NCBI GenBank assembly: GCA_030697205.1
Contig: JAUYQP010000042.1
Span: 62,001-126,000 of the forward strand
Direction: 5' to 3'
Source: Mycobacteriales bacterium
GTDB lineage: Bacteria; Actinomycetota; Actinomycetes; Mycobacteriales; SCTD01
DNA: 64,000 bases
In this document: positions 1 through 64,000 of the stretch, one piece after another
Position numbering within the stretch: position 1 is the first letter of the stretch
How the letters are laid out: each line of letters starts with the position of its first letter
Position numbers and translations under genes: made by a program
The notes under the pieces: model-generated
The model's database searches: none
What the model saw: only the letters and a program-made list of their open reading frames with translations
What the model was told of the DNA's origin: nothing

Positions 1-1070
1 ACGAGTCCGCGCGGCGCCACGATGAGCACCACGATGAGCAGCAGCGCGAAGCTCCCGAGCTTGAGCTCCGGGTGCTCGACGAAGACGTCGGACGCCCGGT
101 CCAGGTAGTAGTTCTGGAGCAGGATCACGGCGTAGGCCCCCAATGCCGGCCCGATGATCGAGCCCGCGCCCCCGAAGGCCGCGATGATGATGATGAGCAG
201 GCTGAGGTCGACGCCGAGCAGGTCGAGCGCCACAGTGCCGCGGATCTGGGCGTAGATGCCGCCGCCGAAGCCGGCGCAGGCTGCCGAGAGCACGAAGGCC
301 GCGAGCTTGTAGCGGGTCAGGGGCACACCGGCCGCCTCCGCCGCGAGCTCGTCCTGCTGGATCGAGCGCAGCACGAGGCCCCGCTTGCCGTATCCGAGCA
401 GCATCAGCCCACCGACGACGAGCACCATGGCGACGAGCGCCACGAAGTAGCTGACGTAGATGTACTGGTCGAAGCCGCCCTTGCCGGCGTAGGTCAGCGG
501 GCCGAGCACGAGCTTCGCCAGCCCCTCCCCGACCGGTCCGGTAACGGCGCCGTCCTGCACGTTCTTCACGCCGGCGATGCCGTCCTCGCCGCCGAGCTGC
601 TCCTTGTAGATGAAGGTGAACTGCACCAGGGCGCCGGCGACCGACAGCGTGGCGAGCGCGAGGTAGGGGCCCTTGAGCCGCAGACAGGGGACGCCGATCG
701 CGACGCCGAGTGCGGCAGCCGTGCCGACGCCAGCCAGCAGCGCGACCTCGTTGGGCACGTCGGGCTGGTACTTGCTGAACAGCGCCACGGTGTAGGCGCC
801 GGTGCCGATGAAGGCGGCGTGGCCGAAGTTCACCTGGCCGGTGTAGCCGGACAGGATGTCCCAGCTGGCCGCGAACATCACGAAGACCGTCGCGACCGAG
901 ATCGCCTGCAGCAGCGTGGTGTTCGCGACGAACCGCGGCAGGTAGAGGAGCACGACGGGGATGAGCAGCAGCAGGACCACGTTGGGCGTGGGACGCAGCC
1001 GTCGGCTGCTGCCTGCGGGAGCCCGGCGGGGGGCGTCCGCAGCGGGGGCGGCCTGCTCCGTCGTCGTCAC
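1..1070 (-). CDS. livM: Branched-chain amino acid ABC transporter permease LivM (partial, 3' end outside window)
   Basis: Inner-membrane permease subunit of a HAAT-type (branched-chain amino acid family) ABC importer. With the LivH-type permease upstream it would form the membrane channel served by the lipoprotein LivK. About 356 codons are visible from a GTG at 1070: an Ala/Pro/Arg-rich cytoplasmic N-terminus, then alternating hydrophobic segments and the LivM hallmarks SWDILSGYTGQVNFGHAAF and SIQQDELAAEAAG. The GTG overlaps the livH stop (GTGA), so the two are probably translationally coupled. The C-terminus runs off the left edge; the livG/livF ATPase genes would be expected beyond it. Substrate (Leu/Ile/Val, amide or urea) cannot be decided from the sequence. 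Confidence 0.93.
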   Translation of the reverse strand, partial: MTTTEQAAPAADAPRRAPAGSSRRLRPTPNVVLLLLIPVVLLYLPRFVANTTLLQAISVATVFVMFAASWDILSGYTGQVNFGHAAFIGTGAYTVALFSKYQPDVPNEVALLAGVGTAAALGVAIGVPCLRLKGPYLALATLSVAGALVQFTFIYKEQLGGEDGIAGVKNVQDGAVTGPVGEGLAKLVLGPLTYAGKGGFDQYIYVSYFVALVAMVLVVGGLMLLGYGKRGLVLRSIQQDELAAEAAGVPLTRYKLAAFVLSAACAGFGGGIYAQIRGTVALDLLGVDLSLLIIIIAAFGGAGSIIGPALGAYAVILLQNYYLDRASDVFVEHPELKLGSFALLLIVVLIVAPRGL

Positions 1071-1918
1071 CTGGCCACCTTCCCCAGCAGGCCCTGCGGC
1101 CGGAGCACGAGGGTCGCGAGGATGACGGCCACCGTCACGAGGCCGATCTTGATCCCGCCGTCCTTGACGTTGAAGGCGACGAAGCGGTCGAGGAAGCCGA
1201 TCACCACGGAGGCGAGCACCGTGCCCTGGATGCTGCCGAGACCGCCGAGGATCACGATCGCGAAGGCCTGGGTGAGCGGCAGCAGCCACATCGTCGGCGT
1301 GAGGACGCCGTAGGGGGCCACGAGCACGCCGGCGAGGCCGGCGAGCCCGGCGCCGATCGCGAGGACGTAGAGGGTCACGCGCTCGGGGCGCACCCCGACG
1401 AGCACCGCCGCCTCCTCGTCCTCGGCGACCGCCCGGACCATGCGACCCGCGGGCGAGCGGGTGAGGACGAGGAGCACGACCACGATGGTCACGAGAGCGG
1501 CGACGCCGGCGAGCAGCTCGGTCTGGCGCAGGCCCACGCCGAGCACGCTCACCCGGCCGTCGACGAAGCCTGGCAGCTGGCGCTCGAGCCCGCCGTAGAA
1601 GAACTGCACTGCCGACTGCACGAGGATCGCGACCGCCAGCGTGGCGATGAGGACGGCGACCTCCTGGTGGCGGATGGGCGCGATGACCAGCCGGTCCAGC
1701 AGCACCCCGGCGACCATCGCCGCGGCGACGCCCACCAGCGCGGCGAGGAGCAGCGGTGCGCCCGCGTCCGACGCGGCGTAGGCGCTGTACGCGCCGATCA
1801 TGAAGAACGAGCCGTGCGCGAGGTTGACGATCCCGCCTACGCCGTAGACGAGGGAGAACCCGAGGGCGACCAGCGCGATGGTGGCGCTGGTGAGTGCTCC
1901 TTGGACGAGGACGTCCAC
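1067..1918 (-). CDS. livH: Branched-chain amino acid ABC transporter permease LivH
   Basis: Second membrane permease of the importer, 283 aa, the usual LivH size. The N-terminus shows the family pattern: a hydrophobic helix with LVYGVGGIVNLAHGSFFMIG, then repeated membrane spans to the C-terminal GLLGKVAR. The conserved EAA-like loop region AEDEEAAVLVGV lies near residue 170 and should contact the ATPases. The start is a GTG at 1918 preceded by AGAAGGAGG four bases upstream. A strong hairpin lies between livK and this gene. It is followed directly by livM through a GTGA overlap. Substrate specificity resides in the binding protein and is not known. Confidence 0.94.
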   Translation of the reverse strand: MDVLVQGALTSATIALVALGFSLVYGVGGIVNLAHGSFFMIGAYSAYAASDAGAPLLLAALVGVAAAMVAGVLLDRLVIAPIRHQEVAVLIATLAVAILVQSAVQFFYGGLERQLPGFVDGRVSVLGVGLRQTELLAGVAALVTIVVVLLVLTRSPAGRMVRAVAEDEEAAVLVGVRPERVTLYVLAIGAGLAGLAGVLVAPYGVLTPTMWLLPLTQAFAIVILGGLGSIQGTVLASVVIGFLDRFVAFNVKDGGIKIGLVTVAVILATLVLRPQGLLGKVAR

Positions 1919-1956
1919 GTGCCTCCTTCTGGAGTCCGGCGAGAGGGGCGCGGAGC

Positions 1957-2001
1957 GGGTCCGACGGCGCGGCGCTCAGCAGAGCGCCCGCCGCCGGACC
2001 C
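1957..2001 (-). terminator. Stem-loop between livK and livH
   Basis: Near-perfect hairpin of about 19 bp (arms begin GGGTCCG and end CGGACCC, inner CGGCGCT/AGCGCC, six-base loop CAGCAG) in the 101-nt gap after the livK stop. No T tract follows. Such a structure could partly terminate transcription or protect the livK 3' end, giving more binding protein than permease; this role is inferred. Confidence 0.6.
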
Positions 2002-2019
2002 GACCGGCGTGGGAGAGCT

Positions 2020-3315
2020 CTAGCCGAGCTTGACGAACGGCGGGAGCTTGTAGGTGTTGCCCTCCGCGAGCGCCTCCGGGAAGACGATCTTCTTGGAGCC
2101 GTCCTCCTGGTACTGGAAGTACAGCAGCGACAGGCCCTTCGTCGGGTCGGTCGCGCTGTAGATCACGTCGTGCTGCTCGTTGAACTTCTCGACGCCCGAG
2201 GCCCCGATGCGGTCGGTCTTCTCCAGCTCCGTGACGAGGGCGTCGGCACCGAGGCCGCCGGCGCGCACCGCCGCCTCGTGCAGCGTGTAGATGCCGTCGT
2301 AGGTGGCCACGCCGTTGTAGAGCGGGTCGCGCTTGAACTTGCCCTGGAAGGCGTCGAAGAACGGGATCGTCTTCTCCGACACGGGGGCGCGCACGGCGCC
2401 GGCCGGGCCGTTGAGCTGGCCGACGGCCTTGGTGACGTCGAAGTACGCGGAGGACTGGCCGGCCACGTTGATGCCGCCCATGGCGAAGTTCGGCTTGAGG
2501 TCCGCCCACGCCTTGCCCAGCTGGATGCCGACCTGGGTGGAGCTCACCTCGAGCACGAAGTTGGCGCCCTTGTCGGTGAAGCTCTTGAAGGGCGCCTCGA
2601 AGCGGGTGGCGCTCGGCGTGAACTTCTCCGTGCCCACCAGCTCCACGCCCTTGTCGACGGGGATGGCGCCCTTGGTCGCCGCGCTCGGCGACGCCAGGCA
2701 GGCCTGCAGGAACTTCACCAGCGGGATCGCGAAGGCGGCGTCCTCGTGCAGGATGGCGAACTTCGTGAAGCCGAGCTTCGGCAGCTTGGTGACGGCGGTG
2801 AGGCACATGTCCGCGGCGAGGTTGGTCGAGTTGACCGGGCCGATGCGGAAGATGTACTTGCCGGGACCGGTGGAGTCGACGCCCTTGACCACGTCGGGGG
2901 CGGCTGCGCCGGCCGAGACGTACGGGATCTTCGCGCGCTTGACGGTGTCGAGGACGGCAAGCGTCTCGGCTGTGGAGAAGCCGCCGGAGATGGCCTGGAC
3001 CTGGTCCTGCTGCGCGAACTTGGTGATGCAGGCGACCGCCTTGTCGGGCTTGGCCTCGGAGTCGCAGAAGACGATCTCGACCTTCGGGCCCTCGCCCTTG
3101 GCGTTGAGCTCCTCGGCCGCCAACAGCGCGCCGTCGCGGACGTCCTCGCCCTGGGGGATCTGCTCGGGCCCGAAGACACCGATCTTGAACGTCTCGGTCG
3201 ACCCGCCCGTCGACGCGCCTCCGCTAGGGGTGGCCGTGCCGTCGCCGCTCTCCCCGCAGGCCGCCGCGCCCAGCGCCAGCACGGCCATGAGGGCCACCCA
3301 CCTCGTCTTGTGCAT
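2020..3315 (-). CDS. livK: Branched-chain amino acid ABC transporter substrate-binding lipoprotein LivK
   Basis: Extracytoplasmic binding protein that delivers the ligand to LivHM; 431 aa. The ATG at 3315 is chosen because AGGAG sits five bases upstream and it opens a lipoprotein signal: MHKTRW, a hydrophobic stretch, then LGAAACGES with the Cys at about residue 20 as the lipidated residue, followed by a Ser/Gly/Thr linker. The mature part is a Peripla_BP_6 (type I) domain beginning FKIGVFGPEQIPQGEDVRDG. The frame stays open upstream to 3651 but that stretch has shadow-like composition. The 179-nt gap to tsaE holds the presumed promoter and a small dyad CATCACAGATG near 3417-3427 that could be an operator; neither is demonstrated. 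Confidence 0.93.
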   Translation of the reverse strand: MHKTRWVALMAVLALGAAACGESGDGTATPSGGASTGGSTETFKIGVFGPEQIPQGEDVRDGALLAAEELNAKGEGPKVEIVFCDSEAKPDKAVACITKFAQQDQVQAISGGFSTAETLAVLDTVKRAKIPYVSAGAAAPDVVKGVDSTGPGKYIFRIGPVNSTNLAADMCLTAVTKLPKLGFTKFAILHEDAAFAIPLVKFLQACLASPSAATKGAIPVDKGVELVGTEKFTPSATRFEAPFKSFTDKGANFVLEVSSTQVGIQLGKAWADLKPNFAMGGINVAGQSSAYFDVTKAVGQLNGPAGAVRAPVSEKTIPFFDAFQGKFKRDPLYNGVATYDGIYTLHEAAVRAGGLGADALVTELEKTDRIGASGVEKFNEQHDVIYSATDPTKGLSLLYFQYQEDGSKKIVFPEALAEGNTYKLPPFVKLG

Positions 3316-3494
3316 GTGTGCTCCTGACGTCATCGTCGTGTGCGCGCTGTGGGCGCGCTCACAGACCACACCGCAACACGGCCGAAAGAGCAACCCACCG
3401 GGCGCCTCGTAGTACATCTGTGATGCAGTGCGCGTGCACAGCGAGCCCGGCGCACCACGCCCCGGATGCGCCCCGCCGGGCCAATTTGTCCGGA

Positions 3495-4004
3495 TTAGGG
3501 CTGTGCCGGCGACCAGCCCGACGACCGGGCGGGCGGTGACTCGAGCAGCACGTCGAGCGCGACGTCGCGCCACCGCGGGCCCCGCCCGTCGAGGCGCGCG
3601 ACGCGTTCGTCGTCGCCTCCCCCACCGCGAGCCAGGCGCACCTCGAGCCACGAGTCGGCGAGCCGCTCCGCCAGGCCCTCACCCCACTCGACCACCGTGA
3701 CGCAGTCCTCCAGGGCGCTGTCGAGGTCGAGGTCGTCGAGCTCGAGCGCTGAGCCGAGGCGGTAGGCGTCGACGTGCACGAGCGGCAGCCGCCCCGCGTG
3801 GTGCTCGCGGGCGATGACGAAGGTCGGGCTCGTTACGCCCGTGATGCCGAGCCCGTCACCGATGCCCTGCGTGAGGGCGGTCTTGCCCGCCCCGAGCGGC
3901 CCGGTGAGGACGACGAGGTCGCCAGGGCGCAGCAGCGCGGCGAGGGCCGCGCCGAGGGCCCGGGTGTCCTCGGGCAGGGGCAGGGAGTACGACGCTGCGC
4001 TCAC
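3495..4004 (-). CDS. tsaE: tRNA threonylcarbamoyladenosine biosynthesis ATPase TsaE
   Basis: P-loop ATPase that works with TsaB/TsaD to make threonylcarbamoyl-A37 on ANN-decoding tRNAs in the cytoplasm. Walker A GPLGAGKT lies at residues 35-42, the family TSPTFVI motif near 58-64 and VEWGEGLAERL near residue 110. Length is 169 aa, with a slightly extended disordered C-terminus ending in AQP. The GTG start at 4004 overlaps the stop of the uracil-DNA glycosylase gene (GTGA). In many actinobacteria tsaE follows alr and an alpha/beta hydrolase, as here, and tsaB/rimI come next; those two are absent because the liv locus follows instead. Confidence 0.94.
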   Translation of the reverse strand: MSAASYSLPLPEDTRALGAALAALLRPGDLVVLTGPLGAGKTALTQGIGDGLGITGVTSPTFVIAREHHAGRLPLVHVDAYRLGSALELDDLDLDSALEDCVTVVEWGEGLAERLADSWLEVRLARGGGGDDERVARLDGRGPRWRDVALDVLLESPPARSSGWSPAQP

Positions 4005-4612
4005 CGGGCGGGCGTCCCCTCGAGCGCGAGCGCGGCCCTGCGCAGGTCGGCGGCGAGCTCGCGCAGCGGCTCGCCCGCCGGGCCACCCCGCAGCGCCCCA
4101 CTGGGGTGCCAGGTCGGCAGCACCCGCAGCGGCCCGACTCCCTCGACGTCAGCGTCGTGGACCCGGCCGCGGACCGGCCCGAGGGCGGTCGGTCCGAGGA
4201 ACCACCGGGTCGCCGACAGGCCGAGTGCGACGACGAGCTCGGGCCGCAGCAGCGCGAGCTGGGTCGTTAGCCACGGCCGGCACGCGGCGGTCTCGGCACG
4301 GGTGGGTGGGCGGTTGCCCGGCGGGCGGCACTTGACGCTGTTGAGGACGTGGAGCCCGTCGCGGGGCAGGCCGGCCTCGCCGAGCAGCCGGTCGAGCAGC
4401 TGACCGCTGCGTCCCACGAACGGCCGCCCGGTCAGGTCCTCCTGCGCGCCGGGCGCCTCCCCGAGCACGACCAGCCGGGCGCCCTCGTTGACGTCGCCGA
4501 CGACGACGCGGCTGCGGGTCGCGACGAGCTCCGGGCAGGCGGTGCAGCCCCGGCACCGCTCGTGGAGCTGCTCCAGCTCGTCGGTCGGGAGCACGGCGGG
4601 GTGGGCGCTCAC
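4001..4612 (-). CDS. Family 4 (Fe-S) uracil-DNA glycosylase
   Basis: Removes uracil from DNA to start base excision repair. Length is 203 aa, normal for family 4. Four cysteines suited to a 4Fe-4S cluster are C23, C26, C95 and C111 (CRGCTACPEL and VKCRPPGNRPPT...AACRPW). The catalytic motif GEAPGAQED is at 51-59, followed by TGRPFVGRSG, and the C-terminal HPS motif is at 169-171. It sits between the alpha/beta hydrolase (ATGA-like overlap at 4609-4612) and tsaE (GTGA overlap). This places a DNA repair enzyme inside the otherwise conserved alr-hydrolase-tsaE order. A family 5 enzyme is less likely given the GEAPG motif. Confidence 0.93.
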   Translation of the reverse strand: MSAHPAVLPTDELEQLHERCRGCTACPELVATRSRVVVGDVNEGARLVVLGEAPGAQEDLTGRPFVGRSGQLLDRLLGEAGLPRDGLHVLNSVKCRPPGNRPPTRAETAACRPWLTTQLALLRPELVVALGLSATRWFLGPTALGPVRGRVHDADVEGVGPLRVLPTWHPSGALRGGPAGEPLRELAADLRRAALALEGTPAR

Positions 4613-5679
4613 GCGGTGCGGGAGACCGGGCGGGTCGCGCGCCGCACGAGCGCGCGCAGGTGGAGCGTGACGAGCGGGGCGCGCTCGAGCTGCACCATGT
4701 GGCCGGCGCCCTCCACGACGACGAGCTGCGCGTCGGGCACGGCGTCGACCATGACGCTGGAGTGGTCCGGCGGCGTGACGAGGTCCTTGCTGCCGACGAG
4801 CACCAGGGTCTCGACATCGCCGAGGACACCGAGCGCGGAGAGCTTGTCGTGGCCGACGAAGGTGTCGTAGAACTCCGCGATCACGTCGACCGGCGTCGCG
4901 GCGGTCATCCGCTCGACGAACTCCACCAGCGCCGGGCTGACGTCCTTGGCCCCGAAGGCGTAGCGGCGGGTGGCGAGGAAGGCGAGGTCGGTGCCGAGCC
5001 GGCGGCCGCGCTCGAAGACCTTCGGCTGCTTGCGGATGCCGCGGGTGAGCCAGGGCAGCACTCGGGTGCCGACCGGCGTGACGACCGCAGGCAGGCCGAA
5101 GGCGGCTTGGGCGAGCTTGCCGGTGCTCGTCGACAGCAGCGCGACGCCGACGACCCGCTCGCCGAACAGCTCGGGGTGGCTGTCGGCGAGCGCCATGATC
5201 GTCATGCCGCCCATGGAGTGGCCGACCAGGACGACGCGGCCCCTCGGGGCGGTCGCGTCGAGGACGGCCCGCAGGTCGAGCCCGAGCTGGTCGATGGTCG
5301 CGCGCTCCGGGGTGCTGCGGCCCGAGCGGCCGTGGGAGCGCTGGTCCCAGAAGACCAGCTTGCCCGGAAGGTCCTGTGCGAGCGCCTGGCGCTGGTAGTG
5401 CCAGACCGCGAGCTCTTGGGTGTAGCCGTGGCAGAAGACGACCGTCAGCGCGGCGTCGGCGGGGCCGACCTCCTCAACGTGCAGCGCCACCCCGTCGTCG
5501 GCGGTGACCGTGAGGACGCGGTCGGCGGGCAGCTCGCCGAAGGCCTCGCGGGCCTCCGGGTCGGGGCGCAGCCGGGTGCGGCCGACGGCGTAGCGCTCGG
5601 CGGCGAGGCCCGCGGCGGCGCCGACCGCGACGGCCCCCGCGACTGCGCCGACGAGCCCGGCGGAGCGGCTCCTGCTCAT
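4609..5679 (-). CDS. Membrane-anchored alpha/beta hydrolase
   Basis: 356-aa alpha/beta hydrolase of unknown substrate, encoded next to alr as in many actinobacteria. Residues about 8-28 are a hydrophobic Ala/Gly/Val anchor, so the catalytic domain is probably tethered to or exported across the membrane. Fold landmarks are the oxyanion-loop FCHGYTQE, the nucleophile elbow GHSMGGM, the acid in VGSKDLVTPPDHS and the His in GAGHMVQLE, giving a complete Ser-Asp-His triad. The ATG at 5679 overlaps the alr stop (ATGA). An open frame continues upstream within alr but is antisense-free shadow sequence in the wrong register. Lipase, esterase or peptidase activity cannot be separated from sequence. Confidence 0.87.
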   Translation of the reverse strand: MSRSRSAGLVGAVAGAVAVGAAAGLAAERYAVGRTRLRPDPEAREAFGELPADRVLTVTADDGVALHVEEVGPADAALTVVFCHGYTQELAVWHYQRQALAQDLPGKLVFWDQRSHGRSGRSTPERATIDQLGLDLRAVLDATAPRGRVVLVGHSMGGMTIMALADSHPELFGERVVGVALLSTSTGKLAQAAFGLPAVVTPVGTRVLPWLTRGIRKQPKVFERGRRLGTDLAFLATRRYAFGAKDVSPALVEFVERMTAATPVDVIAEFYDTFVGHDKLSALGVLGDVETLVLVGSKDLVTPPDHSSVMVDAVPDAQLVVVEGAGHMVQLERAPLVTLHLRALVRRATRPVSRTA

Positions 5680-6806
5680 GCCCCAGCCTCCCAGACGCCG
5701 GTGTAGGTGCGCGGCACCCGGGCCCCCACCCGGGTCACGACCTCGTAGCCGATCGTGCCGATCGCCTCGGCCCACTCCTGCGCGGTCGGCTCGCCCCGGT
5801 CGCCGGGGCCGAAGAGCAGCACCTCGTCGCCGGCGACCACCGCGTCGTCGTCGACGTCGACGAGGAACTGGTCCATGCAGACCGTGCCGGCGATCCGTCG
5901 GCGCCGGCCACCGACGAGCACCTGCGCGAGGTTGGTCGCGGCCCGCGGCACCCCGTCGGCGTAACCGAGCGGCACCAGGGCGAGGGTCGTCTCGTGCTCG
6001 GTGGTGTAGCGATGGAGGTAGCTCACGCCGGAGCCCTCGGGCACCCGCTTGGTCAGCGCCACCGTGCTGGACAGCGTCATCGCCGGGCGCAGGCCGAAGA
6101 CCTCCGGCCCGCCGAGCTGCGGCACCGGCGTCACGCCGTAGACGGCGATGCCGGGGCGCACCAGGTCGAAGTGGGTCTGCGGCGCGGTGAGGGTCGCCGC
6201 GGAGTTGGCGAGGTGGCGGACCGTCGGCCGCAGGCCCGCGCGGTCGGCGACCTCGAGGGCCTCGCGGAACTCCCGGACCTGCCGCTCGCAGGTCGGGTGG
6301 CCGGGGTCGTCGGCGTGGGTGAAGTGGCTCCACACGCCGACCACCTCGACGGTGCCGGCAGCCTCTGCGTTCGCGGCCGCGGCGCACAGGTCGGGCCAGT
6401 CGGTCGCGGTCGCGCCACCGCGGGACAGGCCGGTGTCGACCTTGAGGTGCAGGCGGGCCGCGCGGCCCGTGACCGCCGCGGCTGCCCGCGCGAGCTCGGC
6501 CACGCTGTAGATGCCGAGGTCCACGCCGGTGGCGACCGCCGGCGCGAGGTCCTCGTCGGGGCTGAAGAGCCAGGCGAGCAGCGGCGCATCGATGCCTGCC
6601 GCCCGCAGCGCCGCCGCCTCCTCGAGGAAGGCCACGCCGAGCCAGGCGGCCCCACCGGCGAGCGCCGCCCGGGCCGACGGCACCAGCCCGTGGCCGTAGC
6701 CGTCGGCCTTGACCACGGCCATCACCGACGCGCTGCCGGCCCGCTCGTCGAGGGCACGCGTGTTGGCCGCGATCGCGTCGAGGTCGATCTGGGCGCAGCT
6801 CCTCAC
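5676..6806 (-). CDS. alr: Alanine racemase
   Basis: PLP enzyme interconverting L- and D-alanine for peptidoglycan; 376 aa. The PLP lysine is K33 in VVKADGYGHG, the catalytic tyrosine lies in EGSGVSYLHRYTTEHETT, and the C-terminal beta domain ends with GTIGYEVVTRVGARVPRTYTG. The GTG start at 6806 gives MRSCAQIDLDAIAANT, the normal N-terminus, and overlaps the nnr stop (GTGA); longer readings have no family similarity. The order nnr-alr-hydrolase places D-Ala supply with metabolite repair genes in one transcript. Confidence 0.96.
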   Translation of the reverse strand: MRSCAQIDLDAIAANTRALDERAGSASVMAVVKADGYGHGLVPSARAALAGGAAWLGVAFLEEAAALRAAGIDAPLLAWLFSPDEDLAPAVATGVDLGIYSVAELARAAAAVTGRAARLHLKVDTGLSRGGATATDWPDLCAAAANAEAAGTVEVVGVWSHFTHADDPGHPTCERQVREFREALEVADRAGLRPTVRHLANSAATLTAPQTHFDLVRPGIAVYGVTPVPQLGGPEVFGLRPAMTLSSTVALTKRVPEGSGVSYLHRYTTEHETTLALVPLGYADGVPRAATNLAQVLVGGRRRRIAGTVCMDQFLVDVDDDAVVAGDEVLLFGPGDRGEPTAQEWAEAIGTIGYEVVTRVGARVPRTYTGVWEAGA

Positions 6807-8236
6807 TCCCTGATCCTCCCAGTCCGCGCCAGCGCCACCGCGTCGGGCCAGGCCTCGAGCACCCGGCTCGCGCTGGTCGTGCCTGCACCGCCGGACAGCT
6901 GGCCCGCCAGGCCGTGCAGGTGCGCCCCGACCGCGGCCGCGAGCCCGAGCTCCAGACCCCGCGCGAGCAGGGTGCCGATCCCGCCCGCCAGCACGTCGCC
7001 GGTGCCGGCCGTCGCGAGGTGAGTCGTGCCGGTCGCGTTGACCCAGGTGCCCCCGGGCCCGGTGACGACGGTCGCCGCGCCCTTGAGCAGCACGGTGCAG
7101 CCGAGGTCCTCGGCCAGGGCGCGCGCTGCCGCGAGGCGGTCCGGTCCGACCTCGCGGCCGAACCGCGCCGCCTCCCGGTCGTGCGGTGTCAGCACCGTCG
7201 GGGCGCTGCGGTCCCGGACCCATTGCGGGTGCTGAGCCAGCACGGTGAGCGCGTCGGCGTCGACGAGCACGGGTACGCCGGAGGCGAGCACCGCCTCGAC
7301 AGCCTCTGCGGCCGTCGCCCCGGTGCCGAGTCCGGGGCCGACCACCCAGGCCTGGACCCGTCCTGCGTCGACGACTGCTGTGCCCTCGGCCTCGGTGACC
7401 ACCGCCTCGGGCCAGCGGGTCCGGACCTGCTCGGCGCTGTGGGTCGCGCCCGCGAAGCGCACCATCCCGGCTCCGGCACGGACCGCCCCGCCGACCGCCA
7501 GCACGGCCGCACCGGTGTAGCTCGGGCTGCCTGCCACGACCCCCACGACCCCGCGGGTGTACTTGTCGTGGGCGCTGCCCTCGGGCAGACCGGGCACGTC
7601 ACTGCCCTCGACGACCCGGACCGTGGGCTCCGGCAGCCACGGGCCCAGCCCGATGTCGACGAGCTGCACCTCGCCGGCGTGGTCGCGACCCGCCCCGACG
7701 AGCAGGCCCGGCTTGAGGGTCCCGAAGGTCACGGTGAGAACGGAGCGCACCGCCTCGCCCGCGACGACGCCGGTGTCGGCGTCGACCCCGGACGGGACGT
7801 CGACCGCGATGGTGCGGGACGGGTCGAGGTCGCGGACCAGCTCGGCGGCCTGGTCGCGCAACGGGCCTGTCCCACCGATGCCGACGAGCCCGTCGAGGAC
7901 CGCGTCGGGGTCGCGCGGCGGGTGCGGCACGAGGCGCCCGCCGACCCGCGCGAAGGCCGCTAGGGCGGCCTCGTCACGCTGGGTGCCGACCACGGTCGCA
8001 GTGACCTGCGCTCCCCGCCCTCCGAGCAGGGCGCCCGCCCACAGAGCGTCCGCGCCGTTGTCTCCTCCGCCGACCAGCAGGTGCACGCGGGCGCCGTAGA
8101 CCCTGCCCGCGAGGAAGCGAGCGGTCTCGACGGCGAGGCCGGTCGCGGCCCGCTGCATGAGGGTGCCCGGCGGCAGGGTGGCGCGCAGCGCGTCCTCGGC
8201 CGCCCGCACCTGCGCGACGGTGTGGGTAACCCTCAC
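6803..8236 (-). CDS. nnr: Bifunctional NAD(P)H-hydrate epimerase / ADP-dependent NAD(P)H-hydrate dehydratase
   Basis: Metabolite repair enzyme that epimerises and dehydrates damaged NADHX/NADPHX; 477 aa, both domains fused as in most bacteria. The N-terminal YjeF_N epimerase domain (about 1-210) has RAAEDALRATLPPGTLMQRA and LLVGGGDNGADALWAG. The C-terminal ribokinase-like dehydratase domain has GVVGVVAGSPSYTGAAVLA and the ATP-site signature GTGDVLAGGIGTLLARG. The GTG at 8236 has GGAG about eight bases upstream and starts MRVTHTVAQVRAAE. It is separated from acpS by 40 nt and overlaps alr by GTGA. Epimerase and dehydratase residues appear intact. Confidence 0.94.
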   Translation of the reverse strand: MRVTHTVAQVRAAEDALRATLPPGTLMQRAATGLAVETARFLAGRVYGARVHLLVGGGDNGADALWAGALLGGRGAQVTATVVGTQRDEAALAAFARVGGRLVPHPPRDPDAVLDGLVGIGGTGPLRDQAAELVRDLDPSRTIAVDVPSGVDADTGVVAGEAVRSVLTVTFGTLKPGLLVGAGRDHAGEVQLVDIGLGPWLPEPTVRVVEGSDVPGLPEGSAHDKYTRGVVGVVAGSPSYTGAAVLAVGGAVRAGAGMVRFAGATHSAEQVRTRWPEAVVTEAEGTAVVDAGRVQAWVVGPGLGTGATAAEAVEAVLASGVPVLVDADALTVLAQHPQWVRDRSAPTVLTPHDREAARFGREVGPDRLAAARALAEDLGCTVLLKGAATVVTGPGGTWVNATGTTHLATAGTGDVLAGGIGTLLARGLELGLAAAVGAHLHGLAGQLSGGAGTTSASRVLEAWPDAVALARTGRIRE

Positions 8237-8276
8237 GACGCGGCTCCGGTGTCGGCGGCTCGCGCGGACCTGGCCG

Positions 8277-8633
8277 TCATGACTCGGCCACGACGACGGC
8301 GGTGGCGACGCCGCCGTCGTGCGACAGCGACAGGTGCCAGGTCGTGATCCCCTGCGACGCGGCCTCGGCGGCGACCCCGCCGTGGACCGCCAGGCGTGGC
8401 CGGCCCGACCCCTCCCGGACGACCTCGGCGTCGACCCAGCGCAACCCACCCGGGGCCCCGAGCGCTTTCGCGACGGCCTCCTTCGCGGCGAAGCGCGCCG
8501 CCAGCGAGGCCACCTGGGTCACCTGGTGCTCCGCCTCGGTGAACAGCCTCCTGCGCAGCCCGGGCGTGCGCTCGAGCGAGCGCGCGAAGCGGGCCACGTC
8601 GACCACGTCCACGCCGACACCGACGATCGCCAT
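8277..8633 (-). CDS. acpS: Holo-[acyl-carrier-protein] synthase
   Basis: Transfers 4'-phosphopantetheine from CoA to the serine of acyl carrier protein, activating fatty acid synthesis. It has 118 aa, typical of AcpS trimers. The Mg-binding Asp is D9 in [12 protein letters not shown] and the second signature [13 protein letters not shown] contains E52. The ATG at 8633 is four bases after the stop of a 22-codon reading frame that has the better ribosome-binding site, so translation may be coupled to it. It lies between glmS and nnr, the usual actinobacterial order. Confidence 0.95.
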
Positions 8634-8637
8634 CCGA

Positions 8638-8706
8638 CTACTCGCCCGGGGCCGACGGCCCGGGGCCGCACGGCCGGTCGAGCACGGGCTGCGCCTGCGG
8701 CGTCAT
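8638..8706 (-). CDS. Possible 22-aa leader peptide upstream of acpS
   Basis: Small frame [20 protein letters not shown] plus GE, from an ATG at 8706 with a strong GAGGAGGG five bases upstream, stopping four bases before the acpS start. acpS itself lacks a clear Shine-Dalgarno, so the peptide may exist mainly to deliver ribosomes to acpS by re-initiation. A -10-like TAGGTT lies at 8743-8748. The Pro/Gly-rich sequence matches no family I recognise. It could also be a chance frame or a 5' extension artefact; no expression evidence can be read from the sequence. Confidence 0.4.
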
Positions 8707-8788
8707 GAGCCCTCCTCGATCGCGGGTGGTCGGCTGCCACGAAACCTAGGCGATGCCGGAGCCCAGCCGCTCCCGGGCGACCCAGCGA

Positions 8789-8849
8789 GATCACCAGGCG
8801 ATCTGCACGGGACACGCCGGCGGGTCGCGTGCAGACCACCTGTTGATCA
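8789..8849. repeat. Intergenic palindrome, copy A (3' of glmS)
   Basis: 61-bp imperfect inverted repeat: left arm GATCACCAGGCGATCTGCAC at 8789-8808; right arm at 8829-8849 whose complement reads GATCAACAGGTGGTCTGCAC. The 20-nt centre is itself largely palindromic (GACACGCCGGCGGGTC). It lies 45 bp past the glmS stop and so could act as its terminator. Related copies are at 57741-57804 and 58382-58454. Confidence 0.75.
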
Positions 8850-8893
8850 CGGCCGGTCGGCGGCGGCGGCACGGCGGCGGTGACGCCGGATCG

Positions 8894-10720
8894 CTACTCG
8901 ACGGTGACGGACTTGGCGAGGTTGCGGGGCTGGTCGACGTCGAGACCGCGGGCCATCGCGACCTCGGCCGACAGGACCTGCATCGGGACGATGGTGAGCA
9001 GCGGCGAGAGCAGCGACTTGGTGTCGGGCAGCCGGATGATGTGGTCGGCGTAGGGCGTCACGCTCTCGTCGCCGTCGGTTGCGATGACGATGGTGCGGGC
9101 GCCGCGGGCGCGGACCTCCTGCACGTTGTTGACGAGCTTGGCCTGCAGCGCGTGGCGGGTCGCGACGACGACCACGGGCGTGCCGTCCGTGACGAGCGCG
9201 ATCGGGCCGTGCTTGATCTCGCCGGCGCTGAAGCCCTCGGCGGAGACGTAGGCGAGCTCCTTGAGCTTGAGCGCGCCCTCCAGCGCCATCGGGTAGCCGA
9301 CGTGGCGGCCGAGGAAGAGGACCCGCTCCTCGTGGGCGATCTCGCGCGCGATCTCCCGGACGGTGTCCATCCGCGACAGCGTCTCGACGAGCAGGTCGGG
9401 GATCTCGGCGAGGTCGCGCAGGTGAGCGCGGACCTCGTCGGGGTCGCGGGTGCCGCGGACCTGCGCGAGGTAGAGGCCGACGAGGTACATCGCCGTGATC
9501 TGGGTGATGACGGCCTTCGTCGACGCGACCGCGACCTCGGGTCCGCCGCGGGTGTAGAGCACTGCGTCGGCCTCGCGGGCGATCGAGGAGCCGACGGTGT
9601 TGGTGACCGCGAGGACCCACGCCTTCTGCGAGCGCGCGTGCCGGACGGCCTCGAGGGTGTCCGCGGTCTCCCCGGACTGCGACACGGCGACGACGAGGGT
9701 GCTGCGGCCGACGACCGGGTCGCGGTAGCGGAACTCGCTGGCCAGCTCGACGTGGACCGGCACGCGGCACCAGCGCTCGATGGCGTACTTGCCGACCATG
9801 CCGGAGTGGTAGCTCGAGCCGCACGCGATGATGACGACCTGCTCGACGGAGCGCACGTCCTCGTCGGACAGCGCGATCTCGTCGAGGTGGATGCTGCCGC
9901 CCTCGGTGAGCCGGCCACCGAGGGTCTCGCGGACCGCCTGCGGCTGCTCCTCGATCTCCTTGAGCATGAAGTGCGCGTAGCCGCCCTTCTCGGCGGCGGT
10001 GGTGTCCCAGTCGACGTGCATCTCGTCCGGCGTGACGACGGTGCCGTGCAGGTCGGTGACGGTGATGCGGTCACGCCGCAGCTCGACGACCTGGTCCTGG
10101 TCGATGACGAGCGCGTCGCGGGTGTGGGCGATGAAGCCGGTGACGTCGCTGCACAGGAAGTTCTCCCCGACGCCGACCCCCGCGACCAGCGGCAGGTTGC
10201 GGCGGGCGCCGACCACGACGTCGGGCTCGTCGGCGTGGCTCACGACCAGGACGAAGCTGCCCTCGAGGTCGCGGCAGACGCTGCGCACCGCCTCGGCGAG
10301 GTCGCCGGCGTAGCGCTCCTCGAGCAGGTGCGCGACGACCTCGGTGTCGGTGTCGCTGCGCCGCTCGTGGCCGCGCGCCTCGAGCCCGGCGACGAGCGTC
10401 TCGTAGTTCTCGATGGTGCCGTTGTGCACGACGGCGACCTTGCCGGCGCAGTCGACGTGGGGGTGGGCGTTGCGGTCGGTCGGCGGGCCGTGGGTCGCCC
10501 AGCGGGTGTGCCCGATGCCGAGGGTGCCCGGCATGGTCGTCTCGCCGAGGACCTTCTCGAGGTTGGCGAGCTTGCCGGCCTTGCGCTCGACGTGCAGCGC
10601 CCCGCCGTCGAGCACCGCGACGCCCGCGCTGTCGTAGCCGCGGTACTCCAGCCGCCGCAGGCCGTCGACGATGACGTCGACAGCGGGCTGGCTTCCGACG
10701 TACCCGACGATGCCGCACAT
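8894..10720 (-). CDS. glmS: Glutamine-fructose-6-phosphate aminotransferase (isomerising)
   Basis: First enzyme of UDP-GlcNAc synthesis: makes glucosamine-6-phosphate from fructose-6-phosphate and glutamine; 608 aa, full length. The N-terminal class II glutaminase begins MCGIVGYVGS with the nucleophile Cys2. Further landmarks are HTRWATHGPPTDRNAHPH, then two SIS domains (CGSSYHSGMVGKYA; SQSGETADTLEAV) and the C-terminal KSVTVE. Its pathway partner glmM lies 5 kb away at 15.6-16.9 kb. TAACCT seven bases before the ATG could be a -10 for a leaderless transcript. No GlmS ribozyme-like structure or room for one is present upstream: only 41 bp separate it from a divergent gene. Confidence 0.97.
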   Translation of the reverse strand: MCGIVGYVGSQPAVDVIVDGLRRLEYRGYDSAGVAVLDGGALHVERKAGKLANLEKVLGETTMPGTLGIGHTRWATHGPPTDRNAHPHVDCAGKVAVVHNGTIENYETLVAGLEARGHERRSDTDTEVVAHLLEERYAGDLAEAVRSVCRDLEGSFVLVVSHADEPDVVVGARRNLPLVAGVGVGENFLCSDVTGFIAHTRDALVIDQDQVVELRRDRITVTDLHGTVVTPDEMHVDWDTTAAEKGGYAHFMLKEIEEQPQAVRETLGGRLTEGGSIHLDEIALSDEDVRSVEQVVIIACGSSYHSGMVGKYAIERWCRVPVHVELASEFRYRDPVVGRSTLVVAVSQSGETADTLEAVRHARSQKAWVLAVTNTVGSSIAREADAVLYTRGGPEVAVASTKAVITQITAMYLVGLYLAQVRGTRDPDEVRAHLRDLAEIPDLLVETLSRMDTVREIAREIAHEERVLFLGRHVGYPMALEGALKLKELAYVSAEGFSAGEIKHGPIALVTDGTPVVVVATRHALQAKLVNNVQEVRARGARTIVIATDGDESVTPYADHIIRLPDTKSLLSPLLTIVPMQVLSAEVAMARGLDVDQPRNLAKSVTVE

Positions 10721-10761
10721 GGGTCAGAGGTTACCTACCCGGTGCGTGCCAGACTCGCGCC

Positions 10762-11160
10762 GTGCAGGAGGTCTGGAGCGCGCCGGTCCGCTACATCGAG
10801 TGCGACCAGCAGGGCATCGCGTTCAACAGCCACTACCTCGCGTGGTGCGACGAGGCCGTGAGCGGCTGGCTCGCGGTCCGCGGCACGCCGTACGAGAGCG
10901 TGCTCGAGCGCGGCCTCGACACCCGCGTCGTGGGCAGCGAGCTGGCCTGGTCGGCGCCGGCCCGCTGGGGTGACGCGGTGACCGTCGACGCCGAGTGTGC
11001 GCGGGTCGGCACGAGCAGCTTCGCCGTCCGCTTCCACGTGCGCGTCGCGGACCGCCTGTGCTGCACGGTGACGACGACCTACGTGCTCGTCGACAGCGCA
11101 GGGCCCACGCCGGTTCCCGACGACCTGCGCGCGGCCTGGCTCGACCAGACGGCCGGCTAG
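10762..11160 (+). CDS. Acyl-CoA thioesterase, 4HBT/YbgC hotdog family
   Basis: 132-aa hotdog-fold thioesterase. The N-terminal signature VRYIECDQQGIAFNSHYLAW carries the catalytic Asp of the 4-hydroxybenzoyl-CoA thioesterase group, followed by the long helix DEAVSGWLAVRG and beta strands ending in TTTYVLVD. It hydrolyses short- or medium-chain acyl-CoA or related thioesters; the true substrate is unknown. It starts with GTG at 10762, divergent from glmS with 41 bp between, probably on a short or absent leader. Its TAG stop shares the tetranucleotide CTAG with the converging ferritin-like gene. Confidence 0.88.
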   Translation: MQEVWSAPVRYIECDQQGIAFNSHYLAWCDEAVSGWLAVRGTPYESVLERGLDTRVVGSELAWSAPARWGDAVTVDAECARVGTSSFAVRFHVRVADRLCCTVTTTYVLVDSAGPTPVPDDLRAAWLDQTAG

Positions 11161-12455
11161 ACCAGCAGGCCCTCGACCCGGGCGACGACTGCGAGGCGGT
11201 GCGCCGCGACGACGCGCTCCACGTCGTACGACGTGGGCCAGCCGTGGCGGGCGAGCACCTCCGGGTCGGCGTCCCGGTCGGTCATCGAGGGCACCTCGCG
11301 CGGCAGCGCAGCGAGCTCCTTCGCGATGCGGTTGCGCAGCCGGCTGTCGCCGACCGACAGGCACCAGGCCAGCAGGTCGAGCGACAGGACGGCGTGGCCG
11401 GCCTCGTCGGTCGCGATGACGTCGAGGCTCGCGCGCAGCGCCGGGTCGTCGGCGGTGTCGGCGGCGAGCCGGAGGATCGCCGCCATCGCGCCCTCGTGCC
11501 AGCAGCCGTCGGCCAGGGCCTCGACCGCGAGCCGGGTCAGTGCCGCGCGCGGCGTGCTGGCCTGCCCGATGCGCCGGCCGAGGAGCCCCGGGACCGCACC
11601 GCCCTCGACGGGCTCGCCGGCATAGGCCCCGGCGATGGCGAAGGCCCTGCGGGTGTGGTCGACCTCGTCGAGCGCGGCCTGGGTCGCCCGGGCGACCAGG
11701 TCGAGCGGCGCGCCGAGGGCAGACAGCACGAGGGCGAGGTCGTGGAAGGCCGGCACGGAGGCGAGCTCACCGCGGGCGGCCTGCGTCCAGAGCCGGGCCA
11801 GGGCCGCGCGCTCGCGCGGGTCGAGCCCGGTCACGTCGGGGCGCGGCAGGTCGTCGTCGCTGCCGGGCCGGACCTCGGGCACGAGCAGGTCGCCGTCACG
11901 CCGCATCGGTCGGCCGCAGACGACGGTGCCCGTGAAGGCGCTGCCGCTGGGCGAGGGGGTGACGGTCTGCTCCGGGTCGGCGGTGGAGCTCGCCGACGCC
12001 GTCGGCGGCGCGGGCTCGGTCGGCTCGACGGTCGTGTCGGTCGGCGAGGGCGAGGGGCTCACCGACTCGGGGTGGCTCGAGGCCTGGCGCTGCGCGGGCT
12101 CGGTCGGGGGGACCGGCCCGGGGCACCCGAAGTAGCCCTCTGTCTCCTCTGGGGTAGGCGACGCGGTCGGGCGTGGCGCGTCGCGGCGGTCGTCACCGGC
12201 GGCGGTCCCCGCGGGCTCCACGGCTTCCGACGTCTGCGCGCTCGGCTCAGCCGACGGCTCGGGACTGGCCTCGACCGTCGGGTCGACCGTCGGCTCGGCG
12301 GTCGGCTCCGAGCCCAGGCTGTCACCCGTGCGCGGTGCCGGAGCGTCGTCACCGCCCGCGGCGAGGACCGCAGTCACGGCGACCGTGGCGGAGACCGCGG
12401 CGGCGGTCGCCACGATCGCGGCCCTGCGTCCGTGCACCAGCTCGGCGAGCGTCAC
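11157..12455 (-). CDS. Membrane-anchored ferritin-like domain protein with Pro/Glu/Ser/Thr-rich linker
   Basis: 432 aa in three parts: a short cytoplasmic start and hydrophobic helix at about 12-33 (IVATAAAVSATVAVTAVLAA); a low-complexity linker at about 36-175 rich in TEP, PSAEP and SPSPT; and a helical C-terminal domain at about 210-432. That domain has two ExxH pairs, E264-VD-H267 and E351-AG-H354, plus further acids near E230 and E321, the pattern of a di-iron ferritin-like four-helix bundle. It therefore looks like an extracytoplasmic, linker-tethered di-iron protein. Iron binding is inferred and function unknown. The gene is monocistronic and converges on the thioesterase gene with a shared CTAG. 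Confidence 0.72.
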   Translation of the reverse strand: MTLAELVHGRRAAIVATAAAVSATVAVTAVLAAGGDDAPAPRTGDSLGSEPTAEPTVDPTVEASPEPSAEPSAQTSEAVEPAGTAAGDDRRDAPRPTASPTPEETEGYFGCPGPVPPTEPAQRQASSHPESVSPSPSPTDTTVEPTEPAPPTASASSTADPEQTVTPSPSGSAFTGTVVCGRPMRRDGDLLVPEVRPGSDDDLPRPDVTGLDPRERAALARLWTQAARGELASVPAFHDLALVLSALGAPLDLVARATQAALDEVDHTRRAFAIAGAYAGEPVEGGAVPGLLGRRIGQASTPRAALTRLAVEALADGCWHEGAMAAILRLAADTADDPALRASLDVIATDEAGHAVLSLDLLAWCLSVGDSRLRNRIAKELAALPREVPSMTDRDADPEVLARHGWPTSYDVERVVAAHRLAVVARVEGLLV

Positions 12456-12523
12456 CGTCGTACCCCCGTCGTCGTCGTGCCGCGTTGGACGCCACCCGTC
12501 CCCATCTGGTTCCGTCTGACCCC

Positions 12524-13143
12524 ATGGTCCTCGTCCAGCGGCTGTTTCGCAGGAGCCTGCAGCAGGTCGGCGCCTACGCGCTCGACTGGGCCGCTGCCAA
12601 CGAGGCGGCGATGGCCACCGAGGGCCCGCTGTGGGTGGCGCTCGGCGACAGCGCGGCCCAGGGCGTCGGGGCGTCTGCGCACGACCGGGGCTACGTCGGG
12701 CTCGTCCTCGAGCGGCTGCGCGCGTCGACCGGCGAGCCGTGGCGGGTCCTCAACCTGTCGCGGTCGGGGGCGCGCACCCGGGAGGTCGTGGATGTGCAGC
12801 TGCCGCTCGGCCTGGAGCTGCAGCCGGACCTGCTCACCGCGGTGGTCGGCGGCAACGACGCGCTGAAGACCCGCCGCGAGCAGTGGCTCCGCGACGTCGA
12901 CGACCTGTGCCACGCGCTGCCGGCGGGAGCGGTCGTGTCGACGACGGCGCGGGGCGTCTTCGAGCGCAAGACGGAGCTGGTCAACGCGCGGGTGCGCGAG
13001 CAGGCGGCGGCGCACGGGTTGCGGGTCGCGGACCTGTGGGCGTTCACGGGTCCGCCGTACAAGGGCCTCTACGCCGACGGCTTCCACCCCAACGACAAGG
13101 GGTATCTGCAGTGGGCGGACGCCCTGTCGGCGACCCTCGAGCT

Positions 13144-13147
<4 letters not shown>
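12524..13147 (+). CDS. SGNH/GDSL-family hydrolase
   Basis: 207-aa esterase/lipase-like hydrolase. Block I is VALGDSAAQGVGAS with the nucleophile Ser, block III VVGGNDA with the oxyanion Asn, and block V ADGFHPNDKGY with the catalytic Asp and His. There is no signal peptide, so the enzyme is probably cytoplasmic or loosely membrane-bound through its N-terminal RRSLQQVGAYALDW helix. The ATG at 12524 has no Shine-Dalgarno; translation may be leaderless. The divergent neighbour starts 68 bp upstream, and the stop overlaps pepN by the shared CTAG. Substrate unknown. Confidence 0.86.
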
Positions 13148-15563
<2,416 letters not shown>

Positions 15564-15567
<4 letters not shown>

Positions 15568-16883
15568 CCCGCGACGACTCCGGCGAGCCGCTGCGCCACC
15601 GCCCGGGCCTGCTCGTCGGTGGGCGCCTCGACCATGACGCGCACGAGCGCCTCGGTGCCCGACGGCCGCAGCAGGACCCGGCCGTCACCACCGAGCTCGG
15701 CCTCCTCCTTGGCGACCGCCTCGACCACGTCGGGCGCGGTCGCGCGGGAGCGGTCGGCCTGCACGTTGACGAGGACCTGCGGCAGCGCGACGACGACGCC
15801 GGCGAGCTCGGCGAGGGTCGCCCCGGTCCCGGCCATCCGCTGCAGCACGGTCAGCCCGGTGAGGACGCCGTCGCCGGTCGTCGCGTGGTCGAGCAGCACG
15901 AGGTGGCCGCTCTGCTCGCCGCCGACGGAGAAGCCGCCGGCCAGCATCGCCTCCAGCACGTAGCGGTCACCGACCGCCGTCGACACGACGGCGAGGCCCT
16001 CGCGCTGCATCGCCTGGGCGAAGCCGAGGTTGCTCATGACGGTCGCGACGACCGTGTCGTGGGCGAGTGCGCCGGTGGCCTTCAGCGCCAGCGCGCAGAC
16101 CGCGAGCAGCTGGTCGCCGTCGACGACGGCACCCGTCGCGTCGACCGCCAGGCAGCGGTCGGCGTCCCCGTCGTGGGCGAGACCGAGGTCCGCTCCGTGG
16201 GCCAGGACAGCGGCCTGCAGCGCCTCGAGGTGGGTCGCGCCGCAGCCGTCATTGATGCGGCTGCCGTCACCGTCGGCGAAGATCGCGACGACGTCGGCGC
16301 CGGCCCGGCGGTAGGCCTCGGGGGCGATCGTGCTGGCCGCGCCCTGCGCGCAGTCGACGACCACCTTCAGCCCGGTCAGCGGCGCACGGACGGTCGCGAG
16401 CAGGTGCGCGAGGTAGGGCTCGGCGGCCTGCTCGGCCACCCGCACGTGGCCGATCTCGGTGCCCTGCAGTGGGGTGTCGAGGCCCGCCTCGATCGTGGCC
16501 TCGACGGCATCGGACAGCTTGTAGCCGCCGGCGCCGAAGAGCTTGAGGCCGTTGTCGGGCGCCGGGTTGTGGCTGGCGCTGACGACCAGGCCGAGGTCGG
16601 CGGCGCCGCTCGCGACGGCGTGGGCGACCGCGGGGGTCGGGACGACGCCGAGCAGGTCCACGTCGAGGCCCACCGCCGCGAAGCCGGCCGCGGCCGCCGC
16701 GGCGAGCATCGGGCCGCTCGGCCGGGTGTCACGCCCGATCGCGACCCGCATCCCGGGGCGGCCGAGCTCGCGGCCCGCGGAGGCGGCCAGCCGCAGCGCG
16801 AGGTCGGCGGTGAGGACGTCGCCGCCCGCGAGCCCACGCACCCCGTCGGTCCCGAACAGTCGCCGCGCGCTCCCTGCCGTCAT
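15564..16883 (-). CDS. glmM: Phosphoglucosamine mutase
   Basis: Converts glucosamine-6-phosphate to glucosamine-1-phosphate on the way to UDP-GlcNAc; 439 aa. The phosphorylated catalytic serine is S104 in VVSASHNPAPDNG, the Mg-binding loop is LAHDGDADRCLAVD and the sugar-binding loop is GGEQSGHLVLLD. The C-terminal phosphate site is LLRPSGTEALVRVMVE. The ATG at 16883 begins MTAGSARRLFGTDGVRG. A promoter-like TTGGGG-N17-TAGGGT ends eight bases before it, implying a leaderless mRNA. It follows rplM-rpsI as in many actinobacteria but is separated from them by a strong terminator. Confidence 0.96.
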
Positions 16884-16891
16884 GCCGCCAG

Positions 16892-16920
16892 ACCCTAGGC
16901 GACCCGCCTGCCCACCCCAA
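16892..16920 (-). promoter_or_regulatory. Putative glmM promoter
   Basis: -35 TTGGGG (16915-16920), 17-bp spacer, -10 TAGGGT (16892-16897), with the glmM ATG eight bases further on, so the transcript would begin at or near the start codon. Found by eye only. Confidence 0.45.
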
Positions 16921-16964
16921 CGTCATAGCAATTCAGGAGACGCCCACGCTCAGGACTTATGACG
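16921..16964. repeat. 44-bp inverted repeat abutting the glmM -35 element
   Basis: Ends CGTCATA and TATGACG pair perfectly over seven bases. Inside, the hexamer TCAGGA occurs twice as a direct repeat (in ATTCAGGAGA and GCTCAGGACT). It sits exactly between the rpsI terminator and the glmM promoter, so it may be an operator or a dispersed repeat element. It does not resemble the GATC-ended palindromes elsewhere in the window. Confidence 0.5.
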
Positions 16965-16984
16965 CAAGGGGGGCGGGAACGCCG

Positions 16985-17019
16985 CGAGGCCGGCACCCGC
17001 GGAACGGGTGCCGGCCTCG
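16985..17019 (-). terminator. Terminator after rpsI
   Basis: Perfect 15-bp stem (arms CGAGGCCGGCACCCG and its complement) with a 5-nt loop, 15 bp past the rpsI stop. No U tract follows, as is common in high-G+C actinobacteria. It separates the rplM-rpsI operon from glmM. Confidence 0.85.
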
Positions 17020-17034
17020 GCGTACAGGCTGGTG

Positions 17035-17426
<392 letters not shown>

Positions 17427-17430
<4 letters not shown>

Positions 17431-17870
17431 TGCGCGACCTGCTTCAGCTCGTAGGGCACCGGCGACTGGGCCTGGTGCGGGTGGGTCGGACCGGCGTAGA
17501 CCTTCAGCTTGGACAGCATCTGCCGGCCCAGCGTGTTGTGCGGGAGCATCCCCTTGATGGCCTTCTCGATGATCCGCTCAGGGCGGGTCGCGAGGACCGA
17601 GGCGTAGGAGACGGACGTGAGACCGCCCGGGTAGCCGGAGTGGCGGTGGACCCGCGACTGCTCCGCCTTGTTGCCGGTCATGTGGATCTTGCCGGCGTTG
17701 ATGACCACGACGAAGTCGCCGGTGTCGAGGTGCGGCGCGTAGTAGGGCTTGTGCTTGCCGCGCAGCAGGATGGCCGCCTGGCTCGCGAGCCGGCCGAGCA
17801 CGAGGTCAGTGGCGTCGATGACGTGCCACTGGCGCGTGATGTCGCCGGGCTTCGGGGTGTAGGTGGACAC
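17427..17870 (-). CDS. rplM: 50S ribosomal protein L13
   Basis: Early-assembly large-subunit protein. The GTG at 17870 gives a 147-aa product beginning with the actinobacterial form [19 protein letters not shown], and it has GGGAAGAAGAG upstream; a longer in-frame ATG at 17927 would add 19 residues without family support. [20 protein letters not shown] and the C-terminal ELKQVAQ are typical. It heads the rplM-rpsI operon; a promoter-like sequence lies about 90 bp upstream. Confidence 0.97.
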
Positions 17871-17960
17871 GGGCCTGCTCTTCTTCCCTCGTGCACGGGT
17901 GAGACGGGTGGGGTGTGCGATGGGCACGCGTCAAGACGGCGCGCCGCGCAACAGCCCGCC

Positions 17961-17990
17961 ACGATACCCGACGCAGGCCCCGGGCCGCAA
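17961..17990 (-). promoter_or_regulatory. Putative rplM-rpsI promoter
   Basis: -35 TTGCGG (17985-17990), 18-bp spacer, -10 TATCGT (17961-17966), leaving an untranslated leader of roughly 85 nt before the rplM GTG. It starts directly after the stop of the beta-propeller gene. Visual match only. Confidence 0.4.
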
Positions 17991-17997
17991 AGCGCGG

Positions 17998-19467
17998 CTA
18001 GTCGTCGAGGTCGACCTGCCAGAGCAGCAGGCCGGTGCGACCGGCGCGCAGCGCGAGCAGGCCCGTCTCGGGGTCGTGGAGCACGACGTCGCGGCCGCGC
18101 CCGGGCCGGACATCGGCGGCGAGGACGGCGAGGTCGCTGAGCCGCTCGCCCGTCGTCCACAGGACCTGAGCGGTGCGGCCAGACAGCGCCGTCAGCCCGT
18201 CCGGGACGGGCGGGCCGCCACCGAGGACCTGCTGCTGCGGGTTCTCCTCCGCCAGGGTCGCGACGAGGTCGCCGTGGCCGTCGCCGTCGAGGTCGCCCAC
18301 GCCGGTGACGTCGGCGGTGAGGTGGCTGAGCACACCGGGGTGCAGCGACGACCCGCTCCGGCCTGACAGCACGGCGGTCGACCCCAGCGGGCCCGGGACG
18401 TAGACGTCGGCCATCCCATCGGCGTCGAGGTCTCCGACGAGACGCTCGCCGCCGCCGAGGTCGTCGCCGGTGCGCCAGGCCGTCGCGCCGTCGGCGGCCG
18501 CCACCCGCTCGAGGCGACCCAGGCCCCCGAGCCCCACGAGCAGGTCACCGCCGGACTCGAGGAGCTGCAGCGGTCCCGTGTCGGCCCAGGTGCGCTGCCA
18601 GACGACGGCTCCGGTGCGGGCGTCGAGCTGCACCACCCGGTGGGTGCGCACCGACCCGACGAGCACCCCGGAGGTGGCCACGACGGGGCCGACCCGTGAC
18701 GAGCGCAGCAGCGGCGCACCCCGCTCGGTCGGGACCGCGGCGCGCCAGATCTGCCGGCCGTCGCGACGCGCCACGACCTCGCTGGAGCCCGCAGTGCTCG
18801 TGCCCGTGAGCAGCAGCCCTGCGACGACCGCGCCGAACGGCCCTGCCCCCGCCTCCGCGGGCTGGGCCACCAGTGACGACACGCGACCGCCCGCCCCGTC
18901 GACGAGGTGGACCGTGCCGGCCGCACCGTCGGTCGCGTCGAGCCGACCGTCGGCGTTGCGCAGGGTGCGGTCCGACGTCGAGGTCCGGACCTCGACCACG
19001 ACGTCCTCGACGCCGTCGCCTGTGACGTCGGCGACCGACGGCACGAGCCACCCGGTCAGGCGCTGCCCCGCAGCGGGCAGCGGGACCGACGCGGCCCATC
19101 GCGCCCGTCCCTGCCGCGGCTCGAGCACCTGCACCTGCAGGGCGCCGCAGGTGCGGGCGGTCGCGTCGACGACCACCACACCGAGGCCGTGGCCAAACCC
19201 GACGTGGTCGAAGCCGGTGGGCGCGTCGAGCCGCACCCACGGCCGGCGACCGTCCGCACTGCGCACCCCCTGCACCGACACGGCCCGGCGCACGCCGAGC
19301 AGCGCCTCACGACCAGGACCGGCGGGTTGCACGACGCCGAGCCGCGCGGGGGCTGCGGCCCCGACGAGCAGGTCGTCGCAGCCGGCGTCGGCGCCCGACG
19401 GGACGGCACCGGCCACCAGGCAGCCGAGCACGGCAAACAGCACCGTGGTGCGTGAGCGCAGCGACAT
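17998..19467 (-). CDS. Secreted FG-GAP/PQQ-like beta-propeller protein
   Basis: 489 aa with a Sec signal peptide (SLRSRTT, hydrophobic core, cleavage near ADA|GC at about residue 28). The mature protein is a series of short beta-rich repeats. Three carry Ca-binding FG-GAP/VCBS loops (ADVTGDGVEDVVV, GDLDADGMADVYV, GDLDGDGHGDLVA). Others resemble PQQ-propeller blades (VVQLDARTGAVVWQRTW, GLLALRAGRTGLLLWQVDL). It is therefore probably an extracellular or cell-surface beta-propeller for ligand or protein binding. No enzymatic residues are evident and no partner gene is adjacent; the next gene in its direction is rplM. Confidence 0.75.
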   Translation of the reverse strand: MSLRSRTTVLFAVLGCLVAGAVPSGADAGCDDLLVGAAAPARLGVVQPAGPGREALLGVRRAVSVQGVRSADGRRPWVRLDAPTGFDHVGFGHGLGVVVVDATARTCGALQVQVLEPRQGRARWAASVPLPAAGQRLTGWLVPSVADVTGDGVEDVVVEVRTSTSDRTLRNADGRLDATDGAAGTVHLVDGAGGRVSSLVAQPAEAGAGPFGAVVAGLLLTGTSTAGSSEVVARRDGRQIWRAAVPTERGAPLLRSSRVGPVVATSGVLVGSVRTHRVVQLDARTGAVVWQRTWADTGPLQLLESGGDLLVGLGGLGRLERVAAADGATAWRTGDDLGGGERLVGDLDADGMADVYVPGPLGSTAVLSGRSGSSLHPGVLSHLTADVTGVGDLDGDGHGDLVATLAEENPQQQVLGGGPPVPDGLTALSGRTAQVLWTTGERLSDLAVLAADVRPGRGRDVVLHDPETGLLALRAGRTGLLLWQVDLDD

Positions 19468-19527
19468 GCGACTCCGACCGGCTGGGAGGGTCGAGGACTG
19501 GCTGCGGACGCTAGAGCGTGACGATCA

Positions 19528-20004
19528 TCACGTCAACGACCGCACCATTGCGTGCAACGCCCGCGTCTCGTCCAGGTTGTAGGCCCGCGTCTCGCCCGTG
19601 GCGACCCACCCCAGACGGGTGTACGCCGCTGCCGCCCGTGCGTTGTCCTCGTGCACCTCGAGCCGCAGCTGTTCCGCACCCTCGCCACGCGCCCACTCGG
19701 CGACCGCGTCGAGCAGCAGCCCGACGCCTCCGCGGCCGCGCGAGCCCGGCTGCACGAAGACACCGAAGACCGTCGGCCGCCCGGCGTCGTCGACGAAGCC
19801 GCCGGCCATCCCGACCGGCCGGTCGCCGTCCCAGAGCAAGCAGTGGAAACCGGGCCTCGTGGGGGTGCCGGTCCAGCGCTCGACCGGCGACGCCAGCGCG
19901 TCGGCGTGGGTCTCGCCGTAGCCGATCGGGGTGTCCCGCAGCGCCTCGAGCCGCAGGTCGCGCCACCGCTCCCACTGGTCGGCGGCGAGCGGCTCAGCGC
20001 GCAC
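19528..20004 (-). CDS. GNAT family N-acetyltransferase
   Basis: 158-aa acetyltransferase using acetyl-CoA. The acetyl-CoA pyrophosphate loop is in FVQPGSRGRGGVGLLLDAV (R/Q-x-x-G-x-G/A type), followed by LRLEVHEDNARAAAAYTRLGW, the usual motif B region. The GTG at 20004 begins MRAEPLAADQWERWRDLRLEAL and overlaps the end of the ABC-F gene by 11 nt, so the two are probably translated together. The acceptor substrate is unknown; small molecules or a protein N-terminus are both possible. Confidence 0.87.
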   Translation of the reverse strand: MRAEPLAADQWERWRDLRLEALRDTPIGYGETHADALASPVERWTGTPTRPGFHCLLWDGDRPVGMAGGFVDDAGRPTVFGVFVQPGSRGRGGVGLLLDAVAEWARGEGAEQLRLEVHEDNARAAAAYTRLGWVATGETRAYNLDETRALHAMVRSLT

Positions 20005-21613
20005 GCACGACCCGCCCCTCGTCCCAGACCGGCTCGTCGGACTCGTAGACCTCACCGGAGGACCCGAAGACGAGGAAGCGGTCGAAGCCGCGGGCGAACC
20101 ACCGGTCGTGGGTGACCGCGAGCACCGTGCCGTCGAAGGACTCGAGGCCCTCCTCGAGCGCCTCCGCGGAGGCGAGGTCGAGGTTGTCGGTCGGCTCGTC
20201 GAGCAGCAGCAGCGTGCAGCCGGACCGCTCGAGCAGCAGCACCTGGAAGCGCGCCTGCTGGCCGCCCGACAGCGTCTCGAACCGCTGGTCGGCCTGGCCG
20301 TGGAGCTCGTAGCGGCGCAGCACCCCGATGGCCGCGCCCCGCTCGAGGCCCCGGCGGGCGTCGTCGCCGCGGTGCAGCACCTCGACGAGCGACTTCCCGT
20401 GCAGCTCAGGCTGGTCGTGGGTCTGCGCGAACCACCCCGGCACGACCCGCGCGCCGAGCCGCACCCAGCCGGTGTGGGCGACCGGCTGCTCGGCGAGCAG
20501 CCGCAGGAAGTGCGACTTGCCGGAGCCGTTGGACCCCAGCACGGCCACGCGCTCGCCGTAGAACACCTCGAGGTCGAAGGGCTTCATCAGGCCGGTCAGC
20601 TCGAGCCGCTCCGCGGTGACCGCACGCACCCCGGTGCGCCCGCCCCGCAGCCGCATCGAGACCTTCTGGTCGACGACCTGTTCGGGCGGCGGACCGGCCT
20701 CGACGAACTTCTCGAAGCGGGTCTGCATCGCGTGGTAGCGCGACGCCATGTCGGGGCTGATCTTGGCCTGCTCGCGCAGCGTGATGACCAGCTTGCGCAG
20801 CCGCTCGTGCTCCTCGTCCCAGCGCTTGTGCAGCTCCTCGAGCCGCTCGCGCCGCGCGGTCCGCGCCTCGTAGTAGGTCGCGAAGCCGCCGCCGTGGACC
20901 CACGCACCGTGGGCCTCGATCGTGACGATCCGGTCGGCGACATTGGCGAGCAGCTCACGGTCGTGGCTGACGAACAGCACCGTCTTCGGTGACTCCGCGA
21001 TCGCGGCCTCGAGCCAGCGCTTGCCCGGCACGTCGAGGTAGTTGTCGGGCTCGTCGAGCAGCAGCACCTGGTCCGGCCCGCGGAGCAGCGCCTCGAGGGC
21101 GAGCCGCTTCTGCTCACCCCCCGAGAGCGTGTGGAGCTTGCGGTACTGGCTCTTCTCGTAGGGCATCCCGAGCGCGGCCATCGTGCACACGTCCCAGGTG
21201 ACCTCGGCGTCGTAGCCGTGCGCGTCGCCCCAGTCCGACAGCGCCGTCGCGTAGCGCATCTGCGTCTTCTCGTCGTCGTGCTCCATCATCGCGAGCTCGG
21301 CGGCCTCCAGCGCCCGCCCGGCGTCGCGGATCCCCGGCGCGGCCAGGTCCAGCAGCAGGTCGCGCACCTCGCTGTCGTCGCGGATCGAGCCGATGAACTG
21401 CCGCATCACCCCGAGCCCGCCGTCGCGCGCGACCGCGCCGTCCGCCGGCTTCAGGTCCCCCGCGATGATCCGCAGCAGCGTCGTCTTGCCCGTCCCGTTG
21501 GCCCCGACCAGCGCGGTCTTCGCGCCCTCACCGACGCGGAAGCTGACATCGCTGAACAGCACCCTGCCGTCGGGCAGGACCTGGCTCAACCGCTGGCAGT
21601 CGACGTACCCCAT
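19994..21613 (-). CDS. ABC-F family ATPase (ribosome-associated translation factor type)
   Basis: 539-aa soluble protein with two ATP-binding cassettes and no membrane domain, the ABC-F layout. The first cassette has GANGTGKT (37-44), LSGGEQKRLALEALLRGP and LLLDEPDNYLD. The second has GSNGSGKSH, LSGGQQARFQVLL and LLLDEPTDNLD. A charged linker (ARTARRERLEELHKRWDEEH) lies between them. Members act on ribosomes as EttA-like regulators or antibiotic-protection factors. The non-consensus His after GSNGSGKS and DEPDNYLD in cassette one are family variants. The ATG at 21613 has a closely spaced GGAGGG. Resistance versus housekeeping function cannot be told. Confidence 0.9.
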   Translation of the reverse strand: MGYVDCQRLSQVLPDGRVLFSDVSFRVGEGAKTALVGANGTGKTTLLRIIAGDLKPADGAVARDGGLGVMRQFIGSIRDDSEVRDLLLDLAAPGIRDAGRALEAAELAMMEHDDEKTQMRYATALSDWGDAHGYDAEVTWDVCTMAALGMPYEKSQYRKLHTLSGGEQKRLALEALLRGPDQVLLLDEPDNYLDVPGKRWLEAAIAESPKTVLFVSHDRELLANVADRIVTIEAHGAWVHGGGFATYYEARTARRERLEELHKRWDEEHERLRKLVITLREQAKISPDMASRYHAMQTRFEKFVEAGPPPEQVVDQKVSMRLRGGRTGVRAVTAERLELTGLMKPFDLEVFYGERVAVLGSNGSGKSHFLRLLAEQPVAHTGWVRLGARVVPGWFAQTHDQPELHGKSLVEVLHRGDDARRGLERGAAIGVLRRYELHGQADQRFETLSGGQQARFQVLLLERSGCTLLLLDEPTDNLDLASAEALEEGLESFDGTVLAVTHDRWFARGFDRFLVFGSSGEVYESDEPVWDEGRVVRAR

Positions 21614-21672
21614 GCCCTCCAGTGTGGGGGCGCAGTCCACCGACTTCAGGAGTACGACGCAGGCGCGTCCAA

Positions 21673-23253
21673 TCAGCGGGCGACGACGAGGACGCCGTGG
21701 TGGCCGGTCGCGCCGTCCGGTCGCTGGGCGCGCCTGCTCGCGTCCTGCACGACCCCGGTCCGGTCCGTGGCGCGCACCTTCAGCACGTGCTGGCCGGGCG
21801 CGAGCTCGACGGTGGCGCGCCACTGCCGCCAGGCGTCCTGCGACAGCGCGCCGCCGAGGTCGGCCTCGGTCCAGTCGCCGTCGTCGACGCTCACCTCGAC
21901 CTTGACGACCCCGCGCTTCGGACCAGGCGCCCAGGCGACTCCCGCCACGACGACGCTGCCGGCCGCGACGGTCGAGCTGTCGCGGGGGACGTCGATGCGG
22001 GAGGCGAGCTTGACCGGCCCGAGCTTCGACCAGCCGCGCGGGACCCAGAAGCCGTCGAAGCCCTCCCAGGTCGTCAGCTCGATCGCCTGCAGCCACTTGG
22101 TCGCCGAGACGTAGCCGTAGAGCCCCGGCACGACGAGCCGCGCCGGGAAGCCGTTGAGCTGCGGGAGCGGCTCGCCGTTCATGCCGAGGGCCACCATCGC
22201 GGGCCGGCCGTCGAGAGCGACCTCGGTCGGGAAGCCGGCGGTGAAGTCGTCGACGGAGCGGCCGACCACCTGGCCCGCTCCGCGCTGGACGCCCGCTATC
22301 TCGAGCAGGTCCTTGAGCAGCACGCCCTGCCAGCGCGCGTTGCCGACGAGCTCGCCACCGACCTCGTTGCTGACGCACTGCATCGTGATGTCGGCCTCGA
22401 ACTGCGGCATCGCCAGGAGCTCGTCGTAGGTCAGCGACAGCGGGCGGTCGACCATGCCGGTGATGCCGAGCGACCAGGTCTCGGGGTCGATGGCGGGGAC
22501 GACCAGCGCGGTGTCGATGCGGTAGAAGTCGCGGTTGGGCGTGAAGAGCGGCGAGATGCCGGGAACGTCGACGGTCGAGCCGAGCACGTCACCGGGAGCG
22601 GGCCGCACCGGCGGGCGCAGGACGCGCAGCGCGCGGATCCGGTCCACGTCGACGCGGCCGTCCAGCCACTGCGCGACGGTGCCGCCGACGGTGGCGACGG
22701 CGATGACGACGCTGCTGCGCAGGATGAAGGCGCGGCGCGACCAGGTGGGCGCGGCCTCGGGTCGCGGGTCGGGTGCCCGCCAGGGCACGCGTCCCATGAG
22801 GGCGCGCAGCAGCACGATCCCCACGACGACGGTGAGCGCCGCGGCGCAGAGGCCGCCGGCGCTGGTCGTGCCGGCCTTCGCGAGCTGGGCGACCAGCGCG
22901 ACGGCTCCGAGCAGCGCGACCGCGGCCTCGCCCTCCCGGGGGTGCAGGCGGGCGAGCATCCCGGCCAGCGCCGCCAGGCCGGCGATGACGACCGCGATGG
23001 TGACGAGCAGGATCGGCTTGTCGGCGGTGCCGAAGGCCTCGATCCCGCCGTCGCGCAGGGCGGGCGGCGCGAGCCGGATGACGGTGTCGCCCACGGCCAC
23101 GAGCGGCGGAGCGGCGCCTGGGACGACGCGACCGGCGACCTCGCCGACCACCAGCGCCCCCAGCCCAGCGGCGATGCCGGCGAGCGCAGCGGCCCGCGCA
23201 GGGAGCGGCGGCTGTACGGCTGTCGTCGTACGCCCTGTCGTGACTGTCGTCAT
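21673..23253 (-). CDS. Membrane-bound molybdopterin oxidoreductase (sulfite oxidase family)
   Basis: 526 aa. The N-terminal part has four hydrophobic spans at about 20-45, 80-100, 108-128 and 132-152, then a twin-arginine-like WSRRAFILRSS followed by a fifth hydrophobic stretch (about 176-196). The rest is the sulfite-oxidase fold: the Mo-pterin domain with the metal-ligand cysteine C293 in DITMQCVSNEVGG, WQGVLLKDLLEIAG and LNGFPARLVVPGLYGYVSATKW. The C-terminal Mo-co dimerisation/Ig-like domain ends near VLKVRATDRTG. The oxidoreductase domain probably faces outside. Substrate may be sulfite, methionine sulfoxide or another oxyanion; no haem-binding motif is seen. Confidence 0.9.
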   Translation of the reverse strand: MTTVTTGRTTTAVQPPLPARAAALAGIAAGLGALVVGEVAGRVVPGAAPPLVAVGDTVIRLAPPALRDGGIEAFGTADKPILLVTIAVVIAGLAALAGMLARLHPREGEAAVALLGAVALVAQLAKAGTTSAGGLCAAALTVVVGIVLLRALMGRVPWRAPDPRPEAAPTWSRRAFILRSSVVIAVATVGGTVAQWLDGRVDVDRIRALRVLRPPVRPAPGDVLGSTVDVPGISPLFTPNRDFYRIDTALVVPAIDPETWSLGITGMVDRPLSLTYDELLAMPQFEADITMQCVSNEVGGELVGNARWQGVLLKDLLEIAGVQRGAGQVVGRSVDDFTAGFPTEVALDGRPAMVALGMNGEPLPQLNGFPARLVVPGLYGYVSATKWLQAIELTTWEGFDGFWVPRGWSKLGPVKLASRIDVPRDSSTVAAGSVVVAGVAWAPGPKRGVVKVEVSVDDGDWTEADLGGALSQDAWRQWRATVELAPGQHVLKVRATDRTGVVQDASRRAQRPDGATGHHGVLVVAR

Positions 23254-23344
23254 GCCCCACCCCCGTCCTGGTCCGCTCCCAGTGTCGGGTGCCGCTCCTG
23301 GGTGTTCGTCCCCGGAGCCGTGACGGATCGGTGACGTCGGCCGG

Positions 23345-24811
23345 TCAGTCCGCGAGGCAGGTGGGGCGCAGGCCCTGCGGGGCGATCCAGGCGCCGAAGG
23401 CGACGCGGGCCACCATCACGCACCGGGTCGTCGGTCCCGACAGGTCGAGCGGCGGTGCGAGGCCGCCGAGCCGCTCGCCGCGCAGGGAACGCAGGACCTC
23501 CACGAGGGCTGCCCGTGTCGCCCGCGCCCCGTCGAGCTCCGCGACCGCCCGCTCGAGCAGCAGGGCGGCGACCCACGTGCGGGCTTCGGGAGCCCCGAGG
23601 TCGAGGTCCGCACCGACGCGGTGGAACCGGGCCGCCGCGCCGTCACGGACGACGTGGGGGAAGACGCTCTGCACGGCGTACCAGCCGGCTGTCTCGGGCT
23701 CATCGGCCAGTTCCTCAGCGAGGTCGTGCTGCACCACGACCTGCTGCGGCTGGAAGTTCTGCCGCTCGAACTCCAGGGCGAACGAGGCCGCCTGCTGCCA
23801 GGCCATCTGCAGCGCGACGACGTCGGTGCCGGCGGCCTTCATCCGCTGCACCACGGGCCCGTAGTTGGTCTCGCTGATGCCCACGCGCTGCACGAAGGTC
23901 CCGCGCAGGCCGTAGGCCTCACCCCGTCCGTCCTCCACGCCCTCCTGGAGGGTGTCGCAGGCGGTGCCGTCGATACAGACCACGGCCGCGTCGCGGTCGT
24001 CCGCGCTGGCCGCCTCGCCGAGGACGGCCAGCATGCCCTCGGCCAGCTCGTCGACGAGGGCGCCTTGAGCGAAAGCGAGTCGGTTGGTCCGCCAGTCGGC
24101 AGTGCCGAGGTCGCCGCCGACCAGCGGCACGCCGTGCTCGGCCAGCAGTGTGGCGCCCGCGTCGGGCGAGAGGCGGTTGAGGACGCTGCCGACGACGGCG
24201 ACGACGCCCGCGTCCACCAGCTCCTGTGCGGCCCGCCGGCGGTCGCCCTGGTCGACGGAGGCGTCGCGCACGAGGAGCTCCACCCGTCGACCGTCTACCC
24301 CGCCAGCGCGGTTGACGTCAGCGACCCACGCGCGCAGCAGCGCCACCGGGACGGCCCCGTCGCTGTCACCCGGGACCGGCCCGCTCGGCGCCCCCGGGAC
24401 GTCCCCGATGAACCCGAGCCGCAGCACGGACGTGTCCCTGGCGGGTCGCGTCGCGTCGGTCGGCACCGGCGTCGGGGACGCACCGGGTGCTGTCGCGGCC
24501 GGCTGCGGCTCGTCCGTCGGGGTGGCGGTCGCGGTGGCCGTGGCCGAAGGGGTCCCGGACGCGGCCGGCTCCGCGGAGGTCGCCGTCGGGTCGGGGGACG
24601 CGGCCACCAGCCCTTGCTCGCCGGCGCCACCGCCCGAGACGAGGACCGTCGCACCCAGCACCACCGCGGCCGCGGTCACGGCCGCCGCCGCAGCACGCAG
24701 CTGCGTCCGCCGCCGCGCCCTGCCCAGCACGGCGCCCACCCGGTCACCCGGCGCGGGCGGTCCCCCGGAGGCCAGTCCCTCGAGCCGCCTGCGCAGCCAG
24801 TCCTCGCTCAT
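23345..24811 (-). CDS. Membrane-tethered periplasmic-binding-fold protein coupled to a sigma factor gene
   Basis: 488 aa: a cytoplasmic N-terminus of about 38 residues (EDWLRRRLEGLAS...VLGRARRR), one membrane helix (about 39-58), a Ser/Thr/Pro/Ala linker, then a Peripla_BP_6 domain from about 130 (VLRLGFIGDVPG) with VGSVLNRLSPDAGATLL and VGISETNYGPVVQRMKAAG. It is not a lipoprotein and has no permease or ATPase neighbours. Its ATG overlaps the stop of the upstream SigE-like sigma gene (ATGA). That is the position usually held by an anti-sigma factor, and the N-terminal architecture is similar. A ligand-sensing anti-sigma role is an inference; ordinary transport binding protein is the alternative. 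Confidence 0.7.
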   Translation of the reverse strand: MSEDWLRRRLEGLASGGPPAPGDRVGAVLGRARRRTQLRAAAAAVTAAAVVLGATVLVSGGGAGEQGLVAASPDPTATSAEPAASGTPSATATATATPTDEPQPAATAPGASPTPVPTDATRPARDTSVLRLGFIGDVPGAPSGPVPGDSDGAVPVALLRAWVADVNRAGGVDGRRVELLVRDASVDQGDRRRAAQELVDAGVVAVVGSVLNRLSPDAGATLLAEHGVPLVGGDLGTADWRTNRLAFAQGALVDELAEGMLAVLGEAASADDRDAAVVCIDGTACDTLQEGVEDGRGEAYGLRGTFVQRVGISETNYGPVVQRMKAAGTDVVALQMAWQQAASFALEFERQNFQPQQVVVQHDLAEELADEPETAGWYAVQSVFPHVVRDGAAARFHRVGADLDLGAPEARTWVAALLLERAVAELDGARATRAALVEVLRSLRGERLGGLAPPLDLSGPTTRCVMVARVAFGAWIAPQGLRPTCLAD

Positions 24812-25353
24812 GCCGGTCCCTCCACGAGCGGCGCGTCGGCCGTCTCTCCGAGCAGCTCGCGCAGCCGGGTGAGCGCCCGCGACGTGCTGCTCTTGACGGT
24901 GCCGACCGCGCAGCCCAGCACTGCGGCGGTGTCGGCCTCGGACAGGTCGTCGAAGTAGCGCAGCACCACGACCGCGCGCTGCCGGGGCGGCAGCTCGCAC
25001 AGCGCGGCAGCGAGGACGGCCTGGTCGTCGACGCGCAACAGCCCGCCGTCGACCGGAGTCTCCGGCAGGACCTCGGTCGGCCGCTCGCCGTGCCACCGGC
25101 GCCGCCACCGGCGGGTCGACAGCCGCGCCATGGTGCGTCGTGCGTAGGCCTCCGCGGCCTGCGGGTCGCGCAGCGACGACCAGTGGTTCCACGTGATCGC
25201 GAGCGCCGACTGGAGCAGGTCCTCGGCCGCTCACCAGTCGCCGGTGAGCAGGTAGGCGCTGCGCTGCATGGCCTGCCCTCTCTCGTCGACGAGCAGCCGG
25301 AAGCGGTCGTGCGCGGCACTGCGCTCGTCCACGTGGCTGACCCCCTTCGGCAT
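24808..25353 (-). pseudogene. SigE-like ECF sigma factor interrupted by an in-frame TGA
   Basis: The frame from ATG 25353 (or GTG 25332, which has AAGGGGG eight bases upstream) reads as a SigE-family ECF sigma factor of 181 codons with one internal stop. Region 2 begins HDRFRLLVDERGQAMQRSAY and continues LLTGDW. Codon 41 is TGA (25231-25233), after which AAEDLLQSALAITWNHW continues in frame. Region 4 is complete: LPPRQRAVVVLRYFDDLSEA then AAVLGCAVGTVKSSTSRALT. Everything except codon 41 looks intact. Re-initiation at ATG 25131 would yield a region-4-only protein. It may be a recent pseudogene, an error in the read, or a readthrough site. Confidence 0.72.
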
Positions 25354-25363
25354 ACAGGAGGCC

Positions 25364-26254
25364 CTAGGCCCCGCTGGAGGTTCCCTGCGTGCGCAGGTTC
25401 CTCGTGACGGCCTGCCGCGCGAGCAGCTCCTCGTCGGGCGGGTAGCCGACCTGCTCGAGCGACAGCCCGTGCGGGGCCGCCACCGCGATATCCTGCGCCC
25501 GGGCGCCGGTGTCGAGCAGCGCCGCCATCCACGCCGGCTCGCGCCGCCTCTCGCCGACCGCGAGGAAGCCGCCGACGAGCGAGCGCACCATCGAGTGGCA
25601 GAAGGCGTCGGCCTGCACCGTCATGACCAGCACGTCCTCGCGCCGCCACTCGAGCCCGAGGATCTCGCGGATCGTCGTCGCGCCCTCGCGCTTCTTGCAG
25701 TACGCCGCGAAGTCGTGCTCGCCGAGCAGACCGGTGGCCGCCTCCTCCATCGCGGCCAGGTCGAGCGGCCGCGGCCAGGCGAGGGTGTCGTGGCGGCGCA
25801 GCGGGTCGACCTGCTCCGGCCCGTCGCTCACCTGGTAGCGGTAGGTCCGGCTCACCGCCGAGAAGCGGGCGTCGAAGCCCGCAGGAGCATCAGAGGTACG
25901 ACGCACGCGCACGTCCTCGGGGAGCAGCCCGTTGAGCCGGCGCAGCAACCGCGGGTCGTGGGCGACCGGCTCGGGGAGGTCGACGTGCGCGACCTGACCC
26001 CGGGCGTGCACGCCCGCGTCGGTGCGGCCGGCCACCTGCACCCGCGGTGCGTCGCCTCGCACCAGCACCGCGAGCGTGTCCTGGACGACGCCCTGCACGG
26101 TGCGCCGGTCGGTCTGCTGCGCCCAGCCCGCGAAGGAGGTCCCGTCGTACGCCAGGTCGATCCGCACCCTGACGAGCCCCTCGGCCACGGCGTGCTCCCG
26201 CGCCCGCTCGAGCGGTGTCGGGGCCCACGGCGCGTCCACGCTGCTCCTCGTCAC
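25364..26254 (-). CDS. truA: tRNA pseudouridine synthase A
   Basis: Makes pseudouridine at tRNA positions 38-40; 296 aa. The catalytic aspartate is D79 in VAGRTDAGVHARGQ. RIDLAYDGTSFAGWAQQ near the N-terminus, YRYQVSDGPE and the C-terminal MVRSLVGGFLAVG are typical. The GTG at 26254 gives the longest product; GTG 26239, preceded by AGGAG four bases upstream, is also plausible and would remove five residues. In actinobacteria truA usually follows rplQ; here a 4.9-kb stretch with the intein-bearing helicase and Uma2 genes intervenes. The sigma gene starts 10 bp downstream. Confidence 0.95.
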   Translation of the reverse strand: MTRSSVDAPWAPTPLERAREHAVAEGLVRVRIDLAYDGTSFAGWAQQTDRRTVQGVVQDTLAVLVRGDAPRVQVAGRTDAGVHARGQVAHVDLPEPVAHDPRLLRRLNGLLPEDVRVRRTSDAPAGFDARFSAVSRTYRYQVSDGPEQVDPLRRHDTLAWPRPLDLAAMEEAATGLLGEHDFAAYCKKREGATTIREILGLEWRREDVLVMTVQADAFCHSMVRSLVGGFLAVGERRREPAWMAALLDTGARAQDIAVAAPHGLSLEQVGYPPDEELLARQAVTRNLRTQGTSSGA

Positions 26255-26340
26255 GACCGCCGGTGTGCGGGTCCACCACGGTAGCGGGGGCTGTCGGGCG
26301 CCGGTCCTAGTCTGTCGCGGGAGCCCGAGGCGGAGGTCGG

Positions 26341-29300
26341 ATGCAGGTCACGTTGCGCACGCCCTGGCCCGAGTGGTTGCTGCGCTGCACCGACGACGAC
26401 CTGATCGCGGTCTGCGGGGGCGGATCGGTCGCCCGGGGCGCGCTCTACGCCAAGAAGCAGGCCGTGCGGACCCTGGTCTGCGACGACGACGCGCTCGAGG
26501 CGGTCGTGTCGGGCAGCGGCGGCCGGGCCTACGAGACGCTGGTGACCGGCGACGTCTACGACGGTGAGGTCGAGGTCGGCGGCGAGTGCAGCTGCCCCAT
26601 CGGGATCGACTGCAAGCACGTCGTCGCGGTCGTGCTCACGGCCCGCCGGCTCGCCCGGGCCGCCGGTCAGGCTGCATCGCCCGCCCTGTCGGTCGTGCGC
26701 GAGTGGGAGGCCCGCCTGGCCCCGCTGCTCGGCCCTCCCGACGCCGAGCCGGAGAGCGCACCCGTCGGGCTGCAGCTCGAGCTCGTGTCCGCCACCCCGT
26801 CCCGCCACGACGCGACTGCGGGCACGCCCCGGCTCAGGCTGCGCGCGGTCGTCCCCGGCAAGAACGGTCGCTGGGTGCGGACCGGCGCCACCTGGCGCGA
26901 CGTCGACAACCGCTGGAGCGGGCTCGCCGTCGGGCCGGACCAGCGCGAGGTGCTGCGGGCGTTCCTCACCACGCAGCGCAGCCGGCAGAGCTCGACCTTC
27001 TACGGCTACGGCTACGGCGACACCTCGGTCCACCTCGACGAGCTCGGACCGACCGCCTGGGCGCTGATCGACCGGGCCGTGCAGACCGGCATCGCGCTGC
27101 TCACCACGGCGGCGGACCGCAAGGTCGAGCTGGCCGCACCGGCCACCGTCGTCGTCGACGCCGGCCGTCGCGGAGGCGACCTCGCGCTGATGCCCGTCGC
27201 GCGGCTCGTCGACGGGCCCGACGTGGCGCTCGACGACCTGGTCCTCGTCGGCGCGCCCGCCCACGGCGCGTTCCGCGTCGACGCGGAGGCGTTGCTGCTG
27301 CTGCCCTTCACCGCACCGCTCGCACCGGCCGCCGACGCCCTCGCCCGGGGCGGCACGGTCACGGTGCCGGAGTCCGACGTCCCCGACTTCCTGCAGCGCT
27401 TCTACCCCGCGCTGCGACGCCGCGCCGCGCTGGTCTCGCTCGACGGCAGCGTCGAGCTGCCCGAGGTGCGCCCGCCGCACCTGGTCCTGCAGGTGGCCTT
27501 CGAGCCGGGCCACCGCACCGTGCTCGGCTGGTGCGTCGGCTACCCGAGCGGTGACCAGGTGACCCTGGTCCGCGGCGCCGACCAGACCGTCACCCGCGAC
27601 CTCGTCGCCGAGCGCGCGCTCGTCGCCGGCCTGCCCGACCTGCCCGGGGTCGACCGCGACCCCTTCGGCCACGCCCGCCTCGTCGCGGAGACCGTGCTCG
27701 AGGGCATGGCGACAGCCCGCTTCGTCCGCGACACCCTGCCGCTGATCCGCGCGCTCGACGGCGTGGTCGTGGAGGTGACCGGCGAGCCCGCGAGCTACGG
27801 CGAGAGCTCCGAGCCGCCGCGGATCACGGTGTCGACGAAGGACAGCGACCAGACCGACTGGTTCGACCTGCAGGTGAGCGTGTCCGTCGCGGACGAGGAC
27901 GTGCCCGTCGCCGACCTGCTCGCCGCGATCGCCCACGGCCAGGAGGAGCTGCTGCTCCCGAGCGGCACGTGGTTCGGCCTCGACCGGCCCGAGCTCGTCG
28001 CGCTGCGCCGCGTCGTCGAGGAGGCCCGAGCACTCACCGACCGCGAGTCGACCGGGCTGCGCCTCACGCCCTTCCACGCCGGCCTGTGGGAGGAGCTCGT
28101 CGGCCTCGGCGTCGTCGAGCACCAGAGCGCCCGCTGGAGCGCGACCGTCGGGGGCCTGCTCGCCCTCGAGACCCTGCCGACGCCACCGCCGCCCGCGGGG
28201 CTCCAGGCCACCCTGCGGCCCTACCAGCTGGAGGGCTACCACTGGCTCTCGCTGCTCTGGGACCACCAGCTCGGCGGGATCCTCGCCGACGACATGGGAC
28301 TGGGGAAGGGACTAGCGCACGGGACTCGGGTGCTCGTCCCCGGTGGGTGGACCAAGGTCGAGGACCTGCAGCCCGGTCACCAGGTGATCGGCCGTGACGG
28401 CGCGGCGCACACGGTGACCGGGGTCTACGACAGGGGTCTGCTGCCGACCTTCCGGGTCCGCTTCAACGACGGTGCCAGCGTGGTCGTAGACGGCGAGCAT
28501 CTCTGGGCCGTCCAGCACGTCCAGAACGGGCACCGTCATCCTGACGACTGGACGGTCGTCGAGACGCAGGCCCTGGCGACCGACCTCGTCGACGGCGCGG
28601 GCAACCGGAAGTGGCGCATCCCGGTCGTCGCGCCGGTGCAGCACCCGCACGCAGAGCTGCCGCTGGACCCGTACCTGCTGGGCGTGCTTCTCGGCGACGG
28701 CTGCCTCCGGCAGAGCACGCCGATGGTGTCCACCGCAGACGTGGAGCTGCTCGACCTCCTCCAGCCCCTACTGCCCGCACCCGTACGCCCCGTTCACGCG
28801 AGCGCCTACGACTACCGCTTGAGCGGGTGCGGACCTGACCACCGCAATCCGCTGACCTCAGCGCTGCGGGACCTCGGGCTGTGGGGACTCGGGAGCCACC
28901 ACAAGTTCGTCCCTGACACCTACCTGCATGCTGCTGCCGACCAGCGACTCGCCCTGCTTCAGGGCCTCATGGACACCGACGGGTCGGCCGGACCCAACAG
29001 CACCAACGAGTTCGGCAGCGTGAGCCAGGACCTCGCCGACGCCGTCGCGCACCTGACCGAGTCCCTCGGCGGCATCGTCCGACGCGGGAGCCGGGTCCTC
29101 CCGGACGGATCGCACGCCTACCGGGTCAACGTGAAGCTGACGATCTGCCCGTTCCGCCTTCCCCGCAAGGCCGCTCGATGGGTGGCTCCGACGAAGTACC
29201 CACCGGGACGCATCATCAGCGCGATCGAACCCGCGGGCCCCGCACCGGTGACCTGCATCGCCGTCGACGCCCCTGACAAGCTGTTCGTGACTGAGCACCA

Positions 29301-30618
29301 CATCGTCACGCACAACACCGTCCAGGCGCTGGCGATGACCCTGCGGGCGCAGGAGCAGGGCACCGTCGGTGGCACGGCAGGGCCGCTGCTGGTCGTGGCG
29401 CCGACCAGCGTCGTGGCGACGTGGGCCCGTGAGGCCGCGCGCTTCGCCCCGTCCCTGACGGTCGTCGCCGTGACCGAGACCGCGGCGCGCAGCGGCCTCG
29501 AGCTCGCCGACCTGGTCGGTGACGCCGACGTCGTGATCACGTCGTACGCCTTGTTCCGCATCGACGAGGACGCCTATCAGGGCCTCACCTGGTCGGGGCT
29601 GGTGCTCGACGAGGCCCAGTTCGTGAAGAACCACCAGGCCAAGACCTACCAGTGCGCGCGGCGGCTGCGCGCGCCCTTCAAGCTCGCCATCACCGGCACG
29701 CCGCTCGAGAACTCCCTCATGGACCTGTGGTCGATGCTCTCGATCACGGCACCGGGCCTGTTCCCCAACCCGCAGCGCTTCACCGAACTCTACCGCCGGC
29801 CGATCGAGAGCGGTTCCTCGCCCGAGGTGCTCGCCGCGCTGCGCAGGCGGATCCGCCCCCTGATGCTGCGTCGCACCAAGGACCAGGTCGCGGTCGACCT
29901 ACCTCCGAGGGTCGAGCAGGTCCTGCCGGTCGAGCTCAACCCCGCGCACCGCAAGGTCTACGACAAGCACCTCGCCCGCGAGCGGCAGCGCGTCCTCGGG
30001 CTGCTCGACGACCTGCAGCGCAACCGGATCGCGATCCTGCGCTCGCTCACGGTGCTGCGCCAGCTCGCCCTCGACGCGTCGCTGGTCGACGACGCGCACG
30101 CCGGCAAGGTCCGGTCGAGCAAGATCGACGTGCTGCTGGAGCAGCTACAGGAGGTCGTCGCCGAGGGCCACCGGGTGCTGGTCTTCAGCCAGTTCACCGG
30201 CTTCCTCGGGCTGGTCAAGGCCCGCCTCGACGCCGAGGGCATCGGCTACTGCTACCTCGACGGCCGCACCCGCAACCGGCCGGCCCGGATCGCGGAGTTC
30301 ACCGAGGGCACCGCACCGGTGTTCCTCATCAGCCTCAAGGCCGGCGGGGTGGGCCTGACGCTCACCGAGGCCGACTACGTCTTCGTCCTCGACCCCTGGT
30401 GGAACCCCGCTGCGGAGGCCCAGGCCGTCGACCGTGCTCACCGCATCGGGCAGTCCAAGACCGTGATGGTCTACCGCCTGGTCGCGACCGACACCATCGA
30501 GGAGAAGGTGGTCGCGCTGCAGCAGCGCAAGCGCGACCTGTTCGCGCAGGTCGTCGACGACGACGCGATGACCGGCTCGGCGATGACCGCCGACGACATC
30601 CGCGGCCTGTTCACCTGA
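26341..30618 (+). CDS. SNF2-family DNA helicase/ATPase with SWIM zinc finger and in-frame intein
   Basis: 1425-codon precursor; 1089 aa after removal of a 336-aa intein at codons 657-992. The N-terminal SWIM zinc finger has C83, C85, C91 and H93 (GECSCPIGIDCKHVV). The Swi2/Snf2 ATPase core starts near residue 630: Walker A DDMGLGK|T is split by the intein, then LVLDEAQFVKN (motif II), ITGTPLENS (III), VFSQFTGFLGLVK and QAVDRAHRIGQ (VI). Such proteins translocate on duplex DNA; the biological role of SWIM-SNF2 proteins in bacteria is poorly known. GGAGG lies five bases before the ATG and a -10-like TAGTCT at 26308-26313. It is divergent from truA and converges on Uma2 with a 15-bp gap. Activity requires splicing because the Walker A Thr is the +1 extein residue. 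Confidence 0.93.
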   Translation: MQVTLRTPWPEWLLRCTDDDLIAVCGGGSVARGALYAKKQAVRTLVCDDDALEAVVSGSGGRAYETLVTGDVYDGEVEVGGECSCPIGIDCKHVVAVVLTARRLARAAGQAASPALSVVREWEARLAPLLGPPDAEPESAPVGLQLELVSATPSRHDATAGTPRLRLRAVVPGKNGRWVRTGATWRDVDNRWSGLAVGPDQREVLRAFLTTQRSRQSSTFYGYGYGDTSVHLDELGPTAWALIDRAVQTGIALLTTAADRKVELAAPATVVVDAGRRGGDLALMPVARLVDGPDVALDDLVLVGAPAHGAFRVDAEALLLLPFTAPLAPAADALARGGTVTVPESDVPDFLQRFYPALRRRAALVSLDGSVELPEVRPPHLVLQVAFEPGHRTVLGWCVGYPSGDQVTLVRGADQTVTRDLVAERALVAGLPDLPGVDRDPFGHARLVAETVLEGMATARFVRDTLPLIRALDGVVVEVTGEPASYGESSEPPRITVSTKDSDQTDWFDLQVSVSVADEDVPVADLLAAIAHGQEELLLPSGTWFGLDRPELVALRRVVEEARALTDRESTGLRLTPFHAGLWEELVGLGVVEHQSARWSATVGGLLALETLPTPPPPAGLQATLRPYQLEGYHWLSLLWDHQLGGILADDMGLGKGLAHGTRVLVPGGWTKVEDLQPGHQVIGRDGAAHTVTGVYDRGLLPTFRVRFNDGASVVVDGEHLWAVQHVQNGHRHPDDWTVVETQALATDLVDGAGNRKWRIPVVAPVQHPHAELPLDPYLLGVLLGDGCLRQSTPMVSTADVELLDLLQPLLPAPVRPVHASAYDYRLSGCGPDHRNPLTSALRDLGLWGLGSHHKFVPDTYLHAAADQRLALLQGLMDTDGSAGPNSTNEFGSVSQDLADAVAHLTESLGGIVRRGSRVLPDGSHAYRVNVKLTICPFRLPRKAARWVAPTKYPPGRIISAIEPAGPAPVTCIAVDAPDKLFVTEHHIVTHNTVQALAMTLRAQEQGTVGGTAGPLLVVAPTSVVATWAREAARFAPSLTVVAVTETAARSGLELADLVGDADVVITSYALFRIDEDAYQGLTWSGLVLDEAQFVKNHQAKTYQCARRLRAPFKLAITGTPLENSLMDLWSMLSITAPGLFPNPQRFTELYRRPIESGSSPEVLAALRRRIRPLMLRRTKDQVAVDLPPRVEQVLPVELNPAHRKVYDKHLARERQRVLGLLDDLQRNRIAILRSLTVLRQLALDASLVDDAHAGKVRSSKIDVLLEQLQEVVAEGHRVLVFSQFTGFLGLVKARLDAEGIGYCYLDGRTRNRPARIAEFTEGTAPVFLISLKAGGVGLTLTEADYVFVLDPWWNPAAEAQAVDRAHRIGQSKTVMVYRLVATDTIEEKVVALQQRKRDLFAQVVDDDAMTGSAMTADDIRGLFT
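28309..29316 (+). other. Class 3 intein with LAGLIDADG homing endonuclease inside the SNF2 Walker A motif
   Basis: 336-residue intein between GLGK and TVQALAM. It starts with Gly, not Cys/Ser (GLAHGTRVLVPGGW, block A), and ends IVTHN with Thr as +1. The noncontiguous WCT set that marks class 3 inteins is complete: Trp in block B (DGEHLWAV, two after the block B His), Cys in block F (VTCIAVDAPDK, at the place of the usual Asp) and Thr directly before the terminal His-Asn (VTHN). In class 3 the block F Cys replaces the N-terminal nucleophile. The endonuclease has both acidic LAGLIDADG motifs, LLGVLLGDG near 28675-28700 and LLQGLMDTDG near 28955-28985, so homing may be active. Seen: motifs and insertion site. 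Inferred: splicing and endonuclease activity. Confidence 0.92.
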
Positions 30619-30633
30619 CGAGCCACCGCGCGG

Positions 30634-31149
30634 TCACGGCCAGGTGATCTCGGCCTCGAGGTCGGCCATCGCGAGGTCGAGGACGCTGCTGCGGTCGGTG
30701 AGCACTGCCTGACCCGATCGCAGGTCGTAGCACCGGACCCAGCGCTCCTGCGGGTCGGCGACCACGACGTCGTGGATGCCCCTGCCGGCGTAGAACGGGA
30801 GCTTGGCCAAGGTCTCGTCGTCCGGGCTGAGCACCTCGACGACGAGCAGCGCGGTCGGGACGTAGACGGTGTGCGGCGCGGTCGCGCACAGCACGCCGTC
30901 CGGGACCCGGAAGTTCGTGGGGCTACCGATGTTGCACCCGCTGAGAGCGGCGAGTCCACGTCGTTTGGCGCGACCGGTCAGGGCGAACAGGATCTCGGCC
31001 TGCACGAGGCCGTGGTGGCTGTGCGCGTAGGGAGCCACGTGGTAGGCCCCCTCCCACACCTCGTCGTAGGTGTCCTGCCCGAGCGCGCGGCGCCGCTCCA
31101 AGAAGGCCTGGAGCTCCGGGGGTCGCTCTCCCAGGATCACGGTGCGCAT
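30634..31149 (-). CDS. Uma2 family endonuclease-fold protein (DUF820)
   Basis: 171-aa PD-(D/E)xK nuclease-like protein of the Uma2/DUF820 family. The core is NFRVPDGVLCAT (first Asp), LLVVEVLSPDDETLAKLPFY (Glu-x-Leu-Ser-x-Asp-Asp and Lys), then GIHDVVVADPQERWVRCYDL. The family is widespread in cyanobacteria and actinobacteria; its role is not established, though an endonuclease function has been proposed. It converges on the SNF2 gene and is followed downstream only by that convergent gene. It has no toxin or antitoxin-like neighbour. It could be part of the same inserted segment as the helicase. Confidence 0.85.
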   Translation of the reverse strand: MRTVILGERPPELQAFLERRRALGQDTYDEVWEGAYHVAPYAHSHHGLVQAEILFALTGRAKRRGLAALSGCNIGSPTNFRVPDGVLCATAPHTVYVPTALLVVEVLSPDDETLAKLPFYAGRGIHDVVVADPQERWVRCYDLRSGQAVLTDRSSVLDLAMADLEAEITWP

Positions 31150-31203
31150 GCGGCCAGTCTGACCGACGTCATCGCTGCGGCCAAGGGCCGACTGTGGACA
31201 AGC

Positions 31204-31241
31204 GTCGAGCCCGCCACCCCGGGTGGGGTGACGGGCTCGAC
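31204..31241 (-). terminator. Terminator of the alpha operon after rplQ
   Basis: 10-bp perfect stem (GTCGAGCCCG/CGGGCTCGAC) around a G/C-rich loop that can itself pair (CCACC/GGTGG), 13 bp past the rplQ stop. No U tract. Marks the end of the ribosomal superlocus transcript. Confidence 0.8.
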
Positions 31242-31253
31242 GGACGTGCAGGA

Positions 31254-31991
31254 CTACTTGGTGTCGCCCTCGGTGCTGTCCTCGGTGGCGTCGCCCTCGG
31301 CGAGCAGGTCGCCCTGGACCGGCTCCTCGGCAGCAGCAGCCTCGGGAGCAGCCTCCTCGGGCGCAGCCTCCTCGGGAGCAGTCTCCTCGGGGGCGGTCTC
31401 CTCGACCGGCTCCGCGGCGGGGGCCTCGGTGACCTCGGCGTCGACAGCGGCGCCGGCCTCGGCAGCCTCGTCACGCGCAGCGGCGTCAGCCTCGGCGGCG
31501 ACGGCGGCGGCGGTCGGGGACTCGGCCTTCAGGTCCTCGGCAGCCTCGAGCGTCGCGCCGGTCGGGGCCTTCTTCGGGGCGGTCTTGGTGCCACGGGCGC
31601 GCTCGGCCTCGCCGACGGCCTGCTGGGCCACCGTGAGGGCCTCGACGAGCTCGATGATCGCCATCGGCGCGTTGTCGCCCTTGCGGTTGCCGACCTTGAG
31701 GATGCGGGTGTAGCCACCCGGGCGGTTCTCGTAGCGCGGGCCGATCGTCTCGAACAGCTCGTGCACGACCGACTTGTCGCGCACGACCTTGAGGACCTGG
31801 CGACGGGCGTGCAGGTCACCGCGCTTGCCGAAGGTGATGAGCTTCTCGACGTAGGGGCGCAGGCGCTTGGCCTTGGCCTCGGTCGTGGTGATCCGGCCGT
31901 GCTCGAGCAGCGCGGTCGCGAGGTTGGCGAGCATGAGGCGCTCGTGCGCCGGGCTGCCGCCCATGCGCGGACCCTTGGTGGGCGTAGGCAT
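31254..31991 (-). CDS. rplQ: 50S ribosomal protein L17 with long acidic C-terminal extension
   Basis: Large-subunit protein near the exit tunnel. The N-terminal ~120 residues are normal L17 ([55 protein letters not shown]). The remaining ~120 residues of the 245 are an Ala/Glu/Pro-rich acidic tail with repeated [10 protein letters not shown] units ending in STEGDTK. Actinobacterial L17 often carries such a tail, which is not part of the ribosome-embedded fold. The ATG at 31991 has GGAAGGA seven bases upstream. Last gene of the alpha operon. Confidence 0.97.
31340..31399 (+). repeat. 15-bp tandem repeat coding the L17 tail
   Basis: Four copies of a 15-bp unit (consensus CCTCGGGAGCAGCCT on the plus strand) in phase with the codons, giving the Glu-Glu-[Ala/Thr]-Ala-Pro pentads of the rplQ C-terminus. 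Copy number could vary between strains by slippage. Confidence 0.8.
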
Positions 31992-32065
31992 GTCGTTCCT
32001 TCCAGGTGCGGGACCGTGTTCGGTCCGTGGGGGCGCCGCCGCGGGTGCGGGGGCCCTGCCTGCCA

Positions 32066-32102
32066 CCGGTACGACGCAAGGACGGGCCTTGCGTCGTACC
32101 GG
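32066..32102 (-). promoter_or_regulatory. Perfect 16-bp hairpin between rpoA and rplQ
   Basis: Arms CCGGTACGACGCAAGG and its exact complement, loop of five bases, starting 18 bp past the rpoA stop. Being inside the operon and without a U tract, it is more likely an attenuator, RNase III-type processing site or 3'-end stabiliser than a full terminator. It could make L17 less abundant than RNA polymerase alpha. Confidence 0.75.
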
Positions 32103-32120
32103 GCCGTGCTGTGGTTCCTG

Positions 32121-33173
32121 CTAGAGCTGCTCGTCCTCGGCGAACGACTGGTCGTCGTCGGCCGGGTCGGAGAAGCTCGGGTTGCCGAACTCGTCGGTGC
32201 CGTACTGGTTGACGATCTGGCTCGGGTCGAACCCGGGCGGGCTGTCCTTGAGGGCGAGGCCCATCTGGTGCAGCTTGACCTTGACCTCGTCGATCGACTT
32301 CGCACCGAAGTTGCGGATGTCGAGCAGGTCGGCCTCCGAGCGCGAGACGAGCTCGCCCACGGTGTGGATGCCCTCGCGCTTGAGGCAGTTGTAGGAGCGG
32401 ACGGTGAGGTCCATCTCCTCGATCGGCAGCGCGAGGTCGGCCGCGAGAGCGGCGTCGGTCGGCGACGGGCCGATGTCGATGCCCTCGGCCTCGGCGTTGA
32501 GCTCCTGCGCGAGACCGAACAGGCCCACGAGGGTCTTGCCGGCCGACGCGATCGCGTCGCGCGGGGTGATCGACGGCTTGGTCTCGACGTCGATGACGAG
32601 GCGGTCGAAGTCGGTGCGCTGCTCGACGCGGGTGGCCTCGACCTTGTAGGTCACCTTGAGGACCGGCGAGTAGATGGAGTCGACCGGGATGCGGCCGATC
32701 TCCTGGCCGACCTGCTTGTTCTGCACGGCGGAGACGTAGCCGCGACCGCGCTCGACGGTCAGCTCGATCTCCAGGCGGCCCTTGCCGTTGAGGGTCGCGA
32801 TGTGCAGGTCGGGGCTGTGGATCTCGACGCCCGCGGGGGGCGCGATGTCCGCGGCGGTGACCGGGCCGGGGCCCTGCTTTCGCAGGTACATCACGACCGG
32901 CTCGTCGGACTCCGAGGAGACCACGAGCTCCTTGAGGTTGAGGATGAGGTCGGTGACGTCTTCCTTCACCCCCGGGACGGTGGTGAACTCGTGCAGGACG
33001 CCGTCGATGCGGATGCTCGTGACCGAGGCACCGGGGATCGACGACAGCAGCGTGCGGCGGATCGAGTTGCCGAGGGTGTAGCCGAAACCGGGCTCGAGCG
33101 GCTCGAGGATGAAGCGGGAGCGGTACTCGCTGACCGGCTCCTCGGTGAGGGTGGGGCGCTGTGCGATGAGCAC
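32121..33173 (-). CDS. rpoA: DNA-directed RNA polymerase subunit alpha
   Basis: Alpha subunit that dimerises to nucleate RNA polymerase and whose C-terminal domain contacts promoter UP elements and activators; 350 aa. The GTG at 33173 gives [20 protein letters not shown], the actinobacterial N-terminus, with GGAAGGA six bases upstream. alpha-[23 protein letters not shown]. alpha-[23 protein letters not shown] and the helix around [14 protein letters not shown]. The acidic tail ends [12 protein letters not shown]. It lies between rpsD and rplQ, with strong hairpins on both sides. Confidence 0.99.
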
Positions 33174-33257
33174 GAAGAGTCCTTCCGGGACCTGTCCGCG
33201 GCGTCCGCCATATGACGTCGCGTCTGCGCGCGGATGACGGGTCCGCGCGGTCTTTCG

Positions 33258-33289
33258 CCCGGCCGGGGCGTCCGTCTGCCCCGGCCGGG
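33258..33289 (-). promoter_or_regulatory. Perfect 12-bp hairpin between rpsD and rpoA
   Basis: CCCGGCCGGGGC pairs exactly with GCCCCGGCCGGG around an 8-nt loop, starting six bases past the rpsD stop. Intercistronic position suggests partial termination or RNA processing that sets S4 versus RpoA output; S4 is the classical regulator of the alpha operon in enterobacteria, but no S4 site is recognised here. Confidence 0.7.
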
Positions 33290-33295
33290 ATGGTG

Positions 33296-33922
33296 CTACT
33301 TGCTGTAGAGCTCGACGATCAGCTGCTCCTGGACCGGGGTGTCGATCACCTGGCGGGCCGGGAGGTTGTGCACGAGGACGCGCATCTGCGAGGAGATGAC
33401 CTCCATCCACGCCGGCGGCTGCCGGTCGCCGTGGGTCTCGCGGGCGATGACGTAGGGCGTCAGCTCGCGGCTCTTCGGGCGGATCTCGACGATGTCGCTC
33501 GCGGTGACGCGGTACGACGGGATGTCGACCTTCTTGCCGTTGACCAGGACGTGTCCGTGGCGCACGGCCTGCCGGGCGTGGTCGCGAGAGGTCGCGAAGC
33601 CGGCGCGGTAGACGACGTTGTCGAGGCGGCTCTCGAGGATGACGAGCAGGTTCTCACCGGTCTTGCCGGTCTTCTTGTTCGCCTCCTCGTAGTAGCCGCG
33701 GAACTGCTTCTCGAGCACGCCGTAGATGCGCGCGCACTTCTGCTTCTCGCGCATCTGCAGGAGGTACTCGGAGTCCTTGGTGCGACCGCGGCCGTGCTCA
33801 CCCGGGGGGTAGGGACGGATCTCGATCGGGCACTTCGGGGACTCGCACTTGCTGCCCTTGAGGAACAGCTTCATCTTCTCGCGACGGCAGCGGCGGCAGT
33901 CGGCACCCGTATAGCGGGCCAT
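33296..33922 (-). CDS. rpsD: 30S ribosomal protein S4 (zinc-binding form)
   Basis: Primary 16S rRNA-binding assembly protein; 208 aa. The ATG at 33922 gives [21 protein letters not shown]9, C12, C26 and C31 form the zinc-ligand set of the C+ type, implying zinc dependence. The S4 RNA-binding domain is [20 protein letters not shown]...[17 protein letters not shown]. The C-terminus QLIVELYSK is typical. Upstream frame extension to 34000 has no family support. Confidence 0.98.
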
Positions 33923-33944
33923 ATCTGTGTGTCTCTCTTCCGGG

Positions 33945-34352
33945 TCAGACGCGACGGCGCTTGGACGGACGGCAACCGTTGTGCGGCACCGGGGTGACAT
34001 CGCTGATCGAGCCGACCTCGAGGCCGGTCGCCTGCAGCGAGCGGATCGCCGTCTCGCGGCCCGAACCCGGGCCCTTCACGAACACGTCGACCTTCTTCAT
34101 GCCGTGCTCCTGCGCCTTGCGGGCGCAGTTCTCCGCGGCCATCTGAGCGGCGAACGGCGTGGACTTGCGCGAGCCCTTGAAGCCGACGTGGCCGGCGGAG
34201 GCCCAGGCGATCACGTTGCCCTGCGGGTCGGTGATCGAGACGATCGTGTTGTTGAACGTCGACTTGATGTGCGCCTGGCCGTGCGCGACGTTCTTCTTCT
34301 CCTTGCGGCGGACCTTCTTCACGCCGGCGCCGGTGCGGGTCTTGGGAGGCAT
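33945..34352 (-). CDS. rpsK: 30S ribosomal protein S11
   Basis: Platform protein near the E site; 135 aa. The basic N-terminus ([20 protein letters not shown]) is followed by the conserved [40 protein letters not shown] and the C-terminus THNGCRP-type [14 protein letters not shown]. It sits between rpsM (57 bp) and rpsD (22 bp) in the canonical alpha-operon order. Confidence 0.98.
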
Positions 34353-34409
34353 GTCAGCTCTTCTTCTCGAGGTGGTCGGTGACGTCTGCCGTGACGGGGC
34401 GGGTAGTCA

Positions 34410-34787
34410 CTACTTCTTCGGCTTCTTCTTGCCGGCGACGGTCTTCTTCGGGCCCTTGCGGGTGCGCGCGTTGGTGTGCGTGCGCTGCCCGTGGACCGGC
34501 AGGCCGCGGCGGTGACGGATGCCCTGGTAGCAGCCGATCTCGATCTTGCGGCGGATGTCCTGGGCGACCTCGCGGCGCAGGTCTCCCTCGACCTTGTAGT
34601 TGGCGTCGATCCAGTCGCGCAGCTTGACGAGGTCGTCGTCGCCGAGGTCCTTGACGCGGACGTCCGGCGAGACGCCGGTCTCGGCGAGCGTCTGCTGCGC
34701 GCGGGTACGGCCGATGCCGTAGATGTAGGTGAGCGCGATCTCCAACCGCTTCTCGCGGGGGAGGTCGACGCCAGCAAGGCGTGCCAT
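34410..34787 (-). CDS. rpsM: 30S ribosomal protein S13
   Basis: Head protein forming intersubunit bridges with L5; 125 aa. [33 protein letters not shown], the helix-two-turn-helix region and the basic tail [21 protein letters not shown] are typical. A 159-nt gap with three consecutive hairpins separates it from rpmJ upstream. Confidence 0.98.
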
Positions 34788-34836
34788 GTGCGGGCTATCT
34801 CCTTCTGCATGCGGAGGTCGTGTGCGCGATCCCTGC

Positions 34837-34895
34837 CCCCTCCTGCCCAGGAGGGGCCCCGGCCTCCGACCGGGGGTGTCCGCTGCGAGCAGCGG
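34837..34895 (-). promoter_or_regulatory. Three tandem hairpins between rpmJ and rpsM
   Basis: Stem 1: CCCCTCCTG/CAGGAGGGG (34837-34856, 2-nt loop); stem 2: CCCCGG/CCGGGG (34857-34875); stem 3: CCGCTGC/GCAGCGG (34880-34895, 2-nt loop). They sit almost end to end in the leader of the rpsM cistron and could be an attenuator or a ribosomal-protein binding site; no known motif was recognised. Confidence 0.6.
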
Positions 34896-34946
34896 GTGGG
34901 TGCGCCTCGTGCTTGTGTGGTGCGGGTGGTGCGTTGAGCTGGCTGA

Positions 34947-35063
34947 CTAGCCCTGGCGCTGCTTGTGGCGGGCGCTGGACGAGCAGATGACCATCACGCG
35001 ACGGTTGCGCCGGATGACGCGGCACTTGTCGCAGATGGGCTTGACGCTCGGCTTGACCTTCAC
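34947..35063 (-). CDS. rpmJ: 50S ribosomal protein L36 (zinc-binding form)
   Basis: 38-aa large-subunit protein starting at GTG 35063 with AGAGGA upstream: [20 protein letters not shown] and C-terminal KQRQG. Zinc ligands C11, C14, C27 and H33 are intact (the C+ type). One residue longer than most L36 because of an extra Ser in CSSSARHK. It follows infA by 14 bp. Too short to be found by length-filtered gene calling. Confidence 0.96.
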
Positions 35064-35077
35064 GGGAACTCGTTCCT

Positions 35078-35299
35078 CTACTTGTAGCGGTAGACGATGC
35101 GACCGCGGGTGAGGTCGTAGGGCGAGAGCTCCACGACCACGCGGTCCTCGGGGAGGATGCGGATGTAGTGCTGCCGCATCTTGCCGCTGATGTGGGCCAG
35201 GACCTTGTGGCCGTTCTGCAGCTCCACGCGGAACATCGCGTTGGGGAGCGGCTCGACGACTCGGCCCTCGATCTCGATGGCCCCGTCCTTCTTCGGCAT
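35078..35299 (-). CDS. infA: Translation initiation factor IF-1
   Basis: 73-aa OB-fold factor that binds the A site during initiation. The ATG at 35299 gives [20 protein letters not shown], matching the actinobacterial form, and the protein ends GRIVYRYK; a GTG three codons earlier is the only alternative. GGAGG is close upstream. infA normally follows map directly, but here about 3.2 kb with three other genes separates them. infA has its own promoter-like sequence 110 bp upstream. Confidence 0.98.
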
Positions 35300-35416
35300 G
35301 TCCTCCACGATCCGTCGGCTTGGTGGTGCAGATTGGTGGTGCGGGTGGAGCTGCCCGGGAGCATGGTCCGCAGCCCGGTGGGCATGCGGACACGGCGGAG
35401 CGCAGTCCGAACGGGA

Positions 35417-35446
35417 AGTCTACGTCGGAACCGCGCTGCGGTCCAA
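35417..35446 (-). promoter_or_regulatory. Putative infA promoter
   Basis: -35 TTGGAC (35441-35446), 18-bp spacer, -10 TAGACT (35417-35422), giving an untranslated leader of about 110 nt before infA. Good fit to the actinobacterial housekeeping pattern; it would drive infA-rpmJ-rpsM-rpsK-rpsD-rpoA-rplQ independently of the upstream cassette. Confidence 0.6.
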
Positions 35447-35570
35447 CTCCCCCTGCGCTCGCCCGGCGCGGATGCCGTGTGACCTCGCTCTCACCGGCGC
35501 TCCCTCACCCCCTCCCCACCCCTCCGCACCCGGACCCTCGCCCGGACACCACCCCGAACCCACCCCGGAC

Positions 35571-35626
35571 GATCTTCGCCTCCTTGCGGCGGGCTGAGCG
35601 TGACCGCCCGCAACACGGCGAAGATC
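35571..35626. terminator. Long hairpin 3' of the subtilase gene
   Basis: 56-bp palindrome: outer arms GATCTTCGCC and GGCGAAGATC pair exactly, inner GCGGGC/GCCCGC surround TGAGCGTGACC. It lies 31 bp past the subtilase stop and upstream of the infA promoter, so it probably insulates the cassette from the alpha operon. It shares GATC ends and the loop word GAGCGTGACC with the palindrome at 58382-58454. Confidence 0.65.
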
Positions 35627-35656
35627 ACTATGCAGGAGGGGCGGGGTGGGGGCGGG

Positions 35657-36478
35657 TCAGAGGGTGGCGTTGTCGGCGAGGGCGTGCAGGACGGTCTTGA
35701 CCTGGAACGGCGTGAGCTCGGGGTGGTTGCCGAGCAGTCGCGCCACCAGCCCGGTGATGTGCGGTGCGGCGAAGGAGTTGCCGGTCGCGACCAGCCGGGA
35801 ACCGCCCCGCCAGGCGACCTCGACGTCGATGCCGGGCGCGCCGAACTCGACCGGCGGGTCGGGGTTGTAGTCGAACCGCTCCGGGTCGCGGCGGGGGTGG
35901 GAGGCGACGGACAGGACCGCGGCGTACTGGGAGGGGTACGACGCCACCGGTGCGTTGTTGACCGCGCAGACGAGGGCGACCCCGCGGAAGTAGGCCTCGT
36001 CGGCGAGGTCGTGGAACAGCCCGTGGTACTCCTCCTTCCCCGTCGACAGCGACAGGTTGACCACGCGCATGCCGTGCTCGACCGCCCAGCGCAACCCCGC
36101 GGCGAAGACCGGACCGCGGCCGGTGAGTCGGTCACCCAGCACCCGCACGCTGTGCAGCCGGCAGTCCGGCGCCAGGGACCTGACCACGCCCGCGACCGCG
36201 GTCCCGTGCCCGAACAGGTCCTCGTGCGGGCCCTCCTCGACCCGGACGAGGTCGGGCGCCGAGGCGTCGAAGGACAGCGCGACCGAGGAGGCGAGCCCGC
36301 CGATGTCGGGGTGGTCGGCCTCGACGCCGCTGTCGATGACCGCGACGTCCACGCCGGCTCCGGTGGAGGACCCGAAGGCCCACTCCCGGGTGATCCTCGC
36401 GACCAGTGGCAGGGGGGTGACCGGTCGCAGTCGCCCGGGTTCGAACTGCTCCGACCAGGCGGGCCGGAGAGCTGTCAC
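35657..36478 (-). CDS. Cytosolic S8 subtilisin-like serine peptidase
   Basis: 273-aa subtilase consisting of little more than the catalytic domain. The triad is intact: D49 in VAVIDSGVEADHPDI, H91 in LFGHGTAVAGV, S235 in ATGNSFAAPHITGL, and the oxyanion Asn lies in CAVNNAP (174-175). There is no signal peptide, propeptide or membrane anchor, unlike secreted subtilases and mycosins, so it should act in the cytoplasm. The GTG start at 36478 is seven bases after the stop of the GAF gene. It is the last gene of a three-gene cassette (Ig-like, GAF, subtilase) lying between map and infA. Target protein unknown; a sensor-controlled protease or a maturation protease are both possible. Confidence 0.87.
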   Translation of the reverse strand: MTALRPAWSEQFEPGRLRPVTPLPLVARITREWAFGSSTGAGVDVAVIDSGVEADHPDIGGLASSVALSFDASAPDLVRVEEGPHEDLFGHGTAVAGVVRSLAPDCRLHSVRVLGDRLTGRGPVFAAGLRWAVEHGMRVVNLSLSTGKEEYHGLFHDLADEAYFRGVALVCAVNNAPVASYPSQYAAVLSVASHPRRDPERFDYNPDPPVEFGAPGIDVEVAWRGGSRLVATGNSFAAPHITGLVARLLGNHPELTPFQVKTVLHALADNATL

Positions 36479-36485
36479 GGACGCG

Positions 36486-37352
36486 TCACGGTGGGGCCGT
36501 CCCCGGGTAGCCCGGGCGCCCCCGCCCCGTGCGGCCCGCGAGCCGCCCTGCCTGCTGCCGTGCCTGCCGTTGCCCTGCTGTGGCCACGAACTCGCGGACG
36601 ACCCGCACCGCGAGCCGGCGCTGCTCCGCGTCGAGCCTGCCCAGCTCGCCGAACAGCGCCGCGAGCTCGAGCAGGTCGCTCTCGGGCGGGTGGACGCGGG
36701 CGGCCGCGGCGTCGAGCACCTCGGACAGCTCGGCGTCGAGCGCGGCCGAGACCGCGAGCGCCCGCACCAGGCGTCGTCCGAAGTCGTCGAAGGCCCGCGC
36801 GCCCTCCAGAGCCAGCGCCGCCTGGTCCGCGACGAGGCCGAGCAGCTCCATGTCGGCCGAGGCCTCCGGTCGGTCCTCGCTGCGGTCCAGGACCTCCAGC
36901 ACCCCGAGCAGCCGGTCCGAGGTCGCGATGGGTGCCGCGAGGATGCTCCTCGGCGTGTAGCCGCTGCCGTCGTCGACCGGGCCGCTCCACCGCGGGTCGG
37001 AGCGCAGGTCGGACACGACGAGCGGCTGCCCGGACATCGCGACCCACCCGGCGATGCCGTGCCCCGACGGCACGCGCAATCCCTTCACGGCCTCGGCGCC
37101 AGCGCCCACGACGGTGGTGAAGACGAGCTCGGAGTCGTCCTCGGTGAGCAGGGCCAGCGAGCAGGCGGCCGCGCCGAACATCCGCATCGCGGTCGCCGTG
37201 ACGGCCTCGACGAGGTCGTCGTAGCCGCCCGGAGAGAGCACCGGGCCGAGGTCGCCCGCCAGCGCGGCCAGCCGGTCGAGCAGCGAACCCAGAGCCGGCT
37301 CACCGGTCGGGTCGACGGCCGAGCCGTCGGGGCCGCCGGGGTTGTCGGTCAT
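36486..37352 (-). CDS. GAF-domain sensor protein
   Basis: 288 aa. One GAF domain at about 40-190 (FGAAACSLALLTEDDSELVF, GIAGWVAMSGQPLVVSDLRS, LAAPIATSDRLLGVLEVLD), preceded by an acidic/Gly-rich start and followed by an alpha-helical region (about 200-265). There is no kinase, cyclase, HTH or phosphodiesterase output domain. The last ~25 residues are basic and Gly/Arg-rich (GRLAGRTGRGRPGYP). GAF domains bind small ligands or mediate dimerisation. The ATG at 37352 overlaps the stop of the Ig-like gene (ATGA) and the subtilase follows after seven bases, so it may control or scaffold the protease. Ligand unknown. Confidence 0.82.
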   Translation of the reverse strand: MTDNPGGPDGSAVDPTGEPALGSLLDRLAALAGDLGPVLSPGGYDDLVEAVTATAMRMFGAAACSLALLTEDDSELVFTTVVGAGAEAVKGLRVPSGHGIAGWVAMSGQPLVVSDLRSDPRWSGPVDDGSGYTPRSILAAPIATSDRLLGVLEVLDRSEDRPEASADMELLGLVADQAALALEGARAFDDFGRRLVRALAVSAALDAELSEVLDAAAARVHPPESDLLELAALFGELGRLDAEQRRLAVRVVREFVATAGQRQARQQAGRLAGRTGRGRPGYPGTAPP

Positions 37353-38329
37353 GACACGGTCGCGCAGGCAGCGTGCTCGGCGTCGCCGGCGTAGTCGACC
37401 CGCCACGCCTCACCGCCGAGGGCCGGGAGCCGCACCCGGGCGACGCCGTCGAGCAGCGCGACCCGCAGCGAGGACGAGGACGAGGAGAGCACGACCTCTC
37501 CGCTCGCTGTCGGCAGCGGCAGGGCGGTCACGGCGTCCACGACCGTGACGGTCACGCCGAGTTCCTGCCCGATCACGACCCGCTCGAGTGCCAGCCGGGT
37601 CTGCACCGCCGCGACGGCGACGGCCTGCGGGATAGGGGTCGAACGCGACGCGGCGTGGGAGCCATCACCGGAGTACGCCGCGACGATGCGGTGGACACCC
37701 GTGCCGAGCGCCGCGACCGGAAGGACTGCGGCACCGTCCGCGCCGAGCCGCGCAGAGCCGAGCTCACGGCCGCCGTCGAGGAACAGCACCGTGCCGGACG
37801 GAGCCCGGCTCTCCTCGCTGCTGCTGACCCGGGCGGTGAGCACGACCGTCTCCCCGGACGGGACCGGACCACGGCTGCCCGCGAGCGTGACGAGCGTCGG
37901 GTGCGCCTCGACCCGCAGCACCCGCGCGCAGGAGCTCGGAGCGCAGCGGGCGTCCCCGGAGTAGGCGACGCGCAGGACGTGCTCGCCGAGCGGCAACACC
38001 ACGGTGAGCATCGCGCGGCCGCCGGGGTCGAGCTCACCCTCGGCCAGCACCGCGCCGTGCTCCTGCGGGCTGTCGAGCTGGACGCGCACGGTCCCGGTGA
38101 CGGGTTCCTGGGCGGTGACGTCGACGACGAGCAGCGCGGACGACCCGGCGAGCAGCCGGCTGGGCGCGCTGACCCCCGTGGAGCTGGCCTGGCGGGTGTC
38201 GGTGAGCACGGACCCTCCTGTGACGGGGGGCCGTGGGTGGGATGCGAGCAGGGCGGGCGATAACCGGACAGCGTCGTCCAGGAGGTGGGCGCGCACGTCG
38301 TCGGTGCTCTCACCGTCGCCGGCGCTCAT
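37349..38329 (-). CDS. Ig-like domain repeat protein without a signal peptide
   Basis: 326 aa with three bacterial Ig-like (Big_3-type) repeats, each ending in a similar strand: VAYSGDARCAPSSC near 140, VAAYSGDGSHAAS near 235 and VDYAGDAEHAACATVS at the C-terminus. The N-terminal ~45 residues (GDGESTDDVRAHLLDDAVRL) are acidic and helical. No signal peptide or anchor is visible, which is odd because such repeats are normally extracellular. The ATG at 38329 has GGGGGAG three bases upstream, so it heads the cassette; no clear promoter was found in the 139 bp before it. Function unknown: a substrate, inhibitor or scaffold for the coupled subtilase are possibilities. Confidence 0.78.
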   Translation of the reverse strand: MSAGDGESTDDVRAHLLDDAVRLSPALLASHPRPPVTGGSVLTDTRQASSTGVSAPSRLLAGSSALLVVDVTAQEPVTGTVRVQLDSPQEHGAVLAEGELDPGGRAMLTVVLPLGEHVLRVAYSGDARCAPSSCARVLRVEAHPTLVTLAGSRGPVPSGETVVLTARVSSSEESRAPSGTVLFLDGGRELGSARLGADGAAVLPVAALGTGVHRIVAAYSGDGSHAASRSTPIPQAVAVAAVQTRLALERVVIGQELGVTVTVVDAVTALPLPTASGEVVLSSSSSSLRVALLDGVARVRLPALGGEAWRVDYAGDAEHAACATVS

Positions 38330-38440
38330 CCACTCCCCCTCGTCTTGCGCCGACTCGGGACGGCACCCCCTGAGGCTGCCGCCTCGGGCCCAGGGGCGCA
38401 ACGGCTCTGTCGGCTGGGTGACACCTGCCGCACGGGCTGA

Positions 38441-38487
38441 GCTGAATCGGTGGGTTCAGCCGGTGAGCTCAGCCGGTGAGCTCAGCC
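38441..38487. repeat. 13-bp tandem repeat and hairpin at the map stop codon
   Basis: Three 13-bp units (GGTGAGCTCAGCC at 38462-38474 and 38475-38487, and the variant GGTGGGTTCAGCC at 38449-38461) span the end of map; the map TGA lies in the middle unit. Just beyond, GCTGAA/TTCAGC (38441-38460) can form a short hairpin that may end the secY-adk-map transcript. Confidence 0.7.
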
Positions 38488-39308
38488 GGCAGGCTCGTGC
38501 CGAGCCGGACGGCTCCGCCGTCCGTGGCGGTGAGGACCCACGGGCCGTGCTCGGTGATGGCGACGGTGTGCTCCCAGTGGGAGGCCTGCAGCCCGTCCCT
38601 GGTGACGACGGTCCAGCCGTCGTCGAGCTCGAGGACCTCCGGTGAGCCGAGCGTGGCCATCGGCTCGACGGCCAGCACGATGCCGCGGGTGAGCGCCATG
38701 CCCTTGCCCGGGCCCTGGGGCGCGGTGTTGGGGACGTGCGGCGGCTCGTGCATCGAGGTGCCGATGCCGTGCCCGGTGTAGTCGTCGAGCAGGCCGTAGC
38801 CGTGGGGACGCACCACCCGCTCGACCTCGGCCCCGATGTCGGACAGCCGCGCGCCGTCGCGGACGACGGCGAGCGCGGCCCACAGGCTCTCCTCCGTGAC
38901 GCGGTTGAGCTCCAGCACATCCGCGGCGCACTCCCCGACGGGAACCGTGATCGCGGCGTCTCCGTGCCACCCCTCGACGATCGCGCCGAAGTCGATCGAG
39001 CACAGCTCGCCCTCGCGCAGCACCCGGTCTCCGGGGATCCCGTGGACGACCTGCTCGCCGACCGAGGCGCAGATGACGCCGGGGAAGCCGTGGTAGCCGA
39101 GGAAGCTCGACACCGCGCCGCGCTCGCGCAGGACGTCGCGGCCGATGCCGTCGAGGTCGGCAGTGCTGACGCCCGGCGCCACGGCTGCACGCATCCGGTC
39201 CAGCGCCTCGGCCACGACCAGGCCGGCGCGGCGCATGAGCCGGACCTGCTCAGCGGTCTTGACGGTGACGCCGCGCGGGCGGCGCGAACCGCGGCCAGCT
39301 CCAGCCAC
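38469..39308 (-). CDS. map: Methionine aminopeptidase type I
   Basis: Removes N-terminal Met from nascent proteins; 279 aa. Metal ligands are in SIDFGAIVEGWHGDAAITV (two Asp), GHGIGTSMHEPPHV (His), VLAVEPMAT (Glu) and HWEHTVAITEHG (Glu region). KTAEQVRLMRRAGLVVAEAL is the usual start of the catalytic domain. The GTG at 39308, eight bases after the adk stop, adds 15 basic residues before it. In most actinobacteria infA follows; here the Ig-like/GAF/subtilase cassette does. Confidence 0.96.
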   Translation of the reverse strand: MAGAGRGSRRPRGVTVKTAEQVRLMRRAGLVVAEALDRMRAAVAPGVSTADLDGIGRDVLRERGAVSSFLGYHGFPGVICASVGEQVVHGIPGDRVLREGELCSIDFGAIVEGWHGDAAITVPVGECAADVLELNRVTEESLWAALAVVRDGARLSDIGAEVERVVRPHGYGLLDDYTGHGIGTSMHEPPHVPNTAPQGPGKGMALTRGIVLAVEPMATLGSPEVLELDDGWTVVTRDGLQASHWEHTVAITEHGPWVLTATDGGAVRLGTSLPAELTG

Positions 39309-39316
39309 GATGCGGC

Positions 39317-39979
39317 TCAGTGCCCGTCGCGGCGGAAGGGGCGCAGCGCGTCGATCGCACGGGTGGTCACGTCGTCGACCGGCCCGGTCGCGTCGATCCC
39401 CACGAGCACGCCGCGACTGGCGTAGTAGGACACCAGCGGAGCGGTCTGCTCGTCGTACACCTCGAGCCTGTTCTCGACCGTCGCGGGCTTGTCGTCCTCC
39501 CGCTGGAAGAGCTCGCCGCTGTCGAGATCGCACACGTCGGCTGTGGCGGGCGGGTCGAACTCGACGTGCCAGATGTGGTTGCAGCTGCGGCAGGTCCGCC
39601 GGCCGGACAGCCGGCGCACGACCTCGTCGTTGTCGACGACGAGCTCGAGCACCACGTCGAGCTTGGCACCGGCCTCGCGCAGCATGTCGTCGAGGACCTC
39701 GGCCTGCGGGACGGTGCGCGGGAAGCCGTCGAGCAGGAAGCCGACCTGCGCGTCGTCCTGTGCGAGGCGGTCGCGGACCATGTCGATGGTGACCTGGTCG
39801 GGCACGAGGTCGCCCTTGTCCATGAACTTCTTGGCCTCGAGGCCGAGCGGCGTCCCTGCGCTCACGTTGGCGCGGAAGATGTCGCCCGTGGAGATCTTGG
39901 GCACGGCGACGTGCTCGGCGATGAACTGCGCCTGGGTCCCCTTGCCCGCGCCAGGTGGCCCCACCAGGACGAGGCGCAC
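39317..39979 (-). CDS. adk: Adenylate kinase
   Basis: Interconverts ATP + AMP and 2 ADP; 220 aa, long-LID form. P-loop GPPGAGKGT at 7-15, AMP-site [20 protein letters not shown]. The LID carries C130, C133, C150 and D153, the Cys3-Asp zinc-binding variant seen in many Gram-positive enzymes. The GTG start shares one base with the secY TAG stop (TAGTG), and map begins eight bases downstream, so secY-adk-map is tightly coupled. Confidence 0.98.
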
Positions 39980-41274
39980 TACCTCAGGAAGCCTTCGTAG
40001 TTGCGCAGCATGAGCTGGCTCTCGACCTGCTTGACGGTCTCGAGCCCGACCCCTACGACGATGAGCACGGCGGTGCCGCCGAAGGGGAACTGCGAGCTGT
40101 CGGTCGCGAAGGTGAACAGGAAGTAGGGCAGCACCGCGACCAGGCCGAGGTAGAGCGCCCCGAAGCTGGTGATGCGCGACAGGATGTAGTCGAGGTACTC
40201 GGCGGTGGCCCGGCCCGGGCGGATGCCGGGGACGAAGCCGCCGTACTTCTTCATGTTGTCGCTGACCTCGACCGGGTTGAACGTGATCGCGACGTAGAAG
40301 TAGGTGAAGAAGACGATGAGCGCGAAGTACAGCGACAGGTAGACGGGGTCACCGGGGTCGACGAGATGGCGGTTGATGAAGCCGGTCACCGAGCGGTTGT
40401 CCGGGAAGATCTGGGACAGCAGCTGCGGCAGGTAGAGCAGCGAGCTCGCGAAGATCACCGGGATGACGCCGGCCTGGTTGACCTTCAACGGGATGTAGGT
40501 GCTCGTCCCGCCGTACATCCTGCGGCCGATCATGCGCTTGGCGTACTGCACCGGGATGCGGCGCTGGGCCTGCTCGACGAAGACCACGAGGGTGATGACG
40601 ACGAGGGCGAGCACGCCGATGGCGACGAGGATGAAGGGGCCGCGCGGCTGCTGCCACACGCGCAGTGCGCCGGACGGGACGCTCGAGATGATCGAGGTGA
40701 AGATCAGCACCGACATGCCGTTGCCGACGCCGCGGTCGGTGATCAGCTCGCCGAGCCACATGACCACGGCGGTGCCGGCGGTGAGGGTCACGACGAGCAC
40801 CAGGATCCGCACGATGCCCTGGTCGGGGATGATCTCCTGCGTGCACTGCGGGAAGAGCCTGCCGCTGCGCGCCAGCGCCACGATGCCGGTGGACTGCAGG
40901 ACCGCCAGCGCGACCGTGAGGTAGCGGGTGTACTGCGTGAGCTTGGCCTGGCCGGACTGGCCCTCCTGCTTGAGCGTCTCCAACCGCGGGATCACCACGA
41001 TGAGCAGCTGCACGATGATCGAGCTCGTGATGTAGGGCATGATCCCGAGCGCGAAGACGCTCAGCTGCAGCAGCGCACCGCCGCTGAACAGGTTGACCAG
41101 CCCGTAGAGCGAGTTGTCTTCGACCTGCTCCAGGCAGTTCTGGATCGCGACGTAGGAGACGCCGGGCCCCGGCACGACGGACCCGATCCGGTACAGCCCG
41201 ATGACCGCCAGGGTGAACAGCAGCTTCCTGCGCAGGTCCGGGGTCTTGAAGGCCCGGCCGAAGGCGGTGAGCAC
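39979..41274 (-). CDS. secY: Protein translocase subunit SecY
   Basis: Central channel of the Sec translocon, with ten membrane spans; 431 aa. [20 protein letters not shown], the plug/TM2 region ([20 protein letters not shown]), [11 protein letters not shown] and [20 protein letters not shown] are diagnostic. The GTG at 41274 has AGGAGG four bases upstream. The 228-bp gap to rplO contains a strong hairpin, so secY may have separate control from the spc ribosomal genes. Confidence 0.98.
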
Positions 41275-41455
41275 GGATCCTCCTGGCGTCCGTCCGCGCG
41301 GTGCGGTACGGGTCGGTGTGGCAGGTCTGTCGAGCAGGTCTGTCTAGGCGTGCGGGCGGGACGGGTCGGGTGCCCGCCGCGCTGCGGGGACTGTAACAGC
41401 CGCAGCGGTGGTGACCGCGGGGCGAAGCGGTCACGTGCGGGGCCGTCAGACGCCG

Positions 41456-41491
41456 CGAGCCGCCGGTCCCCCGCGGGGGGCCGGCGGCTCG
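41456..41491 (-). terminator. Hairpin between rplO and secY
   Basis: Arms CGAGCCGCCGG and CCGGCGGCTCG pair exactly, with inner CCCCC/GGGGG around GC; starts 12 bp past the rplO stop. No U tract. Probably ends or attenuates the spc ribosomal transcript before secY. The remaining ~180 bp to secY shows no obvious consensus promoter. Confidence 0.75.
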
Positions 41492-41502
41492 TGCGCGCGG
41501 TG

Positions 41503-41952
41503 CTACAGCTCGGTGGTGCTGCCGCCGGCCGCGCCGATCTTCTCCTTGGCCGAGGCCGAGAAGGCGTGCGCGGTGATCTCGAGCTTGACGGCGAGGTCGC
41601 CACCACCGAGGACCTTCACGAGGCGGTTGTCGCGGACCAGGCCCTTGGCGACCAGCTCGTCGACGCCGACCGTGCCGCCCTGCGGGAACCGCTCGGCGAT
41701 CTTGTCGAGGTTGACGACCTGGTACTCCGTGCGGAACCGGTTCTTGAAGCCCTTGAGCTTGGGCAGCCGCATGTGCAGCGGCATCTGCCCGCCCTCGAAG
41801 GCGGCCGGGACCTGGTAGCGGGCCTTCTGGCCCTTGGTGCCACGACCTGCGGTCTTGCCCTTGGACGCCTCACCACGACCGACGCGGGTCTTGGCGGTCT
41901 TCGCGCCAGGGGCCGGCCGCAGGTGGTGCACCTTCAGCGTGCTGTCGGCCAT
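41503..41952 (-). CDS. rplO: 50S ribosomal protein L15
   Basis: 149 aa. The Gly/Arg/Lys-rich N-terminal extension ([20 protein letters not shown]) penetrates rRNA, and the globular part contains [20 protein letters not shown] and [10 protein letters not shown]. The start lies one base after the rpmD stop. Last ribosomal gene before secY. Confidence 0.98.
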
Positions 41953-41953
41953 C

Positions 41954-42136
41954 TCAGTCCACTTCCTCGACCGACACGAGGTGCGTGACGGTGTTGACCA
42001 TCCCGCGGATCTCGGGGCGGTCCTCCTTGACGACGGTGTCGGAGATCCGCTTCAAGCCGAGCGAGCGCAGGGTGTCGCGCTGGTTCTGCTTGCCGCCGAT
42101 TCCGGACTTGATCTGGGTGACCTTCAGGCGCCCCAT
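41954..42136 (-). CDS. rpmD: 50S ribosomal protein L30
   Basis: 60 aa: [40 protein letters not shown], then [16 protein letters not shown], a complete bacterial L30. The ATG shares one base with the rpsE TGA stop (TGATG) and the stop is followed after one base by rplO, so all three are coupled. Other in-frame upstream sequence belongs to rpsE in another register. Confidence 0.97.
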
Positions 42137-42774
42137 CAGGCACCGCTCGCAGCCTGGGCACGAGCCCGGAGCATGGCCGCCGGAGCGACCTCCTCGAGGG
42201 TCAGGCCGCGCTTGGCGGCGATCTCCTCGGGGCGCACGAGGCCCTGCAGCGCGGCGACCGTGGCGTGCACGATGTTGATCGGGTTGGAGGACCCGAGCGA
42301 CTTCGAGAGCACGTCGTGGATGCCGGCGCACTCCAGGACGGCGCGCACGGGGCCACCGGCGATGACGCCGGTACCCGGGCTGGCCGGCTTGAGGAGCACG
42401 ACGCCGGCAGCGGCCTCGCCCTGGATCGGGTGCGGGATCGTCGAGCCGATGCGCGGCACGCGGAAGAAGTGCTTCTTGGCCTCCTCGACGCCCTTGGCGA
42501 TCGCGGCCGGCACCTCCTTGGCCTTGCCGTAGCCCACGCCGACCTGGCCGTCGCCGTCGCCCACGACCACGAGGGCGGTGAAGCTGAAGCGACGACCACC
42601 CTTCACGACCTTGGCGACGCGGTTGATCGCGACGACGCGCTCGATGTGGTTGCTCTTCTCGGCGGGGGCACCGCGCTCACCACGGCCACCGCCGCGGTTG
42701 TCGCGGCGGTCGCCACCAGCCGCTCCGGTGCCGCCGGCCGCGCCAGTCCCACCGCGGCGCTGCTGTCCGGGCAT
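42136..42774 (-). CDS. rpsE: 30S ribosomal protein S5
   Basis: Decoding-fidelity protein; 212 aa. Gly/Arg-rich N-terminal extension ([18 protein letters not shown]...), double-stranded RNA-binding domain ([20 protein letters not shown]) and C-terminal domain ([37 protein letters not shown]). The ATG at 42774 has GAGAGG eight bases upstream within the palindrome AGAGGTACCTCT. Longer open frame upstream is shadow. Confidence 0.97.
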
Positions 42775-42817
42775 CAGAGGTACCTCTCCATCAGGGTGTG
42801 CAGGTCTGTGCTGCTCA

Positions 42818-43180
42818 TCAGAACTCCAGGCCGTTCTCGCGGGCGCCGTCAGCCAGCGCGGCGATGCGGCCGTGGTACTTGTTGCCGCCGCGGTCGAAGA
42901 CGACCGCGCCGATGCCCTTGTCCTTCGCGCGCTGCGCGACGAGGGCGCCGACCTCGCGGGCGCGGGCGCTCTTGTCGCCCTCCCCGGAGGCACGCAGCTC
43001 GAGGGTCGACGCGCTGGCCAGGGTGTGGCCGGCGAGGTCGTCCACGACCTGGGCGGTGATGTGGCGCGACGAGCGGGTGACGACCAGGCGCGGACGCGCC
43101 GGGGTGCCGCTGACGCGCTTGCGGATGCGGAAGTGCCGGCGGGCCTTGCCCAGCCTGCGGATGCCAGAGATGTTCGCCAT
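42818..43180 (-). CDS. rplR: 50S ribosomal protein L18
   Basis: 5S rRNA-binding protein of the central protuberance; 120 aa. [40 protein letters not shown] and the C-terminal [20 protein letters not shown] are typical. The ATG shares its first base with the rplF TAA stop (TAATG). Confidence 0.98.
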
Positions 43181-43719
43181 TACTTACCCGTCTTCCCGAC
43201 CTTGAGCTTGATCTGCTCGCCCTCGTAGCGGACGCCCTTGCCCTTGTACGGGTCGGGCTTGCGGAGCTTGCGGATGTTGGCGGCGACCTCGCCCACCTTC
43301 TGCTTGTCGATGCCCTTGACCGTGAACTTGGTCGGGCTCGCCACCTCGAAGGTGATGCCCTCCGGCGCCAGGACCGGCACCGGGTGGCTGTAGCCGAGGG
43401 CGAACTCGAGGTCCGAGCCCTTGGCCGCGACGCGGTAGCCGACGCCACGGATCTCCATGGCCTTGGCGTAGCCCTCGGTCACGCCGGTGACCATGTTGGC
43501 CACCAGGCTGCGGGTGAGCCCGTGCAGGCTGCGGCTCTCCCGGTTGTCGTCCGGGCGGGTCGCGACGAGCGTGCCCTCCTCGGTGCGCTCGAGCCGGATC
43601 GGCTCGGCGATCGTGTGCGTCAGGGTGCCCTTGGGGCCCTTCACCGTGACGTGCTGGCCGTCGAGGGTGACCTCGACGCCGGCAGGGACGGGGATGGGCA
43701 GGCGGCCAATTCTAGACAT
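43180..43719 (-). CDS. rplF: 50S ribosomal protein L6
   Basis: 179 aa with the duplicated L6 fold: [17 protein letters not shown] at the start and the C-terminal rRNA-binding signature [20 protein letters not shown]. It lies 20 bp after rpsH and overlaps rplR by one base. Confidence 0.98.
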
Positions 43720-43739
43720 GGTGGGACGTTCCTTCCTGT

Positions 43740-44138
43740 CTAGTAGACGTAGGCGAGGACTTCCCCACCCACGCCCTTCTTGTTGGCCTGGCGGTCAGTG
43801 AGCAGGCCGGCCGACGTCGAGATGATCGCGACGCCGAGCCCGCCGAGGACCTTGGGCAGCTGGCCGGCCTTGGCGTAGACGCGCAGGCCGGGCTTGCTGA
43901 CCCGACGGACGCCGGCGATGGAGCGCTCGCGGTTGGGGCCGTACTTGAGGTCGATCGAGAGGACCTTGCCCTTCTCGCCGTCCTCGACCTTCCAACCCGC
44001 GATGTAGCCCTCCTGCTGGAGGATCTCGGCGATGTGGGTCTTGATCTTGCTGTGCGGCATGGCGACGGTGTCGTGGTACGCCGAGTTGGCGTTGCGCACG
44101 CGGGTCAGCATGTCCGCGATGGGATCGGTCATGGTCAT
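43740..44138 (-). CDS. rpsH: 30S ribosomal protein S8
   Basis: 16S rRNA central-domain assembly protein; 132 aa. [20 protein letters not shown] and the C-terminal [14 protein letters not shown]-type motif (here [20 protein letters not shown]) with GGEVLAYVY are diagnostic. The ATG at 44138 is taken; a second ATG two codons later is equally possible. Preceded by rpsN with a 67-bp gap. Confidence 0.98.
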
Positions 44139-44205
44139 GTTGGGTGGCCTTCAGGCCTTTCCCGCCGGGGTTCCCTGTCTCCAGGGCCTACGACGAAGAG
44201 GTGGA

Positions 44206-44391
44206 CTACCAGGAGGACTTGGTGATGCCGGGCAGCTCGCCCGCGTGCGCCATCTCGCGCACGCAGATGCGGCAGAGCCCGAACGTGCGGTACACCGCGC
44301 GCGGACGGCCGCAGCGGTTGCAGCGGGTGTAGCCGCGCACCGCGAACTTCGGCTTGCGCTTCGCCTTCTCGACGAGGGCCTTCTTCGCCAT
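44206..44391 (-). CDS. rpsN: 30S ribosomal protein S14 type Z
   Basis: 61-aa zinc-binding S14: [15 protein letters not shown], then C24/C27 and C40/C43 in [20 protein letters not shown] and [11 protein letters not shown], ending PGITKSSW. This short, four-cysteine form is the ancestral type and needs zinc; a zinc-independent paralogue might exist elsewhere but is not in the window. It starts two bases after rplE. Confidence 0.98.
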
Positions 44392-44393
44392 CT

Positions 44394-44966
44394 CTACAGC
44401 TCCTTGAACGGGAAGCCGAGCGCCTTGAGCAGCGCGCGTCCCTCGTCGTCGTTGGTGGCCGTCGTGACGACCGTGATGTCCATGCCGCGCACGCGGTCGA
44501 CCCTGTCGACGTCGATCTCGTGGAACATCGACTGCTCGTTGAGGCCGAACGTGTAGTTGCCGTTGCCGTCGAACTGCTTGGGCGACAGGCCGCGGAAGTC
44601 GCGGATGCGCGGCAGCGCGATCGTCACCAGCCGGTCGAGGAACTCCCACATGCGGTCGCCGCGGAGGGTGACCTTCGCGCCGATCGGCATGCCCTCGCGC
44701 AGCTTGAACTGCGCGATCGACTTGGTCGCGCGGCGCAGCTGCGGCTTCTGGCCGGTGATGGCCGTGAGGTCCTTGAGCGCACCGTCGATGAGCTTGGAGT
44801 CCTTGGCCGCGTCGCCGACACCCATGTTGACGACGACCTTGACGACGCCGGGGATCTGCATCGCGTTGCCGTAGGAGAACTGCTCCAGCAGCGCCGGCTT
44901 GATCTCCGCGCGGTAGCGCTGCTTGAGGCGCGGCAGCTCGCGGGCGGGGGTCTCAGCGGTCGTCAT
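44394..44966 (-). CDS. rplE: 50S ribosomal protein L5
   Basis: 5S rRNA-binding protein contacting S13 and P-site tRNA; 190 aa. [59 protein letters not shown] and the C-terminal [12 protein letters not shown] are standard. Its ATG overlaps the rplX stop by one base (TGATG). Confidence 0.98.
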
Positions 44967-45307
44967 CAGATGTCTCCGTTGCAGCGCTTGCAGTAGCGGG
45001 AGCTGCGGGCCTTGCCCGTCACGTCCGGCTCACCGGTGCGCTTGCCGATGCGGGTGGGCTTGCCACAGGTGGGGCAGACGACCTGCACGTTGCTCACGTG
45101 CACGGCCGCCTCCTGCGTCACGATGCCGCCCTGCTGCGAACCGCGGGTCGACTGCGTGATCTTGGTGTGGCGCTTGATCCGGTTGACGCCCTCGACGAGG
45201 ACGCGCGAGCGCTCGGGGTCGGCCGAGATGACCTTGCCCGTGACGCCGCGGTCCTTGCCGGAGATCACCTGGACGGTGTCGCCCTTCTTCACGAAGAGGC
45301 CTGCCAT
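44966..45307 (-). CDS. rplX: 50S ribosomal protein L24
   Basis: Assembly initiator with an N-terminal KOW motif ([20 protein letters not shown]) in 113 aa. C78, C81, C106 and C109 ([12 protein letters not shown]...[10 protein letters not shown]) form a zinc-finger-like C-terminus common in actinobacteria. Two bases separate it from rplN upstream. Confidence 0.98.
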
Positions 45308-45309
45308 GG

Positions 45310-45678
45310 CTACAGCACCTCCGGTGCGAGCGAGATGATCTTCATGAACTTCTTGTCACGAAGCTCACGGCCGACCGGGCCGAAGATGCGGGTGCCACGC
45401 GGGTCGCCGCCGTCCTTGATCAGGACCGCCGCGTTCTCGTCGAAGCGAATGTAGGAGCCGTCTGGACGACGACGCTCCTTGACGGTGCGCACGACGACAG
45501 CCTTGACGACGTCGCCCTTCTTGACGCCCGCGCCGGGCAGGGCGTCCTTGACGGTGCAGACGATGATGTCGCCGATGCCCGCGTAGCGCCGGCCCGAGCC
45601 GCCGAGCACCCGGATGCAAAGGACTTCCTTCGCACCCGTGTTGTCGGCGACGCGCAGTCGCGACTCCTGCTGGATCAC
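45310..45678 (-). CDS. rplN: 50S ribosomal protein L14
   Basis: 122 aa, exactly the family length, from GTG 45678 with AGGAG five bases upstream: [40 protein letters not shown] and the C-terminal [16 protein letters not shown]. It contacts the 30S body in bridge B8. 76 bp separate it from rpsQ. Confidence 0.98.
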
Positions 45679-45754
45679 TGTGTCTCCTGGTGTGAACCCC
45701 GTATCCCTCGCGGGACGCGGGCTCGCTAGTGGACCTCGCGGTCCGGGGGTGGGA

Positions 45755-46057
45755 CTACTTCGCCTTCTCGAGGATCTCGACGACGCGCCAGCGCTTGGTC
45801 GCCGACAGGGGTCGGGTCTCCATGAGCAGGACCCGGTCGCCGACGCCACAGGCGTTGGCCTCGTCGTGCGCCTTGAGCTTGTTGGTACGACGCAGCGTCT
45901 TCTTGTAGAGGGGGTGCTGCACGCGGTCCTCGACGGCGACCACGACGGTCTTGTCCATCTTGTCGCTGACCACGAGGCCCTCACGGGTCTTGCGGAAGCC
46001 GCGCTCGTCGCTGGTCGTCTCGGGGGTGCTCACAGTTCCCTCACTCGTGCTGCTCAT
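45755..46057 (-). CDS. rpsQ: 30S ribosomal protein S17
   Basis: 100 aa; the OB-fold domain runs from [20 protein letters not shown] to [20 protein letters not shown]. The first ~17 residues (Ser/Thr/Glu-rich) are an extension beyond the minimal S17, as in many actinobacteria. The ATG overlaps the rpmC stop (ATGA). Confidence 0.98.
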
Positions 46058-46278
46058 GCGGTGGTGCCCGTCCGGACGATGCCGAGCTCGCGCTCGCGCA
46101 TGACCGTGTAGATGCGGGCGATGTCGCGGCGCACCTTCTGCAGCCGCCGGTTGTTGTCCAGCTGGCCGGTGGCGACCTGGAAGCGGAGGTTGAACAGCTC
46201 CTCCTTGTGCTCGCTGAGGCGAGCCACCAGCTCCTCGTCAGCGAGGTCGCGGATCTCCTGCGTCGTGGTGTCGGCCAT
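46054..46278 (-). CDS. rpmC: 50S ribosomal protein L29
   Basis: 74-aa two-helix protein at the tunnel exit, where signal recognition particle and trigger factor dock. [35 protein letters not shown] and [17 protein letters not shown] are typical. The ATG shares one base with the rplP TGA stop. Confidence 0.98.
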
Positions 46279-46694
46279 CAGTCACCCACCTCCCGGACGA
46301 CGAAGCGGCACTTCATCGGCAGCTTGTGGATGGCGCGGCGCATGGCCTCGCGCGCCAGCGGCTCCGGCGGACCCGCGAGCTCGAACAGGATGCGACCCGG
46401 CTTGACGTTGGCCACCCACCACTCGGGCGAGCCCTTACCGGAACCCATGCGGGTCTCGGCCGGCTTCTTGGTCAGCGGACGGTCCGGGTAGATGTTGATC
46501 CAGACCTTTCCACCACGCTTGATGTGGCGGGTCATCGCGATACGCGCGGACTCGATCTGGCGGTTGGTCACGTAGGCGGGCTCGAGAGCCTGGATGCCGT
46601 AGGTGCCGAACGCCAGCTCGGTGCCGCCCTTGGCCGCACCGCTGCGGTCGGGGTGGTGCTGCTTGCGGTGCTTGACCCTGCGGGGGATCAGCAT
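46278..46694 (-). CDS. rplP: 50S ribosomal protein L16
   Basis: A-site-proximal protein, 138 aa: [60 protein letters not shown] and [17 protein letters not shown]. The Arg81-type hydroxylation loop region is conserved. Starts two bases after the rpsC stop. Confidence 0.98.
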
Positions 46695-46696
46695 GA

Positions 46697-47623
46697 TCAG
46701 GCCTCCGTCTCGGGGGCGGTCTCGGGGGCGGTCTCGCCAGCGGTCTCGACGGCGGGCGTCTCGACAGCAGCGGTCTCGACAGCGGGCGTCTCGACAGCCG
46801 GCGTCTCGACAACAGCGGTCTCGACGGCGGGCGACTCGAGCTCGGGGCTCTCCGGACCACCGTCGACCGACGCGCGACCGGCCTCGGTGCCGCCGGCGGT
46901 GGTGCCGGTGGAGCCGGAGCGCGGACCACGACGGGTCGGGCGGTCACGACGGGCCTGGCGGATCTCGGCCTCCTGCGCCTCGCGCTCGGCGCGGGACTGG
47001 ACGACGTCGCCCTTGTAGATCCAGACCATCACGCCGATGCGGCCGAAGGTCGTCTTGGCCTCGTACTGGCCGTAGTCGATGTTCGCGCGCAGGGTGTGCA
47101 GCGGCACGCGCCCCTCGCGGTAGAACTCCGAGCGGCTCATCTCGGCACCGCCGAGGCGGCCGGCGCACTGCACGCGGATGCCCTTGACGCCCGGGCCCTT
47201 GAGCGCGGACTGCATGGACTTGCGCATCGCGCGGCGGAAGCTGACGCGCGACGACAGCTGCTCGCCGACGCCCTGCGCGACCAGCTGCGCGTCGGACTCG
47301 GGGTTCTTGACCTCGAGGATGTTGAGCTGGACCTGCTTGCCGGTCAGCTTCTCGAGGTCGCCGCGGATGCGGTCGGCCTCGGCGCCGCGGCGGCCGATGA
47401 CGATGCCCGGGCGCGCCGTGTGGATGTCCACGCGGACACGGTCACGGGTGCGCTCGATCTCGACCTTGGAGATGCCGGCCCGCTCCATGCCCTTGGACAT
47501 GAGCTTGCGGATCGCGACGTCTTCCTTGACGTACTCCGCGTAGTTGCGGTCGGCGTACCAGCGAGACGTCCAGTCGCTCGAGATGCCGAGCCGGAAGCCG
47601 TGGGGGTTGACCTTCTGACCCAC
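46697..47623 (-). CDS. rpsC: 30S ribosomal protein S3 with repetitive C-terminal tail
   Basis: mRNA-entry protein with helicase-like function; 308 aa. The KH domain ([20 protein letters not shown]) and C-terminal domain ([20 protein letters not shown]) are normal up to about residue 225. The rest is a Glu/Thr/Val/Ala/Pro tail with degenerate VETPA pentads ending PETAPETEA, making this one of the longer S3 proteins. The GTG start shares one base with the rplV TAG stop. Confidence 0.98.
46705..46840 (+). repeat. 15-bp degenerate tandem repeat coding the S3 tail
   Basis: About eight imperfect copies of a 15-bp unit resembling GCGGTCTCGACAGCA (plus strand), each coding a VET-[A/P]-A-V pentad of the S3 C-terminus. 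In phase with translation, so copy-number change would keep the frame. Confidence 0.75.
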
Positions 47624-48036
47624 TAGCGGGCCCTGCCCTTCGAACCAGAGGTGGTCGTGGCGGCGTCGTCGACCAGCGACTGCACCACCACGGTGATGTG
47701 GGACGTGCGCTTGCGGATGCGGAAGGCACGGCCCTGCGCACGCGGCCGGAAGCGCTTGAGGGTCGGACCCTCGTCGACGTAGGCCTGCGCGATGAAGAGG
47801 TCACGCGCGTCGAGCTGCTTGTTGTGCTCGGCGTTGGCGATGGCGCTCGCGACGACCTTGGCGATCGGCTCCGAGGCGGCCTGCGGCGCGAACCGCAGGA
47901 TGTCGAGGGCCTCCTGGACGGGCAGGCCGCGGACCAGGTCGATGACGCGACGGCACTTCATCGGCGTCATGCGGACGTAGCGCGCCTGGGCCAGGGCGGC
48001 GTTGGCCGGCAGGTGCCGGGTCTTGTTCTCAGCCAC
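47623..48036 (-). CDS. rplV: 50S ribosomal protein L22
   Basis: Lines the exit tunnel at the macrolide-sensitive constriction; 137 aa. [40 protein letters not shown], and the tunnel loop followed by [20 protein letters not shown]. It overlaps rpsS by eight bases at its start. C-terminal basic Ser/Gly tail. Confidence 0.98.
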
Positions 48037-48310
48037 GACGGGCCCTCCGGTCGTCCTTGATGTGACCGCGGAAGGTGCGCGTGGGCGCGAACTCGCCGAG
48101 CTTGTGACCGACCATCGCCTCGGTCACGAAGACCGGGACGTGCTTGCGGCCGTCGTGCACGGCGAGCGTGTGCCCGAGCATGTCGGGGATGATCGTGGAG
48201 CGACGCGACCAGGTCTTGATCACGTTCTTGGTGCCCTTCTCGTTCTGCACGTCCACCTTCTTGAGCAGGTGGTCGTCGACGAAGGGCCCCTTCTTCAGGC
48301 TGCGCGGCAC
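48029..48310 (-). CDS. rpsS: 30S ribosomal protein S19
   Basis: 93-aa head protein: [60 protein letters not shown]. Standard S10-operon position between rplB (11-bp gap) and rplV (8-bp overlap). Confidence 0.98.
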
Positions 48311-48321
48311 GGCGGTATCCC

Positions 48322-49155
<834 letters not shown>

Positions 49156-49186
49156 GTCAGTCCTTCAGCTCTGGAGGTCCGGTCGC

Positions 49187-49486
49187 CTAGGCGACCGGGC
49201 CCCCGAAGATCTCGATGCGGCCCTCGCGCAGGGTGACGATCGCGCGCTTGCTGTCGGCGCGCTTGCCGAAGCCGGACTTGGTCCGCTTGCGCTTGCCCTG
49301 GCGGTTGAGGGTGTTGACGGACGCGACCTTGACGCCGAAGACCTTCTCGACCGCGATCTTGATCTGGGTCTTGTTGGCGTCGGGCGAGACGATGAACGTG
49401 TACTTGTCCTCGTCGAGCAGGCCGTAGCTCTTCTCCGAGATGACCGGTGCGAGCAGGATGTCGCGGGGGTCGGTCAGGTCGCTCAT
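49187..49486 (-). CDS. rplW: 50S ribosomal protein L23
   Basis: 99-aa tunnel-exit protein that docks trigger factor and [63 protein letters not shown]. The ATG overlaps the rplD stop (ATGA). Confidence 0.98.
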
Positions 49487-50199
49487 GCGGACTCCTCCTT
49501 GACGAGCGCGTCGGGCGCAGTATCACCGGCGACGTCGCTCGAGCTCGCACTGGCCTTCGCCGACTTGCCCTTGGTCGGGCCGGCCAGGAAGACGGCCAGG
49601 GCCGACTCGGTGAAGACGATGTCGTCGCTGACGAGCACGTCGTAGGTGTTGAGCTGGCCCGGCGAGAGCAGGTGCACGGCCTTGGCGTTGCGCAGCGACT
49701 TCCAGGTGAGGACGTCGGTGCGCTCGGCCACGACGAGCACGTGCTTGCGCTCGCTGATCGTCGCCAGCAGCGACACAGCCGTCTTGGTCGACGGGGCGTC
49801 GCCGCCCGCGAGGGAGTCGACGATGTGGATGCGCTCGTGCGCCGCCCGGTCGGAGAGGGCACCGCGCAGGGCGAGGGCCTTCATCTTCTTGGGGGTGCGC
49901 TGGGCGTAGTCACGCGGCTTGGGGCCGTGCACGACGCCACCGCCGGCGAACTGCGGCGCGCGGGTCGAGCCCTGACGGGCGCGACCGGTGCCCTTCTGGC
50001 GGTAGGGCTTGCGGCCACCACCGCGCACCTCGCCACGGGTCTTCGTCGAGTGCGTGCCCTGACGGGCGGCAGCGAGCTGCGCGACGACGACCTGGTGGAT
50101 GAGGGGGATGTTGACCTGGACGCCGAAGACGTCCTCGGGCAGGTCCACGCTGCGACCGGTCGTGCCGGTCGCGCTCTTGACCTCGACAGTAAGAGTCAC
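49483..50199 (-). CDS. rplD: 50S ribosomal protein L4
   Basis: 238 aa. The GTG at 50199 ([20 protein letters not shown]) overlaps the rplC stop (GTGA). The tunnel loop is [20 protein letters not shown] followed by [20 protein letters not shown]. The last ~25 residues are a Ser/Ala/Glu-rich extension. In enterobacteria L4 represses the S10 operon; no corresponding leader structure was recognised here. Confidence 0.97.
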
Positions 50200-50879
50200 T
50201 TCTTCACCTTCTCCACGCCGCCCTTGGCGAGACCGTTCTTCACCGCGGTGCGGACGAGCACGAGGCCGCCGATCGCACCGGGGACGGCGCCCTTGAGCAG
50301 GATCAGACCGCGCTCGGCGTCGACCGCGTGCACGACGAGGTTCTGCGTCGTCGTACGGGCGTTGCCCATGCGACCGGCCATGCGGGTGCCCTTGAAGACG
50401 CGACCCGGGGTGGCGCACGCCCCGATGGAACCGGGCGAGCGGTGCTTGCGCTGGACGCCGTGACCGGCGCCGAGGCCCTTGAAGTTGTGGCGCTTCATGA
50501 CACCGGCGTAGCCCTTGCCGCGGCTGGTGCCGACGACGTCGACCTTGGCGCCGGCCTCGAACAGCTCGGCCGTGATCTCCTGGCCCAGCTCGTACGACGC
50601 GGCGTCCGCGGTGCGGAGCTCCACGAGGTGGCGGCGCGGCGGCACGCCGGCCTTCGCGAAGTGGCCGGCGACCGGCTTGTTGACCTTGCGGGGGTCGATC
50701 GCGCCGTAGGCGAGCTGGACGCTGCTGTAGCCGTCCTTGTCCGCGGTGCGGATCTGCGTCACCACGCACGGCCCGGCCTTGACGACGGTCACCGGGACGA
50801 TCCGGTTGTTGGCGTCGAAGACCTGGGTCATGCCCAGCTTCTCGCCCAGGACACCCTGGGTGCGGCGGTTGGAAGTCAT
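50196..50879 (-). CDS. rplC: 50S ribosomal protein L3
   Basis: 227-aa assembly-initiator protein: [20 protein letters not shown] at the N-terminus, the central extension [20 protein letters not shown], and [20 protein letters not shown] reaching the peptidyl-transferase centre. Start ATG 50879 lies 12 bp after rpsJ. Confidence 0.98.
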
Positions 50880-50891
50880 GTCAGACGGCCC

Positions 50892-51200
50892 TTAGAGCTT
50901 GATCTCGATGTCGACGCCGGCCGGGAGGTCGAGCCGCATGAGCGAGTCGACGGTCTTCGGCGTCGGGTCGAGGATGTCGATGAGGCGCTTGTGCGTGCGC
51001 ATCTCGAAGTGCTCCCGCGAGTCCTTGTACTTGTGCGGGGAGCGGATGACGCAGTAGACGTTCTTCTCGGTCGGCAGCGGCACCGGACCCGCGACCGACG
51101 CACCCGTGCGGGTCACCGTCTCGACGATCTTGCGCGCCGAGCTGTCGATGACCTCGTGGTCGTAGGCCTTGAGCCTGATGCGGATCTTCTGTCCCGCCAT
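50892..51200 (-). CDS. rpsJ: 30S ribosomal protein S10 (NusE)
   Basis: 102 aa, head protein that also joins transcription antitermination complexes. [40 protein letters not shown] and [20 protein letters not shown] are standard. It heads the S10 operon 100 bp downstream of tuf, after a hairpin; no clear promoter is visible in that gap, so some readthrough from tuf may occur. Confidence 0.98.
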
Positions 51201-51258
51201 GGTGGCTTGCTTCCTGTCTTCTGGTGCTGCTGCTGATCGAGGGTCTGGCTCGTGGTGC

Positions 51259-51289
51259 GGCGGCCGGGCCCGACGTGGGCCCGACCGCC
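51259..51289 (-). terminator. Terminator of tuf / str operon
   Basis: 13-bp stem GGCGGCCGGGCCC with GGGCCCGACCGCC (one G.U-type mismatch), loop GACGT, 11 bp past the tuf stop. No U tract. Separates the str operon from the S10 operon. Confidence 0.75.
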
Positions 51290-51300
51290 GACCAGCGTGA

Positions 51301-52494
51301 CTACTTGAGGATCTTGGTGACGCGACCCGCGCCCACGGTGCGGGAGCCCTCGCGGATGGCGAACTTCAGGCCCTCCTCCATGGCGATGGGCTGGATGAGG
51401 GTCACCTTCATCTCGGTGTTGTCGCCGGGCATGACCATCTCCGTGCCCTCGGGCAGGTCGACGACGCCGGTGACGTCCGTGGTGCGGAAGTAGAACTGCG
51501 GGCGGTAGTTGTTGAAGAACGGCGTGTGGCGGCCGCCCTCGTCCTTGGACAGGATGTAGACGCTGGCCTCGAACTCGGTGTGCGGGGTGATCGACTTCGG
51601 CTTGCAGACGACCTGGCCGCGCTCGACCTCCTCGCGCTTGATGCCGCGGATGAGCAGACCGACGTTGTCGCCCGCCATGCCGGAGTCGAGGAGCTTGCGG
51701 AACATCTCGACACCCGTGACGGTCGTGGTCTGCACCTCCTCCTTGATCCCGATGATCTCGACGGTCTCGTTGACGTTGACGATGCCGCGCTCGATGCGGC
51801 CCGTCACGACGGTGCCGCGGCCGGTGATCGTGAAGACGTCCTCGATGGGCATGAGGAACGGCTTGTCCGTGTCGCGCTCGGGCTCGGGGATCGAGTTGTC
51901 GACGGCGTCCATGAGGCCGAGGAGCTTCTCGGACCACTCCGGGTCGCCCTCGAGGGCCTTGAGCGCGGAGACGCGCACGACCGGCAGGTCGTCGCCCGGG
52001 AACTCGTAGGTGGTGAGCAGCTCGCGGACCTCGAGCTCGACGAGCTCCAGGATCTCCTCGTCGTCGACCATGTCGGCCTTGTTGAGCGCGACGACGATGT
52101 AGGGGACGCCGACCTGGCGGGCCAGGAGCACGTGCTCCTTGGTCTGCGGCATCGGGCCGTCGGTGGCGGCGACCACGAGGATCGCGCCGTCCATCTGGGC
52201 CGCACCGGTGATCATGTTCTTGATGTAGTCGGCGTGACCGGGGCAGTCGACGTGCGCGTAGTGGCGCGACTCGGTCTGGTACTCGACGTGCGCGATCGAG
52301 ATCGTGATGCCGCGCTGACGCTCCTCAGGAGCCTTGTCGATCTGGTCGAACGCCGAGGCCTCGTTGAGGTTCGGGTACTTGTCGTGCAGCACCTTGGTGA
52401 TGGCAGCGGTCAGCGTGGTCTTGCCATGGTCGATGTGACCGATGGTGCCGATGTTGACGTGCGGCTTGGTGCGCTCGAACTTGGCCTTGGCCAT
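51301..52494 (-). CDS. tuf: Elongation factor Tu
   Basis: GTPase that carries aminoacyl-tRNA to the ribosome; 397 aa. G1 GHIDHGKTT near residue 19, effector [13 protein letters not shown]3 [13 protein letters not shown]4 NKADMVDD, then beta-barrel domains 2 and 3 ending [18 protein letters not shown] lies ten bases before the ATG. Follows fusA by 63 bp in the usual str order; the only tuf copy in the window. Confidence 0.99.
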
Positions 52495-52557
52495 CTGGCC
52501 TGTCTCCTTAGTGCGTGGTTGTCGTACGGGGCGGTGGTGCGGACGTGCTGTTCCGGG

Positions 52558-54684
<2,127 letters not shown>

Positions 54685-54753
54685 TGCGGCTTCTCTTCTT
54701 CCTGGATGGTCGTACGGGTCAGGTCTGGGGACGTGCGGTGCTGGAGCTGCGGG

Positions 54754-55224
54754 CTACCAGCGGTAGTGCGCGAAGGCCTTGTTGGACTCGGCCATCTTGT
54801 GGGTGTCCTCGCGGCGCTTGACGCTCGCGCCGAGGCCGTTGCTCGCGTCGAGCAGCTCGTTCATGAGGCGCTCGGTCATCGTCTTCTCGCGACGGGCGCG
54901 GGAGTACTGGATGAGCCAGCGCAGCGCGAGGGTGTTGCTGCGGCCCGCGCGGACCTCGATCGGCACCTGGTAGGTCGCACCACCGACGCGGCGGCTGCGG
55001 ACCTCGAGGGTCGGCTTGACGTTGTCGAGCGCGCGCTTGAGCGTGATCACCGGGTCGGTGTCGGTCTTCACCCGGCAGCCCTCGAGGGCGCCGTAGACGA
55101 TCCGCTCGGCGACGGAGCGCTTGCCGCCGATGAGGACCTTGTTGATGAGGCTCGTGACGAGCGGCGAGCCGTAGACCGGGTCGGTGACGACCGGGTGCTT
55201 CGGGGCAGGACCCTTGCGAGGCAC
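54754..55224 (-). CDS. rpsG: 30S ribosomal protein S7
   Basis: 156-aa primary binder of the 16S 3' domain: [40 protein letters not shown] and the C-terminal [14 protein letters not shown]. The GTG start shares one base with the rpsL TAG stop (TAGTG), so S12 and S7 are coupled. Confidence 0.98.
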
Positions 55225-55598
55225 TAGCTCTTCTCCTTCTTCGCGCCGTAGCGGCTGCGCGCCTGCTTGCGGTTGCGGACGCCCTGGGTGTCAAGGGAGC
55301 CGCGGATGATCTTGTAGCGCACGCCGGGGAGGTCCTTCACGCGACCGCCGCGGACGAGCACGATGGAGTGCTCCTGCAGGTTGTGGCCGACACCGGGGAT
55401 GTAGGCCGTGACCTCGACACCGCTGGTGAGGCGCACGCGGGCGACCTTGCGCAGGGCGGAGTTCGGCTTCTTCGGCGTCGTCGTGTAGACGCGCGTGCAG
55501 ACGCCACGACGCTGCGGGCTCCCCTTGAGGGCCGGCGTCTTGGTCTTCTCGACCTTGTCCTGCCGGCCCTTGCGGACCAGCTGCTGGATCGTGGGCAA
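55224..55598 (-). CDS. rpsL: 30S ribosomal protein S12 (TTG start)
   Basis: Decoding-centre protein, 124 aa. The start is an uncommon TTG at 55598 ([20 protein letters not shown]) with AGGAG five bases upstream; the family begins exactly here and no ATG/GTG fits. [20 protein letters not shown] and [20 protein letters not shown] keep the lysines whose substitution gives streptomycin resistance, so a streptomycin-sensitive sequence is expected at these sites. First gene of the str operon, with a leader of about 270 nt. Confidence 0.98.
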
Positions 55599-55977
55599 CG
55601 CGTCTCCTGCTCGTGCGCTTGTGGCGTGTCTGACGTGGTGACGTGCGGGTCCTGCTGGTGTACTCCGCCCCACGCGGTCGGGCGTGTCGCCCTGCTCGCG
55701 CACCTGCGCGCCGGAGCGCGCGGGGATGGGGGGTGCCGGTCGTGCTGGCGGGTCGTGCTGGTGGTGCCGGGCCGACCTGGGGCCTGTCCCGGAGCCTTCC
55801 GGCGTCCCTCCGACCACGAGAACGGTCGATGGACGTGCGGAGCGGGGCCTGGGTCACCCCAGGCACAAGTGGAGACCTTACCCCCCGTTCGGAGCAGGGT
55901 CAAAGTCGGAGCCGTCACATCCCGGCGCGTCCACTCGACACGCGGGACGAACCCGGCCGGACCACGCTACCCGTGTC
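55599..55977. promoter_or_regulatory. str-operon leader and divergent intergenic region
   Basis: 379-bp gap between rpsL (minus) and the PolA-like gene (plus). It contains the rpsL promoter at 55875-55903 and about 270 nt of untranslated leader. The leader is G/C-rich with several short inverted repeats but no recognised S7/S12 operator or riboswitch. No coding frame in it has family-like composition. Confidence 0.6.
55875..55903 (-). promoter_or_regulatory. rpsL (str operon) promoter
   Basis: -35 TTGACC (55898-55903), 17-bp spacer, -10 TAAGGT (55875-55880): the best housekeeping-sigma match in the window, on the strand and in the place expected for the rpsL-rpsG-fusA-tuf operon. Transcription would start near 55868. 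Confidence 0.75.
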
Positions 55978-57687
55978 GTGCGCGAGGCTGGTCGGGTGCC
56001 GGACCAGCCCCACGACGACCAGACCGGCGTACGCCGGGGGGCGCCGCTCGCGGTCGTCGTCGTGCCCGCCGGCCTGGGCCTCGCCGACGGGCAGCGGGCC
56101 TGGTCCCTCGCCGGTGACCCGGCCGCACTGGTGGCCGGGCTCGAGGAGTCGGCCGCACCGCGCTGGACCTGGTGGGAGGCGGCCACGACCGCCCCGATCC
56201 TCGTCGCGGGCGGGGTGCGCCCGCGGGCCTGCTGGGACGTCGGGGCCGTCCACCGACTGCTGCACGGCGGACGGCGCGGCGACGCCGGCGCTGCCTGGGC
56301 AGCGGTGCGCGGGCTGCCCGCTCCCCCGCTGCCGGCCCGCGAGCTCGACCTGCTCGACCTGTCCGACACCCCGGACGACCCGGTCGCGCCCGACGGACAG
56401 CTGTCCCGCGAGTGGACCGGGCCGTGGGCGGAGACCGACCCCGCGCGGCTGCTCGGCCGCGCGCAGCGGTGGGCGGCGCTGCTCGCCGACGTGCAGCGGG
56501 CGCAGGAGCAGGCCCTGCTCGCGCTGCCCGACCCACGGGCGAGCCCTTCCGGCGTACCCCTTGCCGTGCTCACGGCCTGGGCGGAGTCGGCGGCCGCCCT
56601 GCTCGCCGTCGAGCTCGCCCGCGACGGCCTGCCGCTGGACCGCGCGGCGCTGACGGCCCTGCTCGACGAGCTCGTCGGGCCGGCCGGTGACGAGATGGGC
56701 GCGCGGGAGCGGCGTGACGCCGAGGTGCTGCGGCACTTCCCGGCGGTGTGCGACCTGCGCAACCCGGCGGCCGTGCGCGAGCTGCTGCGGCTGGTGGGCG
56801 TCGACGTGCCCGACACCCGCTCGTGGCGGCTCGAGCAGCACCGCCCCGTGCCCGGCGTGGCCGCACTGCTGCACTGGCGGCGGGTCGAGCGGGTCGCGAC
56901 GACCTACGGGTGGTCGTGGCTCGACCGCCACGTCGGGCCCGACGACCGGCTGCGCGGCGAGTGGGAGGCCGCCGACGGGGGCGCCGGCCGGATGACCGCG
57001 TCGGCCGGGCTGCACAACCTGCCCGCCGACCTCCGGGTCGCGGTCGCGGCCGAGCCGGGCCACGTGCTCGTGCGGGCCGACCTCGGCCAGGTCGAGCCGC
57101 GGGTGCTCGCCGCGGTCTCCGGAGACGCGGCCTTCGCAGCCGCGGCCCGCCAGGACGACCTCTACTCCCCGGTCGCGGCCGCCCTCGGGGTCGACCGGCC
57201 GACGGCGAAGGTCGCGGTGCTCGCCGCGATGTACGGCCAGGTCTCGGGTGCCGCCGGCGAGGCCCTGCGCGGGCTGGACCGCGCGTACCCGGTCGCGATG
57301 GCCTACCTGCGGGCCGCCGAGGCGAGCGGCCGGGACCGGCGCGACCTGCGCACCCACGGCGGTCGGCGGCTGCTCCTGGACTGGGACGGCGACCCCGCGG
57401 GGCGCGGCCGCTACGCCCGCAACGCGGTCGTGCAAGGCGCTGCCGCGGAGCTGTTCAAGGCCTGGGCCGCGACCGTCCGGGCCGGGCTGCGGCCGCTCGG
57501 CGGGACGGTCGTGCTGTGCCTGCACGACGAGCTGCTGCTGCACGTGCCCGCCCCCGCCGCCGAACCTGCCGCCGCGCTGCTGCGGACCGCCCTTGACGGG
57601 GTCGCGTCCTGGTGGGCGCCCGGCTCGGGGGTCCGCTTCGTCGCGGACGTCTCGGTCCTCACCCGCTGGTCCGACGCCAAGCCCTGA
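55978..57687 (+). CDS. PolA-like DNA polymerase (actinobacterial bifunctional 3'-5' exonuclease/DNA polymerase family)
   Basis: 569 aa from GTG 55978; GTG 55996 is an alternative. The C-terminal half is a family A polymerase palm/fingers: motif A VRADLGQVEPRVLA (D368), motif B RPTAKVAVLAAMYG (R407, K411, Y419), motif C CLHDELLLHVP (H516-D517-E518), with the usual Ser-Gln replaced by Gly-Gln in motif A. The N-terminal region, where a 3'-5' exonuclease would be, lacks obvious DxE and DEDD motifs, so proofreading is doubtful. There is no 5'-nuclease domain. It may be an auxiliary repair polymerase; a mismatch glycosylase gene follows. Divergent from the str operon. Confidence 0.85.
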   Translation: MREAGRVPDQPHDDQTGVRRGAPLAVVVVPAGLGLADGQRAWSLAGDPAALVAGLEESAAPRWTWWEAATTAPILVAGGVRPRACWDVGAVHRLLHGGRRGDAGAAWAAVRGLPAPPLPARELDLLDLSDTPDDPVAPDGQLSREWTGPWAETDPARLLGRAQRWAALLADVQRAQEQALLALPDPRASPSGVPLAVLTAWAESAAALLAVELARDGLPLDRAALTALLDELVGPAGDEMGARERRDAEVLRHFPAVCDLRNPAAVRELLRLVGVDVPDTRSWRLEQHRPVPGVAALLHWRRVERVATTYGWSWLDRHVGPDDRLRGEWEAADGGAGRMTASAGLHNLPADLRVAVAAEPGHVLVRADLGQVEPRVLAAVSGDAAFAAAARQDDLYSPVAAALGVDRPTAKVAVLAAMYGQVSGAAGEALRGLDRAYPVAMAYLRAAEASGRDRRDLRTHGGRRLLLDWDGDPAGRGRYARNAVVQGAAAELFKAWAATVRAGLRPLGGTVVLCLHDELLLHVPAPAAEPAAALLRTALDGVASWWAPGSGVRFVADVSVLTRWSDAKP

Positions 57688-57738
57688 CCGCCCCGCCCCG
57701 CCCCGCCCCGGCCCCGCCCCGCCCCGGCCCGGCCCCTC
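57688..57738. repeat. CCCCG pentanucleotide low-complexity tract
   Basis: About 50 bp of CCCCG/CCCCGG repeats directly after the PolA-like stop codon. Simple-sequence tract prone to slippage; no function assigned. Confidence 0.7.
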
Positions 57739-57740
57739 GC

Positions 57741-57804
57741 ATGATCACCAGGCGACCTGCACGAGACTCGCCGGGAGTCGACGCGCAGAGCACCTGACGA
57801 TCAT
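57741..57804. repeat. Intergenic palindrome, copy B (between PolA-like gene and mug)
   Basis: 64-bp inverted repeat: ATGATCACCAGGCGACCTGC begins the left arm (57741-57762); the complement of the right arm (57783-57804) begins ATGATCGTCAGGTGCTCTGC. 17 of 22 positions pair, with an inner GACTC/GAGTC stem. Same family as 8789-8849 and 58382-58454. Likely terminator of the PolA-like gene. Confidence 0.75.
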
Positions 57805-57822
57805 GGGAACCGGGGAGGTGCG

Positions 57823-58362
57823 GTGCCGAGCAGGGCGGAGCTCGAGGCGGCGTACGGCGCCGTCGTCCCGGACCTGGTCGCCCCCGGTCTCGCGGTCCTG
57901 CTGTGCGGCATCAACCCCTCGCTGTGGTCGGGGCTCACGGGCCACCACTTCGCGAACCCGAGCAACCGCCTGTGGCCAGTGCTGCACGGCAGCGGCTGGA
58001 CGCCGCAGCGGCTGCACCCTTCGCAGACCGACGCGCTGCTGGGAGCCGGGCTCGGGATCACCAACCTGGTGCCGCGCGCGACCGCCCGGGCCGACGAGCT
58101 CACCGACGACGAGGTGCGCGCCGGGCTGCCGCGGGTCGAGGACCTGGCTTGGCAGTGGCAGCCGCGGTGGGTGGCGTTCCTGGGGCTCACCACCTACCGG
58201 GTGGCGACCGGTGACCGGCGGGCAGCGGTCGGCCCGCAGGAGCGCGACCTCGCCGGCGCCGGGGTGTGGCTGCTGCCCAACCCGAGCGGCCTCAACGCCT
58301 CCTGGCAGCTGCCGCGCCTGGTCGAGGCCTACGCCGCGCTCCGGGAGGCGGCCCGCAGCTGA
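57823..58362 (+). CDS. mug: G/U mismatch-specific DNA glycosylase
   Basis: Removes uracil or thymine opposite guanine to start base excision repair; 179 aa. The catalytic motif GINPS is at 29-33 (N31), followed by GHHFANPSNRLWP, and the C-terminal wedge motif is LLPNPSGLNASW. The GTG at 57823 has GGGAGG four bases upstream. It follows the PolA-like gene but a palindrome lies between, so co-transcription is uncertain. A second uracil glycosylase (family 4) is encoded at 4.0-4.6 kb. Confidence 0.92.
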   Translation: MPSRAELEAAYGAVVPDLVAPGLAVLLCGINPSLWSGLTGHHFANPSNRLWPVLHGSGWTPQRLHPSQTDALLGAGLGITNLVPRATARADELTDDEVRAGLPRVEDLAWQWQPRWVAFLGLTTYRVATGDRRAAVGPQERDLAGAGVWLLPNPSGLNASWQLPRLVEAYAALREAARS

Positions 58363-58381
58363 GCACCCGCCGCGCGTTCAA

Positions 58382-58454
58382 GATCGACAGCGCATCTGCA
58401 CGCCGCGACCGGCTCGGCCGAGCGTGACCCCAGGTGCGGATGTGCTGGTGATCA
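58382..58454. repeat. Intergenic palindrome, copy C (between convergent mug and DUF4190 genes)
   Basis: 73-bp inverted repeat: left arm GATCGACAGCGCATCTGCAC (58382-58401); the complement of the right arm (58434-58454) reads GATCACCAGCACATCCGCAC after its first base. The centre contains GAGCGTGACC. Located between two convergent genes, it is well placed as a bidirectional terminator. Confidence 0.75.
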
Positions 58455-58485
58455 ACCGGCCGGTCGGGCCGACGCCAGGCGTGGC

Positions 58486-58908
58486 TCAGCGGAAGCCGAA
58501 GGCCCCGAAGACGACGACGGCGATCGCGAACAGCACGACGAGCGCTGCGACGAACACGAGGTGGACGACCGACACCCAGAAGGCCGCCGTCGCGATGCCC
58601 TCGCCGGTGAGACGACCGCCGGACTCGCGGATCTCGCGCCGGGCGATGCGGGCGAGGATCACGCCCACGATCGCGCCGACGAAGGGGATCACGGGGAGGT
58701 AGGCGCTGATCGCGCAGACCAGCGCGATGACCGCCTTGGTCGACGTCTGCGGAGGTCCGCCCGGCGGTCCCCATCCGGGCTGCTCCCACGCGCCCTGACC
58801 AGGCGGGGAGCCCGGGGGCGCGCCGTACCCGGGCGGCGTCGGCGGGGTGGAGCCGGTGCCGGCATCCCAGCCGGGCGGCGGCCCGTAGCCGGGCGGCGGA
58901 GTGGTCAT
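58486..58908 (-). CDS. DUF4190 membrane protein
   Basis: 140 aa. The N-terminal ~55 residues are a Pro/Gly/Tyr-rich cytoplasmic segment with PPGYG/PPGW repeats; two hydrophobic spans follow at about 60-86 and 106-136. Between them ARIARREIRESGGRLTGEGI is the DUF4190 signature region. Function unknown; the family is common in actinobacteria and found next to varied genes. It lies downstream of rpoC on the same strand but beyond a strong terminator, so it is probably expressed on its own. Confidence 0.85.
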   Translation of the reverse strand: MTTPPPGYGPPPGWDAGTGSTPPTPPGYGAPPGSPPGQGAWEQPGWGPPGGPPQTSTKAVIALVCAISAYLPVIPFVGAIVGVILARIARREIRESGGRLTGEGIATAAFWVSVVHLVFVAALVVLFAIAVVVFGAFGFR

Positions 58909-58995
58909 GGGTCGAGCGTACGACGACCGCGGCGCGCCGCTGCTGCCGTCGACGTCGGCGGTCCGGCAGGGATCCGGCAGGGTCCGCACCACACG

Positions 58996-59035
58996 CCGAC
59001 GGCGGCCGACCCCCGTGGGGGACGGCCGCCGTCGG
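58996..59035 (-). terminator. Terminator of the rpoBC operon
   Basis: 13-bp perfect stem (CCGACGGCGGCCG/CGGCCGCCGTCGG) extended by CCCCC/GGGGG across an A-A mismatch, 2-nt loop, 18 bp past the rpoC stop. No U tract. Confidence 0.85.
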
Positions 59036-59053
59036 TGCGGAGCGGACGAGCGA

Positions 59054-62914
<3,861 letters not shown>

Positions 62915-62976
62915 GGTGCCTTCTCTCTAACTGAGGAAATCAAAAGAAAGTTCGGGGTACGACGGACCTGCGGTCC

Positions 62977-63006
62977 GCGCCTGCTCCGTTCCGACGGAGC
63001 AGGCGC
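62977..63006 (-). promoter_or_regulatory. Hairpin in the rpoB-rpoC intercistronic gap
   Basis: Perfect 13-bp stem (GCGCCTGCTCCGT/ACGGAGCAGGCGC) with a four-base loop, followed on the minus strand by a small GGACC/GGTCC stem and the T-rich ACTTTCTTTTGATTT. This resembles an intrinsic terminator, so partial attenuation or RNA processing between rpoB and rpoC is possible. Confidence 0.65.
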
Positions 63007-63023
63007 TTCGCGCGCTCCGTCGG

Positions 63024-64000
<977 letters not shown>

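Follow-up and report, generated by a model that had tools for sequence, protein, structure and literature searches.

A GAF–subtilase pair and a tag-bearing Ig-repeat protein between map and infA: a candidate cytosolic peptide-processing module

Between map and infA of an actinomycete genome lie three tightly coupled genes for an Ig-repeat protein, a GAF protein and a subtilase. Our leading reading, which we hold tentatively and with close to even confidence, is that the subtilase works in the cytosol, probably under cyclic-nucleotide gating, to process polypeptides that carry a tag, with the Ig protein as its local tagged partner. The window is the whole 64,000-nucleotide stretch analysed here, and positions refer to it unless a locus is named.

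Results

Three coupled genes at the map–infA site

All three genes are on the minus strand. The Ig-repeat gene (P0001, 37349-38329, 326 aa; from its ORF and translation) overlaps the GAF gene (P0002, 36486-37352, 288 aa; ORF and Pfam) in an ATGA, which suggests co-translation, and 7 bp separate the GAF gene from the subtilase gene (P0003, 35657-36478, 273 aa with a GTG start; ORF and Pfam). Coordinates, overlap and gap are all as an earlier note on this DNA had described them. Pfam recognizes three Big_3_5 Ig repeats (128 bits), a GAF domain (76 bits) and a Peptidase_S8 domain (84 bits). The upstream flank is map (38469-39308, minus) and the downstream flank infA (35078-35308, minus); map, adk and secY on one side and infA and ribosomal protein genes on the other make the surroundings housekeeping within the window.

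The same note had fenced the trio with a hairpin and a separate infA promoter. The inverted repeat between the subtilase gene and infA (10-bp arms at 35571-35580 and 35617-35626, strand unassigned) proved no more stable than shuffled sequences (z = -1.1), and neither a sigma-70 promoter nor an intrinsic terminator was found. With neither element significant, hairpin and promoter were dropped as cassette boundaries.

The subtilase is cytosolic and has an intact triad

The catalytic residues Asp49 (codon 36332-36334), His91 (36206-36208) and Ser235 (35774-35776), as well as Asn175 at the oxyanion hole position (35954-35956; all minus strand), are invariant in an alignment of 44 homologues, and the description of a minimal subtilase with an intact Asp-His-Ser triad thus holds. 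The model of the protein (pLDDT 93) matches the subtilisin BPN' fold. Triad, oxyanion Asn and subtilisin fold, the features by which we assign a protein to the S8 family, are all present. Members of the subtilase family start about 5 residues ahead of a conserved 'PAWS' and about 33 ahead of 'REWAWG', and ahead of this conserved N-terminus neither a signal peptide nor a classical prodomain would fit. Upstream starts of the Ig gene add no hydrophobic segment. Signal peptides are absent, as had been claimed.

The source genome (G000, 4.0 Mb) has 25 Peptidase_S8 matches, 24 of them above the family cut-off; they include a cluster on contig C52 and several on the window's own contig.

The GAF domain resembles cyclic-nucleotide-binding GAFs

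The GAF domain spans residues 45-183 (36804-37220, minus) by Pfam, PDB profile search and Foldseek. It had been called a GAF sensor without an output domain; the GAF assignment stands, but a predicted C-terminal helical region at residues ~190-275 (36528-36785, minus; AlphaFold2, mean pLDDT 85.6) had been overlooked. The best PDB match of the GAF profile was to the cyclase GAFs of 1ykd and that of the window GAF alone to Lcd1 (5w10), while the four top Foldseek matches of the GAF model were to the cAMP-bound Lcd1 GAF, again 5w10. In sequence and fold it is therefore nearest to GAFs that bind cyclic nucleotides (cNMPs). The NKFDE signature of such GAFs is kept only in part, with LDR for xNK in a partial alignment. 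Because the nearest GAFs bind cAMP or cGMP and because cNMP genes neighbour the pair in other bacteria, a cyclic nucleotide is the likely ligand, as judged from sequence and model. A ligand-gated protease, as suggested earlier, is plausible on these same grounds.

GAF and subtilase form a conserved pair

Relatives were sampled from class and phylum genome samples and from 80 named loci of a genome collection. Loci entered the sample through their resemblance to the subtilase or to the GAF, and some contigs are represented in both sets, so the counts below describe that sample only and not a random one. Genes in the related loci were called with a simple codon-usage caller written for the analysis; the calls at L184 and L185 were partly antisense and were left out of our reasoning.

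A GAF gene lies near the subtilase gene in 90 of 101 loci, the window locus included, and the phyla that bear the pair include Actinomycetota, Chloroflexota and Dormibacterota. The sequences indicate that GAF and subtilase are a conserved cytosolic pair with a history of their own. The earlier note had called for a gene-neighbourhood search, and besides these 90 loci of several phyla it turned up, in two other genera, a tagged protein next to the pair; neither a trio confined to close relatives nor a signal peptide added by revised starts, the two outcomes that the note had named as speaking against it, was found. Other neighbours of the subtilase are a cNMP-binding protein (60/101 loci), an MFS protein, mostly fused to a cNMP domain (46/101), and a class III cyclase with an AAA domain (13/101). 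No MFS/cNMP transporter gene was found in the source genome; the cNMP proteins examined there were CRP-like regulators, an ABC ATPase fusion and small proteins. The fusion (L185:8122-9537, plus strand) is an ABC transporter ATPase with a C-terminal cNMP-binding domain.

In Streptomyces-type loci the same pair stands among RiPP genes, with a radical SAM, an iron-redox enzyme and 'aroma-sacti' peptides or with ATP-grasp ligases, and the GAF–S8 pair may supply 'aroma-sacti' clusters with their protease. Loci of this kind (L092, L093 and L097, and also L069-L072, L094 and L095) combine a radical SAM, an iron-redox enzyme, short peptides, a class III cyclase, S8, GAF and sometimes an ATP-grasp. A separate observation concerns L100, titled as a Spirochaetaceae MAG, which appears to be the L056 contig of actinomycete G120; its title is probably wrong.

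Small tandem-repeat peptides accompany the pair

Near the pair we found small ORFs whose peptides repeat a core motif, (D/E)D(V/T)x(G/A)H, mostly as DDVEGH with basic residues after it. ORFs with at least two motifs (2-9 copies) occurred in 39 of 116 loci, against 0/116 reversed, 0/116 complemented and 0/41 other loci. Of 100 loci, 33 had at least one strict motif no more than 2.5 kb from the pair; the reversed and complemented controls had none. The 42 repeat peptides hold 129 motif copies, mostly 14-24 aa apart, are nearly Cys-free (1 Cys in 3667 aa) and are encoded at a median distance of 159 bp from the pair. A detectable motif peptide is thus limited to about one third of the loci. One repeat peptide that was tested had no match in Pfam or NCBIfam, and the full-text literature gave no description of the motif, of GAF with S8 in RiPPs, or of 'aroma-sacti'. 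Two contigs of the Naasia lichenicola genome (L115 and L117) carry what look like identical copies of the locus, and in each copy one repeat peptide has 9 motifs and another has 4. At four Chloroflexota loci (L113, L125, L127, L144) the encoded peptides are longer; they have a helix-like segment at the N-terminus in common, together with repeats of the EVxAH or DEAHAN type, and are possibly a second peptide family of the same module. This wider context of tagged repeat peptides and of cNMP, MFS and cyclase genes lies outside what the window, on which the earlier note was based, could show.

The Ig-repeat protein carries a tag-like motif near its N-terminus

The three Ig-like repeats of the window protein, detected with a repeat-derived profile and Pfam Big_3_5, comprise residues 53-142 (37904-38173), 146-240 (37610-37894) and 243-324 (37358-37603), all on the minus strand. 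Ahead of them a motif scan found a tag-like DDVRAH at residues 10-15 (38285-38302, minus). The same six residues occur in a repeat peptide of locus L171. The Ig protein has a single copy with no motif repeats, and its R and A fall at variable positions of the motif.

Per protein, we estimate the chance of an N-terminal match of this kind at about 2e-4 for the strict motif, rising to 2e-3 for the loose one. The neighbourhoods hold 710 proteins of at least 260 aa, and the strict motif was present within the first 40 aa of three of them, with 0.17 expected. These three are the window Ig protein and proteins of L064 and L065, and each is encoded directly beside a GAF–S8 pair. The L064 and L065 proteins, from two other genera, are tagged with DDVEAH and have weakly Ig-like C-termini, which score ~16 bits on the Ig-repeat profile and rank third and fourth among 1340 proteins. 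Pfam makes no Ig-like call on these C-termini; because of the weak profile score and the lack of Pfam recognition, their Ig identity is tentative. In a quick S8 tree the L065 and window subtilases fall within one supported set of 11. The Ig protein had been cast as a scaffold or inhibitor, but its N-terminal tag looks more like that of a substrate or partner, and from its sequence it appears to be a local candidate for a tagged partner or substrate.

No separate small repeat-peptide ORF was present in the window or in the examined loci of its own genome, and in the subset of motif-pattern DNA matches examined in the source genome most lay in antisense- or non-coding-looking ORFs. Two more proteins of the source genome (L224:8767-9627 and L269:1393-2178, both minus) share three features: an acidic N-terminus, the sequence D(D/A)VEGHGL(K/R)E or one very like it, and a hydrophobic segment. 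Within the family a DDVEGHGL protein occurs in both pair-bearing genomes and in G004 (similar proteins in G010 and G004).

The Ig gene is probably older at this site than the pair

Among the 12 family members with a readable junction, infA follows map directly in 10, in keeping with the claim that the trio interrupts a usually contiguous map–infA; the other 2 have a single Ig gene in between. These solo Big_3_5 genes of G007 and G008 (L196:768-1421 and L198:749-1390, both minus, without a signal peptide) encode 217 or 213 aa, with ~40% identity to Ig repeats 2 and 3 of the window protein. They have no motif, and neither a GAF nor a subtilase gene accompanies them. The only other family member found with a GAF–subtilase pair is G010, where the pair lies elsewhere in the genome.

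Because solo Ig genes occupy map–infA in two relatives, the Ig gene probably predates the GAF–subtilase pair there; alternatively, G007 and G008 may have lost the pair. The trio had earlier been taken for a single inserted cassette. It does lie between map and infA, but joint entry is unsupported, and since the two relatives have an Ig gene alone at this position we rejected a single-cassette insertion.

Discussion

We propose that the GAF protein, probably a cyclic-nucleotide sensor, pairs with a prodomain-less cytoplasmic subtilase and would gate it on binding a cyclic nucleotide. The subtilase would then cleave polypeptides marked by a short (D/E)D(V/T)x(G/A)H tag. Many relatives would supply these from a gene nearby as small peptides, almost free of Cys and built of 2-9 tandem repeats, often together with an MFS/cNMP transporter that could carry the cleavage products out of the cell and with cNMP-binding regulators or a class III cyclase. 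In the source genome the tagged polypeptide would be the Ig-repeat protein with DDVRAH at residues 10-15, which probably goes back to an Ig gene that the family already had at the map–infA site. The genes, the triad, the missing signal peptides, the conserved pair and its association with motif and cNMP genes were observed directly; tag recognition and cleavage, gating, the Ig protein as a substrate and product export in relatives are what we infer from them. The window locus has a GAF gene adjoining an S8 gene and a tagged polypeptide encoded within 2.5 kb, the two elements by which we recognize the module, yet it is an atypical form, with the tag on an Ig-repeat protein.

A fuller version of this proposal is possible but somewhat doubtful: a peptide-maturation system, so far undescribed, in which a cyclic-nucleotide-gated GAF–S8 recognizes the tag and cuts unmodified repeat polyproteins, an MFS/cNMP protein exports the products and, here, the protease acts on tagged Ig-like proteins, these substrates belonging to a branch that includes the source genome. 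If true, repeat peptides of several phyla, for which no Pfam or NCBIfam model was found, would be linked to a protease and, probably, to a second-messenger input and an exporter. They would become a candidate class of secreted peptides that is directly testable, and the pair would be a clear case of a cytosolic subtilase under the control of a separate GAF subunit.

It is rather unlikely, though worth serious weight, that the Ig gene has nothing to do with the pair, a GAF–subtilase module having landed downstream of an older Ig gene that matches DDVRAH by chance. The solo Ig genes at map–infA in two relatives without the pair would fit such an accident, as would the single copy of DDVRAH and the lack of an Ig-like gene at most of the Chloroflexota and Streptomyces-type loci. 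However, the ATGA overlap of the Ig and GAF genes suggests co-translation, the strict motif at residues 10-15 is present only in the map–infA Ig copy that sits with the pair, and two further loci have tagged, weakly Ig-like proteins beside it. We consider it improbable that the tagged polypeptides are regulators of the subtilase (trans-acting propeptides, inhibitors or activity switches) and not its products. They are encoded beside a subtilase that has no prodomain and may therefore depend on a partner to fold or to be inhibited; yet the arrangement of 2-9 tandem copies set apart by variable spacers resembles that of a polyprotein, the MFS/cNMP neighbours suggest export, and the tagged Ig-type proteins are long and unlike the small peptides outside the motif.

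Least probable is a stress or defence module, which the earlier note had offered as one reading; in it, host proteins would be the target of a ligand-activated protease. Peptidases and nucleotide-signal domains do co-occur in conflict systems (PMC7159879), and a PADLOC subtilase profile matches the window protein at 77 bits. But PADLOC returned only generic subtilase and IetS matches, which reflect nothing beyond the protease domain; vWA, MoxR, STAND and EAD partners were not seen, and the specific association with peptides points to a defined substrate. A defence role is thus unsupported. We return to a tag-processing protease as the preferred reading and compare it with known systems.

Comparison with known systems

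Cyclic-nucleotide GAFs (cyclase 1ykd, Lcd1 5w10 and those of PDE2/5/6/10) are the closest solved relatives of the GAF domain in sequence and fold. Unlike them, the window GAF is not fused to a cyclase, PDE or kinase, and it keeps NKFDE only in part.

FxSxx-type conflict-linked peptide systems likewise combine a small diverging precursor with a dedicated peptidase and sometimes CRP-like cNMP regulators (PMC7159879). They differ in having a metallopeptidase and not a subtilase, radical SAM/SPASM proteins, vWA-MoxR partners and FxSxx motifs. Beside the window peptidase there are no vWA-MoxR-VMAP components or EAD adaptors, the flanking genes there being housekeeping, and the neighbours at related loci are cNMP, MFS and cyclase genes. 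The window trio is not a vWA-MoxR peptidase conflict system.

Mycosin, the subtilase of type VII secretion (TIGR03921), is the second-best NCBIfam match of the window subtilase. Its 107 bits are far under the 278.75-bit cut-off, and the window protein has no signal peptide.

The 'aroma-sacti'/ATP-grasp RiPP clusters (NF045560, TIGR04187-like) have the same S8–GAF pair together with a class III cyclase/AAA protein, and EVxAH-type motifs turn up in part of their precursor-like peptides. Their precursors are not of the tandem-repeat type, however, and they include radical SAM, iron-redox or ATP-grasp genes, none of which is present at the window map–infA site; no RiPP modifying enzyme was found among the genes neighbouring the trio. 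A short motif-bearing precursor lies beside the protease in 39 of the 116 related loci, whereas the window offers one motif copy only, in an Ig protein of 326 aa.

A parallel is offered by QhpE, the cytosolic subtilisin-like leader peptidase of quinohemoprotein amine dehydrogenase, whose substrate comes from its own operon (PMC7876137). The window subtilase, likewise cytosolic, would by analogy cut a dedicated polypeptide from its own operon. QhpE (NF049966) is its best NCBIfam match by E-value, at 116.5 bits and under the 165-bit family cut-off. The window locus has no radical SAM (QhpD), flavoprotein, ABC exporter (QhpF) or QhpC substrate, and PMC7876137 describes no GAF partner for QhpE. 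The GAF–S8 module would be of the RiPP-like peptide-processing kind, with a QhpE-like cytosolic subtilase that is not QhpE by score or by operon.
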